From Sulfurimonadaceae bacterium (GTDB taxonomy: Bacteria; Campylobacterota; Campylobacteria; Campylobacterales; Sulfurimonadaceae): a DNA stretch of 63,242 bases. The stretch lies in the NCBI GenBank assembly GCA_016744575.1, contig JADGEC010000005.1:1-63242 (forward strand), read 5' to 3'. Below are positions 1 to 63,242 of the stretch, piece after piece (positions within the stretch are counted from its first letter, which is position 1; the number at the start of each line of letters is the position of its first letter). Under the pieces are notes generated by a model, which saw only the letters and a list, made by a program, of their open reading frames with translations, was not told the origin of the DNA and made no database searches. A program made the position numbers and the translations under genes.

Positions 1-195
1 CATGACGTAATAGTAGTGTGCAGCACCATTGATGTTTGCCCAATCTGAATTAGACTGGATGAGTACATGGTCAGGGTTTGAGGCATCATAAGAGGGGTAA
101 GAGACCTCTTGAAGGTATGTCCCATCATCAGTTGCCCATAAGATGGTACTGAAGATGACTAAGATGCTTAGAAACCCAAACTTTAACTGAGTCAA
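1..195 (-). CDS. secreted protein, 5' end only (cut by window edge)
   Basis: This reading frame stays open from a TTG at 195 to the window edge. It begins with a lysine and a hydrophobic stretch (LKFGFLSILVIFSTILWA) that looks like a signal peptide, followed by an acidic, aromatic-rich mature region. The start is uncertain: no ATG is in frame near the signal peptide, and an AAGGA-like site lies about 24 bases upstream of the TTG. I do not recognise the family. It is transcribed away from the Bat operon, so it is not part of it. Confidence 0.5.
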   Translation of the reverse strand, partial: MTQLKFGFLSILVIFSTILWATDDGTYLQEVSYPSYDASNPDHVLIQSNSDWANINGAAHYYYVM

Positions 196-526
196 TATAT
201 TTTTCTGTTCTTGTATGATATATCCTTATATTTGGTTCAATATCGAACCTATTTTTAGCGGATCAAGTGCCATTGTGGGGCATGCCTGTTCCAATTTCGG
301 AATAATACCGCTTCAAAGTAAACAAATTGACACAACAGTCTTGTATTTAATGTTATATTAGATATACCCATAAAAAAGTAACACTACTTTCTCAAGTAGA
401 TCTATGCTTAATAGGTCCACCATAACCGATACAAATAGGTAAGAGTCCCATCTATTTGGATTGTATTTACTCATCTCCTATATAGTTTCGCAAAACAAAC
501 GGGCTTTCCCCTGACAAAGAGGCATC
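196..526. promoter_or_regulatory. divergent intergenic region with candidate Bat-operon promoter
   Basis: This 331-base AT-rich stretch separates the divergent secreted-protein gene from the Bat operon. Reading toward moxR there is TTGACA at 327-332 and an extended -10 (TG at 351-352, TATATT at 354-359), although the 21-base spacer is long. A second possible -10, TATAGT, lies at 481-486, about 40 bases before moxR. Nothing coding was seen. Which box is used cannot be decided from sequence. Confidence 0.35.
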
Positions 527-1474
527 ATGAACAGTAAGATCGTAGAGATAAGGCAAGAGATAAAAAAGATCATGGTCGGTCAGGACCATCTCATCGACTC
601 ACTGCTTGTCGGACTGATCACAGGCGGTCATATACTCGTCGAAGGCGTTCCCGGCTTAGCTAAGACAACGGCGATCAATGCGCTGGCAAAAGCGCTGGGC
701 ATCGACTTCAAACGCATCCAGTTCACCCCGGACCTGCTTCCAAGCGACGTCACCGGTACAGAGATCTATAACCAAAAGACAGCTGAGTTCGCCATCAAAC
801 GCGGACCGATCTTTACCAACTTGTTACTCGCTGATGAGATCAACCGTGCTCCGGCAAAAGTACAGTCCGCCCTGCTTGAGGTGATGCAGGAGAAACAGGT
901 CACTATCGCTGACAACACCTTTAAAGTCGATGCGCCTTTTCTTGTCCTTGCTACGGAGAACCCTGTCGAACAAGAAGGTGCCTACCGCCTTCCCGAAGCC
1001 CAGCTCGACCGTTTCATGCTAAAAGTCTTAGTAGACTACAACACTATCGATGAAGAGATGGAAATAGTCGACCGTGTCGCCAATAACACCTTTGAGACCA
1101 TCGTACAGGTCGCTGACAAAGAGGACATAGAGAAGTTCCAGTCAGCGCTGCAGTCGATCCATATCGATGAAGCTGTTAAGAAATATATGCTCAAGATCGT
1201 CTTTGCCACAAGAGACCCCGAAGCTTACGGTGTCGGTGAGATAGCCCAGTACATCGAGTTTGGCGCATCACCCCGCGGTTCCATAGATCTCTATCGAGCC
1301 AGCCGCGCGATGGCGTTGATCCGCGGGAAAGAGTACGTCACACCACTGGATGTCGCTGAAGTCGTCAAAGACGTGCTGCGTCACCGTATCATCCTCAACT
1401 ACAAAGCCGAAGCACAGGGCATCAGCACCGATACTATCATCCAGAAAGTAATGCAGAACATCAAGGCGCCTTAA
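527..1474 (+). CDS. moxR: MoxR-family AAA+ ATPase (Bat operon)
   Basis: A 315-residue AAA+ ATPase of the MoxR family, thought to act as a chaperone that inserts cofactors into or activates VWA-domain partners. Walker A is GVPGLAKT at residues 40-47 and Walker B is LLLADE at about 99-104. The sensor-1 region (LATENP) and the conserved LPEAQLDRF follow. An AAAGAGG-like ribosome site precedes the ATG. It is the first gene of a seven-gene run with spacings of a few bases or overlaps: MoxR, DUF58, membrane protein, BatA, BatB, BatC, BatD. The family call is secure. The physiological client here is unknown; Bat proteins have been linked to oxygen and stress tolerance in other bacteria. Confidence 0.95.
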   Translation: MNSKIVEIRQEIKKIMVGQDHLIDSLLVGLITGGHILVEGVPGLAKTTAINALAKALGIDFKRIQFTPDLLPSDVTGTEIYNQKTAEFAIKRGPIFTNLLLADEINRAPAKVQSALLEVMQEKQVTIADNTFKVDAPFLVLATENPVEQEGAYRLPEAQLDRFMLKVLVDYNTIDEEMEIVDRVANNTFETIVQVADKEDIEKFQSALQSIHIDEAVKKYMLKIVFATRDPEAYGVGEIAQYIEFGASPRGSIDLYRASRAMALIRGKEYVTPLDVAEVVKDVLRHRIILNYKAEAQGISTDTIIQKVMQNIKAP

Positions 1475-1477
1475 GTC

Positions 1478-2311
1478 ATGGATGAGACCATCTACAAAGA
1501 GATCTTGCTCAAGGCCCGAAAAGAGGTCTATACCGGCAATCTCGGCAACAGCATCACGGCCTTTAAAGGCGACGGACTTGATTTCAATGAGATCAAAGAG
1601 TATGAACATGGTGACGACATCCGGCGTATCAACTGGAATGCGACTGCCAAAGGCATGCACGTCAAGACCAATGTCTTCAATGAAGAACGTGAGCTCAACA
1701 TACTCATAGCTTTTATGGTCAGCGGCAGTATCAACTTCGGTTCGGTCCGGCTGAAGCAGGATGTCATGGCAGAAGTGATGACCATGCTCTCCTTCTCTGC
1801 TATGAAGAACCATGACCGCCTCAGTACCCTCTTCTTCAGCGACAAAGCTGAACAGTTCTTTAGACCCAGCCGAAACATTGGTGCTATCGACGAGACACTC
1901 CGATATGCATTAGATATCGATGCACTCAGCCATACAGCAGACTTCGATGCCTTCTGCGACTATGTCAATATGACCCTCAAACGCCGCTCTTTGATCTTTG
2001 TCGTCAGCGATCTCTACGGCGAAGTCGACCTCTCTGCCATCGCGCATAAACATGAGGTCTATGCACTGATGGTACGTGACCGTTTTGAAGAATCCCCCAG
2101 GATGCAGGGTGAGTTCGACCTTGTCGACCCCTCCACACTGGGAAGCGGAGAGTTTCATCTTAGCAAAAGTGTCGCTAAACGTTATGAGGCACTGCTCAAA
2201 AAACATGATGAGAGACTCTATGAGCACCTTCTTGAACAGGGCATCGTCTATGGCAAGATCTATACGGATGAGGAGCTTTTCCTGCGCCTCACCGAGATCT
2301 TGAAAGGCTGA
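1478..2311 (+). CDS. DUF58 domain protein (Bat operon)
   Basis: A 277-residue DUF58 protein starting three bases after the moxR stop. The family hallmark, Y-x-x-GDD-x-R-x-INW-x-x-TA, is visible at residues about 42-57. The C-terminal half has the alternating hydrophobic pattern of a VWA-like fold (LIFVVSDLYG near residue 170), which is usual for DUF58. Proteins of this family almost always sit between MoxR and the VWA membrane proteins and are presumed to work with them at the membrane. There is no membrane segment in this copy. Biochemical function is unknown for the family. Confidence 0.93.
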   Translation: MDETIYKEILLKARKEVYTGNLGNSITAFKGDGLDFNEIKEYEHGDDIRRINWNATAKGMHVKTNVFNEERELNILIAFMVSGSINFGSVRLKQDVMAEVMTMLSFSAMKNHDRLSTLFFSDKAEQFFRPSRNIGAIDETLRYALDIDALSHTADFDAFCDYVNMTLKRRSLIFVVSDLYGEVDLSAIAHKHEVYALMVRDRFEESPRMQGEFDLVDPSTLGSGEFHLSKSVAKRYEALLKKHDERLYEHLLEQGIVYGKIYTDEELFLRLTEILKG

Positions 2312-2314
2312 CCG

Positions 2315-2704
2315 ATGGAAGAGTTACGCGATATCAAAGAGATCGTCATAGTAGATGACAGTAGTCTATTGCTTCTAATAGCCACTGTTCTCATCACCTT
2401 ACTGCTTTTGGCTTTTTTCGGTTATCTCCTGAGAAGAGGAAAAAGACATAAAAGGCGGCCAAAGCCATCAATACGCAAGATCGCCAAAGAGGCGCTTCAG
2501 AGTATTGATTATCGTGATGCCAAAACGACTGCCTATCTGTTTGGTGAGTATGCCCACCTCTTTGTCACCGAAGACAGCCATGAGCCGCATCAGAAGATCA
2601 TCGAGGCACTAAAACCGTACAAATATAAAAAAGAGGTCCCACCACTAAAGCGTGAGACAGAAGACGCAATAAAATCCTTTCTCAAGAGGGCCTCATGGAG
2701 CTGA
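2315..2704 (+). CDS. small membrane protein of Bat operon (DUF4381-like)
   Basis: A 129-residue protein with one clear membrane segment at about residues 18-40, followed by a very basic stretch (LRRGKRHKRRPK) that should stay in the cytoplasm and a soluble C-terminal half. It starts three bases after the DUF58 gene and overlaps batA by ten bases. Position and architecture match the DUF4381-like subunit found between DUF58 and BatA in other Bat operons. Similarity is by layout, not by a strong motif, so the family name is tentative. Confidence 0.75.
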   Translation: MEELRDIKEIVIVDDSSLLLLIATVLITLLLLAFFGYLLRRGKRHKRRPKPSIRKIAKEALQSIDYRDAKTTAYLFGEYAHLFVTEDSHEPHQKIIEALKPYKYKKEVPPLKRETEDAIKSFLKRASWS

Positions 2705-3582
2705 TGACATTTGAGTTTCCTTATGCCTTTTTACTGTTACTGATCTATCTTGCCTGCTCACTCTGGTGCAAGCCAAAAGGAGAGTCACTCTACTTTCCCG
2801 GCCTCGCTATGCTGCAGCAAGCCTCACGTAAGAGCAGACTTGGCAGTCATATCGTCAAGTTCACCGCGTTCCTCTTTTTATTGACGGCCCTTGCCTCCCC
2901 CGTCATCGAAGATGAAGTGACCCTGCACAGCGATCAGGGCTACGAACTCTCATTGATCCTCGATGCCAGCGGCTCTATGCGCGAGAACAACAAGTTCGGC
3001 ATCGTCAAATCGATCGTCGAGGATTTCCTCAAAGCACGTCCTCACGACAAGATCGGTATGACTCTTTTTGCAGACTTCGCTTATGTAGCGGTCCCATTGA
3101 CTTATGATAAGCAGAGTGTCGAACGTCTACTCAAACGTCTCGAAGTCGGCGTCGCGGGTGTCCAGAAGACCGCACTTTATGAAGCACTCTTCCTAAGCTC
3201 TAACCTTTTTAAAGAGAGTCAGTCAAAACATAAGATCGCCATCTTACTCACCGACGGCATCGACAATACCGGAAGCATCCCGCTTGATATCGCCATCAAG
3301 ACCCTGCAAAAGTATAAGATAAAGGTCTACACCATCGGTGTCGGCGGCCGGGGGGACTATGACCCCCGTGTCCTTCAGGAAATAGCGCTTAAAAGTGACG
3401 GTAAGTTCTTCGAGGCCAACAGTGTCGAACGTCTGCAGGAGATCTATGAGACCATCAACAAGCTTGAGAAGAGTGAGATCAAAGCGAACAAATACGTAAA
3501 AAAGAGCTACTTCTTTCAATACCCGCTCTTTTTAGGCCTGCTCTTTCTGGGGCTCTACTTCTATCTTAGAAACAGGGAGTAA
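2695..3582 (+). CDS. batA: BatA-like VWA membrane protein
   Basis: A 295-residue inner-membrane protein with hydrophobic segments at about residues 9-23 and 55-70, a von Willebrand factor A domain, and a C-terminal membrane segment at about 272-290. The metal-ion-dependent adhesion site is intact: D90-A-S92-G-S94, with a later TDG loop. This is the standard BatA layout. Its start overlaps the end of the preceding gene, which suggests translational coupling. BatA and BatB are thought to form a membrane complex with BatC and MoxR; the substrate is not known. Confidence 0.9.
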   Translation: MELMTFEFPYAFLLLLIYLACSLWCKPKGESLYFPGLAMLQQASRKSRLGSHIVKFTAFLFLLTALASPVIEDEVTLHSDQGYELSLILDASGSMRENNKFGIVKSIVEDFLKARPHDKIGMTLFADFAYVAVPLTYDKQSVERLLKRLEVGVAGVQKTALYEALFLSSNLFKESQSKHKIAILLTDGIDNTGSIPLDIAIKTLQKYKIKVYTIGVGGRGDYDPRVLQEIALKSDGKFFEANSVERLQEIYETINKLEKSEIKANKYVKKSYFFQYPLFLGLLFLGLYFYLRNRE

Positions 3583-3585
3583 GAC

Positions 3586-4554
3586 ATGATGCATTTCCAA
3601 GACATCGAACTCTTATGGCTGCTGCTGCTTGCACTGCCGATGCTCTACTTTCTAAAAAAGGACCCCTCATCTCTGGAGAACCTCTTCTCACGGCGGGTCC
3701 TTCAGCGCATACGTATACCGGCACGCTCATTTAGCAAAAAAGGGCGGATGTTCCTACTTATAGCAGCCTTCATCTTTACTATTTTCGCTCTTGCGCGTCC
3801 TCAGATAGATAAGGGTGACATCAAGGTAAAGTCAAGTTTCATCGAGATCGTCGTCGGTTTTGACATCTCTCGTTCCATGTTTGCCAATGACATCTATCCG
3901 ACACGCTTTGATCTGGCCAAAAAGAAGTTCTCTGACCTTCTCGATGACCTTGACAATGCCAAAGTCGCACTTATCGGCTTTAGCTCACGTGGATTTCTCA
4001 TCGCTCCGCTGACAGAGGACTACAACTCCCTGCGTTTTTTGACAAAAAACATGGGACTTGACCATCTCAGACTACGCGGGACTAACATCATCACACCACT
4101 GGAGGTCGCCGATAACCTTTTTGAGGAAGAGAAGCGAAAAGCCCTGCTGCTCTTTACCGACGGCGGCGATCAGGAGGACTATGCTAAAGAGATCGCTTAT
4201 GCGACGTCTCATGACATCGCCGTCTTTATCTACAACATCGGTACAGAAAAAGGCGGCATCATCAAAGATGAGAGCGGCGTATTAAAAGACCAAGCCGGAG
4301 ATATCGTTGTCGTCAAACGTAATGATGCTATCAAGGAGCTGGCTATGCAGAGCGGAGGAGCTTATATGAACTCCTCGCTAAAGCATCATGACATCAAGCT
4401 GCTGACCGACGCCATCCGCTCAAAGTTCAAAGCACAGACCCAGGATGAATCTACGATCCAGGACAAGGAGGAGCTCTTTTACTATCCACTATCTCTCTCC
4501 CTGCTTCTCTTTCTTCTGGCCATCTCCTCCCTGCCCCGAAGGAAAAAAGTATGA
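3586..4554 (+). CDS. batB: BatB-like VWA membrane protein
   Basis: A 322-residue paralogue of BatA, starting three bases after it. It has membrane segments at about residues 8-23 and 54-70, then the conserved ALARPQ turn. The VWA domain has MIDAS residues D93-I-S95-R-S97 and a later TDGGD loop. A C-terminal membrane segment lies at about 297-316. The SRSM form of the MIDAS is typical of BatB. Its stop overlaps the batC start by four bases (ATGA type). Confidence 0.9.
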   Translation: MMHFQDIELLWLLLLALPMLYFLKKDPSSLENLFSRRVLQRIRIPARSFSKKGRMFLLIAAFIFTIFALARPQIDKGDIKVKSSFIEIVVGFDISRSMFANDIYPTRFDLAKKKFSDLLDDLDNAKVALIGFSSRGFLIAPLTEDYNSLRFLTKNMGLDHLRLRGTNIITPLEVADNLFEEEKRKALLLFTDGGDQEDYAKEIAYATSHDIAVFIYNIGTEKGGIIKDESGVLKDQAGDIVVVKRNDAIKELAMQSGGAYMNSSLKHHDIKLLTDAIRSKFKAQTQDESTIQDKEELFYYPLSLSLLLFLLAISSLPRRKKV

Positions 4555-5351
4555 AAAGCCTGATATCACTACTCTTAGGCGTGAGCATCCATGCCTCGTT
4601 ACTTGATTTTATGACGCTGGACAAGGCCAAAGAGGCTTATGAGAAAAAAGAGTATGAAAAAGCATCACAGCAGTATGAGACGCTGGCTGACGATGGCAGC
4701 AGCCAAGTACTTTTCAACCTCGGTGACAGCTACTACCGCCAAGAGAAATATAAAGAGGCACTCGAGAGTTTCGAAAAGATCACAGACCCTGGACTCCAGT
4801 ATAAAAAACTGCACAACATGGGAAACACACATGCCAGACTCGAACAGACCGAAGAGGCCATCAAAGCCTATGAAGAGGCGTTGAGACTCGAAGATGATCC
4901 CGATACCAAACATAATCTTGAGCTGTTAAAAAAACAGCAGGAACAAAAAGAGCAAGAGAAGCAACAGAACGAAGATAAAGAGGGAGAGGACGACCAAGAG
5001 AAAAAGGATGGCTCCGAACAAAAAGAGTCGGACAAGGAGCAGCAAGAGAAGGATGGCCAGCAAGACCCATCTGATCGAGAGGGACAGGACTCTGAGAAGC
5101 AAAAGAGTCAAGAGCAAAAAGAACAAAAAGCTGATGAAGCCAAAAGTGCCGAAGAGAAAAAGGCTGAAGAAGAGCGTGAACGTGAAGAGCAAGAGCCATC
5201 CGCAATAGAGCAGGCCGATGTCGAAAAGGCACCTATCAGCGATATGGAAGAGCGAAAATACAAAAAGATGTTAAACGGCAGAGGGGTAAATACTCTGATG
5301 CTGCCTATAGAGACCACAGGAGAGGATGAAGATGAGACAAGACCTTGGTAA
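4551..5351 (+). CDS. batC: BatC-like TPR protein with long charged tail
   Basis: A 266-residue exported protein. A short hydrophobic N-terminus (signal-like) is followed by two to three tetratricopeptide repeats at about residues 22-125. Next comes about 100 residues made almost entirely of E, K, Q and D, probably an extended or helical linker. The last 35 residues contain the KYKKMLNGRG-type ending seen in BatC proteins. It probably scaffolds BatA/BatB in the periplasm. The charged tail produces long spurious open frames on the opposite strand. Confidence 0.85.
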   Translation: MKSLISLLLGVSIHASLLDFMTLDKAKEAYEKKEYEKASQQYETLADDGSSQVLFNLGDSYYRQEKYKEALESFEKITDPGLQYKKLHNMGNTHARLEQTEEAIKAYEEALRLEDDPDTKHNLELLKKQQEQKEQEKQQNEDKEGEDDQEKKDGSEQKESDKEQQEKDGQQDPSDREGQDSEKQKSQEQKEQKADEAKSAEEKKAEEEREREEQEPSAIEQADVEKAPISDMEERKYKKMLNGRGVNTLMLPIETTGEDEDETRPW

Positions 5352-6867
5352 GATACTCTTAACACTACTGTTTTCAGTAAGTCTGTTTGCCGGAGTAGAT
5401 GCAAAAGTCGACCAGAGCACGATATATACAGGCGATAGTGTCGACCTGACTATCACAGCAGATGGTGACAATGCAGTGTTTCCCAATATCTACGAGATCG
5501 ACAGCTTTCCGGTGACTGGGACATCCACGGCAAAAAGTACCAAGATCATCAATGGTGATATCACCATATCGGTCTCTCACACCTACAACTTCACACCTAC
5601 ACGTGATGTCATCATCCCCAGTTATGAACTTATCGTCGATGGTTATCGTGAACTGACCAGAGCCATCCCGGTACGTGTCATCAAACCCACTACATCAACG
5701 GCAGGTGCAGATTTCATCGCTGAGCTCTCGCTCAATAAAAAAGAGGCCTATGTAGGTGAGAGTGTGCGGCTTGACATAAAGTTCAAACGTCGACTCGATG
5801 CCAAAGCGGATAAGGTCCAGATAAATGAACCAAAACTAGAAGGCTTCTGGACAAAAAAAGTCGATGAGAAGCGTCAGAGCAATGAGGGGGAGTATATCGT
5901 CGAGACCTACACTTACCTACTCTTCCCGCAAGAAGAGGGAAATCTTACTATCCCTGCACTTGAAGTCGCGATCGGTACCGTCAAGCAGACGCGCAACAAC
6001 GGGTTTTTCAATGACCCTTTCTTTAGCCGCCTTACCAATCAGCTCCAGTGGCGAAAGTCCTTCTCCAATGCCGTCAGTCTAGATGTCAAGCCACTGCCTC
6101 AGGATCTTGAACTCTACGGCGCTTTCAGTATTGGTGCCGATATCGACAAAGAGAGTATCCGTGCCAACAAACCCGTCAATCTCACTATCACAGTCAGCGG
6201 AGAGGGAAATGTAGAAGACATCATCAAGTTCGACCCGATCATCGACGATGTCATCATCTACGCAGATGAGCCGCAGACAGAAGCGAAACTAGTCAATGGC
6301 AAGTATGTCGGGAGCTTTAAACAGAAGATCGCCATCATCGGTGACAAAGATTTTGTGATCCCTGCATTGGAACTGCGCTATTTTGATAAAGAACAAAAAC
6401 GTGTCATCACAAAAAAGACAGAGCCCATAGCCATCAAAGTGACAGGTGGTACCGTATCTACGAGCGAACCAAAGATAGAAAAAAGCATGGCCATCGTCGA
6501 TTCAGAACGGGAGACCCCTTCTGAAAGTACCTCAGTCCAGATACAACAGAAGGACTCAGGCACTAAGTACCTCTACTTTTTTATCGGACTTGTACTTGGT
6601 GTTCTAGGTATGTATGCTGGGAGTAACTACAAAGGAAAGATCGGAAGCAAAAAAGAGAACGATCTGTCAAGGGCTATAGAGAAAGCTAAAGATGATCGGA
6701 CACTTTTCGATCTGCTCCTGCCATTTGGCAGTATGGACCCAGTCATAGATGAGGCCCTTACCCGCCTAGAAGCCAATCTTTATGGCAAAGAGAAGAACAG
6801 TATCGATAAAGAGGCATTACTGGACTTCTTCGATGAGCATCCAGAACTCTATGATCATAAAAAATAG
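5326..6867 (+). CDS. batD: BatD family membrane-anchored protein
   Basis: A 513-residue protein with a signal peptide (ILLTLLFSVSLFAGVDA) and a long beta-rich periplasmic region with repeated Ig-like stretches. A single membrane segment lies at about residues 412-430, with a basic, helical cytoplasmic tail after it. This is the usual BatD architecture. It overlaps batC by 26 bases, with AGGAG just before the start; ATG codons at 5326 and 5332 are both possible. It is the last gene of the operon and ends nine bases before the convergent toxin gene. Confidence 0.88.
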   Translation: MKMRQDLGKILLTLLFSVSLFAGVDAKVDQSTIYTGDSVDLTITADGDNAVFPNIYEIDSFPVTGTSTAKSTKIINGDITISVSHTYNFTPTRDVIIPSYELIVDGYRELTRAIPVRVIKPTTSTAGADFIAELSLNKKEAYVGESVRLDIKFKRRLDAKADKVQINEPKLEGFWTKKVDEKRQSNEGEYIVETYTYLLFPQEEGNLTIPALEVAIGTVKQTRNNGFFNDPFFSRLTNQLQWRKSFSNAVSLDVKPLPQDLELYGAFSIGADIDKESIRANKPVNLTITVSGEGNVEDIIKFDPIIDDVIIYADEPQTEAKLVNGKYVGSFKQKIAIIGDKDFVIPALELRYFDKEQKRVITKKTEPIAIKVTGGTVSTSEPKIEKSMAIVDSERETPSESTSVQIQQKDSGTKYLYFFIGLVLGVLGMYAGSNYKGKIGSKKENDLSRAIEKAKDDRTLFDLLLPFGSMDPVIDEALTRLEANLYGKEKNSIDKEALLDFFDEHPELYDHKK

Positions 6868-6876
6868 AGATACCTG

Positions 6877-7215
6877 CTATTGGAAGAGAATACTTTCGAT
6901 CATACCAAGGACCTGATCTAACACATCATCTTTGACTTTTGCCACAAACTTGACCTTTCTGGCTCTAAAATCGATTGACTTGATCTGTTCTGTCATGATG
7001 AACCCTGTCAGCTCACTGCTATCGACTTGGACATGAAAAGGAAAATCTCTATTGGTATTTGTTATCGGACAAGCTGCCGCGAGACCGACATGTCTGTTAA
7101 AGATCTCATTACTCACTATAAGTGCAGGTCGTCTTCCCTGCTGCTCATGTCCAGCTTGAGGGTCAAAGGTCAAGATGACCAGATCACCTTTTTTAGGAAT
7201 ATACTCTTTTACCAC
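6877..7215 (-). CDS. mazF: MazF/PemK-type endoribonuclease toxin
   Basis: A 112-residue toxin of the MazF/PemK family, which cleaves mRNA at short sequences when released from its antitoxin. Visible family features are the N-terminal GDLVILTFDP strand with QQGRRPALIVS, the central PITN motif, and IMTEQIKSID. It begins with GTG at 7215 and overlaps the end of the antitoxin gene by seven bases, as expected for a coupled antitoxin-first pair. The key arginine and the threonine of the catalytic region are present, so it looks intact. Confidence 0.92.
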   Translation of the reverse strand: MVKEYIPKKGDLVILTFDPQAGHEQQGRRPALIVSNEIFNRHVGLAAACPITNTNRDFPFHVQVDSSELTGFIMTEQIKSIDFRARKVKFVAKVKDDVLDQVLGMIESILFQ

Positions 7216-7454
7216 TTTTCAAGTCCCACCTGAGACGGTATCTCTTCAGTAGATGTATGATCAGCAGGGATCCGAGCCACCAGTTCATTGATATCAAACC
7301 TTGCCCGCTCTCTTTTAAGAGGCTCAAGGATGACTTTTTCATCTTTAATAAAGATATTCATCTTGTCCCCTACGGCAAGATGCAAGGATTCTATGATGTC
7401 TTTTGGTAATCTCAAGCCTTTGGAGTTACCCCATTTTGAGATAGTAGCCGTCAT
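7209..7454 (-). CDS. mazE: MazE/AbrB-type antitoxin
   Basis: An 81-residue antitoxin with an N-terminal SpoVT/AbrB swapped-hairpin DNA-binding domain (ISKWGNSKGLRLPK) and an acidic C-terminus that should bind the toxin. The ATG at 7454 is preceded by AAAGGAG at good spacing and gives the normal MazE beginning, MTATISKWGN. A longer in-frame start at 7481 would add nine residues not expected in the family. The gene overlaps mazF, and together they are expected to autorepress their own promoter. Confidence 0.92.
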   Translation of the reverse strand: MTATISKWGNSKGLRLPKDIIESLHLAVGDKMNIFIKDEKVILEPLKRERARFDINELVARIPADHTSTEEIPSQVGLEKW

Positions 7455-7468
7455 ATTGGCTCCTTTTC

Positions 7469-7494
7469 TATGTATATCCAAAGTATATCACATA
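7469..7494. promoter_or_regulatory. candidate MazEF autoregulatory operator
   Basis: Just upstream of mazE, GTATATC occurs twice, at 7472-7478 and 7483-7489, an 11-base period that places both copies on the same DNA face. The pair is bracketed by the inverted ends TATGT and ACATA. MazE-type antitoxins bind such short repeats over their own promoter. The assignment is inferred from position and symmetry only. Confidence 0.4.
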
Positions 7495-7572
7495 TTGGCT
7501 TTTAAGTGCCGCTTTACGCCTTTTTAACAAAAGAGCCATTAGAATAGCTCAACTTCGTTATAAAGGCGATCA

Positions 7573-7950
7573 ATGAATCTCGACAAAGTCCTCTCAGGCT
7601 TCTTCATCATCATGGCATTGACACTGAACTTCGGTTTTTTCTACGGAGACCCGACAGATATCGCACACCACAATCGCTTTGAGCTTTTTGCCGCTATCAT
7701 CGTCAATCTCATCGCGACTATCTACAAACTTGGGGACAAGACGCATCTGGGTGCCGTGCTTCTGGCTACCAGTTTGGTAGCTGACATCCAGCTTATCGCT
7801 GCCGCATCAGTCTGGGCACTCGGCACTTATGTGACAGGGATGGACGTGGATACTGTCACCGTCATCATCTCGCTCTCCGGTGGTGCCCTGCTGGCCAATA
7901 TCATCTCCGTGATCCTCTTTACCGGAGATGTCCTGAAATCCAAGCGATAA
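7573..7950 (+). CDS. small four-helix membrane protein (DUF6394-like)
   Basis: A 125-residue integral membrane protein with about four hydrophobic segments (residues about 8-26, 38-53, 58-82 and 93-117). It resembles a small family I recall as DUF6394 in Campylobacterota. It starts after AAAGG and ends three bases before the potassium-channel gene, so the two are surely co-transcribed. It is a natural candidate for an accessory subunit or modulator of that channel. That role is inference from context; no functional motif was recognised. Confidence 0.8.
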   Translation: MNLDKVLSGFFIIMALTLNFGFFYGDPTDIAHHNRFELFAAIIVNLIATIYKLGDKTHLGAVLLATSLVADIQLIAAASVWALGTYVTGMDVDTVTVIISLSGGALLANIISVILFTGDVLKSKR

Positions 7951-7953
7951 GAG

Positions 7954-9636
7954 GTGAAGAGTAACCTGACCTTCCTCATCATCAGGCGTATGCGTAAGCC
8001 GATGTATGTCCTGGTGATGACCTTTAGCATCTCTATTCTTGGTATGGTGCTGATACCGGGCATGGATAATGATGGCAATGTCTACCATCTGACCTTCTTT
8101 GATGCCTTCTATTTCGTCTCCTATATGGCAACGACTATCGGCTTTGGTGAGACACCTTATGAGTTCACCTATCCTCAACGGCTCTGGGTCGGCTTCTCCA
8201 TCTATCTCTCTGTCATCGGCTGGTTCTATGCTTTGGGGTCGATCATCTCGCTGGTACAAGACAAGGTACTTGCTTCCGAGATCGCACTGGTACGGTTTCA
8301 CCGACAGATAAAGAACCTTCAAGAACCTTTCATCATCTTTGTAGGTTACACCTCTTTTACCCGAGCCATCATCGACCATCTGACCAAAGACGGTATTCGC
8401 AGTGTGGTCATCGAGAGGAACGAAGAGAAACTCAAGATGCTGATGCTCGAGGACTACATCATCGAAGTCCCTGCCCTGCAGGCAGACATCAAAGACCCCA
8501 GAGCGTTTAAGACAGCAGGTATACACAAAGCGAACTGCCGCGCCGTCATCACCTTGTTTAAAGACGATGCGATGAATCTCCGGGCTGCACTCTCAGCAAA
8601 ACTGATGAACAAACATGTCACGGTCGTAGCTGAAGCAACGACCCAGGAGTATGAGCTCAACCTCAAGACAGCAGGTGCAGACATCGTACAGAACCCTTTT
8701 AGTATTGTCGCGAAGCGAGTCTACGCATCACTGAAGACACCATCGCTGCTCACGCTCGAGCAGTGGTCATATGGCGACCCTTTGGTCAGAAGAAGGAAAG
8801 ACAGACTACCCAAACAGGGACGTTATATCATCTGTGGTTACGGCCGGATGGGACAGGCCCTGCAGATCGGCCTGGACAATGCCGGCATCGAGTACTTCTT
8901 TATCGACTCAGACCCCAAACAGGTAAAAGCTTATAAAAAAGAGAGCGGGATCATCCAGGGTGACGGCGACGACAATGACATCCTGCTCAAAGCAGGGATA
9001 AAAGATGCCACATGCATCATCGCGGCAACACGGGATGACTTTTTCAACCTCTCCATCATCATGGCAGCCAGACGAGCCAATCCAAAGATCTTTACCATTG
9101 CCAGAGAGAACCGTCTTAATGACTCTGTTGTCTTCAAGGCTGCAAAGATCGACCGCGTCATCATGATCGAGAATCTTATCGTCGATAAGACCTATATGAT
9201 CCTTGCCAGACCGCTGGCTGAGCGGTTTATACGCCTGATCAATGACCGCGGTGACAAGTGGGGCAGACGTGTCATCGATCTTATGGAGAAATATATCGAT
9301 CATAATCCGGATGTCTTCGAGACGAGCATCGATATGAAACACGCTTATGCACTGACGCGGCATCTGCAAGAGAAGTCCAATGTCGTCACACTGGAGATAC
9401 TCTACCGAAACCGCAGTGACCATCACATCAGAAACCCCATCCTCGCACTCTATCTCCGCCGTGATGGTAAGGACTTCCTGCTTCCAGAACTTATTATGCC
9501 GCTTCAGATCGGTGACGAGATATTCTTCGCTGGAAAGACAAAAGCATTTACAGATCTCGAATACATCATGGAGAACATCTATGAACTTGAGTATGCATTA
9601 AAAGGTACGCCAGCTCGTAAGGAGAAGTCTTCATAA
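7954..9636 (+). CDS. potassium channel with two RCK/TrkA domains
   Basis: A 560-residue ion channel starting with GTG. Two membrane helices (about residues 18-35 and 78-101) flank a pore loop with the selectivity filter T61-I62-G63-F64-G65. Two cytoplasmic TrkA-N/RCK Rossmann domains follow: one from about residue 127 (FIIFVGY) and one from about 290 with the dinucleotide-binding GYGRMG. A TrkA-C-like domain ends the protein. Having both RCK domains on one chain means a tetramer would carry a complete eight-domain gating ring. Ligand could be Ca2+, NAD(H) or ATP; the sequence does not decide. Confidence 0.9.
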   Translation: MKSNLTFLIIRRMRKPMYVLVMTFSISILGMVLIPGMDNDGNVYHLTFFDAFYFVSYMATTIGFGETPYEFTYPQRLWVGFSIYLSVIGWFYALGSIISLVQDKVLASEIALVRFHRQIKNLQEPFIIFVGYTSFTRAIIDHLTKDGIRSVVIERNEEKLKMLMLEDYIIEVPALQADIKDPRAFKTAGIHKANCRAVITLFKDDAMNLRAALSAKLMNKHVTVVAEATTQEYELNLKTAGADIVQNPFSIVAKRVYASLKTPSLLTLEQWSYGDPLVRRRKDRLPKQGRYIICGYGRMGQALQIGLDNAGIEYFFIDSDPKQVKAYKKESGIIQGDGDDNDILLKAGIKDATCIIAATRDDFFNLSIIMAARRANPKIFTIARENRLNDSVVFKAAKIDRVIMIENLIVDKTYMILARPLAERFIRLINDRGDKWGRRVIDLMEKYIDHNPDVFETSIDMKHAYALTRHLQEKSNVVTLEILYRNRSDHHIRNPILALYLRRDGKDFLLPELIMPLQIGDEIFFAGKTKAFTDLEYIMENIYELEYALKGTPARKEKSS

Positions 9637-9677
9637 GTCACTCTTCACATCGCGAGTCCGACCCGTCTCAAATTAGC

Positions 9678-9692
9678 TATACTATCACGACT
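9678..9692 (+). promoter_or_regulatory. candidate leaderless promoter (-10 TATACT)
   Basis: TATACT at 9678-9683 ends only nine bases before the ATG at 9693, and no Shine-Dalgarno sequence lies between them. Transcription would begin within a few bases of the start codon. The same arrangement occurs before the genes at 14227 and 34296. Confidence 0.35.
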
Positions 9693-11552
9693 ATGAATAA
9701 GATAAACAAGACTCTTTTGACACTATCTCTACTACTGTTCACTACTTTCTTAAATGCCTCGCAAGCTGATGACGGCACCAAAGGGTATGCATCCATAACA
9801 CTAGACAAAAGTGAGTATACCCATAGACATCCCCTCTTTTTAAATAGTGCTGAAAAGGAGTACCTAAGGACAAGACCTCTTGTCAAGTACGTCTATGACC
9901 CAGACTGGAGACCCTTTGAGTGGACAGATGACCTAGGCGAGCACACAGGTATCATCCTTAATATCCTGCAGCTCATAGAGGAGAGAAGTCTCATAGATTT
10001 TATCCAAGTCCGTACTACGAACTGGGCCGAAGCCATCCAAAGAGTCGAGACAGGAAAAGCCTCTATGTTCAGTGCCATAGGGGTGACTGAAGCAAGAAAG
10101 TCGTATCTAGATTTTACCGATAAGCCGCTTTTCTCTACTCCATATGTCCTCGTCAGTAGACATGGTGAGGATTATCTCGATGGTCTTGCAGATGCAAACG
10201 AGAGCAGAGTAGCTACTATCTCGACCTCTACCATCGAGTCTATCTTACGAGAGAAAAGGCCAGATGTGGACTTCTCTCTCGTAAACACTATCAAAGATGG
10301 GTTTGATGCATTACGCCAGGAGAAGATCGATGTATTTGTCGTCAATGCAGCAAGTGCAAAGTATTATATAAACATCCTGGAATACAGTGATCTAAAGATA
10401 GCCTATAAGACTGATCTGACATTAGATCTAAGGATAGCTATCAGAAAAGATATGCCTCATGAGCTATTAAGCATCATAGATAAGGCCATGGATACGATCA
10501 GTGAAAAAGAGATAGGTGATATCTTTTACAAATGGACAGAGATGACTGTAAAGAAAGAGATAGACTGGGTCCTTTTGTGGAAGCTATTGGGAGGCGTAAC
10601 TTTAATAGTCCTCTTTCTTCTTTGGAATACCAGAAGATTAAAAGAGATGGTCCAAAAGCAGACTTCTAAGATCAACGAACAAAAAAGACGACTTGAAGAT
10701 ATGATCTCGACCTATGACAGGAACGTCATCGCAAGCAGGACCGACCTTGATGGAGATCTGACTTATGTCAGTGATGCGTTTTGTAAGATCAGTGGTTATA
10801 CTGAAGACGAGCTTCTGGGAAGATCGCATAACATCACAAGACATCCTGATACGTCCGATGAGATCTTCAATGAGATATGGGAGACCATATTATCAGGTAG
10901 ACGGTGGACAGGTGAGATAAAAAACCTAAAAAAAGATGGTGGTGCTTACTACGTCGAGACGATCATCACACCAGAATATGATCTTGAAGGCGTGCTTTAT
11001 GGATACAGTGCGATCAGACAGGACATCACGGACAAAAAAAAGGTCGAACGTTTATCCATAACGGACGGTCTGACAAATATCTTTAACCGAAGGCACTTCA
11101 ATGACCTCTTTCCTGAGATCATAAACAGCTCAAACAGAAGCAATGACTTTATATGCCTCATCATCCTCGATGTCGATCACTTCAAGCTCTATAACGATAC
11201 CTATGGACATCAAAAAGGTGATGATGCATTGATAAAGATCGCGTTAAGCTTGACAGATGCCTTACATAGAGCAGATGACTACTGCTTTAGACTTGGCGGT
11301 GAGGAGTTTGGTATTGTGTTTAAAAGTGAGGACAAAGCATCAGCCATCAAGTTCGCCAATGGTATTAGAGAAAGAGTCGAAGCACTACAGATCATCCATG
11401 AGAAAAACAGTGCAAGCGACTATGTCACAGCTTCCCTAGGTCTAGTCTGTCAAAGAGCGGGCGAGATCCAAGATGTCGATGTCATCTACAAAGCTGCAGA
11501 TGACCTGCTTTATCAGGCCAAAGAGAGCGGCAGAAACAGAGTCAGGGTATAA
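9693..11552 (+). CDS. diguanylate cyclase with periplasmic solute-binding sensor and PAS
   Basis: A 619-residue membrane sensor. A signal peptide is followed by a family-3 solute-binding domain (about residues 45-275; PLVKYVYDPDWRPFEW is typical). Then come a membrane helix (about 284-302), a short coiled coil, a PAS domain (about 335-450) and a GGDEF domain. The active site GGEEF lies at about residues 534-538, and the product-inhibition I-site RADD sits five residues before it, so the cyclase looks active and feedback-controlled. It should couple an extracellular amino-acid-like ligand to c-di-GMP. The next gene starts two bases downstream. Confidence 0.92.
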   Translation: MNKINKTLLTLSLLLFTTFLNASQADDGTKGYASITLDKSEYTHRHPLFLNSAEKEYLRTRPLVKYVYDPDWRPFEWTDDLGEHTGIILNILQLIEERSLIDFIQVRTTNWAEAIQRVETGKASMFSAIGVTEARKSYLDFTDKPLFSTPYVLVSRHGEDYLDGLADANESRVATISTSTIESILREKRPDVDFSLVNTIKDGFDALRQEKIDVFVVNAASAKYYINILEYSDLKIAYKTDLTLDLRIAIRKDMPHELLSIIDKAMDTISEKEIGDIFYKWTEMTVKKEIDWVLLWKLLGGVTLIVLFLLWNTRRLKEMVQKQTSKINEQKRRLEDMISTYDRNVIASRTDLDGDLTYVSDAFCKISGYTEDELLGRSHNITRHPDTSDEIFNEIWETILSGRRWTGEIKNLKKDGGAYYVETIITPEYDLEGVLYGYSAIRQDITDKKKVERLSITDGLTNIFNRRHFNDLFPEIINSSNRSNDFICLIILDVDHFKLYNDTYGHQKGDDALIKIALSLTDALHRADDYCFRLGGEEFGIVFKSEDKASAIKFANGIRERVEALQIIHEKNSASDYVTASLGLVCQRAGEIQDVDVIYKAADDLLYQAKESGRNRVRV

Positions 11553-11553
11553 G

Positions 11554-12156
11554 ATGCAGGCCTATCGGGACTTTCTATCCCAATACGTCTCGATCAATGC
11601 TGTCGAATGGCAGCTCATCAGGTCAAGACTATCGAGTAAATATCTTAAGGCTGGTGAGATCATCCATTATGAAGGTGACGCTTTTGATGAACTCCTTTTT
11701 TTGACCTCTGGGATCATACGTGCCTATACACTTAATGAGAAAGGCAAAGACTTCACCTGGAACATCTACTTCAATGACAAAGATGCCAGTATGGTCAACA
11801 TGTATGTCGTTGATTATGCTTCCTTTCTCGAACGAACACCCTCAAGATTTAGTTTCGAGGTCCTGCATGACGCAGAAGTCATAGTCACGACTTATGATGA
11901 CTTGCAGTTCCTCTATGGCATGGGAAAGAAATGGCAATACCTGGGCCGAAAGATGGCTGAACTCGCCTATGCCCATGTACATTACGCTTTACTCTCCCAT
12001 CAGACACTCAGTGCCAAAGAGCGTTACCTACAGTTTGCCAAAAGTACACCTTATTTGCTGGATAAAGTCCCTCAGTATCATATTGCCTCCTACCTTGGGA
12101 TCACGCCACAATCACTTAGTCGAATAAAAAAAGAGTTTGATGATTCACAAATGTGA
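11554..12156 (+). CDS. Crp/Fnr-family transcriptional regulator
   Basis: A 200-residue protein with an N-terminal cyclic-nucleotide-binding-like beta barrel (KAGEIIHYEGDAFDELLFLTSG) and a C-terminal helix-turn-helix (IASYLGITPQSLSRIKKEF). There are no clustered cysteines, so it is not an FNR-type iron-sulfur sensor. The ATG at 11554 starts directly after the cyclase stop, implying translational coupling. An upstream in-frame start inside the cyclase gene is not credible. The ligand and targets are unknown; the two downstream genes are plausible targets. Confidence 0.9.
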   Translation: MQAYRDFLSQYVSINAVEWQLIRSRLSSKYLKAGEIIHYEGDAFDELLFLTSGIIRAYTLNEKGKDFTWNIYFNDKDASMVNMYVVDYASFLERTPSRFSFEVLHDAEVIVTTYDDLQFLYGMGKKWQYLGRKMAELAYAHVHYALLSHQTLSAKERYLQFAKSTPYLLDKVPQYHIASYLGITPQSLSRIKKEFDDSQM

Positions 12157-12179
12157 ATGACAAGATGCTCTCTTTACTC

Positions 12180-12205
12180 TACAATGGTGAGTAGAAGGAG
12201 ATATC
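12180..12205 (+). promoter_or_regulatory. candidate promoter for DUF2141 operon
   Basis: TACAAT at 12180-12185 is a fair -10 box, and GTAGAAGGAGATATC supplies a strong ribosome-binding site before the ATG at 12206. No good -35 was seen, which is common in Campylobacterota. Confidence 0.35.
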
Positions 12206-12616
12206 ATGAGAACGATACTACTGTTACCACTTCTTTATGCTGTGACACTATGCGCGTATGACATAGAGGTCACTGTCGATGGTCTTAAGAGTGATGATGG
12301 CCAGTTGTCTGTTGGCCTATATATTGATGCAGAGACCTTTCCCGATCATGGCAAGGAGTATATTGGCCGACATGTCATGATCACTCAAAACAGAGCAGTG
12401 ATCACATTCAAAAAATTGTCCCCGCAAGACTATGCCCTAGCCCTCTATCATGATGCCAATAACAACGGTAGACTCGATAAGGACTTCTTAGGCATCCCCA
12501 CAGAGGCGTACAGTTTTAGCAATGGTGCCACAGCTCTGTTTGGATCACCATCATTTAATAAGGCCAAGTTCACACTCACAGAAGATACGACTTTCAGTAT
12601 CTCTCTGGATCAGTAG
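12206..12616 (+). CDS. DUF2141 family exported protein
   Basis: A 136-residue protein with a signal peptide (TILLLPLLYAVTLCAYD) and a beta-sandwich DUF2141 domain. The family hallmark, ALALYHDANNNGRLDK followed by GIPTE, is clear, including the Ca-loop-like DANNNGRLD. Family members are exported and often lie next to oxidoreductase or carotenoid genes; function is unknown. It is followed ten bases later by the FAD enzyme and is probably co-transcribed with it. Confidence 0.88.
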   Translation: MRTILLLPLLYAVTLCAYDIEVTVDGLKSDDGQLSVGLYIDAETFPDHGKEYIGRHVMITQNRAVITFKKLSPQDYALALYHDANNNGRLDKDFLGIPTEAYSFSNGATALFGSPSFNKAKFTLTEDTTFSISLDQ

Positions 12617-12626
12617 GAGAAATATC

Positions 12627-14090
12627 ATGAAGACTATTATCATCATCGGTGGAGGTCTGGGCGGACTGACTGCTGGCGCACTATTAGCCAAACAGGGACA
12701 TAAAGTCACCCTTTTAGAGCAGCATATGGTCGTTGGAGGAAGTGCTACTACCTTTAAACGAAGAGGCGGATTTACCGTTGAAGTCGGCCTGCATGAGATG
12801 GAGAACCCCTTTGATAAAGGTCCCAAAGAGCAGATATTCAAGGCCCTGGGTGTCTATGATAATGTCGAGTTTATCAAACCAGATGAGTTCTTTCGTGTCA
12901 AGACAGGTAAAAGTGACTTTATCATGCCTGATGGTATTGAAGCCGCTATCAAGGCACTTACAGAGAAATTCCCAAATGACAGAGAAGGTATAAAAAAGTA
13001 TTTTGGACTGCTTAAAGCCATAGGAGACGACTTTGAGCGGCTTCAGCAGATAAGATGGTGGCAGAAGATGCTTTTTCCTTTTATCTTCACTACCCTTTTA
13101 AAATATCGTAAAAGCAGTGTCACAGAGGTACTTGATGGACTTATAAAAGATAAAGAGCTCAAACTTATCTTGAACGCCAACATCCAATACTATCACGACA
13201 CCCCGGATGAACTGAGTTTTCTCTTTCATGCTGTCGCGCAGTACGGTTACTACGCAGGCGGCGGATGGTACATCAAAGGTGGCAGCCAAGTGTTGTCGGA
13301 CTACCTTGCCTCAGTCATCACCGACAATGGCGGCACAGTGATAAAAAAGGCTTATGCCACAACAATACTCCATGATTCTAAAAAAGCCAATGGTGTCACT
13401 TATGAGCGAAAACATGAGACCTTTGGACTTAAAGCAGATGTCATCATCTCTAACCTGTCACCATCACTGAGCTATAAACTGGCAAACATCCCCTATGATG
13501 AAGAAAAAAGAAGAGGTATCTCACTTTTAAGCATGTACATAGGCTTTAGTAAGGATATCAAAGCTGTCTATGGCAAAAGAGCCTACTCCAATTTCTATCT
13601 AAGAGGTGCAGACTCTCTGAGTGCGTATGAGCAAGTCCAGAGAGGTCCTGTCAATGACCGTACGGCAGTCTTTGTCGACTATTCGCAGATCGATTCAGCG
13701 CTTACACCAGAAGGAAAGAGTCTGGGAGTCGTCTGCGGCGTGGACTATCTAAGTGATTGGGAGTCATTGAGCAAAGAGCAGTATAAAGCAAAAAAAGAGT
13801 CTGTCAGAGAGAGCTATACCCGCCTTTTAGAAGAGGAGTACCCCGGTATTAGTGAACTCATCGAGTATGCAGAGGTCGGTACAGCCAAGACGGTCAAACA
13901 CTATCTTAAGACACCCGAAGGTACTCCTTACGGTTTTGCACCTACAGCAAGACAGTTCTTCAGACAGCCCCAGATCAAGTCTGACAGACTCTCCGGCCTC
14001 TATTTTGTCGGAGCATGGGTGATCGGCGGTGGGTTTACCCCAGCTATCCTATCAGGCGGTATGGCAGCAAAAGAGATAGAGAGCCCTTAA
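12627..14090 (+). CDS. phytoene-desaturase-like FAD/NAD(P) oxidoreductase
   Basis: A 487-residue flavoenzyme related to CrtI/CrtH carotenoid desaturases and retinol saturases. The dinucleotide-binding GGGLGGLTAG starts at residue 8 and the ribose-binding E lies near 31. The GGSATTFKRRGG segment and the C-terminal FAD motif (GLYFVGAWVIGGGFTPA) are intact. The ATG at 12627 follows GGAG and gives the expected N-terminus; an upstream in-frame start inside the DUF2141 gene is not credible. No phytoene synthase or other carotenoid gene is nearby, so a non-carotenoid isoprenoid or lipid substrate is possible. Confidence 0.85.
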   Translation: MKTIIIIGGGLGGLTAGALLAKQGHKVTLLEQHMVVGGSATTFKRRGGFTVEVGLHEMENPFDKGPKEQIFKALGVYDNVEFIKPDEFFRVKTGKSDFIMPDGIEAAIKALTEKFPNDREGIKKYFGLLKAIGDDFERLQQIRWWQKMLFPFIFTTLLKYRKSSVTEVLDGLIKDKELKLILNANIQYYHDTPDELSFLFHAVAQYGYYAGGGWYIKGGSQVLSDYLASVITDNGGTVIKKAYATTILHDSKKANGVTYERKHETFGLKADVIISNLSPSLSYKLANIPYDEEKRRGISLLSMYIGFSKDIKAVYGKRAYSNFYLRGADSLSAYEQVQRGPVNDRTAVFVDYSQIDSALTPEGKSLGVVCGVDYLSDWESLSKEQYKAKKESVRESYTRLLEEEYPGISELIEYAEVGTAKTVKHYLKTPEGTPYGFAPTARQFFRQPQIKSDRLSGLYFVGAWVIGGGFTPAILSGGMAAKEIESP

Positions 14091-14111
14091 GTCAGATGAA
14101 AATAGACTTAA
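14087..14111 (+). terminator. hairpin spanning stop codon of FAD oxidoreductase
   Basis: TTAAGTC at 14087-14093, which contains the TAA stop, pairs with GACTTAA at 14105-14111 across an 11-base loop. No T-run follows. It may act as an RNA 3'-end structure or weak terminator. Confidence 0.35.
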
Positions 14112-14213
14112 CCGACCTAAGAGTATTTTGAGATATCACACCTGTCTATCCGTATTTATAGATAAAGTAATCACATTTTCTTATTAAAGACGCTCTTTAA
14201 AGCAAATATATGT

Positions 14214-14226
14214 TAAAACCACTTTC
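14214..14226 (+). promoter_or_regulatory. candidate leaderless promoter (-10 TAAAAC)
   Basis: TGTTAAAAC at 14211-14219 resembles an extended -10 box and ends seven bases before the ATG at 14227. There is no ribosome-binding site between them. The box is imperfect, so the call is tentative. Confidence 0.25.
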
Positions 14227-14889
14227 ATGAGGAATATATTACTCTTAGAAGATGATGTCATCATCGCATTAAGTATCATACAGACCATCAAAGCAAACTG
14301 TGATGGTCAGATCCATCATGCATTGACTGCGACAGCAGCTATGGAACTAGCACGTAAGCACACCATAGACCTGCTTATCACCGATATAGGACTTGGAACA
14401 CGAATAGATGGTATCGATGTGGCCCAACAACTGTATAAGCTCTATGGTCTCTCTATATTATTTCTAACATCCTATAGTGATGAAGAGACCTTGAAACGGG
14501 CTTCAAAACTTAATATGATCGGTTATCTGGTCAAACCATTTCGAGAACAAGACCTCATAGCACAGATGCGACTCGCACACTACCAGTATACAAAAGACGA
14601 AGACCTTTTCGTGAATATGGGAGCAGGTTATCGTTACAGTTTTGAGACACAAGAGCTCTTAAAAGATGGCGAATGCATCAGGTTGACCGCAAAAGAACAT
14701 CGACTCTTCTTGGCTCTCTTAAACGCTCAGGGAAAGATCGTCTCCTTCTCCTATATCGATGACCTGCTCTGGCCGGATAAAAGTATCACCACGGGAGCCA
14801 GACGCCAACTCGTCTTCCGTTTAAAAGGGAAGATACCTGGTCTAGCGCTTGAGTCGATCTCCAATGTCGGTTATCTATTAAAGATATAA
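14227..14889 (+). CDS. response regulator, receiver plus winged helix (orphan)
   Basis: A 220-residue two-component regulator. The receiver has the acidic pair D9-D10, phosphoacceptor D53 (LLITDIG), the switch LTSYSD and the conserved lysine in LVKPF. The C-terminal third matches an OmpR-like winged helix (SFSYIDDLLWPDK... GARRQLVFRLKGK). No histidine kinase is adjacent. It is a clear paralogue of the regulator at 19904, and the two bracket the type I secretion genes, so it is likely a regulator of that island. Spacing from the upstream gene suggests its own promoter. Confidence 0.9.
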   Translation: MRNILLLEDDVIIALSIIQTIKANCDGQIHHALTATAAMELARKHTIDLLITDIGLGTRIDGIDVAQQLYKLYGLSILFLTSYSDEETLKRASKLNMIGYLVKPFREQDLIAQMRLAHYQYTKDEDLFVNMGAGYRYSFETQELLKDGECIRLTAKEHRLFLALLNAQGKIVSFSYIDDLLWPDKSITTGARRQLVFRLKGKIPGLALESISNVGYLLKI

Positions 14890-15273
14890 GGATTCTATTC
14901 GTATAGATATCAAAGGCTAAAAAGATACATCGAGCATTGATATATTACATCCATTACCAGATGACTGCGCTAACAGAGGCTTTTGATCCTGAGACCTTTT
15001 ATGACAACGACTACACCAACGATCCCCATCATAATATTTCATATCTGTTCCCCCCCCATAAGACTTTAACGCTCATCACACTCAACACCTTCTCTTCAGA
15101 TTTTACTACAGGGCGGACTAAAGGGAGCTCTTGCTACCAGAAGTGATGAAAGGACATACTAAGATATCGTCTGGAAACGGTGATACCGATCCCCCACCCT
15201 CCAAGAGATTAATAACCAATCATAATATTTATTTTTGTGATCTTTTGTTATAATAAAAATCAAGGAGAATATA
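14890..15273. other. intergenic region of the secretion island
   Basis: This 384-base stretch carries no credible gene. A 69-codon open frame inside it lacks a ribosome site and has unnatural composition. Its right end holds the promoter of the small-protein genes; the rest is AT-rich with a run of eight C near 15050 and no recognisable repeat. Confidence 0.5.
15246..15273 (+). promoter_or_regulatory. strong extended -10 promoter for the small-protein genes
   Basis: TGTTATAAT at 15246-15254 is a consensus extended -10 box, preceded by a T-rich tract in place of a -35, as is usual in Campylobacterota. AAGGAG follows at 15262-15267, just before the ATG at 15274. Confidence 0.6.
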
Positions 15274-15564
15274 ATGAACATATCATCCTATACTTTCCAA
15301 TCACCCTATCCGACACAGATCCAGGTAGGTAGACCTGACCCGTCAGCGCAGCAGCAGGCTCAACAGTCAGAGGCCGTCGACACGTTCAGTGAAGTGACAG
15401 ATAGACCTACACAGCAAGGATCAGCAGCCTTTCTCGCACAGAACCAGAGTGGAGCTTCAGTAAATGTCGCAAGTGCATCTACTGATAACGGTGTCAGTAG
15501 TGCTCTAGACAGTTTCAGTGCTACGAACAATCAGATCCAAGCTGCAGAAGCTTACTCAAGTTAA
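15274..15564 (+). CDS. small low-complexity protein of type I secretion island
   Basis: A 96-residue protein of unknown family, rich in Q, S, A, T and N and poor in hydrophobic residues. It has no cysteine, no signal peptide and almost no basic residues. It has a consensus promoter and a strong ribosome site (AAGGAG), so it is a real and probably abundant product. Its C-terminal part (FSATNNQIQAAEAYSS) shares the motif TN-x-Q-I-x-A with the next gene. It lies 15 bases before that gene and upstream of the type I exporter. It may be a secreted substrate, a chaperone or a surface-layer component; none of these is shown by the sequence. Confidence 0.75.
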   Translation: MNISSYTFQSPYPTQIQVGRPDPSAQQQAQQSEAVDTFSEVTDRPTQQGSAAFLAQNQSGASVNVASASTDNGVSSALDSFSATNNQIQAAEAYSS

Positions 15565-15579
15565 AAAGAGGAGGATAAT

Positions 15580-16077
15580 ATGGAAGTCTCCAATACAAAC
15601 ACGTTTAGCCATCTTCAGGCAAGCACCCTTCCCGGCACTTCACAAAAGCCCCAGGAATTGACATCTGAGCAGCGAGAGCTCGCAGCTGGCGTAGCATCCC
15701 AAAGATCGACAAATGCACAGATAGATGCTTATGTAGCTGGTGCACAAAGCAGTACATCAACGACTGACGAGACCGGTATGGTACAAGACTACACAGATCT
15801 TGCCACTGACATCCGTCGCGCCAACGGTTTTGAGACCATCGTACAAAACAGAGGCGATGAAACGCGTCCTGAAAGCCCAGCTCCTACTTCCCCAAGAGAA
15901 GAGCCTGATGCCCCATCCTCTCAACAAGCGCAAGAGGCAGCAGACGATACGACAAGTATAGAACGATCTCAACGAGATGAGCAGATCAGCATCTATGCCC
16001 AAAACAATACTATCCTTGAAGAACTCACCGGACCTGCAGCAGCTCCGGCAAGAGATCAGCTCAATATAAGCCTGTAG
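15580..16077 (+). CDS. second low-complexity protein of type I secretion island
   Basis: A 165-residue acidic, proline- and glutamine-rich protein, probably disordered, with no signal peptide, membrane segment or cysteine. The N-terminal part contains RSTNAQIDAYVAGA, matching the motif near the end of the preceding protein, so the two appear paralogous over that segment. GAGGAG lies just before the ATG. The family is not recognised. Being sandwiched between the regulator and the exporter suggests a role in type I secretion or its cargo, but the link is positional. Confidence 0.75.
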   Translation: MEVSNTNTFSHLQASTLPGTSQKPQELTSEQRELAAGVASQRSTNAQIDAYVAGAQSSTSTTDETGMVQDYTDLATDIRRANGFETIVQNRGDETRPESPAPTSPREEPDAPSSQQAQEAADDTTSIERSQRDEQISIYAQNNTILEELTGPAAAPARDQLNISL

Positions 16078-16087
16078 ATACAGGCTT
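16068..16087 (+). terminator. perfect hairpin spanning stop codon of second small gene
   Basis: AAGCCTGT at 16068-16075 pairs perfectly with ACAGGCTT at 16080-16087 across a four-base loop, and the TAG stop (16075-16077) lies inside the hairpin. Only a few Ts follow. It could be a terminator or attenuator separating the small, highly expressed genes from the exporter. Confidence 0.55.
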
Positions 16088-16332
16088 CCAATACTAATAG
16101 CCTATGACGTTTCAGCTCAAAGTATCATCGGCACTCTACTCAAAACCATCCACTGCATAGAGAAAAGTATCTATATCTACAAATATAACACATTGTGTGA
16201 TTCTTATCAGGTATCTTATAGGCATTTTCTCCCAGATCATCTACAGCTATAGATACATGGGAGCCTAAAGGCATTTGATGTTCATCGGCAAAAGCTATAT
16301 GAAAACGATTCTAGATACAGAGCACTCACCTT

Positions 16333-18513
16333 ATGTCAATGACTGATACTCACACTGATACTCACACTGATCCTTTACTGGGATGTCTGGTCATCTTTAC
16401 CAGACTGTACAACCGACCATTCAGTGCAGAAGCATTGGTCGCTGACTTACCTGTCGAACCAGGCCGTACGTCACCGAAGCTCTTCTCAATAGATGAGAAC
16501 AAGACAAAGTCCCTCTTCTCCCGCGCGGCCAGACGGGCCGGCTTTACTTCCAACATCGTCGACTATACATTGAGTGATATCTCTAAACTGCTCTTACCAG
16601 TCATCTTGATACTTAAAGATGACAATGCCTGCATATTGACAGATATCAGTGCCGATGGCACTCATGCCAAGGTCATCTTACCCGAGTTAGGCGATGGTGA
16701 GAGCTGGGTCACCATCGAAGACCTGGAAAATGAGTACCTGCATCATACCATCTTACTTAAACCGGAACATCATTATAAAGATGCCAGGAAACGAGTCCTT
16801 AGACATGAGAGCCATCACTGGTTCTGGGACACACTCAAATACTCTAGAAGCATCTACATCGATGTCATCGCAGCATCATTTCTCATCAACCTCTTTGTCC
16901 TTGCGACACCACTTTTTACGATGAACATCTATGACCGAGTAGTACCCAACAACGCGATAGACACGATGTGGGTATTGGCCACAGGAGTCATCGTCGTCTA
17001 TCTCTTCGATATGTTACTAAAACTGGTACGGACCTATTTCCTGGAAAACGCAGCTAAAAAGAGTGATGTCATCATGTCCTCGATCATCTTTGAGAAGGTG
17101 ATGAACCTTAAGATGGCAGTCAAGCCCCGTTCAGTAGGCTCCTTTGCCAATAATCTTAAAGACTTCGAGACGGTAAGAGGCTTCTTCACCTCTACGACTG
17201 TCGCGACCATCATCGACCTCCCTTTTACCATCATCTTCTTGTTCGTCATCTACATCATAGGTGGTTGGCTGGTAGGTATCCCTCTTCTCATCGGACTACT
17301 TATCTTGCTTTATAGCTTTATCGTAGAGAAGCCGATGCGTAAAAGTATCGAGAGTACTTATGAGGCATCAGCGTATAAGAACGCCATACTGATAGAGTCA
17401 CTAAGCGGTATGGAGACCATCAAAGCGTTAGGTATAAATGGACAACCACAATGGAAGTGGGAGGAATCCACAGGCGATATCGCCACAAAAGGTCTGCATT
17501 CGAGGATCTTATCGAGCTCTATTACGACCATGGTCAACTTCTTCATCCAGTTAAACTCTGTCGGTATCATCATCGCTGGTGTCTACGCTATCACCGAAAA
17601 AGAACTGAGTATGGGCGGACTCATCGCAGTGATGATCTTAGGTTCACGTGTCCTCGCTCCATTGGGACAAGTCGCCTCACTTATCGCAAATTATCAACAC
17701 ACGAAGACCGCCTATAGTACTTTAGAAAGTATCATGTCCCTTCCTGTAGAGCATGAGGAGGGCAAACAGTTCGTACAGCGTCCGGATTTCAAAGGCAAGA
17801 TCGAGTTTAAAGATGTCTCCTTTACCTACCCCGGGAGTGAGAAGCAGACCTTAGTCGATGTCAGCTTCACCATCGAACCAGGAGAGTCTGTCGGTATCAT
17901 CGGGTCTAACGGCTCAGGGAAATCGACTATCGAGAAACTGATATTAGGGCTTTACGACCCCGATGAAGGTTCCATCCTCATCGATGGCATCGATATCAAA
18001 CAGATAGACCCCTCCGATCTTCGCAGAAACATCGGCTATGTCCCGCAAGACATCCTACTCTTCGAAGGTGACCTTAAATCAAACATCATCGTACGTGCAC
18101 CTGATGCCAGTGACGAAGATCTAGTACGCGCTGCTGCTATCAGTGGTGTGGACAGTTTCGTCAACACCCATCCTATGGGCTTTAACATGCCTGTAGGGGA
18201 ACGTGGAGAAGGACTCTCCATCGGTCAGAGACAAACCGTAGGTGTGGCAAGAGCATTCATCTATGACACACCACTCTTACTGCTTGATGAACCAAGTAAC
18301 GCCATGGATAGTCACAATGAGAACCGCTTGGTCCGAGCACTGCTCTCTGTCAAAGGCAGACGGACCATGGTCTTAGTCTCACATAAGAACTCGATGCTAG
18401 ATATCGCTGAAAGACTTTTACTCATCGACAATGGCAAGTTGGTACTTGATGGGACCAAAGATGAGGTAATCGACAGACTGAACACTCCAAAATTAAAAAA
18501 GGGTGAGAGATGA
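16333..18513 (+). CDS. LapB/LssB-type type I secretion ABC exporter
   Basis: A 726-residue inner-membrane exporter. The N-terminal 130 residues are a C39-peptidase-like domain of the non-catalytic kind; DPLLGCLVIFTRLY and PFSAEAL are typical of LapB/LssB exporters. Next are six membrane helices (about 175-440), then an ATPase domain. Walker A is GSNGSGKST at about 523-531, the signature is LSIGQRQ at about 625, and Walker B with the catalytic E is LLLLDEP at about 648. This subtype exports giant repeat adhesins. The first codons contain two copies of a 12-base repeat. No good ribosome site precedes the ATG. The stop overlaps the adaptor gene (ATGA). Confidence 0.92.
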   Translation: MSMTDTHTDTHTDPLLGCLVIFTRLYNRPFSAEALVADLPVEPGRTSPKLFSIDENKTKSLFSRAARRAGFTSNIVDYTLSDISKLLLPVILILKDDNACILTDISADGTHAKVILPELGDGESWVTIEDLENEYLHHTILLKPEHHYKDARKRVLRHESHHWFWDTLKYSRSIYIDVIAASFLINLFVLATPLFTMNIYDRVVPNNAIDTMWVLATGVIVVYLFDMLLKLVRTYFLENAAKKSDVIMSSIIFEKVMNLKMAVKPRSVGSFANNLKDFETVRGFFTSTTVATIIDLPFTIIFLFVIYIIGGWLVGIPLLIGLLILLYSFIVEKPMRKSIESTYEASAYKNAILIESLSGMETIKALGINGQPQWKWEESTGDIATKGLHSRILSSSITTMVNFFIQLNSVGIIIAGVYAITEKELSMGGLIAVMILGSRVLAPLGQVASLIANYQHTKTAYSTLESIMSLPVEHEEGKQFVQRPDFKGKIEFKDVSFTYPGSEKQTLVDVSFTIEPGESVGIIGSNGSGKSTIEKLILGLYDPDEGSILIDGIDIKQIDPSDLRRNIGYVPQDILLFEGDLKSNIIVRAPDASDEDLVRAAAISGVDSFVNTHPMGFNMPVGERGEGLSIGQRQTVGVARAFIYDTPLLLLDEPSNAMDSHNENRLVRALLSVKGRRTMVLVSHKNSMLDIAERLLLIDNGKLVLDGTKDEVIDRLNTPKLKKGER

Positions 18514-19892
18514 GTCTTAAAGATAAACTGGTCGACTTCACCTATGAGCAGGAGAGACGCACCCCGACTAAGGTAAAGTCCGAAAAAGACCTCGGGTTTA
18601 TGAACAGTGTCAGTGCAGCAATATTGTTGCGTTCCACACTTAAGATGCGATTGATGCTCTGGCTGGGTCTTTTCGCAGTCATCTGGATCATCGTCTGGGC
18701 CTATTTCGCTCAGATCGACCAGCTTACACGAGGACAGGGAAAAGTCATCCCTTCGAGGCATATGCAGGTCATCCAGAACCTTGAGGGAGGTATTGTATCA
18801 GAGCTGTTAGTCCAAGAGGGACAGTTTGTCACCAAAGGCACTACCCTACTCAAAATAGATGATACCGGCTTTACCAGTAGTTATGAAGAGAGTCAATTGC
18901 GTTATGATGAGCTCAAAGCCAAGACGATCCGTCTAAAAGCAGAAGCCCACTCGACACCGTTTAATGCTGATGAGAACACCACTCTCGCCATGCCGCTACA
19001 GATCGCGCAGGAGAGAAGTCTCTATCTGAGTAATCAGGAGCAGTTAGACAACAGCCTTACCATCTACTCCCGACAACTCAGACAGCGTAAGAACGAACTT
19101 ATCGAGACAGAGGCTAAACGCGAACAGTTGAAGAAGAACTTCAAGTTCATCAAAAAAGAGCTGAATATCAGCGAGCCCTTAGTAAGAGAGGGTGTCGTCA
19201 GTGAGGTAAACTTCCTACAGCTACAACGTCAGGCAAATACCCTAGATGGTGAGTTAGAAGCGACCATACTCTCTATTCCCAGACTCAAGTCCGTCATCAA
19301 AGAGTCCAAAAATAAGATGACCGATGTCAGACTCGTCTTTAAAAACAAGGCAAAAGAGCAGCTCAATGAAGCTTTGGCAGAGATGGCAAGGATCAAGAAA
19401 GCAAATATGGCACGTCAAGACAGAGTACTAAGGACCCTAGTCCGTTCCCCAGTTGATGGGACGATCAACCGCCTTCTCATCAATACCGTCGGCGGTGTCG
19501 TCCAACCGGGTATGGACATCGTAGAGATCGTACCCAATGACGATAGTCTATTAGTCGAAGCGAAGATACGCCCGGCTGACATCGCGTTCTTGAGACCTGA
19601 GCAAAAAGTCATCATCAAGTTCGCAGCTTATGACTTTGCTATCTATGGCTCACTTGAGGGGACGTTGACACATATCAGCCCTGACACCATCATAGATGAG
19701 GTCGATCATCAAAACTACTATCTTGTCCATGCCAAGACTGATAGAAACTATCTTGGTGATGACGCAGATAAGCTAAAGATCATGATCGGTATGACAGCCG
19801 ATGTAGACATCATCACCGGTAAAAAGACCGTACTTGACTACATCTTAAAACCGATATTGCGTGCTAGACAGAACGCTTTAAGTGAGCGGTAA
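18510..19892 (+). CDS. HlyD-family membrane fusion protein of type I secretion
   Basis: A 460-residue periplasmic adaptor. A short cytoplasmic N-terminus is followed by a membrane helix (about residues 46-66), then a biotinyl-lipoyl-like half (RHMQVIQNLEGGIVSELLVQEGQFV). A long coiled coil spans about 110-300, followed by the second half-motif and a beta barrel (SPVDGTINRLL, VVQPGMDIVEIVP). It overlaps the exporter gene by four bases. It should link the ABC exporter to a TolC-like outer-membrane channel, which is not encoded in this window. Confidence 0.92.
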   Translation: MSLKDKLVDFTYEQERRTPTKVKSEKDLGFMNSVSAAILLRSTLKMRLMLWLGLFAVIWIIVWAYFAQIDQLTRGQGKVIPSRHMQVIQNLEGGIVSELLVQEGQFVTKGTTLLKIDDTGFTSSYEESQLRYDELKAKTIRLKAEAHSTPFNADENTTLAMPLQIAQERSLYLSNQEQLDNSLTIYSRQLRQRKNELIETEAKREQLKKNFKFIKKELNISEPLVREGVVSEVNFLQLQRQANTLDGELEATILSIPRLKSVIKESKNKMTDVRLVFKNKAKEQLNEALAEMARIKKANMARQDRVLRTLVRSPVDGTINRLLINTVGGVVQPGMDIVEIVPNDDSLLVEAKIRPADIAFLRPEQKVIIKFAAYDFAIYGSLEGTLTHISPDTIIDEVDHQNYYLVHAKTDRNYLGDDADKLKIMIGMTADVDIITGKKTVLDYILKPILRARQNALSER

Positions 19893-19903
19893 GGAGGGAT
19901 GAC

Positions 19904-20578
19904 ATGGGAGAAAGCATGAAAAACATTCTGATCTTGGAAGATGAAGTCATCATCGCATTAAGCATCAAACAGACGATAAAAGCTAACTGTGATGCCCATG
20001 TCCACGCTTCACACGATTCTGCTACTGCCTTTAATATCGCCTATAAGCATAGTATAGACCTGCTCATCGCTGATATCGACATAGGCGAGGAGATAGATGG
20101 TATCGATGTAGCTAAACACTTATATGAACTTTATGATATTCCTGTACTTTTCCTGACATCCCATAGTGATACGAGTACATTAAAACGGGTCTCAAAGCTA
20201 AAGGAGATTGGTTATCTTATCAAGCCTTTTCGTGAAAAGGACCTTATAACACAGATACGACTTGTAGACTACCAGTATGCAAAAGAGAAGACACACTTCT
20301 TAGACCTGGGAGAGGGATACTCCTACTCTAATAAGACAAAAGAGCTCTTAAGAGACAATGAACACATAAGATTGACAGTAAAAGAGCATCAGCTCTTTTT
20401 AGCATTGCTCAACGCTAAAGGAAATGTCATGACCTATACTTATATTGACACCCTTCTCTGGCCCGGAAAAGTGAATACAACAGGAGTAAGACGACAACTC
20501 ATCTATCGACTAAAAAGAAAACTTACTGACCTAAGACTAGAATCAGTCAAAGACATAGGCTATTTTTTAAACATCTAG
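19904..20578 (+). CDS. response regulator paralogue (orphan) following exporter
   Basis: A 224-residue two-component regulator closely similar along its full length to the regulator at 14227 (shared segments include VIIALSI, QTIKANCD, IDGIDVA and KPFRE). The phosphoacceptor aspartate (LLIADID), switch LTSHSD and KPF lysine are present, and a winged-helix-like C-terminus follows. AAGGAGG at 19891-19897 supports the ATG at 19904; alignment to the paralogue would also allow 19916. It follows the adaptor gene by 11 bases and so is in the exporter operon. No kinase is nearby. Confidence 0.9.
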   Translation: MGESMKNILILEDEVIIALSIKQTIKANCDAHVHASHDSATAFNIAYKHSIDLLIADIDIGEEIDGIDVAKHLYELYDIPVLFLTSHSDTSTLKRVSKLKEIGYLIKPFREKDLITQIRLVDYQYAKEKTHFLDLGEGYSYSNKTKELLRDNEHIRLTVKEHQLFLALLNAKGNVMTYTYIDTLLWPGKVNTTGVRRQLIYRLKRKLTDLRLESVKDIGYFLNI

Positions 20579-20639
20579 AAACACCCAAAAATATCACATA
20601 GCTTAAAACTATCTCACTATATATTAATTACAGAGCATA

Positions 20640-21070
20640 GGAATATAATGTAGACTGTGCTTTCAGACCTCTAATAGAGAATCAAATCATTGTACCATTA
20701 TTGAAAGTGGGTAATAAGATGGTAACTATGATATTTACGACGATAACGGCCTTGAAAAGTGCTATGACAATAAACTATAACGGTGTCTATAGTGGAGTAT
20801 CCGTGGTCGCAGAATTGGTGTGCAGAGTAATTCAACACATGGGCTCCAAGCACAACACGATATGGAGATCATGCAGGTAGTATGAGGTATTCCATCTCTA
20901 TCAATGTCCATCCACACGATCAGAGACATCATCGCAATGACAATAGTATCACTATCACTGGAGTAGCTGACGACACCGTGACACTGGACTCAAATGCGTG
21001 GGTCCAATTGGAGCCTACTCATTACCAAAGTAATGATAGTACTCCTGATGCCATCGATGTCATCCTCTGA
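20640..21070 (+). pseudogene. probable decayed 3' end of an RTX-type adhesin
   Basis: A 62-codon open frame (20882-21070) ends this stretch. Its product contains NSITITGVADDTVTLDSNAW and ends in AIDVIL. This strongly recalls the C-terminal end of giant type I-secreted RTX adhesins (an ITI-x-G-x-x-x-DTVTLD strand pair, then a short acidic tail ending in hydrophobics). The frame has no ribosome site. Upstream, adhesin-like fragments such as DGNYDIYDDNG occur in a different frame and are broken by stops. A hairpin follows the stop codon at once. I read it as the remnant of the exporter's original cargo. It could instead be a chance short frame, though composition and location argue against that. 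Confidence 0.5.
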
Positions 21071-21076
21071 CCTAAC

Positions 21077-21092
21077 AGACTCTTCGGAGTCT
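21077..21092 (+). terminator. TTCG-tetraloop hairpin after adhesin remnant
   Basis: AGACTC and GAGTCT enclose a TTCG tetraloop, one of the most stable RNA loops. Outer CCT/AGG pairs extend it across a 3x3 internal loop. It starts six bases after the stop of the remnant, which suggests that frame once was the true end of a transcribed gene. Confidence 0.5.
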
Positions 21093-21167
21093 ATCAGGCC
21101 TACTCTTGTGATCTGTTAATAAATCTCCTGTAGCATGCGAGGTAACTCTCTATTATGGACACCCAAT

Positions 21168-21641
21168 ATGATCAAGACCCTACTGCTTACTCTTGTAACG
21201 ACCTCCATCCTCTTAGCCGACTCTCTTTTTATCGGTATGTCCTTGACGACAATACAAGATCTTGACTATGAAGACCAGTTTGAGAAGAACATTGAAATAC
21301 CAAAAAGTACACGTCTGATGATCCTCACCTACGAAAAAGACCAGGGAGCAATAGTCAATGCTTTCCTTACTGAGCAGAACCCTACCTACCTTAAAGAACA
21401 AGATGCCCTCTTTATCGCCGATATCAGCAAGATGCCATCACTTATCACTATGATGTTCGCACTGCCTAAGATGCAAAAGTTCAAGCACCCCATCTACCTC
21501 AACTATGGCGAACATTTTGCCAGGATGTTCCCTGCAAAAAAGGAGAAGATCACTTTACTGTACTTCAATGCGCAAGGCTATGTAAGTGAGATCACTTACA
21601 TCTCTACAAAAGAGGGACTTGAGAAGGCTTTTCAAAAGTAA
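21168..21641 (+). CDS. exported protein of unknown family
   Basis: A 157-residue protein starting with a clear signal peptide (MIKTLLLTLVTTSILLA). The mature part alternates strands and helices and ends in LLYFNAQGYVSEITYISTKEGLEKAF, reminiscent of a thioredoxin-like fold, but there is no CxxC. A longer in-frame start at 21135 would bury the signal peptide and is rejected. Family not recognised. It stands alone between the adhesin remnant and a YceI-like gene. Confidence 0.7.
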   Translation: MIKTLLLTLVTTSILLADSLFIGMSLTTIQDLDYEDQFEKNIEIPKSTRLMILTYEKDQGAIVNAFLTEQNPTYLKEQDALFIADISKMPSLITMMFALPKMQKFKHPIYLNYGEHFARMFPAKKEKITLLYFNAQGYVSEITYISTKEGLEKAFQK

Positions 21642-21772
21642 GCGCACCATAAATCGTGAGCACTAAAGAGTATTTATAATACCTCCGGTTTCTCTTTGTT
21701 GTCATCGTCACAACAAGAGTCATCTTTCTACTCTTGACTGACGAAAAAACACTTTTTATCTTCCAAGATCTA

Positions 21773-21821
21773 TTGCACAGTGTCTCTTAAAATGTTATAC
21801 TCCCTGAAAGGATCCCCTACG
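21773..21821 (+). promoter_or_regulatory. promoter of YceI-like gene
   Basis: TTGCAC at 21773-21778, a 17-base spacer, and the extended -10 TGTTATACT at 21793-21801 form the best-matched promoter in the window. Its position inside the longest open frame shows that the gene must start downstream, at 21822. Confidence 0.65.
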
Positions 21822-22352
21822 ATGAACAGACTCCTACTCCTTATGCTGCTGACCCTGCCTGTACTTGCGGGAGACCTCATGCTCAAGACAGGTTTTGCCG
21901 CTATTCATATGGAGATGCTGTTTAACAACTCCACCGATCCGATCTCTACACAGCTTCAGGCTGACCTCTCTCTAGATCGTGATGTCACGACCCTGAAGGG
22001 AGAGGCGTATCTGGTACTAAAGACTCTTAGCAGTGATGATGAGAAGAGAGATGAGGAGATGTATGAGACTCTCGAGACAGAGAAGTACCCCTTAGCTACC
22101 TATACACTAGATCATGTGACCATGGTCGGAGACAGTGACTATACCCTGCATGGAGAGCTTACTCTGCACGGAGTCAAAAAAGAGGTCATCTTCACAGGTA
22201 ATATCGAGGAGAAGCCCGATACCATAACCATCGACGCAAGATCGCTCATCTTGATGAGTGATTTCAACATCGAACCTCCCTGTATGCTCTTCACGTTCAT
22301 CTGCGCACGTAACGAACTTGACCTCTCTTTCAAAGCTGTGTTTGTCAAATAG
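21822..22352 (+). CDS. YceI-like periplasmic protein
   Basis: A 176-residue protein with a signal peptide (MNRLLLLMLLTLPVLAGD) and the layout of the YceI lipocalin-like family. TYTLDHVTMVGDSDYTLHGELTLHGVKKEV matches the conserved central strands, in which a polar residue pair precedes the LHG-x-x-K turn. YceI proteins bind long isoprenoids or lipids in the periplasm. A cysteine pair near the C-terminus (PPCMLFTFICA) is unusual. The ATG at 21822 follows AAAGGA and lies just after the promoter. Confidence 0.8.
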   Translation: MNRLLLLMLLTLPVLAGDLMLKTGFAAIHMEMLFNNSTDPISTQLQADLSLDRDVTTLKGEAYLVLKTLSSDDEKRDEEMYETLETEKYPLATYTLDHVTMVGDSDYTLHGELTLHGVKKEVIFTGNIEEKPDTITIDARSLILMSDFNIEPPCMLFTFICARNELDLSFKAVFVK

Positions 22353-22494
22353 ACTCTACTCTCTTCGCATGATCGGGTTCCGATCTCTCCAGAACATCTT
22401 ATGACAATAGTATGAATATTTACTCATATAGATATTCACATACCCTATTTGCGATAACATGGTAAACTATCTTTTTTTAGAAGGAACATAGCCT

Positions 22495-23352
22495 ATGCCT
22501 CAACGCAATCTATTGCTACTTAGTATCAAAGACTTTTTTACTCGTGAGATCTTAAGACTTGCCTTTTATCCCTTTCTACTGACAATGATAATTCTCTACG
22601 TGCTCTTTTTTGTCGCTGCCGATATGGGCTTTGAGCAGTTACAAGACTATACCGTCCATATGGAGCAATCAAAGACGACGCTAGAGAACGGCATACCGCA
22701 TACGGAAGAGCTATCTGAGACCTTTCAAGGTTCATCTATCATAGACTTTCTACTCAAATACAGCATAACCTCATGGCTGCTCAATTTTCTTCTCTATACC
22801 GTCGGCAGTATGTTCGTCTTACTGCTTTCCATCATCATCGCTTTAGCTGTCATAGGTTTTTTGACACCACCCATACTAAAAGTCATACAACAGCGCTATT
22901 ACCCCGACATCGACATGGTCGGCTATGGCCATATGGGGACCATCACATGGCACTTCTTCAAAAGCTTTTTCATCATGATCCTGCTCATCATCATGATGAT
23001 CCCTTTCTACTTCATCCCTTTGCTTAACATCATCGCACTCAATCTACCTTTTTACTACTTCTTTCATAAACTGATGACCTTTGATGTCGTCTCGACGATC
23101 ATGACAAAAGAGGAGTACGCCCGAATCCATGTCGTCAATGCCAACAGCGTCCGGATAAAGACCCTGATCCTCTACCTCATCTCACTTATACCACTGGCTA
23201 TCTTGTTTGCGACTGCCTTTTATGTCATCTATCTCGGCCACACGTTTTTTGTAGAAGTAAGAGCACTGCGTGAACGAGACCGAAAAGATCAGCCATCAGA
23301 TAGTGAAGTGACTGTTTCTCCCAAAGTCTCGACAGCCGCCCAAAGACTTTAA
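22495..23352 (+). CDS. EI24/CysZ-like integral membrane protein
   Basis: A 285-residue protein with about five hydrophobic segments and the EI24-family core. Conserved features are the IGFLTPPILKVIQQRYYP region, the long HFFKSFFIMILLIIM segment and LNLPFYYFFHKLM. The related CysZ imports sulfate, but most EI24 proteins of Campylobacterota are uncharacterised. An AGAAGGAAC site lies before the ATG. The HD-GYP gene follows after 34 bases and may be co-transcribed. Confidence 0.85.
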   Translation: MPQRNLLLLSIKDFFTREILRLAFYPFLLTMIILYVLFFVAADMGFEQLQDYTVHMEQSKTTLENGIPHTEELSETFQGSSIIDFLLKYSITSWLLNFLLYTVGSMFVLLLSIIIALAVIGFLTPPILKVIQQRYYPDIDMVGYGHMGTITWHFFKSFFIMILLIIMMIPFYFIPLLNIIALNLPFYYFFHKLMTFDVVSTIMTKEEYARIHVVNANSVRIKTLILYLISLIPLAILFATAFYVIYLGHTFFVEVRALRERDRKDQPSDSEVTVSPKVSTAAQRL

Positions 23353-23386
23353 GACCTATATACTTCTGTACTCATAAAGGAACACC

Positions 23387-25327
23387 ATGATCAAATGGTA
23401 TGACAGCATAGTCGTCAAGGTCTTGGCGTTTTTCATGCTTTTCGCGACCATACTACTGATAAGCATGATAGGCACCTTCTCTGTCGTAAGCAAAGAGCAG
23501 CTCAAAGACAACGCCTACACCAAAGCCATACTCACCAGTGAGAAGATCGTCGCCACACTGGAAAAAGCACAGATGCGCATTGAAGAGCTTGCCACCGTTT
23601 TGGCAAATATGGGAGAGACACTTACCCTTGATGATACCAAGAACAGAGCACTTATCAGAAAGATGATCGACACCGGTGGACATACAAATGTCGTCAGTGG
23701 AGGAGTCTGGCCCGAGCCCTATGCACTGCATCCCGATAGAGAACGTTCGAGCTACTTTTTTGCAAGAGATGAACAGGGTCAGCTGCAATATATAGAGAGT
23801 TATAATGATCTAAAAAACGACGATTACCACAAAAAAGAGTGGTATGTCCCTGCCCGTTTTTTTAAAAAGGACCAGACTTACTGGTCCAGAGTCTACATAG
23901 ACCCCTATACTCATGCAGCTATGATCACCGCTACTGTCGGCATCTTCAAAGATAAGAAGTTCACAGGTGCTGCGACCATTGACATCCGACTAGAAGGACT
24001 TGACGACTTTCTTGCTGAAGCAGTCAAACCACTTGAAGGCTACTCTTTTCTGGTTGACAGAGAGGGGCAGTTCATCGCTTATCCCGGCCAGTTGGACATC
24101 AAGATCACCGACATGGCCAGACAAAATATCTTCTCAGTTGATGCACCACGTTTTCTACCGATGATGGAGAAGATCAAAGAGATCATGCAAAAGAACATCC
24201 ATCCTGATGATAAAGAACTTACCAAGACCCTGCTCAGCCATAGTGATGAGATAGATGAGGATGAGGCTAAGATCATCGCTTCAATGATCAAAAGACAGAA
24301 TAAAAGCATCACTGTCAAAAGTGAACACGAGCGCTTTATGATAAACGATGACATACTGCTCGACGATGATGCCTTTGTCACCGTCTTCACCATACCCAAT
24401 AACCAGTGGAAGCTTGTAGTCGCACTTCCCGCAAGTAAAGCTTTTGCGCAAAGTAGAGAGATCTATCAAAACATCATCCTTATCACAGTACTAGTCACAT
24501 TGATCATATCCATCATCGGTTATATATTCATACGCAAGATCGCTGTAGTACCGATGAGAGATGTCTCCACACAACTACAGAGAAGTATCTCAAGGCGAGA
24601 CCCAACTGGTCTTCTCGAGACACAAGAGAGAGGTGAACTCGGTGACCTTGTCTACTGGTTCAACCAGCGTTCTCAGTCCCTGCATGATAAATATCTCGAG
24701 ATCGAGAGCTTGAACAAAGAGATAGAAGATACCCAGAGAGAGGTGGTCTTCACCATGGGTGCTATCGGAGAGAGCCGCTCCAAGGAGACCGGAAACCATG
24801 TCAAAAGAGTCGCTGAATACTCTCGTCTGTTAGCACACTATTATGGCATGGATAAAGCGGAGGCTGAGTTACTCAAACAGGCCTCACCTATGCATGATAT
24901 AGGTAAGGTCGCTATCCCTGATGCCATCTTGAACAAACCGGAACCTTTCAGTATAACTGATCGTGAAGTGATGGATACCCATGCGACACTGGGTCACGAG
25001 ATGCTTAAATACTCCACCCGCCCTCTTCTTAAGATGGCATCCATCGTCGCCTATGAACATCATGAGAAATTCGATGGTAGCGGTTATCCACGTGCTCTTA
25101 AAGGTGAAGACATCCATATCTACGGTCGTATCACAGCACTTGCTGATGTCTTTGATGCACTGGGGTCTGCACGTGTCTATAAGCCCGCATGGGATGATGA
25201 GCGGATCTTTAGACTTTTCAAAGAGCAACGCGGTAAACACTTTGACCCAAGACTCATCGATATCTTCTTCGAACATCTTGATGAGTTTTTAGCTATACGA
25301 GATAGTATGAAAGACACTATTGAGTGA
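23387..25327 (+). CDS. Cache-HAMP-HD-GYP c-di-GMP phosphodiesterase
   Basis: A 646-residue membrane sensor. An N-terminal helix is followed by a large periplasmic double-Cache domain (WYVPARFFKKDQTYWSRVYIDPYT is typical), a second helix (about 363-383), a HAMP region and a C-terminal HD-GYP domain. The catalytic HD (MHDIGK), HHEKFDGSGYP and ADVFDALGS motifs are all canonical, so hydrolysis of c-di-GMP is expected. It opposes the two diguanylate cyclases in the window. It ends 25 bases before a convergent gene. Confidence 0.92.
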   Translation: MIKWYDSIVVKVLAFFMLFATILLISMIGTFSVVSKEQLKDNAYTKAILTSEKIVATLEKAQMRIEELATVLANMGETLTLDDTKNRALIRKMIDTGGHTNVVSGGVWPEPYALHPDRERSSYFFARDEQGQLQYIESYNDLKNDDYHKKEWYVPARFFKKDQTYWSRVYIDPYTHAAMITATVGIFKDKKFTGAATIDIRLEGLDDFLAEAVKPLEGYSFLVDREGQFIAYPGQLDIKITDMARQNIFSVDAPRFLPMMEKIKEIMQKNIHPDDKELTKTLLSHSDEIDEDEAKIIASMIKRQNKSITVKSEHERFMINDDILLDDDAFVTVFTIPNNQWKLVVALPASKAFAQSREIYQNIILITVLVTLIISIIGYIFIRKIAVVPMRDVSTQLQRSISRRDPTGLLETQERGELGDLVYWFNQRSQSLHDKYLEIESLNKEIEDTQREVVFTMGAIGESRSKETGNHVKRVAEYSRLLAHYYGMDKAEAELLKQASPMHDIGKVAIPDAILNKPEPFSITDREVMDTHATLGHEMLKYSTRPLLKMASIVAYEHHEKFDGSGYPRALKGEDIHIYGRITALADVFDALGSARVYKPAWDDERIFRLFKEQRGKHFDPRLIDIFFEHLDEFLAIRDSMKDTIE

Positions 25328-25352
25328 AAAACTAAAAACAAAGAGCAGATCA

Positions 25353-25928
25353 CTATGCGCTGATGATAAGTCTTCCCGCTGCCATGTAAAATGATTCTAA
25401 TTCACTTGCTGTCGCACTAATAGCCATACGTACGTGAAGAGGTTCAAAATACTTCTCAATGATGGTCACACCCGACTGTGTCATAAGATACTCTACTTTT
25501 CCAACATCGCTATATTCACAGATGAACTCGGCAGCTTCCTGCTTTGTATATGTTGTGACACCCGCACTCTCTATTACCAGGTTGGTCGCATCAGAATAGG
25601 CTCGGACAAGACCACCTGTCCCAAGCTTGGTCCCTCCAAAGTAGCGCACTGTGATGATGGCGACATTGATAAGAGTCTGCCCCTGCAAGACCGCTAATGT
25701 CGGTCTCCCCGATGTCCCTTTGGGCTCGCCATCATCACTACTGCCCTCTACTATCTGGTCATGTTCGTTCAAGTGACGAAAAGCTGTCACAAAGTGTCGG
25801 GCTTTAGGATGCTTTGCTCGCAATTCTTTTAATATCTCATCATATCGGGAAAAGGGCATAAGATGAGCGATGAACTTTGACTGCTTGATGACAAGGGTCT
25901 CAAAGCTATGTTCTATGACAGTAAGCAT
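25353..25928 (-). CDS. IMPACT/YigZ family protein
   Basis: A 191-residue protein with the UPF0029/IMPACT fold. The strongly conserved EGSSDDGEPKGTSGRP and VRYFGGTKLGTGGLVRAY are both present. A smaller C-terminal DUF1949-like domain completes the usual YigZ length. Eukaryotic IMPACT regulates translation through GCN1; bacterial YigZ function is not settled. It is alone on its strand between two c-di-GMP genes. Confidence 0.92.
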   Translation of the reverse strand: MLTVIEHSFETLVIKQSKFIAHLMPFSRYDEILKELRAKHPKARHFVTAFRHLNEHDQIVEGSSDDGEPKGTSGRPTLAVLQGQTLINVAIITVRYFGGTKLGTGGLVRAYSDATNLVIESAGVTTYTKQEAAEFICEYSDVGKVEYLMTQSGVTIIEKYFEPLHVRMAISATASELESFYMAAGRLIISA

Positions 25929-26050
25929 GTCAAGGAGTTTAGCAAAAGAGTTTTAAAGGCAGCTCCAAGAACTTGCTATAGCATAGAAAAAAATCGATAG
26001 CTCATATTATAAGAAAGCAATAGCAATGGGCTCATTTTATGATATCATCA

Positions 26051-26111
26051 TATAATATTACATTCTGTCTAATAGATCTGTCATCAATTCTACTGCAGGA
26101 GGGTCTAGGTC
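26051..26111 (+). promoter_or_regulatory. candidate promoter of second diguanylate cyclase
   Basis: TATAAT at 26051-26056 is a perfect -10 hexamer in an AT-rich context. GGAGGG follows at about 26098-26103 as the ribosome site for the ATG at 26112. Confidence 0.45.
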
Positions 26112-28052
26112 ATGAGTTCAAAGACCATGCAGGTCATCATACTTGCAACACTTTCCATCATCATCTACTTTTTTATTGACAACCACATCCAGAATATGAC
26201 TGCGGACAGATATCGTGAACACTCTGTCAATATCCGTCAGAACGTAGAGACCTTCATCCATGCCAAACAAGAGGCCATCAGTTATCTATCGATGGCACTG
26301 GCTAATGATGATCTCTTAAAAAAAGCCTTGCGTGAAAAGGACCATACCTTACCTGATCTGCAACGGTTCACATCACACCTTAAGCAGAACACTCCCATAC
26401 AAGACATCTGGTTCCAACTGATCGACACAGAAGGTAAGAGCCTTTATCGAAGCTGGACGACCCAACGCGCGGACAATATGCTCGATGCACGGATGGATAT
26501 CTCTAAGATGTTAGAGCGACCCGACATCATGAGCACCATAAGTACCGGAAAATATGACATGACCTTTAAGACCATGGTACCGATCTATGAGAACGGAATA
26601 CTTCTTGGTATCTTTGAGAGCATCGCAGATCTCGACTCGATAGTCGAGAGACTAGACAAAAGTGGATGGCAAAGCATCGTCTTGGTAGATAAGAGGTATC
26701 GTGACCAGCTTATCCACGCAGCCAAAGAACATTTCATCGACGACTATTTTATCTCCGCCTCCAAAGCCCAAATGAAGATACTTGAATATATGACCAGTAA
26801 GGGTATCAGTCACTTTATCCATCCTGAGGATGAGTATCTCATCGACCGACAGAATGGACTGTTGAGTGTGCACTATCATATCAATGATATCGCTGGAGAA
26901 CCCATGGGTTACTTTCTGCTTTTCAGAGCACTCGAAAATATCGATATCAGTAGAGCCCTGCAGTTCAGAGATGAGCTCTACCTCTTTAGCCTGCTCTCTC
27001 TCGCTATGGCCTACCTGCTCATTCGCTATCTATTGATCCGCCGTAAAAACTCAGAGACTGAGGAGTTCAATGTCAGACTGCGCTCAGAAGTAGCAAAAAG
27101 CGTCCAGGTGATCCAGGATAAGAACAGGTCACTGCAAAACATCATAGACAGTGTCTCGGATTCTGTCATGGTCGTAAACACTGACTATACCGTCTCGATG
27201 ATGAACAGTGTGGCGAAGTCTCTTTGGGACGAAAGTCTTATCGAAGATATCAGACGTCCGAAATGTTATGAGGTGTCACATCATCTCACTTCACCTTGTG
27301 ACGGAAAAGATCACCCCTGTCCATTAAAGTCTGCTGTCGAGACAAAAAAAAGAGATACTGTGACCCATATGCATTATAACGCGACAGGGGATGAAGTCTA
27401 TATGGAGTTGACAGCTATTCCCGTCACAGATGATGATGGCAACGTCACCTCCATCATCGAGATCGGACATGATATCACTTCACATATGAAGGTACAAAAC
27501 AGCCTTGAGAGACAAAAAGAGAGTCTCTCCCATCTGGCCAACCATGACCCACTCACACAACTTCCCAATCGTCTCCTCTTCCTCCAACGGCTCAGACAGG
27601 CCATTAGCTACTGTCAACGTTCTGGTCAACGCGCAGCGGTCGTCTTTCTTGATCTTGACGACTTCAAAGTGATCAATGACTCCTTTGGGCACAGTGCCGG
27701 TGATACCATCTTAAAAGAGACGGCGAACAGACTTCAACAATGTACACGTACCAGTGATACCGTTGCCAGACTCGGCGGCGATGAGTTCACCATGATCATC
27801 AATATCTATGATGATGATGAGGAAGTCGACCATGTCATGGAACGTATCATGCATATCTTCTCCCTACCTGTCATGATAGATGAGAAATATTATCATATCA
27901 CTACAAGTATCGGTATCAGCTTCTATCCAGATCATGGATCGACCTCAGAAGAGCTCCTTGAGAATGCCGATAAGGCTATGTACTCTGCAAAAGACACTGC
28001 ACACAACAACTACGCTTATTATCTTGAGGACGATATACCCGGACCTGTCTAA
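26112..28052 (+). CDS. diguanylate cyclase with periplasmic sensor and cysteine-bearing PAS
   Basis: A 646-residue protein with an N-terminal membrane helix, a large periplasmic Cache-like region (about 28-290) and a second helix (about 293-315). A PAS domain follows, then a GGDEF domain with GGDEF at about 555-559. RTSD, five residues before it, is an intact inhibitory I-site. The PAS domain contains C385, C396 and C403 in the pattern CYEVSHH...PCDG...CPL, a redox- or metal-sensing type of motif. There is no EAL domain. The gene has its own promoter and ends in a hairpin spanning its stop codon. Confidence 0.92.
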   Translation: MSSKTMQVIILATLSIIIYFFIDNHIQNMTADRYREHSVNIRQNVETFIHAKQEAISYLSMALANDDLLKKALREKDHTLPDLQRFTSHLKQNTPIQDIWFQLIDTEGKSLYRSWTTQRADNMLDARMDISKMLERPDIMSTISTGKYDMTFKTMVPIYENGILLGIFESIADLDSIVERLDKSGWQSIVLVDKRYRDQLIHAAKEHFIDDYFISASKAQMKILEYMTSKGISHFIHPEDEYLIDRQNGLLSVHYHINDIAGEPMGYFLLFRALENIDISRALQFRDELYLFSLLSLAMAYLLIRYLLIRRKNSETEEFNVRLRSEVAKSVQVIQDKNRSLQNIIDSVSDSVMVVNTDYTVSMMNSVAKSLWDESLIEDIRRPKCYEVSHHLTSPCDGKDHPCPLKSAVETKKRDTVTHMHYNATGDEVYMELTAIPVTDDDGNVTSIIEIGHDITSHMKVQNSLERQKESLSHLANHDPLTQLPNRLLFLQRLRQAISYCQRSGQRAAVVFLDLDDFKVINDSFGHSAGDTILKETANRLQQCTRTSDTVARLGGDEFTMIINIYDDDEEVDHVMERIMHIFSLPVMIDEKYYHITTSIGISFYPDHGSTSEELLENADKAMYSAKDTAHNNYAYYLEDDIPGPV

Positions 28053-28069
28053 AGTGATCTTATAGACAG
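28045..28069 (+). terminator. hairpin spanning stop codon of second diguanylate cyclase
   Basis: CTGTCTA at 28045-28051 pairs with TAGACAG at 28063-28069. An inner AAG/CTT stem, offset by one bulged A, closes on a TGAT loop. The TAA stop (28050-28052) is inside the stem. No T-tract follows. Confidence 0.5.
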
Positions 28070-28072
28070 TGA

Positions 28073-28121
28073 TGTTACAATAAAGATGGTTATCCCGGAT
28101 CTTATTGAGAAAGGTACCTAG
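28073..28121 (+). promoter_or_regulatory. extended -10 promoter of P-type ATPase
   Basis: TGTTACAAT at 28073-28081 is an extended -10 box directly behind the preceding gene's terminal hairpin, about 40 bases before the ATG at 28122. GAAAGG follows as a weak ribosome site. Confidence 0.45.
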
Positions 28122-30827
28122 ATGCAAGATGAACACACTTCAAATAGATGGCACTCCCAACAGATAAAGTACATTTTCACAACATTAAAGACTACACCAG
28201 ATGGGCTCTCTCAGAAAGAAGCGGATAAGAGACTTTCCCTACATGGTCCAAACCTCCTTCCTGAACCTAAGCGTCATGGTCCATTCCTACGTTTTCTCTA
28301 TCAGTTTCATAATATCCTCATCTATGTACTTCTAGCTGCAAGTGTAGTCACCGCGTTACTAGGCCACTGGGTCGATGCGGGTGTCATATTTGGTGTCGTC
28401 TTGCTTAATGCCCTGATAGGGTTTATACAAGAAGGTAAAGCCGAAAACGCTTTGAGGGCTATACGGCAGATGCTCTCTCCCAATGCCATGGTCATACGTG
28501 ATGGACATCAGGTGAGCATACAAGCAGAAAAGCTGGTGCCTGGTGACATCGTCTTACTACGATCAGGCGATAAAGTACCCGCAGACCTGCGGATGTCCCA
28601 CATCAAAGGTCTTCAGATCCAAGAGTCTGTCTTGACTGGTGAGTCCCTCGCAGTAGAAAAGACCACAGAAGCCCTTAGCGATGAGAGCGTACTCGGAGAT
28701 CGCCGCTGTATGGCTTACTCAGGTACCATCGTCACCCATGGGCAAGGAAGCGGTGTAGTCGTCGAGACTGGGGCTAATACAGAGATCGGCCGGATCAGCA
28801 TCCTGGTATCAGAGATAGAGTCGGTGACCACACCGCTCTTACGCCAGATGGCTCAGTTCGGTCGTTGGCTGACTGCGGCCATCTTAGCACTCGCTACCAT
28901 CACCTTCGCTTTTGGTTCACTGGTAAGAGACTACGCAAATGCTGATATGTTTCTCGCCGCCGTAAGTCTGGCAGTAGCGGCTATTCCTGAAGGGCTGCCT
29001 GCTATCATGACCATCACCCTGGCCATAGGAGTCCAGCGTATGGCAAGCCGAAATGCCATCATACGGAAGTTACCTGCCGTTGAGACGCTTGGAGCGGTGA
29101 GTGTGATCTGTACGGATAAGACCGGTACCCTCACCCGTAATGAGATGACTGTCCGTACCGTGACCACGACTGACACTGTCTTTGAACTCGGAGGCACCGG
29201 TTACGATCCGCATGGTGCCATCTCACTTCTACAGAAAGAGGTACTCCCTCAAGAGCAGCCGCTTCTTCTCGAAGTCCTTCAGGCTGCGATGCTCTGCAAT
29301 GATGCAGCACTTAAGGAGCACGATGGCTTATGGTCTGTCAGCGGTGATCCGATGGAAGGGGCCCTGCTTGTCGCAGCACTTAAGGCCGGTCTGGATGTCG
29401 AAGCTGAAGAGAGACAGTATCCTCGCACTGACCTCATCCCCTTTGAGTCTGAACACCGATTTATGGCGACTCTTCATCACTCACACACCGGTGATGCCTA
29501 TATCTTTCTCAAAGGAGCACCAGAACATGTCATCGAGATGTGTACGCTTCAACGAGCCGGAGATGGTGATCACGCTCTCGATAAGAGCTACTGGTCACAC
29601 GCCATCGAAGCGATGGCGAAGCAGGGTCAGCGGGTCTTGGCCATCGCTTTTAAACCGGTAAGACAGGAACAGGTGGGGCTTAGTTTTGATGATGTAGAGA
29701 GTGATCTCATCATGCTGGGCATGTTCGGTCTGATAGACCCTCCCAGAGAGGAGGCTATCGAGGCAGTACAGGCTTGTGGAAGAGCCGCTATCCGTGTCAA
29801 GATGATCACCGGTGACCACGGCGCTACCGCACGTGCCATTGCTAGCCAGCTTAGACTAAAAAATACCGAGGATGTCATCACCGGAGCAGAGCTTGAGCGG
29901 ATGAGTATGGATGCTTTACGTGAGCGGGTACTTGATGTCGATATCTATGCCCGTGTCGATCCTGAGCATAAACTGCTTTTAGTAAAGCTCTTACAAGAGC
30001 ATGGCCTTGTCGTGGCGATGACTGGTGATGGAGTCAACGATGCTCCGGCGCTGAAACGTGCTGATGTTGGAACGGCCATGGGACACAACGGGACTGAAGC
30101 AGCCAAAGAAGCTGCCGAGATGGTACTGGCTGATGACAACTTCGCATCCATCACCCACGCCGTAGAGGAGGGTCGTACTGTCTATGACAATCTTAAAAAA
30201 GCCATCCTTTTCATCCTACCGACCAATGGTGGCGAAGCGCTTATCATCCTTGCTGCTATTGTATTTGGTTTTCAGCAGCTACCCTTGACTCCGGTACAGA
30301 TACTCTGGGTCAACATGATCACCGCGGTCACTCTGGCACTCTCGCTTGCCTTTGAACCACCAGAATCAGATGTCATGCTCCGCTCTCCACGCGATCCACA
30401 TGAGCCAATACTCACCTCCCATCTCATCTGGCGTGTACTATTTGTCTCCATCATCCTGATGGGCGGGACATTTGGCCTTTTCCTCTGGACGATAGAGCAA
30501 GGTGCCTCTATTGAATATGCAAGGACTGTCGCAGTAAACACCCTTGTCCTTTTTGAGATCTTCTATCTCTTCAATGCTCGTTACATCACTGCTCCGGTAT
30601 TGAATTTCTCAGGTCTGACAGGTAACCCTTATGTACTAATAGCCATCGTCATCCTTCTACTCTTCCAGCTTGGCTTTACCTATCTCTCACCACTACAGAC
30701 CCTCTTTGGTACCACTGCGATCGACTTCGCTGTTTGGGTCCGTATTGTGCTTGTCGCCTCCTCTGTACTGTTCCTGGTCGAGTTGGAGAAGTACATCATC
30801 CGATACATGGAACGAAATAGATCATGA
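28122..30827 (+). CDS. P2-type cation-transporting ATPase
   Basis: A 901-residue P-type ATPase with ten expected membrane helices. The phosphorylated aspartate is D332 in CTDKTGTLTRNE. The actuator TGES, the membrane motif PEGLPAIMT and the hinge MTGDGVNDAPALK are all intact. PEGLP with an N-terminal cation-ATPase domain places it among Ca2+/Na+-type (P2) pumps rather than heavy-metal pumps, which would carry CPC. The next gene is a K+/H+ antiporter-like protein, so this is a cation-homeostasis neighbourhood. The exact ion cannot be read from sequence. Confidence 0.9.
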   Translation: MQDEHTSNRWHSQQIKYIFTTLKTTPDGLSQKEADKRLSLHGPNLLPEPKRHGPFLRFLYQFHNILIYVLLAASVVTALLGHWVDAGVIFGVVLLNALIGFIQEGKAENALRAIRQMLSPNAMVIRDGHQVSIQAEKLVPGDIVLLRSGDKVPADLRMSHIKGLQIQESVLTGESLAVEKTTEALSDESVLGDRRCMAYSGTIVTHGQGSGVVVETGANTEIGRISILVSEIESVTTPLLRQMAQFGRWLTAAILALATITFAFGSLVRDYANADMFLAAVSLAVAAIPEGLPAIMTITLAIGVQRMASRNAIIRKLPAVETLGAVSVICTDKTGTLTRNEMTVRTVTTTDTVFELGGTGYDPHGAISLLQKEVLPQEQPLLLEVLQAAMLCNDAALKEHDGLWSVSGDPMEGALLVAALKAGLDVEAEERQYPRTDLIPFESEHRFMATLHHSHTGDAYIFLKGAPEHVIEMCTLQRAGDGDHALDKSYWSHAIEAMAKQGQRVLAIAFKPVRQEQVGLSFDDVESDLIMLGMFGLIDPPREEAIEAVQACGRAAIRVKMITGDHGATARAIASQLRLKNTEDVITGAELERMSMDALRERVLDVDIYARVDPEHKLLLVKLLQEHGLVVAMTGDGVNDAPALKRADVGTAMGHNGTEAAKEAAEMVLADDNFASITHAVEEGRTVYDNLKKAILFILPTNGGEALIILAAIVFGFQQLPLTPVQILWVNMITAVTLALSLAFEPPESDVMLRSPRDPHEPILTSHLIWRVLFVSIILMGGTFGLFLWTIEQGASIEYARTVAVNTLVLFEIFYLFNARYITAPVLNFSGLTGNPYVLIAIVILLLFQLGFTYLSPLQTLFGTTAIDFAVWVRIVLVASSVLFLVELEKYIIRYMERNRS

Positions 30828-30832
30828 GAAGA

Positions 30833-30838
30833 TATAAT
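30833..30838 (+). promoter_or_regulatory. candidate -10 box of antiporter gene
   Basis: TATAAT at 30833-30838 lies 30 bases before the antiporter start, immediately after the ATPase stop. It suggests the antiporter can be transcribed independently. Confidence 0.35.
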
Positions 30839-30868
30839 GACACAATAAGTCACAACATATAGGGATAA

Positions 30869-32479
30869 ATGATGATCATGATGGATTTTGAGTGGGTAGC
30901 TATCGCGATGGGGGATGTCACCTGGATATCTCTGGCTTTTCTCCTTGGTTTTCTTGTAAGAGTCATCGGCCTGCCACCTCTGGTCGGTTTTCTGGCAACA
31001 GGTTTCGTACTCAATTTTATGGGTTTTGCAAGTGGTGAGACCCTGCAGAAACTCGCCGACCTTGGGATCACCCTGCTCCTGTTCACTGTCGGTCTGAAAT
31101 TAGACCTGAAAGTACTGCTAAAGCCGCAGGTCTGGGCAGTGACCACCTTTCATATAGGAAGTGTCATCGCACTCTTTGGTGTCATCATCTTTGCACTGGC
31201 CACACTTGGAGCACCACTCTTCTCCACGCTTGACCTCACGACTTCTATCATACTAGCCTTTGCGCTAAGTTTCTCAAGTACGGTCTTCGTCGTCAAGTCA
31301 CTGGAGCAAAAAGGGGAGATGAAGTCCCTGCATGGACGCATAGCTATCGGTATTCTAGTCATGCAGGACCTTGCGGCTGTAGCTTTTCTGGCAATATCTT
31401 CCGGTAAGATCCCTTCACTCTGGGCACTGTCACTTTTTCTACTTATCCCGCTACGACCGCTCTTTCACCAACTATTGCAAAAGACGGGACATGGTGAACT
31501 ACTGATCTTATATGGTCTTGTCTTGGCACTTGGTGGTGCCGAACTCTTTGAGATAGTCGGAGTAAAAGATGATCTGGGTGCACTGATCATGGGAGTGCTC
31601 ATCTCCACGCATCCAAAATCAGTAGAGATGGCTAAGTCTATGTTGGGCTTCAAAGACCTCTTCCTAGTAGGTTTTTTCCTCTCTATCGGTATGTCAGGTG
31701 AACTCTCACTCGAAGCCCTGGTCATCGGGATCTTGCTCGTACCTTTTGTCTTTATAAAGTCAGCACTCTTCTTTACACTGATGACCCGTTTTCAACTACG
31801 GGCAAGGACTTCACTGCTGGCGACACTCAACCTCACAAATTACAGTGAGTTTGGTCTCATCGTCGCGGCTATAGGAGTAGCCAACGGCTGGATGGATCCT
31901 GAGTGGCTGGTCGTGATCGCCATCGCACTCTCCCTCTCCTTTGTCATCGCTGCCCCGTTAAACAAATTCGATGACAGGCTCTACAGCCGATTCAGGCCGT
32001 TTTGGTCAAGGTTCCAGCGTAAGAAAAGGCTGCAAGACGATCTGCTCTTGAACACACGAGGTTCGACTATCGCCATCTTTGGCATGGGAAGAGTAGGCAG
32101 CGGAGCCTATGACAGGATGCGTGAAGCCCATGGAGAGACTGTCGTCGGCGTAGACTTTAATGCCGAGACAGTCAAAAAGCATGTTGCCACCGGGCGCAAG
32201 GTCCTTTACGGTGACCCAAGTGATGCAGATTTCTGGGAGAAGATAGAGAAAGACCATAGCATCAGCCTAGTCATGCTTGCACTGCCCAACCTACAGGCAA
32301 ACCTCAATGCCCTGGAACAATTACGTGAGATCACTTTCCCGGGTCGCATCGCAGCAATAGCAAGATACTCTGATGAGGAGGAGCGATTACGACAAGCAGG
32401 TGCGACCGCTGTGTTCAACGTCTATACGGAGGCCGGTACGGGATTTGCCGACCATGTCGAAGCCCAGCAGCAAGCCTGA
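30869..32479 (+). CDS. KefB-like cation:proton antiporter with TrkA-N domain
   Basis: A 536-residue membrane protein of the CPA2 family. Twelve or so hydrophobic segments fill residues 8-370, including the family-typical GFLATGFVLN and LSFSSTVFVVK. A Rossmann TrkA-N domain then begins at about residue 390 (IAIFGMGRVGSGAYD). This layout matches K+/H+ antiporters regulated by nucleotide or glutathione adducts. Start codons at 30869 and 30872 are both possible. It abuts the convergent Cdd1 gene with no spare bases. Confidence 0.9.
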   Translation: MMIMMDFEWVAIAMGDVTWISLAFLLGFLVRVIGLPPLVGFLATGFVLNFMGFASGETLQKLADLGITLLLFTVGLKLDLKVLLKPQVWAVTTFHIGSVIALFGVIIFALATLGAPLFSTLDLTTSIILAFALSFSSTVFVVKSLEQKGEMKSLHGRIAIGILVMQDLAAVAFLAISSGKIPSLWALSLFLLIPLRPLFHQLLQKTGHGELLILYGLVLALGGAELFEIVGVKDDLGALIMGVLISTHPKSVEMAKSMLGFKDLFLVGFFLSIGMSGELSLEALVIGILLVPFVFIKSALFFTLMTRFQLRARTSLLATLNLTNYSEFGLIVAAIGVANGWMDPEWLVVIAIALSLSFVIAAPLNKFDDRLYSRFRPFWSRFQRKKRLQDDLLLNTRGSTIAIFGMGRVGSGAYDRMREAHGETVVGVDFNAETVKKHVATGRKVLYGDPSDADFWEKIEKDHSISLVMLALPNLQANLNALEQLREITFPGRIAAIARYSDEEERLRQAGATAVFNVYTEAGTGFADHVEAQQQA

Positions 32480-32779
32480 CTAAGAGCTCATCTCCTTGTG
32501 ACGTGCGATAAGTTTTTTTCGCTTATCTGTAAATGACCACCAAGGCTGCGGTCTTCCACCTTCCATAAAATCGATGACAGCCATAAACACGTCAATCACA
32601 CAAGGGTCCTCTCTCTGCTCTCTCTTTACACAAAGCTCCGAATATAAGACAAAAGGGTCTTGACCGATCAGCTTCCGAGGATGATCGATACCGACTAGTC
32701 TAAGGTCCTCAGCCATAGCCTTACCGATGTTAGGCAGAGCATCGAGCCGGGTCACTGTATCTCTATCAGGATCTTTCAT
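32480..32779 (-). CDS. Cdd1-like helix-hairpin-helix protein
   Basis: A 99-residue protein with an N-terminal helix-hairpin-helix (LDALPNIGKAMAEDLRLVGI) of the Cdd1 / pathogenicity-locus family, related to the TfoX C-terminal fold. The C-terminal half contains the usual D-P-C-V-I-D-V-F-M-A segment and WWSF. Function is not known; the fold suggests nucleic-acid binding. It is downstream of the universal stress gene on the same strand, 42 bases away. Confidence 0.82.
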   Translation of the reverse strand: MKDPDRDTVTRLDALPNIGKAMAEDLRLVGIDHPRKLIGQDPFVLYSELCVKREQREDPCVIDVFMAVIDFMEGGRPQPWWSFTDKRKKLIARHKEMSS

Positions 32780-32821
32780 CTATCTTGCTCTGTTCATCAA
32801 ACACATTTTTCAGCTCTTATC

Positions 32822-33667
32822 CTACTGGACATATACCAGTACATCCATAGGAGACCTCTGCAGCAGATACGAGGCAGTCGAACTCAGAAGAAAGCTATTC
32901 ATACAATCAGAGCCTAATACAAGCAGATCTGCATCATCTTCTACGATATAGGCCAAAAGGTCCTCATTGACCGATGCTTTAAAGTCGATAAGCGCCATCT
33001 CTCCACCACCGACCTCGTTGACAAATACTTTTAAAGCACTCTTTGCACTGAAGGCCATCTTTTTACGTAAGTCTTGACGCTGTATCTCACTTATGCGGTA
33101 AGTCATCGCCTGGAGTTCACTGATGGTATCAGCAGCATAAAGATATTTTCGCGAAGGTTTGATGAAAAGCCTATTGGCAAAGAGGATGCTCTTTTTAGAA
33201 CAGTCCGACAGATTCGTCGGTTCGATCATCTTCTGGTAGACCTGAAAGGTACTGTTTTTGACGATCAGTACCGGGATATGTGAGTCTTGTAGCAGCTTAA
33301 GTACAGTCGTGCCGATATGATCACTATCTATATCACCCTTACCATGTGATCCGACGACAATAAGATCAGACTGGGTCTTCTCTACCTGCAGCTTAATAGC
33401 CTCAGCGGGCTCTCCATGCTCGATGAAAAGCATATACTCGACACCTGCATCTCTATTTAGCTCATCGATCTTAGTGATGAGCTCTTTTTTTATCGCATCC
33501 TCATCTACTGATGCAAAATAAGGGGACTCCATAAAAGGGGGTTCGATGACATGGACGACCATTAGCTGTGCATCTTTTTTCTTTGCGACAGATATACCTC
33601 GTTTGAGTGCTTCCTCGGCCATAGCCGATCTATCGTATGCCACCAATACTTGTTGGACCAATTGCAT
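32822..33667 (-). CDS. tandem-domain universal stress protein
   Basis: A 281-residue protein with two UspA domains. The first is canonical, ending with the ATP-loop GSHGKGDIDS-x9 and PVLIVKN. The second is diverged but keeps ADLLVLGSDC and the terminal PMDVLVYVQ. Two ATGs occur in a row; AGGAGG is better spaced from the second (33667). Family members bind ATP or AMP and help stress survival. Confidence 0.9.
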   Translation of the reverse strand: MQLVQQVLVAYDRSAMAEEALKRGISVAKKKDAQLMVVHVIEPPFMESPYFASVDEDAIKKELITKIDELNRDAGVEYMLFIEHGEPAEAIKLQVEKTQSDLIVVGSHGKGDIDSDHIGTTVLKLLQDSHIPVLIVKNSTFQVYQKMIEPTNLSDCSKKSILFANRLFIKPSRKYLYAADTISELQAMTYRISEIQRQDLRKKMAFSAKSALKVFVNEVGGGEMALIDFKASVNEDLLAYIVEDDADLLVLGSDCMNSFLLSSTASYLLQRSPMDVLVYVQ

Positions 33668-33950
33668 CATTCGCCTCCTGATCTGATCATATATAAGACT
33701 TTAGCTCTATATCAGATAGTAACAAAAAATAGATAAGGACATCTTATTGGCCTTCATCATCTATCTGCATGGAGCCTATATCACTCTTTTCTCCACTTCT
33801 TGAGACTGATGCACTGTGATGCCTATGTAGGATATAACTATATGTCATGTTGTGAAAATTAAATTCTTATCATAAATATCAAAACTATTTATGAACAGAA
33901 GCAATTGTAAGATTACTTCTGTAAAATCTCAGAAACATTTGGAGAGACTC

Positions 33951-34247
33951 ATGACAAAGAGTACTATTGGACAATTTAGGATCATAGGTTTCATCGAGGG
34001 TATCTCCTACCTCGTACTGCTCTTTATTGCGATGCCTATGAAATATATGTATGAGAATCCGATCCCCGTTAAAATAGTAGGCATGACACATGGCATACTC
34101 TTTATCCTCTTTATGATGCTCCTGCTTGCAGCAGCACAAAAGCATAAATGGTCTTTTAAGTTCAACTCACTTCTCTTTATCGCATCGCTAGTACCCTTTG
34201 GTACGTTCTTTACGGACAAGAAGTTAAAAGCACTACAGACTGCTTAG
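33951..34247 (+). CDS. DUF3817 small membrane protein
   Basis: A 98-residue integral membrane protein of the DUF3817 (YdzA-like) family with three hydrophobic segments. The conserved IGFIEGISYLVLLF, HGILF and PFGTFFTD-K are present. The ATG at 33951 follows GGAG at seven bases and gives the family's usual beginning; an upstream in-frame ATG at 33891 would add 20 polar residues and is less likely. A possible -10 (TAAAAT, 33922-33927) also fits the later start. Function unknown. Confidence 0.85.
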   Translation: MTKSTIGQFRIIGFIEGISYLVLLFIAMPMKYMYENPIPVKIVGMTHGILFILFMMLLLAAAQKHKWSFKFNSLLFIASLVPFGTFFTDKKLKALQTA

Positions 34248-34251
34248 TATC

Positions 34252-34267
34252 TAGGGCCTTAGCCCTA
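34252..34267 (+). terminator. hairpin after DUF3817 gene
   Basis: TAGGGC and GCCCTA enclose the loop CTTA five bases after the stop codon. The stem is GC-rich but no T-run follows. Confidence 0.45.
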
Positions 34268-34275
34268 TCTTGGTA

Positions 34276-34295
34276 TATACTGCTACAATCCCTAT
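34276..34295 (+). promoter_or_regulatory. candidate leaderless promoter of mutY
   Basis: TATACT (34276-34281) and TACAAT (34284-34289) both lie within 20 bases of the mutY ATG at 34296. No ribosome-binding site is present, so transcription may start at or a few bases before the start codon. Confidence 0.35.
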
Positions 34296-35249
34296 ATGTT
34301 TTCCAAAGCCCATCAACGACTTTTAGCATGGTACCAGACTCATGGCCGTCACGACCTTCCCTGGCGTAATACCGACGACCCCTATAAGATCTGGGTCAGT
34401 GAGATCATGCTACAGCAGACTCAAGTCAAGACTGTTCTTGAACGGTTCTATTTTCCCTTCCTTGAAGCCTTTCCGACACTGCAAGACCTAGCTGATGCAG
34501 ATCTGGATGAAGTGCTTAAAAAATGGGAGGGATTGGGTTACTACACCAGGGCCAGAAACTTACATAAGACCGCTTTGCTAAGTACACCTTCACTACCACA
34601 AAGTGTCCATGAGCTAAAGGCCCTTCCCGGTATAGGTGAGAGTACGGCCCATGCAGTCGCAGCCTTTGCTTTTCACACTCCGGTCCCCATCATGGATGCC
34701 AACATCAAACGTATTCTTTACCGGGTATTCGCTATCAAAAAAGCGACCGATAAAGTACTCTGGGAATATGCCCGTAAGCTTTTTGACGAAGAGCACCCTT
34801 ACGACTTCAACCAGGCGATGATGGACCTGGGCTCCATACTCTGTCAAAGTCGGCGTACTGCATGTAAGCAGTGTCCATTTTCATCTGTCTGCCTTGGTAA
34901 AGAGGACCCATTTGCCTACCCACAGAAAAAAGTAAAGAGAGCGATTCCTGTCCGTCAAAAAAAGATCATTGTCCACCACCATCGTGGACGTTATGGTATG
35001 CGACAGCGAAGTAGCCGTTTTCTACATGGACTCTGGAGCTTTACCGAGATCGGTTCAGATGAGGAGATGGATGTATCAAGACGACTCGGAGATATTAGCC
35101 AGCAGTACTCACACTTCAGACTTGATGCCGAAGTCTATCTCCATGAAGCATCTATAGATGAACATGAGTGGTTTACCTTAGAAGAGATATCAGCACTTGC
35201 TTTAAGTGGTGCAGATCATAAAGTAGTGACACTTCTTAAGCAGAGATAA
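34296..35249 (+). CDS. mutY: A/G-specific adenine DNA glycosylase
   Basis: A 317-residue base-excision repair enzyme that removes adenine mispaired with 8-oxoguanine. The catalytic glutamate is E36 (SEIMLQQTQV), the helix-hairpin-helix is LPGIGESTAHA at about 110-120, and the catalytic aspartate is D134. The [4Fe-4S] loop is C183-x6-C190-x2-C193-x5-C199. A C-terminal Nudix-like domain for 8-oxoG recognition follows. It is complete. A hairpin spans its stop codon. Confidence 0.95.
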   Translation: MFSKAHQRLLAWYQTHGRHDLPWRNTDDPYKIWVSEIMLQQTQVKTVLERFYFPFLEAFPTLQDLADADLDEVLKKWEGLGYYTRARNLHKTALLSTPSLPQSVHELKALPGIGESTAHAVAAFAFHTPVPIMDANIKRILYRVFAIKKATDKVLWEYARKLFDEEHPYDFNQAMMDLGSILCQSRRTACKQCPFSSVCLGKEDPFAYPQKKVKRAIPVRQKKIIVHHHRGRYGMRQRSSRFLHGLWSFTEIGSDEEMDVSRRLGDISQQYSHFRLDAEVYLHEASIDEHEWFTLEEISALALSGADHKVVTLLKQR

Positions 35250-35279
35250 GTTCTGACACTCGGGTGAGCAGCTTATCTC
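35243..35279 (+). terminator. hairpin spanning stop codon of mutY
   Basis: GAGATAAG at 35243-35250, containing the TAA stop, pairs with CTTATCTC at 35272-35279. Inside, CTG/CAG and CAC/GTG form inner stems around a TCGG loop. There is no T-tract. Confidence 0.45.
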
Positions 35280-35318
35280 CGCAATGCTACTATCAACAAT
35301 AAAAACAGTGGGAAAACG

Positions 35319-36194
35319 ATGAGAAAAGAGCGTGAAGGTGAGATCTTTATGGTGATACTCTCCATCTTGGAGAGCATGTTCCCTATCTTCTCACTCTTTA
35401 GCATAGCGCTTGTCGGGGCCATCTTCTCATACACTTATGTCGTCCTCATCGCCTCTATAATACTTTTGACTATTTTGATCATAAAAAAAGAGTTCTCGAC
35501 ACTCTTTACCCCCAAAGCACAAAAGGACCTGCTGTTCACCTCCTTTTTTATCACCTTGCTGTTTCTACTTCTCTTTATAAGTCTACGCTACACCACGGCC
35601 GGTAATATCGCGGTACTGATCTTTTTACAGCTTTTCTTCTCATATCTCTATTTTAATATCTTTGGTTCTGATCGAATGACAGCACTGCATACCATTGGTG
35701 CTCTGAGTATGGTGATCGGTGCATTTATCATGCTTTTCCCTGAGGAGGTTCACTTTAACATCGGTGATGCTATGGCACTGACCGCTGCAGCTGTAGCACC
35801 GATAGCCAATCTTTACCAAAAACGGGCCAGAGTATATGTAGGTACTATTACGATCTTGACCTACCGAAATCTTATTGCCTTGCCTTTTCTCTTTGCCATC
35901 GCATCTACCTTTGAACCTATGCCGACACAAGAAAAAGTCCTCGATGCCCTGCCCTACCTCCTGGCAAACGCGATCTTGATATATGTCATTGCCAAGATAT
36001 TCTGGATAGAAGCTCTGCACCGTATCTCCATCACCAAGATGAGCGCGATGGTAGCCCTCATCCCTCTGTTCACACTGTTCTTTGCCTACTTGATACTACA
36101 TGAGATACCGACACTTAGACAGCTGATAGGTATCATACCCATCCTTCTCGGAGGCTATTTTATCACCAGACCTGATGGTAGACTCAAACAATAA
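35319..36194 (+). CDS. EamA/DMT-family membrane transporter
   Basis: A 291-residue protein with about ten hydrophobic helices arranged as two five-helix repeats, the EamA (drug/metabolite transporter) pattern. It ends in GGYFITRPDG. The substrate is not predictable. The start may be 35319 or, with a better AAGGTGAG ribosome site, 35349 (MVILSILESMF). It stands alone, ending in a hairpin. Confidence 0.85.
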   Translation: MRKEREGEIFMVILSILESMFPIFSLFSIALVGAIFSYTYVVLIASIILLTILIIKKEFSTLFTPKAQKDLLFTSFFITLLFLLLFISLRYTTAGNIAVLIFLQLFFSYLYFNIFGSDRMTALHTIGALSMVIGAFIMLFPEEVHFNIGDAMALTAAAVAPIANLYQKRARVYVGTITILTYRNLIALPFLFAIASTFEPMPTQEKVLDALPYLLANAILIYVIAKIFWIEALHRISITKMSAMVALIPLFTLFFAYLILHEIPTLRQLIGIIPILLGGYFITRPDGRLKQ

Positions 36195-36201
36195 GTATGA
36201 C

Positions 36202-36220
36202 CAGTCGATCTCATCGACTG
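36202..36220 (+). terminator. hairpin after EamA gene
   Basis: CAGTCGAT and ATCGACTG form a perfect eight-base stem with loop CTC, seven bases after the stop codon. No T-run follows. Confidence 0.5.
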
Positions 36221-36443
36221 TAGCTAATAAGGCAAAGCACAAATATCCAATGCCTCAGTCATCTCTGCACTACTTCTAACAACAAAGTCATGGCAAACGT
36301 CTTTTTCTCTGTTACTTTATTTTAAACAGGACCAAAACGAGAGAGGGCCATCGGTAGACATGCTCTACATCAAAATAGATATAAGTCGAATGGTAGGTGA
36401 GATGATCTTAGTATTTATTTATAGAAAAGGACTTGCAGTAGAT

Positions 36444-36466
36444 GTTACCAAGTAAGACTTGGTAAC
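36444..36466. terminator. perfect ten-base hairpin, probably bidirectional
   Basis: GTTACCAAGT and ACTTGGTAAC form a perfect ten-base stem with a three-base loop. It lies 22 bases downstream of the minus-strand DUF2231 gene and at the end of the otherwise empty 293-base gap after the EamA gene. It most likely ends the minus-strand transcript. Confidence 0.55.
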
Positions 36467-36487
36467 GAGTGGAAGATGCTAAATGAC

Positions 36488-37333
36488 TTACTTAGTAGCT
36501 GGAACCAACTCTTCCACAGCCTCAGTAGCCTCTTGGGCGACTTCCGATGCAGTCTCAGTGGCTGCTTCTGTGGCTTTCTCGACTTCTTCAGTCACCTCTA
36601 CCTCAGAAGCTTTTTCAGTGACCTCTTCGACAACTGCCTCTACTTCCTGAGTGACTTCTGCCGCAGCCTCTTCGACTACAGCAGGAGCTTCTTCGACCGC
36701 TGCAGGTACAGCTTCGACTGCCGATGAAGCAGTAGCTTTAAGTGCATCTATCTCTTCTTGATGAGCAGCTTTAAGTGCGTCTATCTCCTCTTCATAACCC
36801 TCTTCGACTTCGTACATCTCATCTTCGGCTACTCCAAGCTTATCCTCATACTCCTGGACGATCTTTACATTGGCACCATGGGTATAGACCAATTCACCAC
36901 CCTCTTTACCTTGAACGAAGTTGACAGCGATAAAGCCGACCAAGATCAGAAAATAGATGATCTTAGCCCATTTGTTCATGACCAGCACAGCGATCGTCTT
37001 AAAGATGATCGGTGCTAAGGAGGCGTAGACCAGATAGGTACCCAGTAACTTGTGCTCTTTAAGCTCAGCCTGTCCCGCTTCCGCTAGAAGTGGATACGCC
37101 TCTTTCCCATCTGCTGACCCTGTCACATAGAGTCCTGCAAAAAGGAGGATCGTCACGAACAGAAACGAGAACGATAAGATATTTAAAGAACGTCGTTTGA
37201 AATAGAGATTTGCGATCTCCAAGATCAATACGATGATCGGGATGACGATCGCAAAATGTGCTACGACCGGATGAAGTAAAAGGGGTACCTCAAATGGTAT
37301 CTCTACGGGAATTGTGATGGCTGGTAGATTCAT
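36488..37333 (-). CDS. DUF2231 membrane protein with long acidic C-terminal tail
   Basis: A 281-residue protein. The first 165 residues are a DUF2231 membrane domain with four helices, the LHPVVAHFAIVIP opening and the GGELVYTHGANV signature. The remaining 115 residues are a charged tail. The octamer EEIDALKA occurs twice, followed by an A/V/E/T-rich stretch with few basic residues, probably a long amphipathic helix or extended linker. Ordinary DUF2231 proteins end soon after the GxxV motif, so the tail is an addition. Function of DUF2231 is unknown; some members are linked to heme or redox proteins. Confidence 0.85.
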   Translation of the reverse strand: MNLPAITIPVEIPFEVPLLLHPVVAHFAIVIPIIVLILEIANLYFKRRSLNILSFSFLFVTILLFAGLYVTGSADGKEAYPLLAEAGQAELKEHKLLGTYLVYASLAPIIFKTIAVLVMNKWAKIIYFLILVGFIAVNFVQGKEGGELVYTHGANVKIVQEYEDKLGVAEDEMYEVEEGYEEEIDALKAAHQEEIDALKATASSAVEAVPAAVEEAPAVVEEAAAEVTQEVEAVVEEVTEKASEVEVTEEVEKATEAATETASEVAQEATEAVEELVPATK

Positions 37334-37444
37334 GTATCTTCTCCTGGAATGAATGTGATCTTAGAAGCAGTGAACCAGACTGTTCTATGATCATGATTTA
37401 AGATAAGCATCATATAGATGCAGGACCCTGACCCGACCTCTCGT

Positions 37445-38350
37445 TTAGAAGGTCCCCTCAGGAGGTGTATACAGAAATAGGTAATCTGCCTCCGCATTCG
37501 GGTAGCCCATCTGTGAACTGATCTCTGGAAGAATAGTAACATAAGGAAGGTTGGAAAGACGAGAGAATCGCATATTTACACCCAGATCATCACTAAGGTG
37601 CATTGCTCCTACAAAGATAAGCAGTTTAGCTTTTGGCTCTTGTGACAGTTGCTTGAGCAACTTCGCACTCTCTTGTGCCATCTTCGTATCCCAGGCTACC
37701 TGTACACGGTACATCCGCTCCTTACACACGGCAGCATCTTCACCTTCTCTAAGGCCATGACAATGAGAGAAATAGGGCTCAAGTAACTGACGATGGGCTG
37801 AGACATTGAGATCAAGACCATCAAAGAACGTCTTCTCCTCACTGCTCATACTGGTAAGGTTGGCATCTGATATCTTTTTTCTGGACGCTTTTGTCAGATT
37901 AATACCATGCAACGTACCACCACTCTCACGTACCGCATCATAGATAGGCTCATACTGACTAAAGTCATAACCTGCTTTCTTCTCCCATCCTATCTCTTTG
38001 GTGAAATTCCCATCATAACCATCTTTCATATACTCCTGCAAAAGTCTCTTATCATCGGGTACGAACCACTCATTGGCAAGGTAGACAGTAAAGCCATCGG
38101 CATGCAGACTCTTTATGAGATCTGCAGTAAAGAGATGCGACTGGGCACTTGTATGATGATCACCTATAAAGATCACAGGATAGGCTTCAAGCTTCTTGAT
38201 AAGCTGCTCATGACTCAGACACTCCGAACCTTTGATGGCATAGATACCTTGCTCGCAAGCCGGCTTATGCATGATGGGCTTGGGTGTGACGGAACAGCCC
38301 GAAAACAGTAGAAGTAATGGGCCGAATACCCCTAAAAAGATCTTTTGCAT
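37445..38350 (-). CDS. ChaN-like heme-binding/iron-regulated lipoprotein
   Basis: A 301-residue lipoprotein with signal peptide and lipobox LFSGC (C at about 19). The DUF399/ChaN domain follows: VIFIGDHHTSAQSHLFTADLIKSL near the start and LIFVGAMHLSDDLGV late, both with the conserved histidines. Campylobacter ChaN binds two hemes and is iron-regulated. It is a single gene, divergent from the unknown gene at 38423. Confidence 0.88.
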   Translation of the reverse strand: MQKIFLGVFGPLLLLFSGCSVTPKPIMHKPACEQGIYAIKGSECLSHEQLIKKLEAYPVIFIGDHHTSAQSHLFTADLIKSLHADGFTVYLANEWFVPDDKRLLQEYMKDGYDGNFTKEIGWEKKAGYDFSQYEPIYDAVRESGGTLHGINLTKASRKKISDANLTSMSSEEKTFFDGLDLNVSAHRQLLEPYFSHCHGLREGEDAAVCKERMYRVQVAWDTKMAQESAKLLKQLSQEPKAKLLIFVGAMHLSDDLGVNMRFSRLSNLPYVTILPEISSQMGYPNAEADYLFLYTPPEGTF

Positions 38351-38366
38351 TGGACTCCTTTTGCGC

Positions 38367-38372
38367 TATAAT
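38367..38372 (+). promoter_or_regulatory. candidate -10 box (TATAAT)
   Basis: TATAAT on the plus strand, 50 bases before the gene at 38423, in the narrow divergent region with the ChaN-like gene. An AGGAGA site follows near 38411-38416. Confidence 0.4.
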
Positions 38373-38422
38373 AACACGAAGAGACTTCTAAAGGGCAAAC
38401 CTAAGATCTCACAGGAGAGACA

Positions 38423-38923
38423 ATGGGTCTTCGCTCCAAATTCAGACACCATTTTGCCAATGCTTTTCGTGAACTTTTCATCTATCACCATAGTTCACTT
38501 GAGTTTCGTGCAAAAGTATTTGCCATGATCATTGCAGCCAACGAAGATGCAAGTGATTGTGAGTTCGACCTTGTCACAAAAGCCGGGATGGACATCTACA
38601 ATGACGAAGCCCGTACCAATACACTCTTGTTGACAACAAAAGAGTATGTCAAAAAAGTCCATGATGATAACGGTCTTGATATAGATCGGCTTGTCAGCCA
38701 CATCGTTCAAGACCTTAAGATCGTTCCCCGATATGCCAAGAAACTTAACCCCTCCCAGCTACGACCTATCATCGAATGCAGTACTGATGAAGACACTATC
38801 ACATACCAGTTAAATATGCTGGAATTTATCAGTACACTCAGAGATGACTATGAAAGAGCGGAGAAGGCTCGTGAGAAAAAAAAGAGACCATTGACTCTTA
38901 AAGGAGGTCCACTTCATGGTTAA
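38423..38923 (+). CDS. conserved-looking protein of unknown family
   Basis: A 166-residue soluble, helix-rich protein with no signal peptide. An N-terminal FRHHFANAFRELFIYHHSSLEFRAKVFAMIIAAN segment is followed by acidic helices. The spacing recalls TerB-like helical domains, but no diagnostic motif was recognised. AGGAGA precedes the ATG. Its last eight bases overlap the start of a tiny lipoprotein gene, so the two are translationally coupled and probably act together. Confidence 0.75.
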   Translation: MGLRSKFRHHFANAFRELFIYHHSSLEFRAKVFAMIIAANEDASDCEFDLVTKAGMDIYNDEARTNTLLLTTKEYVKKVHDDNGLDIDRLVSHIVQDLKIVPRYAKKLNPSQLRPIIECSTDEDTITYQLNMLEFISTLRDDYERAEKAREKKKRPLTLKGGPLHG

Positions 38924-39050
38924 GACTACTATACTTGTACTCTTACTAATGATCTTTCTAGGATGTGAGGAGAAAGCGGTCCCTGTCGAGAACACTCCGA
39001 GTGAAGTGCCGGAACAGCTACCTGAACAGGGCTATATAGATACCCACTGA
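38916..39050 (+). CDS. 44-residue lipoprotein
   Basis: A very short gene with AAGGAGG at 38901-38907 and ATG at 38916, inside the end of the preceding gene. The product is a lipoprotein signal peptide (MVKTTILVLLLMIFLGC; lipobox IFLGC) followed by only 27 mature residues rich in P, E and Q. The ribosome site, coupling and intact lipobox make it a credible gene. Function unknown; it may tether or modulate an envelope partner. Confidence 0.75.
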   Translation: MVKTTILVLLLMIFLGCEEKAVPVENTPSEVPEQLPEQGYIDTH

Positions 39051-39053
39051 TCA

Positions 39054-39395
39054 CTACTCATACGGTGTGAGGGCATAACCTTCGCTCATCAGCTTCATAA
39101 CGCCACCAGCAAGGTTCTTCACATCATAACCTTCCTGGTTCATGAAGTTTGCGACCTGAGAAGTACGTGAACCAGTACGACAGATCAGACCTATCGGCTG
39201 AGTCTTACCGCCAAGCTCATCCATACTCTTTAAGAACGCTTCCGCATCATAATTACCACTTTGATCAAAAAAGGTAATACACTTCGAATTTGGCACGATA
39301 CCAGTCTGTTGCCACTCGGGGCTTGTACGTATATCTACGATGACCATATCTGACTCTTCTAACATCGCTTTATCTGGATAGACATCAATACTCAT
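39054..39395 (-). CDS. rhodanese-like domain protein
   Basis: A 113-residue single-domain rhodanese. The active-site loop CRTGSRTSQ, with its cysteine, is preceded by the usual VDIRTSPEWQQTG. Single-domain rhodaneses transfer sulfane sulfur or act as sulfur carriers, common in sulfur-metabolising Campylobacterota. No signal peptide, so cytoplasmic. It converges on the lipoprotein gene with three bases between. Confidence 0.9.
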   Translation of the reverse strand: MSIDVYPDKAMLEESDMVIVDIRTSPEWQQTGIVPNSKCITFFDQSGNYDAEAFLKSMDELGGKTQPIGLICRTGSRTSQVANFMNQEGYDVKNLAGGVMKLMSEGYALTPYE

Positions 39396-39506
39396 AATGA
39401 TCCTTAAATATATTTAATTATTTTTGGATTATAGTCTAATTACTTGAAGTCGTTTTGTCTGGAAGGGATCTTTCAGTTTGTTCAAAGTGTCTAAGGAGAT
39501 CCTAGA

Positions 39507-40277
39507 TCAAAGCGTAAAACGCTCCGGATCAAAGAAACTCTCTTCGGAGATATGCCCAAAAGCAGCGTTTACAGAGACAAAAAGATCAGGATACTTCTCT
39601 TCCATCTCTGCAAGCATCACCTTCATCGAGGCTCTCGCATGTGGCATCTTCACATCGAATCGCAGTGAAGGACAGGCCTCATCACCGATAGTCGGCATGT
39701 TGTTCTCGATCGCAGCAGCTGCGAGTTGACGTTCACGCAGCTGTATCAGAGGACGGATGACTACTAGTCCATTACCCGCTTTATACTTTGGAGCAAGGGA
39801 GCGCATATGACCGTTATAGATAAGGTTCATAAAGAAGCTTTCAGCCGCATCATCAAGATGGTGACCGAGGGCTACTTTATTACATCCATACTTCTCAGCC
39901 GCACCATAGAGTGCACCTCTACGCATACGGGAGAAGAAGCTACAGTATGAGGAGTTCTTACGTATCTTCTCTTTGGCGGTATCATAGATATTGGTGTCAT
40001 AGACCTCATGAGGGATATCGTATTTCTTACAATGTTCCGAGAGCTCCTCAAAGTGTTCACCCATCCCGTAAGCCACGGTTATGGCAAGGAACTCAAAATC
40101 GAAGGGAGCACGACGCTGCTGCTCTTTGAGCGCATGGACCATGGTCAGTGAATCTTTACCACCGCTAAGACCTACAAGGATCTTATCGCCCTCTTCTATG
40201 AGATCGAAGGTAGCATTGGTACGTCCAAGCTGACGCATGATCTTCTTGGAGAGTTTGAGCGAAGGCTTTTTAAGCAA
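39507..40277 (-). CDS. ttcA: TtcA-like tRNA thiolation PP-loop enzyme
   Basis: A 256-residue ATP-pyrophosphatase. The PP-loop is SGGKDS at residues 38-43 and GHHLDDAAE follows at about 138-146. TtcA makes 2-thiocytidine at tRNA position 32 using a [4Fe-4S] cluster held by a CxxC pair and a distal cysteine. Here the pair reads C112-S-F-F115, so the second cysteine is missing, while the distal C202 is kept. The cluster may be bound differently or the enzyme may have another target. It overlaps the nucleosidase gene by eight bases. Confidence 0.82.
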   Translation of the reverse strand: MLKKPSLKLSKKIMRQLGRTNATFDLIEEGDKILVGLSGGKDSLTMVHALKEQQRRAPFDFEFLAITVAYGMGEHFEELSEHCKKYDIPHEVYDTNIYDTAKEKIRKNSSYCSFFSRMRRGALYGAAEKYGCNKVALGHHLDDAAESFFMNLIYNGHMRSLAPKYKAGNGLVVIRPLIQLRERQLAAAAIENNMPTIGDEACPSLRFDVKMPHARASMKVMLAEMEEKYPDLFVSVNAAFGHISEESFFDPERFTL

Positions 40278-40959
40278 TCTTCTCTACCATCTTCATGATG
40301 AAATCTGCACTGACCTTAGCCGAACTGTCTAAGAATGCGTCAAAATCAAAACTGGCATCCATATCTGCAGCATCGCTGATGGCACGAAGAATAAAGACTG
40401 GGATATCAAGAGCATCACAGACAACAGCTACAGAAGCACCCTCCATCTCAAGTGCATCGGCATTAAACGTCTCTTCGATGAATCTCTTTCGAACAGGGTC
40501 TGCGACAAACTGATCACCTGTCGCGATCACACCCTCTTTCAAGACAATATCCATCTCTTTGGCTACCTGAAGTGCGACATCCTTAAGCGAGTCGTCTGTA
40601 TCGATGAACTGTGCACCTTCAGGGACAAAACCGTGAGGATGTCCAAATGCAGTGATATCTAGGTCATGCTGGCAGAGTCTTGTCGCTATGATCAGATCAC
40701 CGACAGAGAGGTCCTTGCTGATGGCACCAGCTACTCCACTAAAAAGCATCTTTTGCGCACCAAAACTCTCGATCATCGTCGCGGCCGTCAATGCAGAGAA
40801 GACCTTACCGATCTTCGAGTAGGCGATGACCAGCTCATGTCCGCCAAAACTACACTCATAATAGCTGTTACCTGCTCTCTTAGTGACCTTATAGTCACCA
40901 ACACGCTCCAAAATAGGGGCGATTTCCTCAGGCATAGCGCCCATAATAGCTAACTTCAT
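40270..40959 (-). CDS. mtn: 5'-methylthioadenosine/S-adenosylhomocysteine (and likely aminofutalosine) nucleosidase
   Basis: A 229-residue MTAN-family nucleosidase with FSGVAGAISKDLSVGD, the substrate-binding glutamates in ALEMEGA, and the catalytic aspartate in RAISDAAD. In Campylobacterota this enzyme also splits 6-amino-6-deoxyfutalosine in the alternative menaquinone pathway. Both roles are likely here, from family knowledge. It is coupled to ttcA by overlap. Confidence 0.93.
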   Translation of the reverse strand: MKLAIMGAMPEEIAPILERVGDYKVTKRAGNSYYECSFGGHELVIAYSKIGKVFSALTAATMIESFGAQKMLFSGVAGAISKDLSVGDLIIATRLCQHDLDITAFGHPHGFVPEGAQFIDTDDSLKDVALQVAKEMDIVLKEGVIATGDQFVADPVRKRFIEETFNADALEMEGASVAVVCDALDIPVFILRAISDAADMDASFDFDAFLDSSAKVSADFIMKMVEKIA

Positions 40960-40970
40960 CTCTCTCCGTC

Positions 40971-41333
40971 TTACTGTTGAAAAGCGTCACGGCTTTTAAG
41001 CTCACGCTCAATAGCCTTGATGACCACTTTGTTCTTATGGATCTCTTTTCTGACCTTACCATGACGATAGGACTCACAATCATCATAAAGCTTTCTGCCG
41101 ACACGTTTAGCTTCCTGCGTGTTAAACGTGTCTGTCGCATTACTGCACACTTCTGTGCCGTGGCTGATCATGGCATCCTGCTCTGTAGAGACTCTCTTAT
41201 ACTGCTCTTGCAATTTAGCAGTCGGGACATCTTTACAAAAGTTCTCCTGATAATTACGTATTGAGCGTTCATTGGCATTTAGTACCATAGTCAATAAAAG
41301 CATACTGCCGATCATTATCAATAGTCGTCTCAT
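40971..41333 (-). CDS. exported protein of unknown family
   Basis: A 120-residue protein with a signal peptide (LLIMIGSMLLLTMVLNA) and a helical, basic mature region with three cysteines at intervals (FCKDV, EVCSN, DDCES). No family recognised. It sits within the run from fabD to mtn with short gaps (11 and 19 bases), so it belongs to that operon. Confidence 0.75.
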   Translation of the reverse strand: MRRLLIMIGSMLLLTMVLNANERSIRNYQENFCKDVPTAKLQEQYKRVSTEQDAMISHGTEVCSNATDTFNTQEAKRVGRKLYDDCESYRHGKVRKEIHKNKVVIKAIERELKSRDAFQQ

Positions 41334-41352
41334 CTATCTCTCCTTCTATCTT

Positions 41353-42114
41353 TCAATCGATCTTTGCCATCCACTTCTGTACTGCATGTAGAGATCGGTT
41401 AAGTCCAACGGTCTTGACTGAAGGCACAGACCGCTCTAGCTGATACTCGATCTCTCCGGTCGGTGTGATGACTCGGCTACCACCCCAGAAACCAAGACCA
41501 TCCTCAAAACCGACACGGTTGACAAAGACCACATAGGCACTACATAAGAGTGCAGTCGATCTTAAGATCGCATCCCACTGCTGCTCGATCAAGAGTCCAT
41601 CATCACTGAAATCACGTGCCGGGGAGTTTGCTATGACATAGATGATATCAGGTTTCTCTGCAGCAAGAGCCGCAATAGAGTCAGCTCTCCAAAGGTCTTC
41701 ACAGACAAGCATCGCTGTCTTTCCCACTTTTGTCTCAAAAGTCTCGATGCTCTCACCTTTAAAGAAGTAACGAGCCTCTTCAAACATCCCGTAGTTAGGA
41801 AGATAGACTTTATGATGCATATGGAGAAGCTCGCCGCCGCTAAAATAAAGTGCACTATTATACGTACGACCGTTCTCCTTGATCGCCGCTCCGATGACTA
41901 TGTCAATAGCTTGCGAGACAATACATAGTTCGGAGAGTTCTTCAATACTCCAGGAGTCCTCATAGACCTTATCCTGCAGCATATAGCCATTTAGTGCCAG
42001 TTCCGGAAATACTGCCACATCTGCACTCTCAGATAGTTCCTTAAGTGTCTTTATGCTGGCTTGCAGGTTTGAACGGTTCAGTCTTGGAGCGTTCTGTATC
42101 AGAGCTGTCTTCAT
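41353..42114 (-). CDS. carbon-nitrogen hydrolase (nitrilase superfamily)
   Basis: A 253-residue amidase-type enzyme. Numbering from the ATG at 42114, the catalytic triad is E38 (FPELAL), K101 (HHKVYLPNYG) and C137 (LVCEDLWR). The EDLWR context resembles the glutaminase domain of NAD synthetases and related hydrolases. A TTG three bases upstream is a less likely start. It overlaps the fabD stop by one base. Substrate unknown. Confidence 0.88.
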   Translation of the reverse strand: MKTALIQNAPRLNRSNLQASIKTLKELSESADVAVFPELALNGYMLQDKVYEDSWSIEELSELCIVSQAIDIVIGAAIKENGRTYNSALYFSGGELLHMHHKVYLPNYGMFEEARYFFKGESIETFETKVGKTAMLVCEDLWRADSIAALAAEKPDIIYVIANSPARDFSDDGLLIEQQWDAILRSTALLCSAYVVFVNRVGFEDGLGFWGGSRVITPTGEIEYQLERSVPSVKTVGLNRSLHAVQKWMAKID

Positions 42115-43049
42115 CAAAGTGCTTCGACTACCTTTTTAAGACTCTCCATATCAGAGACGTTCATCGTCGTCATCGCCTTGTTGATACGTCGGTTCAGACC
42201 TTTAAGAAGGACTCCGTTTCCAAATTCGATCGCCATATCTACATCATCAGCTATCGCAAGGATAGACTGCTTATAACGTACCGGACGGATAAGCTGCTCA
42301 GTGACCAGCTCGACTGCCTGCTGCTTAGTATGATAAGGCTTCTCTGTTACATTAGAGATGACATCGGCGACAAATGGATCACGTAGAGATCTCTCAAGCT
42401 CATGACGAAGTGGCGCTTGCGCACTCGATAGTAGTGGGCAGTGGCTTGCTACTGACATGTTCAATAAGATCGCACGCTTGGCACCTGCTTCTTTAAACGT
42501 TGCTTCTAGGCTTTCAAGATCACCCTTCAAGCCAGCGATGACTAACTGACCATCTTGGTTATAGTTAGCTGGCCAGACACTTTTGTTCTCTTTATTACGT
42601 GCATCTGTACAGATCGCATCGACACGCTCATCATCCAGACCGACTATAGCCATCATACCCGCATCAATACCTTCACAGGCTGCCTGCATCAGTGTCCCGC
42701 GTTTATGTACTAGTTCAACAGCGTCAAGGTAATCGATCGCTCCCGCAGCACAAAGGGCAGATATCTCACCAAGAGAGTGTCCAAGATATAAAGCCGGTTT
42801 GATCGTATGCGCTTCCTGAAACAGTTTGTAAGCGATTATGGAGACAAGTAAGATCGCCGGTTGCGTATAAGCGGTCTGATTGATCTGCTCGTTCTCTTCA
42901 AAAAGCAGTGCTTTAAAATCGACACCGATCCGTGCACCAGCTTTTTCAAACATCTCTCGTGCTGTAGCACTCTCATCATAAAACGACTTACCCATACCTA
43001 TTGTCTGACTTCCCTGTCCAGGAAAGATCATTGCTATTCGTTTACTCAT
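42114..43049 (-). CDS. fabD: malonyl-CoA:ACP transacylase
   Basis: A 311-residue fatty-acid synthesis enzyme that loads malonate onto acyl carrier protein. The nucleophile is S92 in GHSLGE, the N-terminal FPGQGSQ is exact, and the catalytic histidine lies in ASHCPLL near residue 200. Length and motifs are normal. It overlaps the preceding regulator gene by eight bases and the hydrolase gene by one. Confidence 0.96.
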   Translation of the reverse strand: MSKRIAMIFPGQGSQTIGMGKSFYDESATAREMFEKAGARIGVDFKALLFEENEQINQTAYTQPAILLVSIIAYKLFQEAHTIKPALYLGHSLGEISALCAAGAIDYLDAVELVHKRGTLMQAACEGIDAGMMAIVGLDDERVDAICTDARNKENKSVWPANYNQDGQLVIAGLKGDLESLEATFKEAGAKRAILLNMSVASHCPLLSSAQAPLRHELERSLRDPFVADVISNVTEKPYHTKQQAVELVTEQLIRPVRYKQSILAIADDVDMAIEFGNGVLLKGLNRRINKAMTTMNVSDMESLKKVVEAL

Positions 43050-43803
43050 CTAGTTGGTACTCCTTGTTCTCTGCGATTTTTTTACGTAGTGTGTTTCTGT
43101 TTAGTCCCAACCTCTCTGAGAGTTGTAACTGCGATCTGAACTGCTTTAGTCCGGCCCTGATCAACGGTACCTCATAAAGATACAAAAGGTCTCTGTAGTC
43201 ATTGTTCGAGCCTATCTTATCTGAGAGGAATTTCTCTGTGATTCGCATCAGGTCATTCTCAGTTATATTACTCAAAAGAAAGTAAAAGAAGAGTTGTCTA
43301 CGCAGCGAGGAGGAGTTCTCACTCAGGTCTGGCTCGATTCCACTCATATCGAGCTCTCTGTTCTCTCCAAAGAGTGCCTCAGCATCAAGATGATACTGCT
43401 TTTGAAGTTCCAGTACATCCTCTCGCCGTTCATCCAATGGAGGAAGGTAAAGGCGTACTGAGAACATCTCTTCAAGCTTCTCGTTCACATATCTATCACT
43501 TCCGGTAGCGACGACACGGACACTGTTTTGTACTATATGTTCATGTAGTACATCTAGATTGGAGATATTCTCAATATGTGTGATGATAAGTTCACTGTTA
43601 CTTTGAAGCGCAAGAATGATCTCGTTAAGATCTTTAGCATCTACAATAGTGGCATTGGGTAGGATATAACGTGCAAGTAGACTCTTACCTGTAGCTTTCT
43701 CACCCGATATAAGAGCGTTGACAGAAAGCAGTTTTAACAGGTTTGCTGTTTTAAATGCCTCAGTCGAGGCACTTGAAGCGGTTATAAAATTAGTGGCATC
43801 CAC
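43042..43803 (-). CDS. degenerate NtrC-like AAA protein with Fis-type DNA-binding domain
   Basis: A 253-residue protein related to sigma-54 activators but reduced. Walker A is present (GEKATGKS). The Walker B region reads ELIITHIEN without the usual DE, and the GAFTGA loop that contacts sigma-54 is missing. The sensor-1 and arginine-finger area remains (RVVATGS, RLYLPPLDERREDVLEL), and the C-terminus is a good Fis helix-turn-helix (LSERLGLNRNTLRKKI). The likely start is GTG at 43803, overlapping slyD by 14 bases; a longer frame would lie inside slyD. It may regulate without sigma-54. Confidence 0.8.
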   Translation of the reverse strand: MDATNFITASSASTEAFKTANLLKLLSVNALISGEKATGKSLLARYILPNATIVDAKDLNEIILALQSNSELIITHIENISNLDVLHEHIVQNSVRVVATGSDRYVNEKLEEMFSVRLYLPPLDERREDVLELQKQYHLDAEALFGENRELDMSGIEPDLSENSSSLRRQLFFYFLLSNITENDLMRITEKFLSDKIGSNNDYRDLLYLYEVPLIRAGLKQFRSQLQLSERLGLNRNTLRKKIAENKEYQLDE

Positions 43804-44311
43804 AGCTGTGGCCGTCGTCAGTCGAGCAACTACCACTAGCTTCAGCTTGGTTCTCAGCAGGGACACCGCTAAGTGCCTCATCAGCAGATGCGTCACGGAT
43901 ATTGTGGATAGTGACACTAAACATCAGGTCTTTTCCTGCAAGAGGGTGATTGAAGTCAATAAAGACAGTCTCTTCAGCGACCTCTTTGACAGTGACTTGA
44001 ACTGTACCGCCATCCTCACCTTGACCATAAAGTGTCATACCCACATTAAGGTCGATACCCGCAAACTGATCTTTTGAGAGCTCCTGCTGTGCTTCGTCGT
44101 TATACTCACCGTAAGCATCTGCAGCCTTTACAAGAAGATCACCTTTTTCACCGATAGTCATATCTGTGATACCAGACTCGAGACCTGGAATGATCTGACC
44201 TTTTCCAAACATGAATACCAATGGCTGACCACCGACATTACTGTCTACGATCTTTCCACCATCACGTACTTCATATTCCAGGGATACTACCTGATTTGAT
44301 TCGATTGCCAT
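43790..44311 (-). CDS. slyD: SlyD-type FKBP peptidyl-prolyl isomerase with metal-binding tail
   Basis: A 173-residue FKBP isomerase/chaperone with an inserted-flap domain. The N-terminal VSLEYEVRDGGKIVDSN and FNHPLAGKDL are typical, and the C-terminal tail CSTDDGHSCGCH carries cysteines and histidines for nickel or zinc. SlyD delivers nickel to hydrogenase in other bacteria, and hydrogenases are common in this group. It is one of two tandem copies. Confidence 0.93.
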   Translation of the reverse strand: MAIESNQVVSLEYEVRDGGKIVDSNVGGQPLVFMFGKGQIIPGLESGITDMTIGEKGDLLVKAADAYGEYNDEAQQELSKDQFAGIDLNVGMTLYGQGEDGGTVQVTVKEVAEETVFIDFNHPLAGKDLMFSVTIHNIRDASADEALSGVPAENQAEASGSCSTDDGHSCGCH

Positions 44312-44431
44312 AAGAGACCTTTATAGTTAAAAAATTTGGGAAAGTTTAGCATATTAAGCTATTAACTGCCTGAAAAACAGACAGTAGATGCTCAAGATAA
44401 AGGATAGACCCTATGCTTTCATCTTTATATG

Positions 44432-44451
44432 ACACATCTATCTTGATGTGT
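44432..44451 (-). terminator. hairpin after second FKBP gene
   Basis: ACACATC and GATGTGT form a seven-base stem with a six-base loop, directly downstream of the stop codon of the FKBP gene at 44453 on the minus strand. It may reduce read-through into slyD. Confidence 0.4.
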
Positions 44452-44452
44452 A

Positions 44453-44917
44453 TCAGGCGTCGAGCACGCCTCCGTTAGCTATTTCGACATCTGTCGCATC
44501 GCGCACATCGAGAAGTGTCACATTGAATTGTAGGTCATGGCCGGCAAGTGGATGGTTGAAATCGACTACAATAGTCTCATCTTTAAGACCGATCACAGTG
44601 ACTTGTATCGACTGGCCCTCTGCATCTTGTCCCTGAAGTGGTGTTCCAAGCTCTAGGTCGATTCCCTCAAACTGCTCTCTAGGGACCTCTTGTTGCGCCT
44701 CTTCATCATATTCGCCATAAGCATCAGCAGCCTTTACGACTATCTCAGCCTTATCAGCGATGTTCATCTCAGCCATTCCAGCCTCAAGTCCTGGGATGAC
44801 CTTACCTTTGCCAGTCAAAAACACTAATGGATCACCACCTACATTACTATCTACGATGCTACCATCTACTCGTACTTCGTACTCCATAGAGACGATCTGA
44901 TCTACTTTTACTGCCAT
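44453..44917 (-). CDS. second SlyD-like FKBP isomerase, no metal tail
   Basis: A 154-residue paralogue of the neighbouring SlyD, sharing VSMEYEVR, DSNVGG, AADAYGEYDEEAQQEV and DFNHPLAGHDL. It lacks the His/Cys tail, ending in IANGGVLDA. It should keep isomerase and chaperone activity without nickel storage. AGGAG precedes the ATG. The pair looks like a tandem duplication followed by division of labour. Confidence 0.92.
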   Translation of the reverse strand: MAVKVDQIVSMEYEVRVDGSIVDSNVGGDPLVFLTGKGKVIPGLEAGMAEMNIADKAEIVVKAADAYGEYDEEAQQEVPREQFEGIDLELGTPLQGQDAEGQSIQVTVIGLKDETIVVDFNHPLAGHDLQFNVTLLDVRDATDVEIANGGVLDA

Positions 44918-44933
44918 CTTCTCTCCTATTACT

Positions 44934-45845
44934 CTATTTTAACTTTTCTGCTGCGATCTTCGCTGCTTTCGTAGATGGATATTTTGCGATGATCGCTTTA
45001 AAGAAGAGATCAGCGTTTTTTGTATCACCAGTACTCTTCATCGCTATAGCTGAATGAAGTAGTAGCGTAGGCATATAACTCGCTTTGTCATAGAGTTTCG
45101 CACTCTCTTTAAAGTAAGATATCGCCTTTCCATAGTTCTTACGGTAATACCACATCTCGCCAAGCATGTAATTTGCTCGTGCTGGTTTATAACCACGTTC
45201 GATCAATGTCTGATACTGTGTTATGGCAGCGGTATAGCGCTGTCGCTCATAGTTTGCTTTGGCCTGTGCTTCAAGATCTTTACTGTTTATCTTTGCCGGT
45301 TTGGCTGCTTTTACCGTAGTTGTACCACTACGTAGCTCTTTAGCTATGAGACTTTTAAACTCGTTTACATCATTGACTAATGCGTTGTACTCTTTTTTAG
45401 AGACATAGTCACTGTTCATAGTATCCAAAAGAGTAGAGAACTCATCAAGGACTGCTCGCAACTTGATGATGTTTGCCTCATTGCTCTTACCAATAGCCTG
45501 ATTCTCTTTTACGACTTCTTGCAGTCTTTCAAGGGAATCATCTGTATCAAACTGATCGGTGATGACTTTAAGCTCTCTTCTGTTCTTCTCTGACTTCTCG
45601 TTCAGACCCTCAATGACAGTCTGAAGTCCATCTACCCGCTCCAACAAGCTGCCAACCTGGTTCTCATTGGCATGACTCTTGCGTTTGATAGTATCAAGCG
45701 TCTTTTTGTTCTTGAGGATACTTTTTTCACTGGAGGTCAATCCGTAAGGATTGTCACTATCTAGATCCCCTGCACCGAACGCAGACGGTTCGGCAGCTAA
45801 AAGCGTGAGAGGAAGAAGGGAAGCTGCTAGTAGTAGTACGCGCAT
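44934..45845 (-). CDS. cpoB: CpoB/YbgF-type periplasmic TPR protein
   Basis: A 303-residue exported protein with a signal peptide (LLLAASLLPLTLLAAEP), a long coiled-coil N-terminal half (about 45-170) and three TPR-like repeats at the C-terminus (AITQYQTLIERGYKPARANYMLGEMWYYRKNYGKA). Coiled coil plus TPR after pal is the CpoB arrangement, coordinating Tol-Pal with peptidoglycan synthesis. It starts immediately after the pal stop. Confidence 0.88.
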   Translation of the reverse strand: MRVLLLAASLLPLTLLAAEPSAFGAGDLDSDNPYGLTSSEKSILKNKKTLDTIKRKSHANENQVGSLLERVDGLQTVIEGLNEKSEKNRRELKVITDQFDTDDSLERLQEVVKENQAIGKSNEANIIKLRAVLDEFSTLLDTMNSDYVSKKEYNALVNDVNEFKSLIAKELRSGTTTVKAAKPAKINSKDLEAQAKANYERQRYTAAITQYQTLIERGYKPARANYMLGEMWYYRKNYGKAISYFKESAKLYDKASYMPTLLLHSAIAMKSTGDTKNADLFFKAIIAKYPSTKAAKIAAEKLK

Positions 45846-46394
45846 CTACGGTAGAAGTTTGAAGTCTACGCGGCGGTTCTCACTCCAACACGCATCAGTC
45901 TTATCAGTACAAACAGGATTGCTCTCACCATAACTGACCATAGTGATACGACCTGCATCTACACCGCTCTGTATCATCTCTGTCTTCACACTGTTCGCAC
46001 GTTTAAGGCCAAGTGCGTAGTTATACTCATCACTACCCCACTCATCACAGTTACCTTCAAGTTTGATGGTGTAGTCTTGTGCATCACTATTGACTAGCTT
46101 GATATTACCTTCTACGTTCTCTTGCATATCAGGACGTATTTCAAATCTGTCAAAATCAAAGGTCACTGATTGCATCTTGCGCTCAATACCGCTCATCGTC
46201 ATCTCATTGCTGTCTGCACCGGAAAAACCATCAGCATCTACTGTCATGACATCTTCAGGGATCGTCTCTGTCAGCGTATCTGTAGCAGCCATCTTTGCAC
46301 TATCGTCCGTCGTGTCGATCGCAGGCTCTTTTGTACTACAGCCACTAAGTGCCAGAAGTGCTATCAATGCACTTGAAAGAAAAATACTTTTCAT
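45846..46394 (-). CDS. pal: peptidoglycan-associated lipoprotein
   Basis: A 182-residue outer-membrane lipoprotein with signal peptide and lipobox ALSGC, a linker, and an OmpA-like peptidoglycan-binding domain (EGNCDEWGSDEYNYALGLKRA, VSYGESNPVCTD). It forms the outer-membrane end of the Tol-Pal system. It lies 163 bases downstream of tolB. Confidence 0.95.
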   Translation of the reverse strand: MKSIFLSSALIALLALSGCSTKEPAIDTTDDSAKMAATDTLTETIPEDVMTVDADGFSGADSNEMTMSGIERKMQSVTFDFDRFEIRPDMQENVEGNIKLVNSDAQDYTIKLEGNCDEWGSDEYNYALGLKRANSVKTEMIQSGVDAGRITMVSYGESNPVCTDKTDACWSENRRVDFKLLP

Positions 46395-46549
46395 AATATG
46401 AAGACCTTTATCTAAAAAATTGCTGTTATTTTAGCAAAAGACTCTTAAGAGTAGTAGACTTTCACATCTATCAGGAAGAAATCCATAAAAACAGTAAATA
46501 TCTATAAAAAATAAGCCTGTTACTGAAGATAGAGGGATGGATCGGTGAT

Positions 46550-46571
46550 CTATGGACTTACCAGTCCATAG
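46550..46571 (-). terminator. perfect hairpin spanning stop codon of tolB
   Basis: CTATGGACT and AGTCCATAG form a nine-base perfect stem with a four-base loop. The tolB stop codon (46558-46560) is in the structure. No T-run follows; pal lies downstream, so it may attenuate or protect rather than fully terminate. Confidence 0.55.
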
Positions 46572-47808
46572 ATTGGATCTTACCGATCTTTAGCGGGAAA
46601 AGAAAGTTCTTATTGTGTTTTAAACGCACGACACCGATTGAGCTTTGCTGCTTGTAACTTTTTATGAACAAGATGGCATCGCCATCTTTTGAGAAACGAG
46701 GAAACTCATTGACTCCCGTAGCTGTAAGACGTCGGATAAAATCAGTCTTAGTCGAGATAAGATGAAGGTTAAAGGTGTTACGTGAGAAGGCATTGGCACT
46801 CTCACGAGCCTTGTAGACTATCAGGTCGCCATGAGCACTACATGCTGCGTTACTTTTACCATAATAGACCATCTGTTCTACTGCTTTCGAGCCGATCTTC
46901 TTAGCAAAGACATTAGGATAACCAAGGCGGTTTGATACAAATGTGATACGGTCATCTGACATAAATTGGGCATTTACATCGATGCCGCCATATTTCGTCA
47001 GACGTTGTCTCTTCTTATTCTCAATATCGTATAGATAGATATCGGGTTGCCCGTTTGGAGCCATAGTCAGTAAAAGCTTCTTTCCGTCTTGTCGGACATC
47101 AGAACAGATCAGCATGCCATCAGAGCTGGTGATCTTCTCACTTTTTCCTGTATATATGTCCATCTTATAGAGAGTGGGGATCCTACCATCAAGGTCAGTA
47201 AAATAGAAACTACTTTGTTTTTTATCAGCCCATTTAGGAAAGACGTTTAATCCACCACGTATGATGACACGTTGATAACTCAGTGTATAATCAGTCAGTA
47301 ATATCTCACTTTTTTGCGGAGCGACCAAACGTGTCAGGATCACTTTTCTTTTCATCCAATCAACCGGATCAGCACCCATGTATGCGTTCACATCGTATGC
47401 AATAGCATGCACGATGAAGATATACTGCTCACTGTTACGAAGACGGTATTTCTTTGAAAAGACAGTAGAGTCATCACTTAACATCTTTGCGTGTACTATA
47501 AAGACACCACTATCATCTTTTTCCAGGCTGTAACGCAGGACATAATCAGACTTCTTATTACTTCTGTCTACATTATCATCATCAAAATAGGTAGTCGTAT
47601 ACTCATCTTTGACATTGAAGAGGGAAAGCACGTTGAGATCACCGACTAGCGCTTTAAAAAAACGTTTACTCAAGCCATCTTTATAATCTACAGAGGCATC
47701 CTCAACTGCCATCGATGATAATCCATCAACTCGTTTGGTCACCTCTATTGTCGCATCAGCACTAAAAAGAAGTGTCAATGAGAACAGTAATACCAGTAGT
47801 ATACGCAT
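46558..47808 (-). CDS. tolB: Tol-Pal system protein TolB
   Basis: A 416-residue periplasmic protein with a signal peptide (LLVLLFSLTLLFSADA), an N-terminal alpha/beta domain and a six-blade beta-propeller built from repeats with YLYDIEN, FVSNRLGYPN and FPRFSKDGDAI. It bridges Pal and the inner-membrane Tol complex. Length is normal for Campylobacterota. Confidence 0.93.
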   Translation of the reverse strand: MRILLVLLFSLTLLFSADATIEVTKRVDGLSSMAVEDASVDYKDGLSKRFFKALVGDLNVLSLFNVKDEYTTTYFDDDNVDRSNKKSDYVLRYSLEKDDSGVFIVHAKMLSDDSTVFSKKYRLRNSEQYIFIVHAIAYDVNAYMGADPVDWMKRKVILTRLVAPQKSEILLTDYTLSYQRVIIRGGLNVFPKWADKKQSSFYFTDLDGRIPTLYKMDIYTGKSEKITSSDGMLICSDVRQDGKKLLLTMAPNGQPDIYLYDIENKKRQRLTKYGGIDVNAQFMSDDRITFVSNRLGYPNVFAKKIGSKAVEQMVYYGKSNAACSAHGDLIVYKARESANAFSRNTFNLHLISTKTDFIRRLTATGVNEFPRFSKDGDAILFIKSYKQQSSIGVVRLKHNKNFLFPLKIGKIQSMDW

Positions 47809-47809
47809 A

Positions 47810-48565
47810 CTACTCCTTTGCTGTCAAAATAATATCGATAGTGATCGACTCAGATTTGGGGTGCTTGGGAAACAAGAGACTTTTCAGACGACTCTTAAGT
47901 GAATCCACTTCGTCATTGAAAGCACTGCTTCCGGAACGTGCTAACACCTTATAGTCACTCAAGTGACCATAAGCATCAAGCCATATCCGTATCTTGGCAC
48001 TATTTCCCTCACTGTTAACGGGTGGGTAGAAATTCCCGTATACGAAAGCCTGTATTTTAGCCAAATATTCGTTTACTTCCGAAGCTGAGGAACCCGATGT
48101 GCCGACAAGCTCCGCAGCAGGTCGGACCAGTTCAAGTTCCTTGACTCTCTTAGAAGCGGTATCACTTTTTTTAGATGTCGTAGTCTTGATACGTTTCTCG
48201 ATCGCACTGAGACGTTTAGTATCTATCTTCTTGGGTTCTTTGACAGGTTTTGGCGTGATCTTCTTTGTCCACACTTCTGAAAAAAGAGAGGAGACGTCAG
48301 GGAGCGTCTTAGGAGGCTCAGCAGGTTTTGGAACGCTTTTAGGTTTCACTACGGGCTTCGGTGCAGGTTTTTTAGTATCGTTAGGCGAGGGTCTCATTGA
48401 TGAGAGATCAATAGAGACAGCTATATACTTATCTTTTTTTAAAGCATAACTCTTTACTTTCTCACTGCTAAGTACAAGGACCGAAAAGAGTGTTATGACA
48501 AGACCAAAGATAGCGAATGATATCGCACCACTAAGGTAAAAGTAAATATCGTTATCTCTAGCCAT
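47810..48565 (-). CDS. tolA: TolA/TonB-like energy transducer
   Basis: A 251-residue protein with an N-terminal membrane helix (about residues 10-33), a proline/lysine-rich spacer (PKPVVKPKSVPKPAEPPKT) and a C-terminal TonB/TolA-like domain. Position between ExbD/TolR and TolB makes TolA the best call, although the C-terminal domain is TonB-like. The ATG at 48565 overlaps exbD by eight bases; the upstream frame into exbD is an artefact. Confidence 0.85.
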   Translation of the reverse strand: MARDNDIYFYLSGAISFAIFGLVITLFSVLVLSSEKVKSYALKKDKYIAVSIDLSSMRPSPNDTKKPAPKPVVKPKSVPKPAEPPKTLPDVSSLFSEVWTKKITPKPVKEPKKIDTKRLSAIEKRIKTTTSKKSDTASKRVKELELVRPAAELVGTSGSSASEVNEYLAKIQAFVYGNFYPPVNSEGNSAKIRIWLDAYGHLSDYKVLARSGSSAFNDEVDSLKSRLKSLLFPKHPKSESITIDIILTAKE

Positions 48566-48953
48566 TGGTGGCCAGAGAGACTTCAGCGAAGCCCGCCTGT
48601 TTGACGGCTCCCAAAACACCCATCACGGTGCCATAATCAAGTGATTTGTCAGCACTGATCATGACGGAGGCTTTTTTGTCTAGATTGTTCTGAGCGAACT
48701 GGTAGAAATTGTCCCCAAAGGCATTTAATTGAAACTTCTCTTTATTTACCATCACTTCACCATCTTCATTGATAGTGATGTGCACTGGCGGTTTTTGAGA
48801 AAGTTCTTTCTGTGCTGAACCCTGAGGAAGTTTTATAAGCTCTTCATAGACGATATTAGGTGCTATGACCATCAAGATCGCAAGCAGTACAAGCATCACA
48901 TCTACCAGAGGTGTGATGTTTAGTTCCGGATCCTCATCCCAATCAAAGTCCAT
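48558..48953 (-). CDS. tolR: ExbD/TolR-type proton-channel subunit
   Basis: A 131-residue inner-membrane protein with one helix carrying the essential aspartate in ITPLVDVMLVLLAILMV, and a periplasmic domain. With the ExbB/TolQ protein it uses the proton gradient to energise TolA. Start 48953 follows GGTGAG; an ATG at 48965 is also in frame. Confidence 0.92.
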   Translation of the reverse strand: MDFDWDEDPELNITPLVDVMLVLLAILMVIAPNIVYEELIKLPQGSAQKELSQKPPVHITINEDGEVMVNKEKFQLNAFGDNFYQFAQNNLDKKASVMISADKSLDYGTVMGVLGAVKQAGFAEVSLATNG

Positions 48954-48954
48954 C

Positions 48955-49521
48955 TCACTCACCATTTAAAAGCAGTGCATCACCTTGCATGCGAATAAGA
49001 CTGTTGAGTTCAAAAGCGCGTCGCTTTAACAGCTGATGAAACGTGTATGCGAAGATCGCTACAAATATACCAGCAGCTGTTGCGATGAGCGCATCTGAGA
49101 CACCTGCTGCGATTATAGACATCGTCCCACTTGCCTCTCCTATATGATCGAATGTATCCAGGATAGAGACGACCGTACCGAAAAGACCAATAAACGGTGA
49201 TGTGGATGCTACCAAAGAGAGGTAGGCAAGACCTTTGGTCGACTCTTTAGTCGCTGCATACATGCCCAGATCCAACAGCTCTCTAGATATCATGTCATTG
49301 GATTTGATGAAATGGCTAAGATAAGAGCGGTCAGATACATGCGATGAGCCCATTAACAGGGCCTCAAGTGAAGCGGACTCTTTTGAGACCCATCGCCCCA
49401 GGGAGAAGTAGCGATAGAAAAAGACCCAGTTAAGAGCTAAGAAATAGACTGCAAGTAAAATAAGTACAAAAAGCGTTACTTCGTGACTCTTATCATAGAA
49501 ATCTATTAATTTTTCAAGCAT
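48955..49521 (-). CDS. tolQ: ExbB/TolQ-type proton-channel subunit
   Basis: A 188-residue MotA/TolQ/ExbB-family protein with three membrane helices. The conserved ASTSPFIGLFGTVVSILDTF and SDALIATAAGIFVAIFA are present. It follows atpC by three bases, so the Tol genes are transcribed behind the ATP synthase operon. Confidence 0.93.
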   Translation of the reverse strand: MLEKLIDFYDKSHEVTLFVLILLAVYFLALNWVFFYRYFSLGRWVSKESASLEALLMGSSHVSDRSYLSHFIKSNDMISRELLDLGMYAATKESTKGLAYLSLVASTSPFIGLFGTVVSILDTFDHIGEASGTMSIIAAGVSDALIATAAGIFVAIFAYTFHQLLKRRAFELNSLIRMQGDALLLNGE

Positions 49522-49524
49522 TGG

Positions 49525-49917
49525 CTAGACTAATCTAAATGCAGCAGATTCTATTTTTGCTGAGACTGCAGCGATAGCTACATTCGAGTCAGAGACATCG
49601 TGTATAAGTTTCTTGGCATCTTCGAGTGCTTTAGCTACATCACTCTCGTTCTCACCACGAATAGCTACAGCTCCGTCTACAAGTACTACTACCTTAGTCT
49701 CATCTACTTGAACAACACCCCAGTTGACAACGATTGACTCTGTTGTACCGTTCTCAGTCTCAAAGTCGATGACACCGGCACTTAGCAGTGTCGTGATCGA
49801 TGCATGATGAGGAAGTACGCCAAACTCACCCTCTTCACCCGGAAGAGTGACACTTTGCGCCTGACCATCGAAGATGAGTCCATTTGGTGTCAGTATCTCA
49901 AGCTTTAGTGTTTCCAT
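49525..49917 (-). CDS. atpC: ATP synthase epsilon subunit
   Basis: A 130-residue F1 epsilon subunit with the beta-sandwich N-terminus (MVLEI-like METLKLEILTPNGLIFDG, LPGEEGEFGVLPHHA) and a shorter C-terminal helical part. Follows atpD by 25 bases. Confidence 0.95.
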   Translation of the reverse strand: METLKLEILTPNGLIFDGQAQSVTLPGEEGEFGVLPHHASITTLLSAGVIDFETENGTTESIVVNWGVVQVDETKVVVLVDGAVAIRGENESDVAKALEDAKKLIHDVSDSNVAIAAVSAKIESAAFRLV

Positions 49918-49942
49918 TATTTATCCTTTAAAGGCGTAAGAA

Positions 49943-52247
<2,305 letters not shown>

Positions 52248-52255
52248 AATGGTCC

Positions 52256-53773
52256 TTACTCAGCAACAAAAGTAGCTTTAAACTCTTCTAGTGCTTTTTT
52301 CATCAATCCAGAAGTCTCATCATCGATCTTCAATGCACTTCTGATATTCTCAAAGATCTGAGGATATGATGCTTCGACAAAAGGATAAAGCTCAGATTCA
52401 AATCTTACGACATTCGATGCGTCCATGTCATCAAGGAAGCCTGCATTACCTGCAAAGATGATAAGTGCCTGCTTCTCAGCTGCCAGAGGAGAGTATGGAG
52501 GCTGCTTAAGCACTTCGACCATACGTTGACCACGTTCAAGCTGATTACGGCTGATCTCATCAAGGTCTGATGCGAACTGTGCAAATGCCTGAAGTTCACG
52601 ATACTGAGCAAGGTCAAGACGCAATGTACCCGCGACCTGCTTAGTAGCTTTGATCTGTGCTGCCCCACCGACACGTGATACAGAAAGACCAACGTTGATC
52701 GCAGGACGGATACCAGAGTTGAAAAGATCTGTCTCAAGGAAGATCTGACCATCAGTGATAGAGATGACATTTGTCGGGATATATGCCGCAACATCACCCG
52801 CCTGAGTCTCAATAATCGGCAGTGCAGTCATAGAACCGCCGCCAAGTTCGTCATTTACCTTCGCCGCACGCTCAAGTAGACGAGAATGTAGGTAGAAGAC
52901 ATCACCTGGATATGCTTCACGGCCCGGAGGACGACGAAGGATAAGAGACATCTCGCGATAAGCGACAGCATGCTTGGACAGATCATCATAGACGATCAAT
53001 GAGTGGCGTGCGCTATCACGGAAATACTCACCCATTGTCACACCGGTGTATGGAGCGAGGTACTGCAGTGCAGCTGCTTCTGAAGCAGAAGAAGCTACGA
53101 TAATAGTGTATTCAAGAGCGCCATGCTCTTCAAGTCTACGAACTACTTGTGCGACAGTCGACTCTTTTTGACCTATTGCGACGTAGATACAGACAACACC
53201 ATTACCTTTTTGGTTGATGATCGTATCTAGTGCAATAGTAGTCTTACCCGTCTGACGGTCACCAATGATCAGTTCGCGCTGTCCACGGCCGATCGGCACT
53301 AGCGCATCGATCGCTTTAATACCTGTTGCAAGTGGCTCATGTACTGATTTACGAGCCATGATACCAGGTGCTTTCTCTTCAACAAAACGTGTCTCTGTTG
53401 ACTCGATAGGGCCTTTACCGTCTACCGGCTCACCAAGAGAGTTGACAACACGGCCGAGAAGGGCATCACCGACAGGTACACGAAGAAGTTTGTTCAGACG
53501 TTTGACAGACATACCTTCACGCAGTCCTTTTGCACGTCCAAGGACAACAACACCTACACTGCTCTCTTCGAGGTTTTGTGCAAGGCCTTGTGTGCCATCT
53601 TCAAACTCTACCATCTCACCAGCCATGACATTGCTCAGGCCATAGACCTGTGCAACACCATCTGCATACGAGACTATCTTACCTGTCTCATTGATGTCGA
53701 CACTTAACTCAAAGTTCTCAATACGTTCTTTTATAATCGAGCTGATCTCATCAGCTTGTACTTTTGCTACCAC
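52256..53773 (-). CDS. atpA: ATP synthase alpha subunit
   Basis: A 505-residue non-catalytic F1 subunit with P-loop GDRQTGKT and the arginine-finger region [10 protein letters not shown]. Length and order (after atpH) are normal. Confidence 0.97.
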
Positions 53774-53798
53774 TAGTCTTCTCCTTTATAAGCTAAAA

Positions 53799-54332
53799 TT
53801 AAATTGCTTTTAGAATATGCTCGATAAGTTGCATATTCATACGGCTTTTCGAGAAATTGATCTCGATACCAAGGTCTTCTACTTCCACTTTAACACCATC
53901 AAAATCTGTTTTTACAAATTCCAGTACGACTTCTGCATCTACCTTTTTACCAAGACCTGATCCCAGATCCGAGATAGTAGCTGCATCGATGTCACTGTTA
54001 CTATAGATGATACCAGTGTAGCTCTTGTTCATACGTGCAGAGTCTTTCTTCATCTCTTCAGCAATTGCTGGGATGATGTCGATCCTACCGTTTTCTACCA
54101 AGAGTCTGATCAGATTCTCTACCTGAACACTTTTGGAAGCTTTGATACTCTCGAGAAGCAGTGCCTCTTTGTCAGCAGCTGCGACATCGGGACTATGCAT
54201 CATCTGAGCGAAACGCGCATCATCAAAACCTGATGAAAGCGCATCAAAGATCGTGCTGATGTTCTCCATCGAGGAGTCATCGACTGTCTCTTTCAAAGCT
54301 CTTATATAGCGTTTTGCGATGAGTTCTTTCAT
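53799..54332 (-). CDS. atpH: ATP synthase delta subunit
   Basis: A 177-residue F1 delta subunit (KRYIRALKE start, helical N-domain, and GLGKKVDAEVVLE) connecting F1 to the peripheral stalk. Overlaps nothing; two bases after atpF. Confidence 0.93.
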   Translation of the reverse strand: MKELIAKRYIRALKETVDDSSMENISTIFDALSSGFDDARFAQMMHSPDVAAADKEALLLESIKASKSVQVENLIRLLVENGRIDIIPAIAEEMKKDSARMNKSYTGIIYSNSDIDAATISDLGSGLGKKVDAEVVLEFVKTDFDGVKVEVEDLGIEINFSKSRMNMQLIEHILKAI

Positions 54333-54334
54333 GT

Positions 54335-54853
54335 CTACGCCACCTTCTTCAAAATGATCTTCGCCATAGTCTCTTTATCGAAACCAGCACTCTCTTGGAC
54401 AAGAAGGTCATCCATGACATTATCAACAATGCCTCGAATCATTTGACGCTGCTCCAGCTCCATCAAGGAAGCGTTTTGCTTACCGATGTTTGCCAGTTCG
54501 ACTTCACACTGCTCTGACATCTTCTCGCCAAGCAGTTTGTTCTCTTTTGCAGCCGTGACCTTCAACTCTTCAGCAAATCTCTTCGCTTCATCTATTTTAA
54601 GTTCAGCGTCCTCTTTTGCACGTTTTGACTCACGCAGGCGCTCTTGTACTTTCTCCAGATCGTTTGCGATGTCTTTTGAACGTCCACCAAAAAAGTTCTT
54701 GATAGGATCTGCTAGAAGATAATATAAGATACCTGCGAATATCAGGAAGTTGACCGTACGTTGTACGATGTCAGTACCTCCACTACTTTCAGTATCACCA
54801 GATGCGAAGAGATAACCGGACGTTATCAGCAAAGCAAGAATAATTTTACCCAT
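54335..54853 (-). CDS. atpF: ATP synthase b subunit
   Basis: A 172-residue peripheral-stalk subunit. A hydrophobic N-terminal helix begins with a signal-like stretch (ILALLITSGYLFASGD) and a second segment (VNFLIFAGILYYLLADP), followed by a long charged coiled coil. Confidence 0.93.
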   Translation of the reverse strand: MGKIILALLITSGYLFASGDTESSGGTDIVQRTVNFLIFAGILYYLLADPIKNFFGGRSKDIANDLEKVQERLRESKRAKEDAELKIDEAKRFAEELKVTAAKENKLLGEKMSEQCEVELANIGKQNASLMELEQRQMIRGIVDNVMDDLLVQESAGFDKETMAKIILKKVA

Positions 54854-54862
54854 GTACCACCC

Positions 54863-55285
54863 TTATATCTGACTGAACTTAGCTTTGACAGCTTCTTTGA
54901 ACAATGGCATCTGAGACAACAACGCATTCTTCAACTGTTCACCTTCTAAAGCCATGTTCTTTTCAAACTCAGCATACTCTTTCGCCAGTTCAGACCGTTT
55001 TGCCTCGATCTTGCTATCTGAATCTGCTTTCGCTTCAGCAATCATTTTTTCTCTTAAAGAGCCGGCATCCAGTCTGGCATCCATAGTTATCTTCTCAGCT
55101 TGTTCGGTAAGTGCTGCTATCTCACCGTCGTTGTTGCCAACTTCGTCGAGATCTTTTTGTATATCTGCATCACGTTTGTTCATAAAAGCAAAAAGAGGAT
55201 TATATAGCCAACTGTTCAGAACGGCAATGAGAGTAAGAAAGACGATCACAGTAATACCCAAAAGCAACGGATTTATATCTAACAT
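54863..55285 (-). CDS. atpF': ATP synthase b' subunit
   Basis: A 140-residue second b-type stalk subunit with one N-terminal membrane helix (LLLGITVIVFLTLIAVLNSWLY) and a coiled coil. Campylobacterota use separate b and b' subunits. AGGAGGTG lies before the ATG. It is the first gene of the F1/stalk operon; a and c subunits are not in this window. Confidence 0.92.
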   Translation of the reverse strand: MLDINPLLLGITVIVFLTLIAVLNSWLYNPLFAFMNKRDADIQKDLDEVGNNDGEIAALTEQAEKITMDARLDAGSLREKMIAEAKADSDSKIEAKRSELAKEYAEFEKNMALEGEQLKNALLSQMPLFKEAVKAKFSQI

Positions 55286-55307
55286 AGCACCTCCTAAAAG
55301 TTGCGAG

Positions 55308-55313
55308 ATTATA
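55308..55313 (-). promoter_or_regulatory. -10 box of the ATP synthase operon
   Basis: TATAAT on the minus strand, 22 bases before the atpF' start codon, with AGGAGGTG between. The upstream 200 bases are very AT-rich and hold no gene; no clear -35 was found. This gives atp its own promoter separate from parAB. Confidence 0.6.
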
Positions 55314-55530
55314 CACTTAATAAATTGAAGGCATAGTTAAAGAGAGATGAATCATTAAATAAAATATTAAAACGTATAAGAGAAAGTAGAAAAAAGTTAC
55401 TTGAAGAGAGAAAAACTTAAGAAAATGATATAAAAAAGAGGAGTTATTCCGTACTTTATAGAATGTAGTATCAATGCATATAACACTCTAAAAGTATCCT
55501 ATCACTGACAAAATACCTTTACAAGAGTAA

Positions 55531-56373
55531 TTACTGAAAATAACTCATAAAAGCGTCTAACTCATCATCATCATTGAATGTGATGGTGATCTTACTACCT
55601 TTATCAGTAGCTATAAAACCAAGATCATTTAGCTTTGAACGAAGTAGTGAAGTATCTGGGCCCACTTTTGCCTCAGGTCGCTGATTTCTACTTTTAGGCT
55701 CTTTCATCTGTTTTGTCATACTTTCGACTTCACGTACGCTTAACTTTTGACCAACGATGGAATCAAGCATCAGCTTCTGCTCTTTATCATCAAGACCAAC
55801 TAACACTTTGGCATGTCCAGCTGTGATCTTGCCTTCACTCAAGGCAGACTGTGCATCTTTTGATAGTTGTAGCAGCCGTAAAGTATTACTGATATGTGCT
55901 CGGCTTTTGTGTACGATGCGGGAGAGTTCATCATGTGTAGAGCCATGCGCTTCTATCAGTTCCGCATAAGCGTGTGCCAGATCGATGACATTTAGTTCAT
56001 CACGCTGGATGTTTTCGACAAGTGCATGTTGACGCATCTGGTCGCTATCGACACTAGCCACCACAGCACGAATACTATCTAGCCTCGCCAACTTACTCGC
56101 CCTTAGGCGACGCTCACCAGCCACAAGTACATAACCGTCAATATCTTCGACAACGACTATAGGCTGGAGAAGTCCGTGCTGCTTCAGAGAGTCAGCAAGT
56201 TCGGCAAGTGACTTCTCATTAAAAGTCTTACGAGGTTGATAAGGGTTTGGTCTGATCTGTGTCAGCGGGATCTCTAAGACTGCATGCTGTTTAGGAAGCT
56301 CGTTCTCATAGGCCTCCTCTATCTCACCAAGTAGCGCACCAAGACCGCGCCCTAAAGCATTTGACTTCCCCAT
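55531..56373 (-). CDS. parB: chromosome partition protein ParB
   Basis: A 280-residue CTP-dependent DNA clamp with the N-terminal nuclease-like domain (PNPYQPRKTF, GERRLRASKLA), the NIQRDELN region and a helix-turn-helix (IVHKSRAHISNTLRLL). It binds parS sites and loads the partition complex. Overlaps the parA stop by one base. Confidence 0.95.
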   Translation of the reverse strand: MGKSNALGRGLGALLGEIEEAYENELPKQHAVLEIPLTQIRPNPYQPRKTFNEKSLAELADSLKQHGLLQPIVVVEDIDGYVLVAGERRLRASKLARLDSIRAVVASVDSDQMRQHALVENIQRDELNVIDLAHAYAELIEAHGSTHDELSRIVHKSRAHISNTLRLLQLSKDAQSALSEGKITAGHAKVLVGLDDKEQKLMLDSIVGQKLSVREVESMTKQMKEPKSRNQRPEAKVGPDTSLLRSKLNDLGFIATDKGSKITITFNDDDELDAFMSYFQ

Positions 56374-57155
56374 TATGCGATGATAGCCTGAGCAAGGTTC
56401 TGATAAGCGATAGAGCCTGTGGACTTCACATCATAAAGTATGGCTGGCTTACCAAAACTTGGGCTCTCTGCAAGTTTGACATTTCTTGGTATGACGATGA
56501 ACTCATCATCCTCACCTTTAAAGAGTTTACCTTTAAAATGTTGTCTCAGGTCATAAAAGACCTGCTTGGAGAGATTGTTCTGTGAACTGTACATAGTCGG
56601 TAAGAATCCCTTGATAGAGAGCCTTGGATTGATCGTCTTTCGGATAAGACGGACTGTGTTCAGAAGTTGCGCTAGTCCTTCAAGCGCAAAGAACTCACAC
56701 TGAATAGGGATTATGACAGAGTTTGATGCAGCAAGTGCATTAATAGTCATCGGGCCAAGTGCCGGAGGTGAGTCGATGATGACATAGTCATAATCTCTCT
56801 TTACCTGAGCAATCGCTTTTTTCAAGATAAGCTCACGCCCTTTTGCACTGCCAGCTTCATAATACTCTTTCTCTATACCGACAAGACCTATGTTCGAAGG
56901 AGCCAGGTTCAGTGTCGGAAGGGTGGTCTTTAAGATGACGTCTTTAAGTTCTTTAGTACCTATTAGAACATGATAGATATTGAACTCATAATCATTTCTA
57001 TGATATCCAAGCGATGTCGTCGCATTGGCTTGCGGATCAGCATCGATCAACAGCACCTTTTTTTCGGCGACAGCCAGGGATGCAGCAAGATTTACGGCAG
57101 TCGTCGTCTTGCCGACGCCACCTTTTTGATTGGCGATTACTATTACTTCACTCAT
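56373..57155 (-). CDS. parA: chromosome partition ATPase ParA/Soj
   Basis: A 260-residue deviant-Walker ATPase: [11 protein letters not shown] (P-loop with signature lysine), DADPQANAT and [11 protein letters not shown]. It moves ParB-bound origins. Overlaps birA by four bases. Confidence 0.96.
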
Positions 57156-57787
57156 CTTAAACTGAATATCCTTTGTCCGGCAAACTCGATTGAACCATCA
57201 TTGAGTAGTGTAGCATCTTTTAACGCTATCTTTCTTTCATCATGATGGGTAAATGCGTCTCTATTGTTGTCAAATTCTAACGCGTACTTACTAAATATCT
57301 GCTTCCATGAAACCATTTGTCCAACCTTTGTAAAATAGCTTTTTAATAACATATTTTGTTTAATATCAATATCTAGTATGCCGAATCCCTCAGGGGCGGC
57401 CTTTAAGTTTATACCTATGCCGCAGATCAGAGTCTCACCTATCAAGTTTGTGATAGCGCCACCGATCTTCTTATCTTCAAGATAGAAGTCATTTGGCCAC
57501 TTCAGCCAAAGTGCAGATCCTGATTCTTCAAGTGTCTCTTTCAAAAGATAACTGAAATAGAGAGAACTTGATTCGAGCCTTAGGTCCTTAGGTAAGCGTG
57601 AACGTTCAATAGCAAAGGAGAGGAAAAGATTACCATCAAGTCCATGCCAGCTGTTTCCACGACTCCCCTGACCTGCACTTTGGCGTACAGCTGTCACTGC
57701 GACCGGTGCGGACAAGCGTTTAGATCTAAGCGCTTCAACGAGATAACGTTGTGTCGAATCTACTTCATCAAGCCAGAGTATCTGCAA
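57152..57787 (-). CDS. birA: biotin--protein ligase, no repressor domain
   Basis: A 211-residue ligase that biotinylates acetyl-CoA or pyruvate carboxylase. The catalytic [26 protein letters not shown] and GIGINL motifs are present. It lacks the N-terminal DNA-binding domain of E. coli BirA, so it is a class I ligase without repressor function. It overlaps fmt by 20 bases. Confidence 0.94.
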
Positions 57788-58676
57788 CTAAAAGTCTTCT
57801 GCCGTTAAGATATGCGATGACTGACATCTCTTTTTTTGATGGCGGTTGCACACGAAAGACACGGATCTTGCCCAGACCACATCCCACGACTGCACTCTCA
57901 TCATCTATCTCAAGGATCTCGCCAGGTGTAGACTTGCCGCAAGTCGATTCAAGCTGAAACTCTTTAAGCTTCAGACCACTTGAGAGAAAGACACCAGGCC
58001 ATGGTGTGAACGCCCGATATTTATTATACTCTGACTGGGCATCCTCAAGACTCATCTCGCCATCAGCCTTTGTGATCTTGGTACAGTAGGTAGCTGAACC
58101 ATCATCTTGAGGCACTGGCTTTAAAGTCTCAAAGTCATGTAAGACATCTACTGTGACTTCACAGGCTAAAGCTGTCAGACGATCAAATAACGTAACAGCC
58201 ATCTCATCATCTTTGACCGAGAGTCTTGCTATCTTCAAGATGGCGCCCGTATCCAGTCCTACATCCATCAACATCGCTGTGACACCGCTCTCAGCATCAC
58301 TATTTAGTAGTGTCTGCTGGATCGGACTGGCACCTCGATACTGTGGAAGGATGGAGGCATGTAGATTTATACATGGTGCATGATCAAGGATCTCCTGAGG
58401 AAGGATCTGACCATATGCAGCTACCACTATGAGATCACAATCGATCTTTAAAAGCTCTGCTACAACAGCCTCATCTCGTAGACGAGATGGTTGATAGACT
58501 GGTATCTTGTTCTCAAGTGCTGATACTTTGACTACAGGAGGAGTAAGTACTTGCTTGCGACCTACAGGTCTATCCGGCTGAGTATATACTGCGACAATAT
58601 TGATGTCTTCAGTGACTATCAATCTGTTTAAGATCTTATCCGCATAATCAGGTGTCCCCATAAATATCACATTCAT
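57768..58676 (-). CDS. fmt: methionyl-tRNA formyltransferase
   Basis: A 302-residue enzyme that formylates initiator tRNA. N-terminal VIFMGTPDYA, the formyl-folate-binding NLHASILPQYRGASPI and later LDTGAILK are typical. Three in-frame starts occur (GTG 58682, ATG 58679, ATG 58676); AAGGG spacing favours 58676. Confidence 0.95.
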   Translation of the reverse strand: MNVIFMGTPDYADKILNRLIVTEDINIVAVYTQPDRPVGRKQVLTPPVVKVSALENKIPVYQPSRLRDEAVVAELLKIDCDLIVVAAYGQILPQEILDHAPCINLHASILPQYRGASPIQQTLLNSDAESGVTAMLMDVGLDTGAILKIARLSVKDDEMAVTLFDRLTALACEVTVDVLHDFETLKPVPQDDGSATYCTKITKADGEMSLEDAQSEYNKYRAFTPWPGVFLSSGLKLKEFQLESTCGKSTPGEILEIDDESAVVGCGLGKIRVFRVQPPSKKEMSVIAYLNGRRLLVADTLA

Positions 58677-58678
58677 CA

Positions 58679-59440
58679 TCACCCTTTTTTAAAAAGTGTC
58701 CCACCCTGATGGTCACCGTGCAACAGATAACTTCTGGCATCACTAAGATCAAAACCACTGGCAAGGAACATGGACTTTCCATGCTTAAGGACATAGTCAG
58801 CAGCTTTTAGTTTTGTTACGATTCCCCCTGTAGCAAAACTGTTGTTTGGTGTCACACTTCTTAGCAAATCTGACTTCTTTACATGGTCGACGAGAGGCAA
58901 GACAACAGCATCATCATGTTCATTCGGGTCTTTATCAAAATAGGCATCGATATCTGAGAGTATGACCAACATATCTGCGTCGAAATGTATAGCGACATAA
59001 GCTGAAAGCTGATCATTATCACCTAGTTCCAATTCATCCGTCGCCGTCGCATCATTCTCGTTGATGATAGGAAGGACCCCGTTTTTCAGTAATGTCTCTA
59101 TCGTATTCTTGGCACGTTCTGACTGCTCTTTTGTATTGAAGTTCGCAGCAGTCACGAGAATCTGAGAAGGTAAGATGCCGTGTTTCTCAAATTTCTTCTT
59201 ATAGCGATTCATCAGGAGTGGCTGTCCGATGGAAGCAAGTGCCTGTTTATTTGAAAGAAGACTCTTGTCGAGTTTAAGTTCTGTATAACCCGCTGCGACC
59301 GCTCCAGATGAGACGAAGATGACTTCATACTCTTTTTTCAGCTCAACTATAAGATCTATAAGGTTTTGCATACGCTCCTGTGCGATCCTGTTTTGCTCTG
59401 TCAGAACAGCACTTCCCACTTTTAGGACAAGACGTCTCAC
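58679..59440 (-). CDS. proB: glutamate 5-kinase, short form
   Basis: A 253-residue amino-acid kinase for the first step of proline synthesis ([28 protein letters not shown]...YFDKDP, GTGGIVTK-like [12 protein letters not shown]). It lacks the C-terminal PUA domain of the 367-residue E. coli enzyme, as in other Campylobacterota. Overlaps obgE by four bases. Confidence 0.94.
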
Positions 59441-60537
59441 CTACGTGTGATCTTTACCAGATCATATAGAGCAAAACGGATCGCTTCTATATTTGTATGT
59501 GTCACTGATGAGATGGGCGCTATGAAGAATGGCTGTTTCTCATCTATAGCCTCTGTCCCTTCACTATCATCTTGTACAAAATACGGTAATCTATTTTCAA
59601 ATGAGAACTCACTATGAACAGTCGGCTTCATATCCAGAACAGCGATGAAGTCGTTGATCTTCGCAATAGCATCCTCTTCCGGTATAGCATCCACCCGCGT
59701 CAACGCGATCGCATATCTACGGCCGCTGAGAGGTTCAGAGAACTTAGCGAGCTCTTCTTTGAGTGTCTCATACTGTACATGGATGTCATGGTAAGAAGCT
59801 AAGTCGATCATAAATAGAAGTGTCTCTGTCCTCTCAATATGCTGTAGAAACTGTAATCCAAGTCCTTTACCCTCATGTGCACCGCCTATGATACCCGGGA
59901 TATCTGCCATCACATAGGAGTCATAATCACCTACTTCTACTTGTCCAAGTTTCGGTGTCAGTGTAGTAAACTCATAATCTGCGACTTCAGGACGAGCATT
60001 TGAGACTGTAGAGATCAATGTGGATTTACCGACATTAGGAAAACCGACCAGACCTATATCTGCGATCAGTTTAAGGTCGAGCTTGACTTCTCGCAACTCA
60101 CCTGGTTCACCAGGTTGCGCATATCGGGGCTGCTGATTTGTAGATGATTTGAAGTGAAAGTTTCCAAGGCCTCCACGACCACCTTTGAGAAAACGGGCTT
60201 CATCACCATGTTTAAGCAGATCGAACAGGACATCCCCACTCTCGACATCGATTACCTGAGTACCGGGAGGGACCGTGATATAAAGTCTTTCTGACGATTT
60301 ACCCGTCATACGTGAACCGCCACCAGGCTTTCCATTATCAGCTTTGATCTTTTTTGAACCTCTGAAATGGGCAAGGGTATGGGTGTTATTGTCCACACGG
60401 AACCACACATCGCCCCCGCGACCACCATCGCCACCGTTTGGTCCGCCTTTGGTCACGAATTTCTCACGACGAAAGGCCACACAACCTGCGCCGCCCTTAC
60501 CTGAAGATAGTGTCAATGTGACATGGTCTGTAAACAT
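59437..60537 (-). CDS. obgE: Obg-family ribosome-assembly GTPase
   Basis: A 366-residue GTPase. The glycine-rich Obg fold ([24 protein letters not shown]) is followed by a G domain ([29 protein letters not shown]) and a short C-terminus. It helps 50S subunit assembly and stress control. Confidence 0.96.
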
Positions 60538-60694
60538 GATTTTCCCTTTTAATAACGATGATCAATAAAGGAGGGAGATGATGTTAAAGCCTGTAATGGC
60601 ATCGATCCCACTGCCTATCGTTTCGCTGTCAATATTTAATAGAAGACTATCTATGAATAAAGTGTTTTATTAAATCTTGATATGGATCGAAGAG

Positions 60695-60715
60695 TTCCCG
60701 GACTTACGTCCGGAA
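60695..60715 (-). terminator. hairpin downstream of rpmA
   Basis: CCGGAC and GTCCGG flank a four-base GTAA loop; a wobble and a T-A pair extend the stem to eight. It lies 15 bases after the rpmA stop and would separate the ribosomal-protein transcript from obgE. Confidence 0.5.
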
Positions 60716-60729
60716 GAGTGAATAAGAGA

Positions 60730-60987
60730 TTAAGAAGCCGCTACTATAGAGACTTGTTTACGTGTCTTGTCTTTACGTTCGAACGTAACGACACCATCAA
60801 TAAGAGCATAAAGTGTATGATCTTTACCCATACCCATGTTATTACCTGGATGGATCTTAGTCCCACGCTGACGAACGATGATATTACCAGCTCTTACTGT
60901 CTCGCCGCCATATTTCTTAACACCAAGTCTACGTCCAGCTGAGTCACGATTATTCTGTGTACTACCCTGTCCTTTTTTATGTGCCAT
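60730..60987 (-). CDS. rpmA: 50S ribosomal protein L27
   Basis: An 85-residue ribosomal protein ([34 protein letters not shown]). It begins directly with MAHKKG, not with the cleavable extension found in Firmicutes. 24 bases after rplU. Confidence 0.97.
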
Positions 60988-61011
60988 ATCTCTCTCCTGC
61001 TAGTTTATTGC

Positions 61012-61320
61012 TTATGCAGCAATTTTAGTGATGCGAACGCGAGTGAAACTTCTACGGAATCCACGCTTTAGCTTACTGTCTTTACGACGACGTTTCTTAT
61101 ATATGATGACTTTCTTCTCGCGACCTTCGTTGATCACTTCTGCTGTCACAACAGCACCCTCTACGAATGGGGTACCTGCTTTTAGCTCGCCGTTGTTTAC
61201 AGCAAGGACTTCTTTGATCTCAACAGTCTCTTTTGGTTCAAGACCCATCTTGTCAAGAAGAAGGATATCACCCTCTTCGACTTTGTATTGCTTGCCACCG
61301 TTTTTTATGATTGCGTACAT
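61012..61320 (-). CDS. rplU: 50S ribosomal protein L21
   Basis: A 102-residue ribosomal protein ([34 protein letters not shown]). First gene of the L21-L27 transcript; the candidate promoter lies 44 bases upstream. Confidence 0.97.
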
Positions 61321-61363
61321 GTGCGCTTCCTTAAATCTTTATCAGTCTGTAAAAAGTTCGCGA

Positions 61364-61369
61364 ATTATA
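61364..61369 (-). promoter_or_regulatory. -10 box of rplU-rpmA
   Basis: TATAAT on the minus strand in GGTATAATTCGCG, 44 bases before rplU, with AAGGA as ribosome site further down. No convincing -35. Confidence 0.6.
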
Positions 61370-61392
61370 CCTGAATATATTTTAATTGCTGT

Positions 61393-61806
61393 TTAATCTA
61401 CAATTGCAATAGCATCTATCTCGACTAGTGCGTTTTTTGGCAGAGTACTTACTGCGACTGTCGCACGTGCAGGCTTATGCTCACCAAATGCTTTTGCATA
61501 GATCTCATTGACTATGGTAAAATCATCCATACTATCAAGAAATATCGTCGTCTTGACTACATTGCCAAGTGAACTTCCTGCTGCTCTCAGGACTGCTTCA
61601 AGGTTTCTCAGCACCTGCTCTGTCTGTATTACGACATCATGCTTTATTAATTCCTCTGTCTGAAGGACTGCACTATTTTGCAACATCTCACCTTCAGGAG
61701 TCAAAGCTATCTGACCAGATGCATAGACCATCCCATTTGCTACGACGGCCTGAGAGTATGGCCCAATAGCCTGTGCTGCCTCATCTGTCTGGACATAACG
61801 CATCAT
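61393..61806 (-). CDS. ridA: RidA family enamine/imine deaminase
   Basis: A 137-residue protein with the RidA signature VKTTIFLDSMDDFTIVNEIY and the ligand arginine in PARATVAVSTLP, ending LVEIDAIAIV. It hydrolyses reactive enamines from threonine/serine breakdown. Five bases after the thioredoxin-like gene. Confidence 0.94.
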   Translation of the reverse strand: MMRYVQTDEAAQAIGPYSQAVVANGMVYASGQIALTPEGEMLQNSAVLQTEELIKHDVVIQTEQVLRNLEAVLRAAGSSLGNVVKTTIFLDSMDDFTIVNEIYAKAFGEHKPARATVAVSTLPKNALVEIDAIAIVD

Positions 61807-61811
61807 CTTCT

Positions 61812-62225
61812 CTACCTCTTTTTCTTATTTAGTTTTCTTACCGCATCACCAATGATCGAGAGGTAATCCTCTTCGACCCAATAGCCCGGTACACCGTGAG
61901 CCACACGTCCGTTCGTACGCATAAAATAGGTCATTGGCATCATCTTTGCCTTTAGGTACTTCGGATAATCATCTATATCACGTACTACATTTACAGCGAC
62001 GAAGTTCGCATCGATCGTAGCGATGACCTCATCCTCTTCTAACGTGGTCTCTTCGAGCTTCCGACACCAGCGACATGTCTCTGAGGTTATCAGGACAAAC
62101 ACCGACTTCTTCTCCTCTTTAGCCTGTTCGACAGCTTCACTATAACTATCTGCCCACTCTAACTCAGCGGCTGAGAGCATAACGGTCATAAAGAAAAGTA
62201 AAATAGATAAATGCATATATATCAT
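61812..62225 (-). CDS. exported thioredoxin-fold protein
   Basis: A 137-residue protein with a signal peptide (LSILLFFMTVMLSAAE) and a thioredoxin_7/DUF255-like domain. The active site is C-R-W-C in SETCRWCRKLEETTL, and a cis-proline turn MPMTYFM follows. Probably a periplasmic thiol reductase or oxidase. Confidence 0.87.
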   Translation of the reverse strand: MIYMHLSILLFFMTVMLSAAELEWADSYSEAVEQAKEEKKSVFVLITSETCRWCRKLEETTLEEDEVIATIDANFVAVNVVRDIDDYPKYLKAKMMPMTYFMRTNGRVAHGVPGYWVEEDYLSIIGDAVRKLNKKKR

Positions 62226-62347
62226 CCCAGATCAAAACGGAATCATAGCATAATTCGATGTAATGAAAAAAATATATAGACTCTTCAAAAAATATTTATA
62301 ATCGATATCTGGAAAAGTATTGAAGGTAAGAAAGTAAGAAGCTTTTT

Positions 62348-62393
62348 GATCGACAAGATCGTCAGCTCTTAACAAGAGTGCTCGATCTTGATC
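62348..62393. terminator. long imperfect hairpin between convergent/tandem genes
   Basis: GATC...AAGATCG-type arms at both ends pair around an inner CTCTT/AAGAG stem. T-runs flank it on both sides (ending GATCTTTTAGAT on the plus strand). It lies 58 bases after the stop of the DUF1566 gene and probably ends that transcript. Confidence 0.45.
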
Positions 62394-62450
62394 TTTTAGA
62401 TAACCTAGTCCACGAATCTCTTCGTTTTCTAAGTTCTTATCAGTTAATCA

Positions 62451-63242
62451 CTATAGATCAGTGACACATTTGACAAATGTCGTATTATTTAAACTCTTTT
62501 CTTCAATTTTACTCGCACCATGTGAAAAACGTATCATCCATGCTTTTGTTGAAGCATCTGCATCCACGGTACTCGTCCAATAACCAGCATCTTGTATTCC
62601 AGTAAAGACCTCTTTGACTGGACGTGTCTCATTACTATAGTCAACAATACTTTCAAGCTCACTGACCTCAGGAAGCCTCCACGTATACCCACCTAGATTA
62701 TTGGCTAAACAATAAGCATTTGCTTCATCCCACGTCAAATCTGATGAGTCTTGCGTCAAGTCAGAATTATCCCAAATCAATGATGCCTTCGTATCATAGA
62801 CAACTTTTGTCGCCGAATCATCAATTAATATAGCTTCTTTACTAGGTTCCCCACGGACACAACGGGCCCAAGCCGAGTCGTTTATTTTGTGTATCGTAGC
62901 AGAGAAGCCTGTTCGTGAACTTACAGACCAAGCAATATCTTCACTGTCTATAAACTCAGTAGAAGACCAAAAGTGACCATTATATTCCTGATCAAAATCT
63001 AAATAGATCGCTGGTTCTGACTTTGTCTTATCTGTGATACTGATCAGCTCTTCTATAGTTGGCAATCTCCAGTCCGTATCACCATCGAGTGTTAAGTCTG
63101 AACAATACGCGGTTGCATCAGCCCAAGACTGTTCTCCTTGCTCATCTTGCTGCCATACCAGACCAAGGTCTCCATCTTCAACGACTCCATTGACTGCGTC
63201 AGGAGTAAAAGACCTATCACCAACAGCAGGAATAGCTTGCAG
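62451..63242 (-). CDS. DUF1566 (Lcl C-terminal) repeat protein, 5' end outside window
   Basis: The frame is open from the window edge to the stop at 62451, giving 263 residues; the TTG at 63065 is internal, not a start. At least two DUF1566 repeats are visible. Each has L-x-W near the start, a W-x-x-A-x-x-YC segment and a WRLPT/WRLPE turn followed by L-x-S/I (residues about 25-70 and 165-215 of the visible part). These domains are found on large extracellular proteins. Function unknown. Confidence 0.85.
   Translation of the reverse strand: MQAIPAVGDRSFTPDAVNGVVEDGDLGLVWQQDEQGEQSWADATAYCSDLTLDGDTDWRLPTIEELISITDKTKSEPAIYLDFDQEYNGHFWSSTEFIDSEDIAWSVSSRTGFSATIHKINDSAWARCVRGEPSKEAILIDDSATKVVYDTKASLIWDNSDLTQDSSDLTWDEANAYCLANNLGGYTWRLPEVSELESIVDYSNETRPVKEVFTGIQDAGYWTSTVDADASTKAWMIRFSHGASKIEEKSLNNTTFVKCVTDL

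Follow-up and report, generated by a model that had tools for sequence, protein, structure and literature searches.

A degenerate NtrC-like protein with a PAS-domain partner as a probable nitrogen regulator of Campylobacterota

Locus and anatomy of the NtrC-like protein

The window analysed here is a 63,242-nucleotide stretch of contig JADGEC010000005.1 from a Sulfurimonadaceae bacterium. On its minus strand, a gene encoding a degenerate NtrC-like protein (dNtrC) is located between a slyD-family gene and fabD. The annotated features are as follows.

42114..43049, minus strand: fabD (TIGR00128, E = 3.3e-96, above cut-off)
43042..43803, minus strand: dNtrC, degenerate NtrC-like regulator of 253 aa with a GTG start (homologue, fold and profile evidence)
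43066..43170, minus strand: NtrC/Fis-type helix-turn-helix of dNtrC, residues 212-246 (PF02954 and the C-terminus of TIGR01818)
43075..43101, minus strand: recognition helix NRNTLRKKI; the residue following NR tracks the operator half-site among homologues
43294..43317, minus strand: sensor II-like segment, residues 163-170 (assigned by eye)
43573..43590, minus strand: degenerate Walker B strand, residues 72-77, LIITHI (catalytic Glu absent)
43681..43704, minus strand: Walker A, residues 34-41, GEKATGKS (conserved)
43790..44311, minus strand: slyD-family FKBP gene with a His/Cys-rich tail (PF00254; PRK10737 below cut-off)
44453..44917, minus strand: second, upstream slyD-family copy without the His/Cys tail (family profile matches)

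The dNtrC frame shares 14 nt with slyD, which ends at 43790, and 8 nt with fabD, which starts at 43049; since it overlaps both, translational coupling to the two neighbours is plausible. The frame is not a chance one because it is deeply conserved. The initial annotation had described a degenerate NtrC-like ORF overlapping a nickel-chaperone slyD and fabD, and the ORF, both overlaps and the identities of the two neighbours were confirmed, the latter by the PF00254, PRK10737 (below cut-off) and TIGR00128 matches. The two slyD-family genes form a tandem pair in which the His/Cys-rich tail occurs only on the copy adjacent to the regulator. In the comparison of loci, the window's genome and a near relative (L039) were the only ones with a flagged second slyD-family gene.

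An alignment of 49 homologues was used to locate the functional motifs. In Walker A, G34 and G39 are found in all 49 sequences and K40 in 48. The Walker B columns carry an aspartate in seven homologues and a glutamate in one, the window protein having T-H at these positions, and the Walker A lysine and the Walker B strand are 29-39 residues apart throughout the 49. The GAFTGA segment of E. coli NtrC lies opposite a gap of the dNtrC family profile, as does the stretch holding the arginine fingers, for which no counterpart was found. In the sensor II-like segment N163 is invariant and R168 is either R or K in 49/49, while the C-terminal Fis/NtrC helix-turn-helix (NRNTLRKKI) shows almost no variation. 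The earlier description of a protein that keeps Walker A and a Fis helix-turn-helix and lacks both GAFTGA and the DE of Walker B is therefore in agreement with the bEBP alignment, which gave a gap at GAFTGA and no catalytic Glu.

Pfam matches of dNtrC were below threshold, namely HTH_8 (PF02954; E = 1.5e-4, 21.8 bits against a cut-off of 22) and Sigma54_activ_2 (E = 8.9e-4). The top NCBIfam match was ntrC (TIGR01818; E = 6e-11), where its 41.8 bits fall far short of the 558.6 required. No receiver domain was matched in dNtrC by the profile searches, and its 253 residues begin at the AAA+ domain. The profile of the 49 homologues aligned with E. coli NtrC in hhalign at E = 1.5e-12, and its top match among PDB sequences was NtrC1 (E about 1e-11). 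The structure of dNtrC was modelled with AlphaFold2 from its own sequence and those of seven close homologues, with a mean pLDDT of 74 and lower confidence in the last third of the chain. The model could be superposed on PspF with a Z-score of 16.8 and an rmsd of 2.5 over 181 aligned residues (VIA-align). The first 39 structure matches listed were all bEBPs, which places the model in the AAA+ bEBP fold.

Since Walker A is kept and Walker B and GAFTGA are lost, nucleotide binding by the AAA+ shell is plausible, and on established bEBP biochemistry dNtrC should neither hydrolyse nucleotide nor engage sigma-54. The loss of GAFTGA, the Walker B pair and the arginine fingers likewise supports the initial expectation that the protein should not activate sigma-54.

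Distribution, genomic context and the PAS partner

A single-protein search found a dNtrC match in 166 of 397 Campylobacterota genomes, representing 50 of 69 genera, with a single copy in the window's genome. Five of the 231 negative genomes were rechecked by profile and gave no family member. Most genomes of families f2 and f3, which are probably Helicobacteraceae and Campylobacteraceae respectively, are without dNtrC.

Genomic context was compared in 77 loci, which comprise best matches and diversity picks and are not a random sample (the incomplete L046 and L047 were left out), with neighbours identified by NCBIfam and Pfam on representatives. The dNtrC gene occurs between slyD and fabD in 53 of these loci, in several families. 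In each of the other 24, amtB, glnD or a PAS protein of about 235 aa is the immediate or next neighbour, often together with glnK. The slyD-fabD junction, which the initial annotation had proposed to compare across the phylum, is thus not a universal place for this gene. Among 15 genomes lacking dNtrC, slyD directly adjoins fabD in seven, a different gene separates the two in G316, and in the remaining seven, from family f2, no fabD was detected at a distance of up to 1.5 kb from slyD. All five f3 genomes examined are among those with adjoining genes; this agrees with the arrangement that the initial annotation gave for C. jejuni as far as f3, named by inference, is Campylobacteraceae. The conclusion drawn from it, that dNtrC is an inserted gene, did not hold, as the order is shared by 53 loci, the family occurs in 50 genera and its absence tracks that of the partner and operator described below. 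A local insertion was rejected on this distribution.

Three further observations were made at these loci. A protein of about 290 aa with hydrophobic stretches is encoded between amtB and dNtrC in several f7 genomes (L060 2588-3529 and relatives); it has no NCBIfam match and one sub-threshold Pfam match, and it may belong to the dNtrC system. In G254 (L049, genus g2) a divergent regulator occurs at an amtB/glnK/partner locus and the relatives have the slyD-fabD copy, which suggests replacement by transfer. The contig of L047 (JAUVDT010000109.1) is titled Gammaproteobacteria and carries the Campylobacterota order tolB-pal-ybgF-slyD-regulator; it is probably mis-binned.

The PAS protein was found in 167 of the 397 genomes, namely all 166 with dNtrC and G350, where the match is borderline (E = 8.9e-4), and is missing from 230 of the 231 genomes without dNtrC. 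Genus g15 and families f2, f3, f4 and f7 are each divided between genomes that carry the two genes and genomes that carry neither; a single clade therefore does not account for the match. In 18 loci the partner gene is unlinked to dNtrC, fifteen of them of the slyD-fabD type and three from family f7, where dNtrC is with amtB or glnD. Sixteen of the 18 unlinked copies (L100, for example, among L099-L117) lie directly beside an rpoD-cluster gene, one member of this cluster being identified by profile. L111 and L118, which gave no flagged partner, are not among the 18. This location possibly ties the partner to the primary sigma factor. PII is present in 166/166 dNtrC genomes and in 44 genomes without dNtrC.

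Comparison of the partner profile with one NtrB sequence was weak (hhalign E = 0.094), so a profile of NtrB homologues was built. It contains eight sequences, five of them lacking annotation and chosen by similarity, with Azonexus (L305) left out. Against this profile, the partner profile of 34 sequences aligned over 92 columns in the ATP-binding region (E = 6.7e-6, 84.7%, score 47). The reversed profile scored 14.5, the best of 40 column shuffles 17.4 and nine other families at most 21.9, this highest value being that of the unrelated TtcA family (E = 0.034). A second, weaker alignment covers the PAS segment (E = 0.006). The local alignment begins at NtrB column 198; neither the kinase boxes nor a His phosphoacceptor domain were recognised in the partner, and no conserved phosphoacceptor His occurs in the invariant columns of 16 partner sequences. 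Matches of the partner profile among PDB sequences were weak (IF5A, E = 0.037; PpsR PAS, E = 0.35). As judged by profile comparison, the partner is a degenerate NtrB relative with a remnant of the ATP-binding domain. The two top bEBPs of the window's genome, the sole matches to the full family model, are nearest to NifA and FlgR (below cut-off) and not to NtrC.

Candidate operator, promoters and target genes

E. coli-type GCAC-N-GTGC sites were found upstream of glnA in 0/30 cases, and a de novo dyad search was done for this reason. Its top dyads in the regions upstream of glnA and amtB/PII included TGTAT-N7-ATACA and TGATT-N7-AATCA. Sites at glnA were then counted as TG-N13-CA with at least 5/6 paired positions within 300 bp upstream, in 50 genomes with dNtrC (one per genus) and 30 without. 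The 17-bp palindrome was present in 37/50 and 1/30 respectively (Fisher p = 1.6e-10, genomes taken as independent), although all 30 controls have glnA and 25 have PII. In 200 Markov shuffles the means were 3.1/50 (maximum 9) and 1.5/30 (maximum 6). The sole control match (G022) is off-consensus at -275, and one of the 37 positives (G096), off-consensus at -144, looks like a chance match. Within genus g15 the site was found in 0/10 genomes lacking dNtrC, and G291, which has dNtrC, carries a perfect site.

Thirteen of the 50 promoters fail the pairing threshold. Eleven of them have a near-match (9-11/12 arm positions) at -79 to -118, one (G191) has a near-match only at -196 and one (G074) has none; the glnA start was taken from a profile hit in 20/50 genomes, where distances are up to about 27 nt too long. 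In the window's genome glnA is preceded by a half-consensus near-match only, TGCCTCTTTTTTAATCA. A full site, TGATTAAAATTTAATCA, is present there at amtB, and two further full sites lie at a divergent pair of a narK-type transporter and a nitrate-reductase-like gene. The palindrome is a candidate operator of dNtrC.

The position of the palindrome is closely related to that of a sigma-70-type -10 box. In 34 glnA promoters (G096, G122, G330 and the 13 dyad-less genomes being left out), a best TATAAT-like match within offsets 29-35 lies 32-33 bp downstream of the palindrome in 29, and the mean match is 3.6/6 at offset 32 and mostly 1.7-2.8 elsewhere. The palindrome centre is thus near -52 of a sigma-70 promoter. 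Such an arrangement favours a direct activation of the sigma-70 polymerase by the protein that would bind there. Repression of nitrogen genes in nitrogen excess by dNtrC and its partner is an unlikely alternative, though one with a precedent: a DNA-binding dimer without motor or receiver could repress simply, and the GAFTGA-less NtrC of Caulobacter represses sigma-70 promoters too, according to the accessible part of PMC10274813. With 32-33 bp between its end and the -10 box, however, the palindrome would leave that box and the start uncovered, and the constant spacing suggests contact with polymerase.

The same promoters bear on whether dNtrC is still a sigma-54 activator or co-regulator, as its AAA+ bEBP fold and the operator preceding rpoN in one genome (G133) might indicate. 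The sigma-54 -24/-12 pattern was found in 0/50 glnA promoters of dNtrC genomes and in 1/30 controls, whereas a -10 box lies at a fixed distance; GAFTGA, the catalytic Glu and an arginine-finger counterpart are all absent from the protein. A sigma-54 role was rejected on the promoter evidence, and we regard it as very improbable.

Exact sites were counted over seven whole genomes, using TGNTTA-N5-TAANCA in G000 (8 sites), G133 (9) and G249 (5) and TGTATA-N5-TATACA in G207 (6), G324 (9), G292 (8) and G310 (6). The resulting 51 sites, five to nine per genome, compare with 11 for the backward pattern. Flanks were read by eye, with profile identification for part of the gene copies. Clear nitrogen genes are found at 27 of the 51 sites, comprising glnA, amtB/glnK, urtA, urease, eutB and nitrate genes, and NtrC regulons elsewhere contain matching target classes, as far as the available part of PMC5343134 describes them. 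The other 24 include four without flank inspection and three probable nitrogen sites. One of these three lies at the gene of a binding protein of SsuA/NrtA type, one at a uroporphyrinogen methyltransferase gene behind a transporter, and one at the gene of an FeS protein that resembles the nitrate-reductase partner and has no NCBIfam match at the threshold used. Control over the genes for ammonium, glutamine, urea and nitrate has probably been retained by dNtrC.

Two individual sites are worth recording. A consensus operator, TGTTTA-N5-TAATCA, lies just upstream of rpoN in G133 (L259 1501), where nitrogen control of sigma-54 supply is possible. On contig C9 of the window's genome (L296), three amtB-type and two PII-type genes stand in a row behind one perfect operator.

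The location of the gene in the window could be taken to mean that dNtrC serves slyD and fabD, either by regulating nickel or fatty-acid functions or as a nucleoid protein like Fis, and the overlapping order slyD-dNtrC-fabD is indeed kept in several families. We consider this the least probable of all the explanations. The gene is with amtB, glnK or glnD in other families, no operator with one mismatch or fewer was found near dNtrC, slyD and fabD in the window, and only five to nine exact sites per genome occur in the seven genomes counted. The slyD/fabD context therefore appears misleading about function, and the amtB, glnK and glnD neighbours elsewhere, together with the operator, point to nitrogen control and not to nickel or lipid metabolism.

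Of the 50 genomes, 30 have Asn and 12 have Ile directly after NR in the recognition helix. When glnA and amtB sites were considered together in the 37 unambiguous genomes, Ile occurred with TGTATA in 10/10 and other residues with TGNTT in 26/27; the 13 genomes left out are five with mixed sites (including the Ile genomes G122 and G330) and eight unassigned. With glnA sites alone, Ile genomes have nine TGTAT, two TGNTT and one other site, and Val genomes have three TGNTT and one TGTAT. The tree gives at least two origins of Ile, one of them in a small clade with members of both f7 and f4. The independent pairs (n = 2) comprise one concordant pair and one without difference (p = 1).

Another possibility is that some other regulator binds the palindrome, with dNtrC and its partner only co-occurring through a shared nitrogen lifestyle. 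Binding by dNtrC is something we infer, presence and absence are clustered by phylogeny, and the helix change has two origins only. Nevertheless, this explanation is improbable. The palindrome has the layout of an NtrC site, 17 bp with TG-N13-CA, and it is missing in 29 of the 30 genomes lacking dNtrC, although all 30 have glnA and 25 have PII. In G207 and G292, moreover, the region that separates amtB from the divergent operon holding dNtrC-glnD contains two operators.

Proposed mechanism and relation to known systems

We propose, with a probability of roughly three in four, that the nitrogen regulator of these Campylobacterota is a pair derived from NtrBC which would have lost the phosphorelay and the sigma-54/ATPase functions and would act at sigma-70 promoters. 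In this proposal dNtrC would derive from NtrC by loss of the receiver, the GAFTGA loop, the Walker B pair and the arginine fingers, keeping the NtrC helix-turn-helix and an AAA+ shell that probably binds nucleotide. It would constitute one half of the nitrogen-response system in families outside f2 and f3, and would recognise sites centred near -52, of the form TGNTTA-N5-TAANCA in general and TGTATA-N5-TATACA in family f7. Bound there, it would most likely activate transcription under nitrogen limitation by interacting directly with RNA polymerase, and would need neither ATP hydrolysis nor sigma-54. The PAS partner would pass on the nitrogen signal, which probably comes from PII, through protein contact and not by phosphorylation. 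On balance we lean towards a fuller, phylum-wide version, in which both the NtrB and the NtrC halves work without their chemistry through PII-partner-regulator contacts, the recognition helix and the inner operator bases co-diverged, and the system was lost in host-adapted lineages. PII, NtrBC, Amt and GlnE are absent from C. jejuni according to the accessible part of PMC12795558.

Among the closest known counterparts is NtrC of Proteobacteria (NR I, glnG; TIGR01818), which resembles dNtrC in its helix-turn-helix class, AAA+ fold, site layout and core targets glnA, amtB and glnK with expansion to urea and nitrate genes. It differs in having a receiver, GAFTGA, a catalytic Walker B and arginine fingers, whereas dNtrC has sigma-70-type promoters and other inner site bases. 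NtrB (NR II, glnL; PRK11073) shares with the partner a PAS domain and the ATP-binding-region segment; in the partner, of about 235 aa, the phosphoacceptor domain and kinase boxes were not recognised. Degenerate bEBPs of the VpsR/VspR type from Vibrio share the bEBP fold with dNtrC (VpsR structures were matched), although their signal and targets differ and the VpsR chains aligned here are longer, at about 375 residues. The accessible part of PMC10274813 describes VspR as lacking GAFTGA and regulating sigma-70 promoters. It reports the same for the GAFTGA-less NtrC of Caulobacter and Rhodobacter capsulatus, which thus resembles dNtrC as an NtrC lineage without the sigma-54 loop that has nitrogen targets and sigma-70 promoters. 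According to the same source, these proteins keep the receiver, their activation makes use of its aspartyl phosphorylation, and the cognate kinase is NtrB, whereas the dNtrC system has neither receiver nor catalytic Walker B, and its partner is without a kinase core.

No description of the dNtrC family or of the dNtrC/PAS pair was found in the open-access literature, including the accessible parts of PMC4674564 and PMC12316311; prior work in subscription journals is possible. If the proposal is true, dNtrC and its partner would be the nitrogen-response regulator for much of the remaining phylum, including Sulfurimonas and relatives of Arcobacter, and would fill the place of a missing nitrogen regulator in a large bacterial group. 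It would also mean that a two-component system became a non-phosphorylating protein switch whose operators can still be traced.
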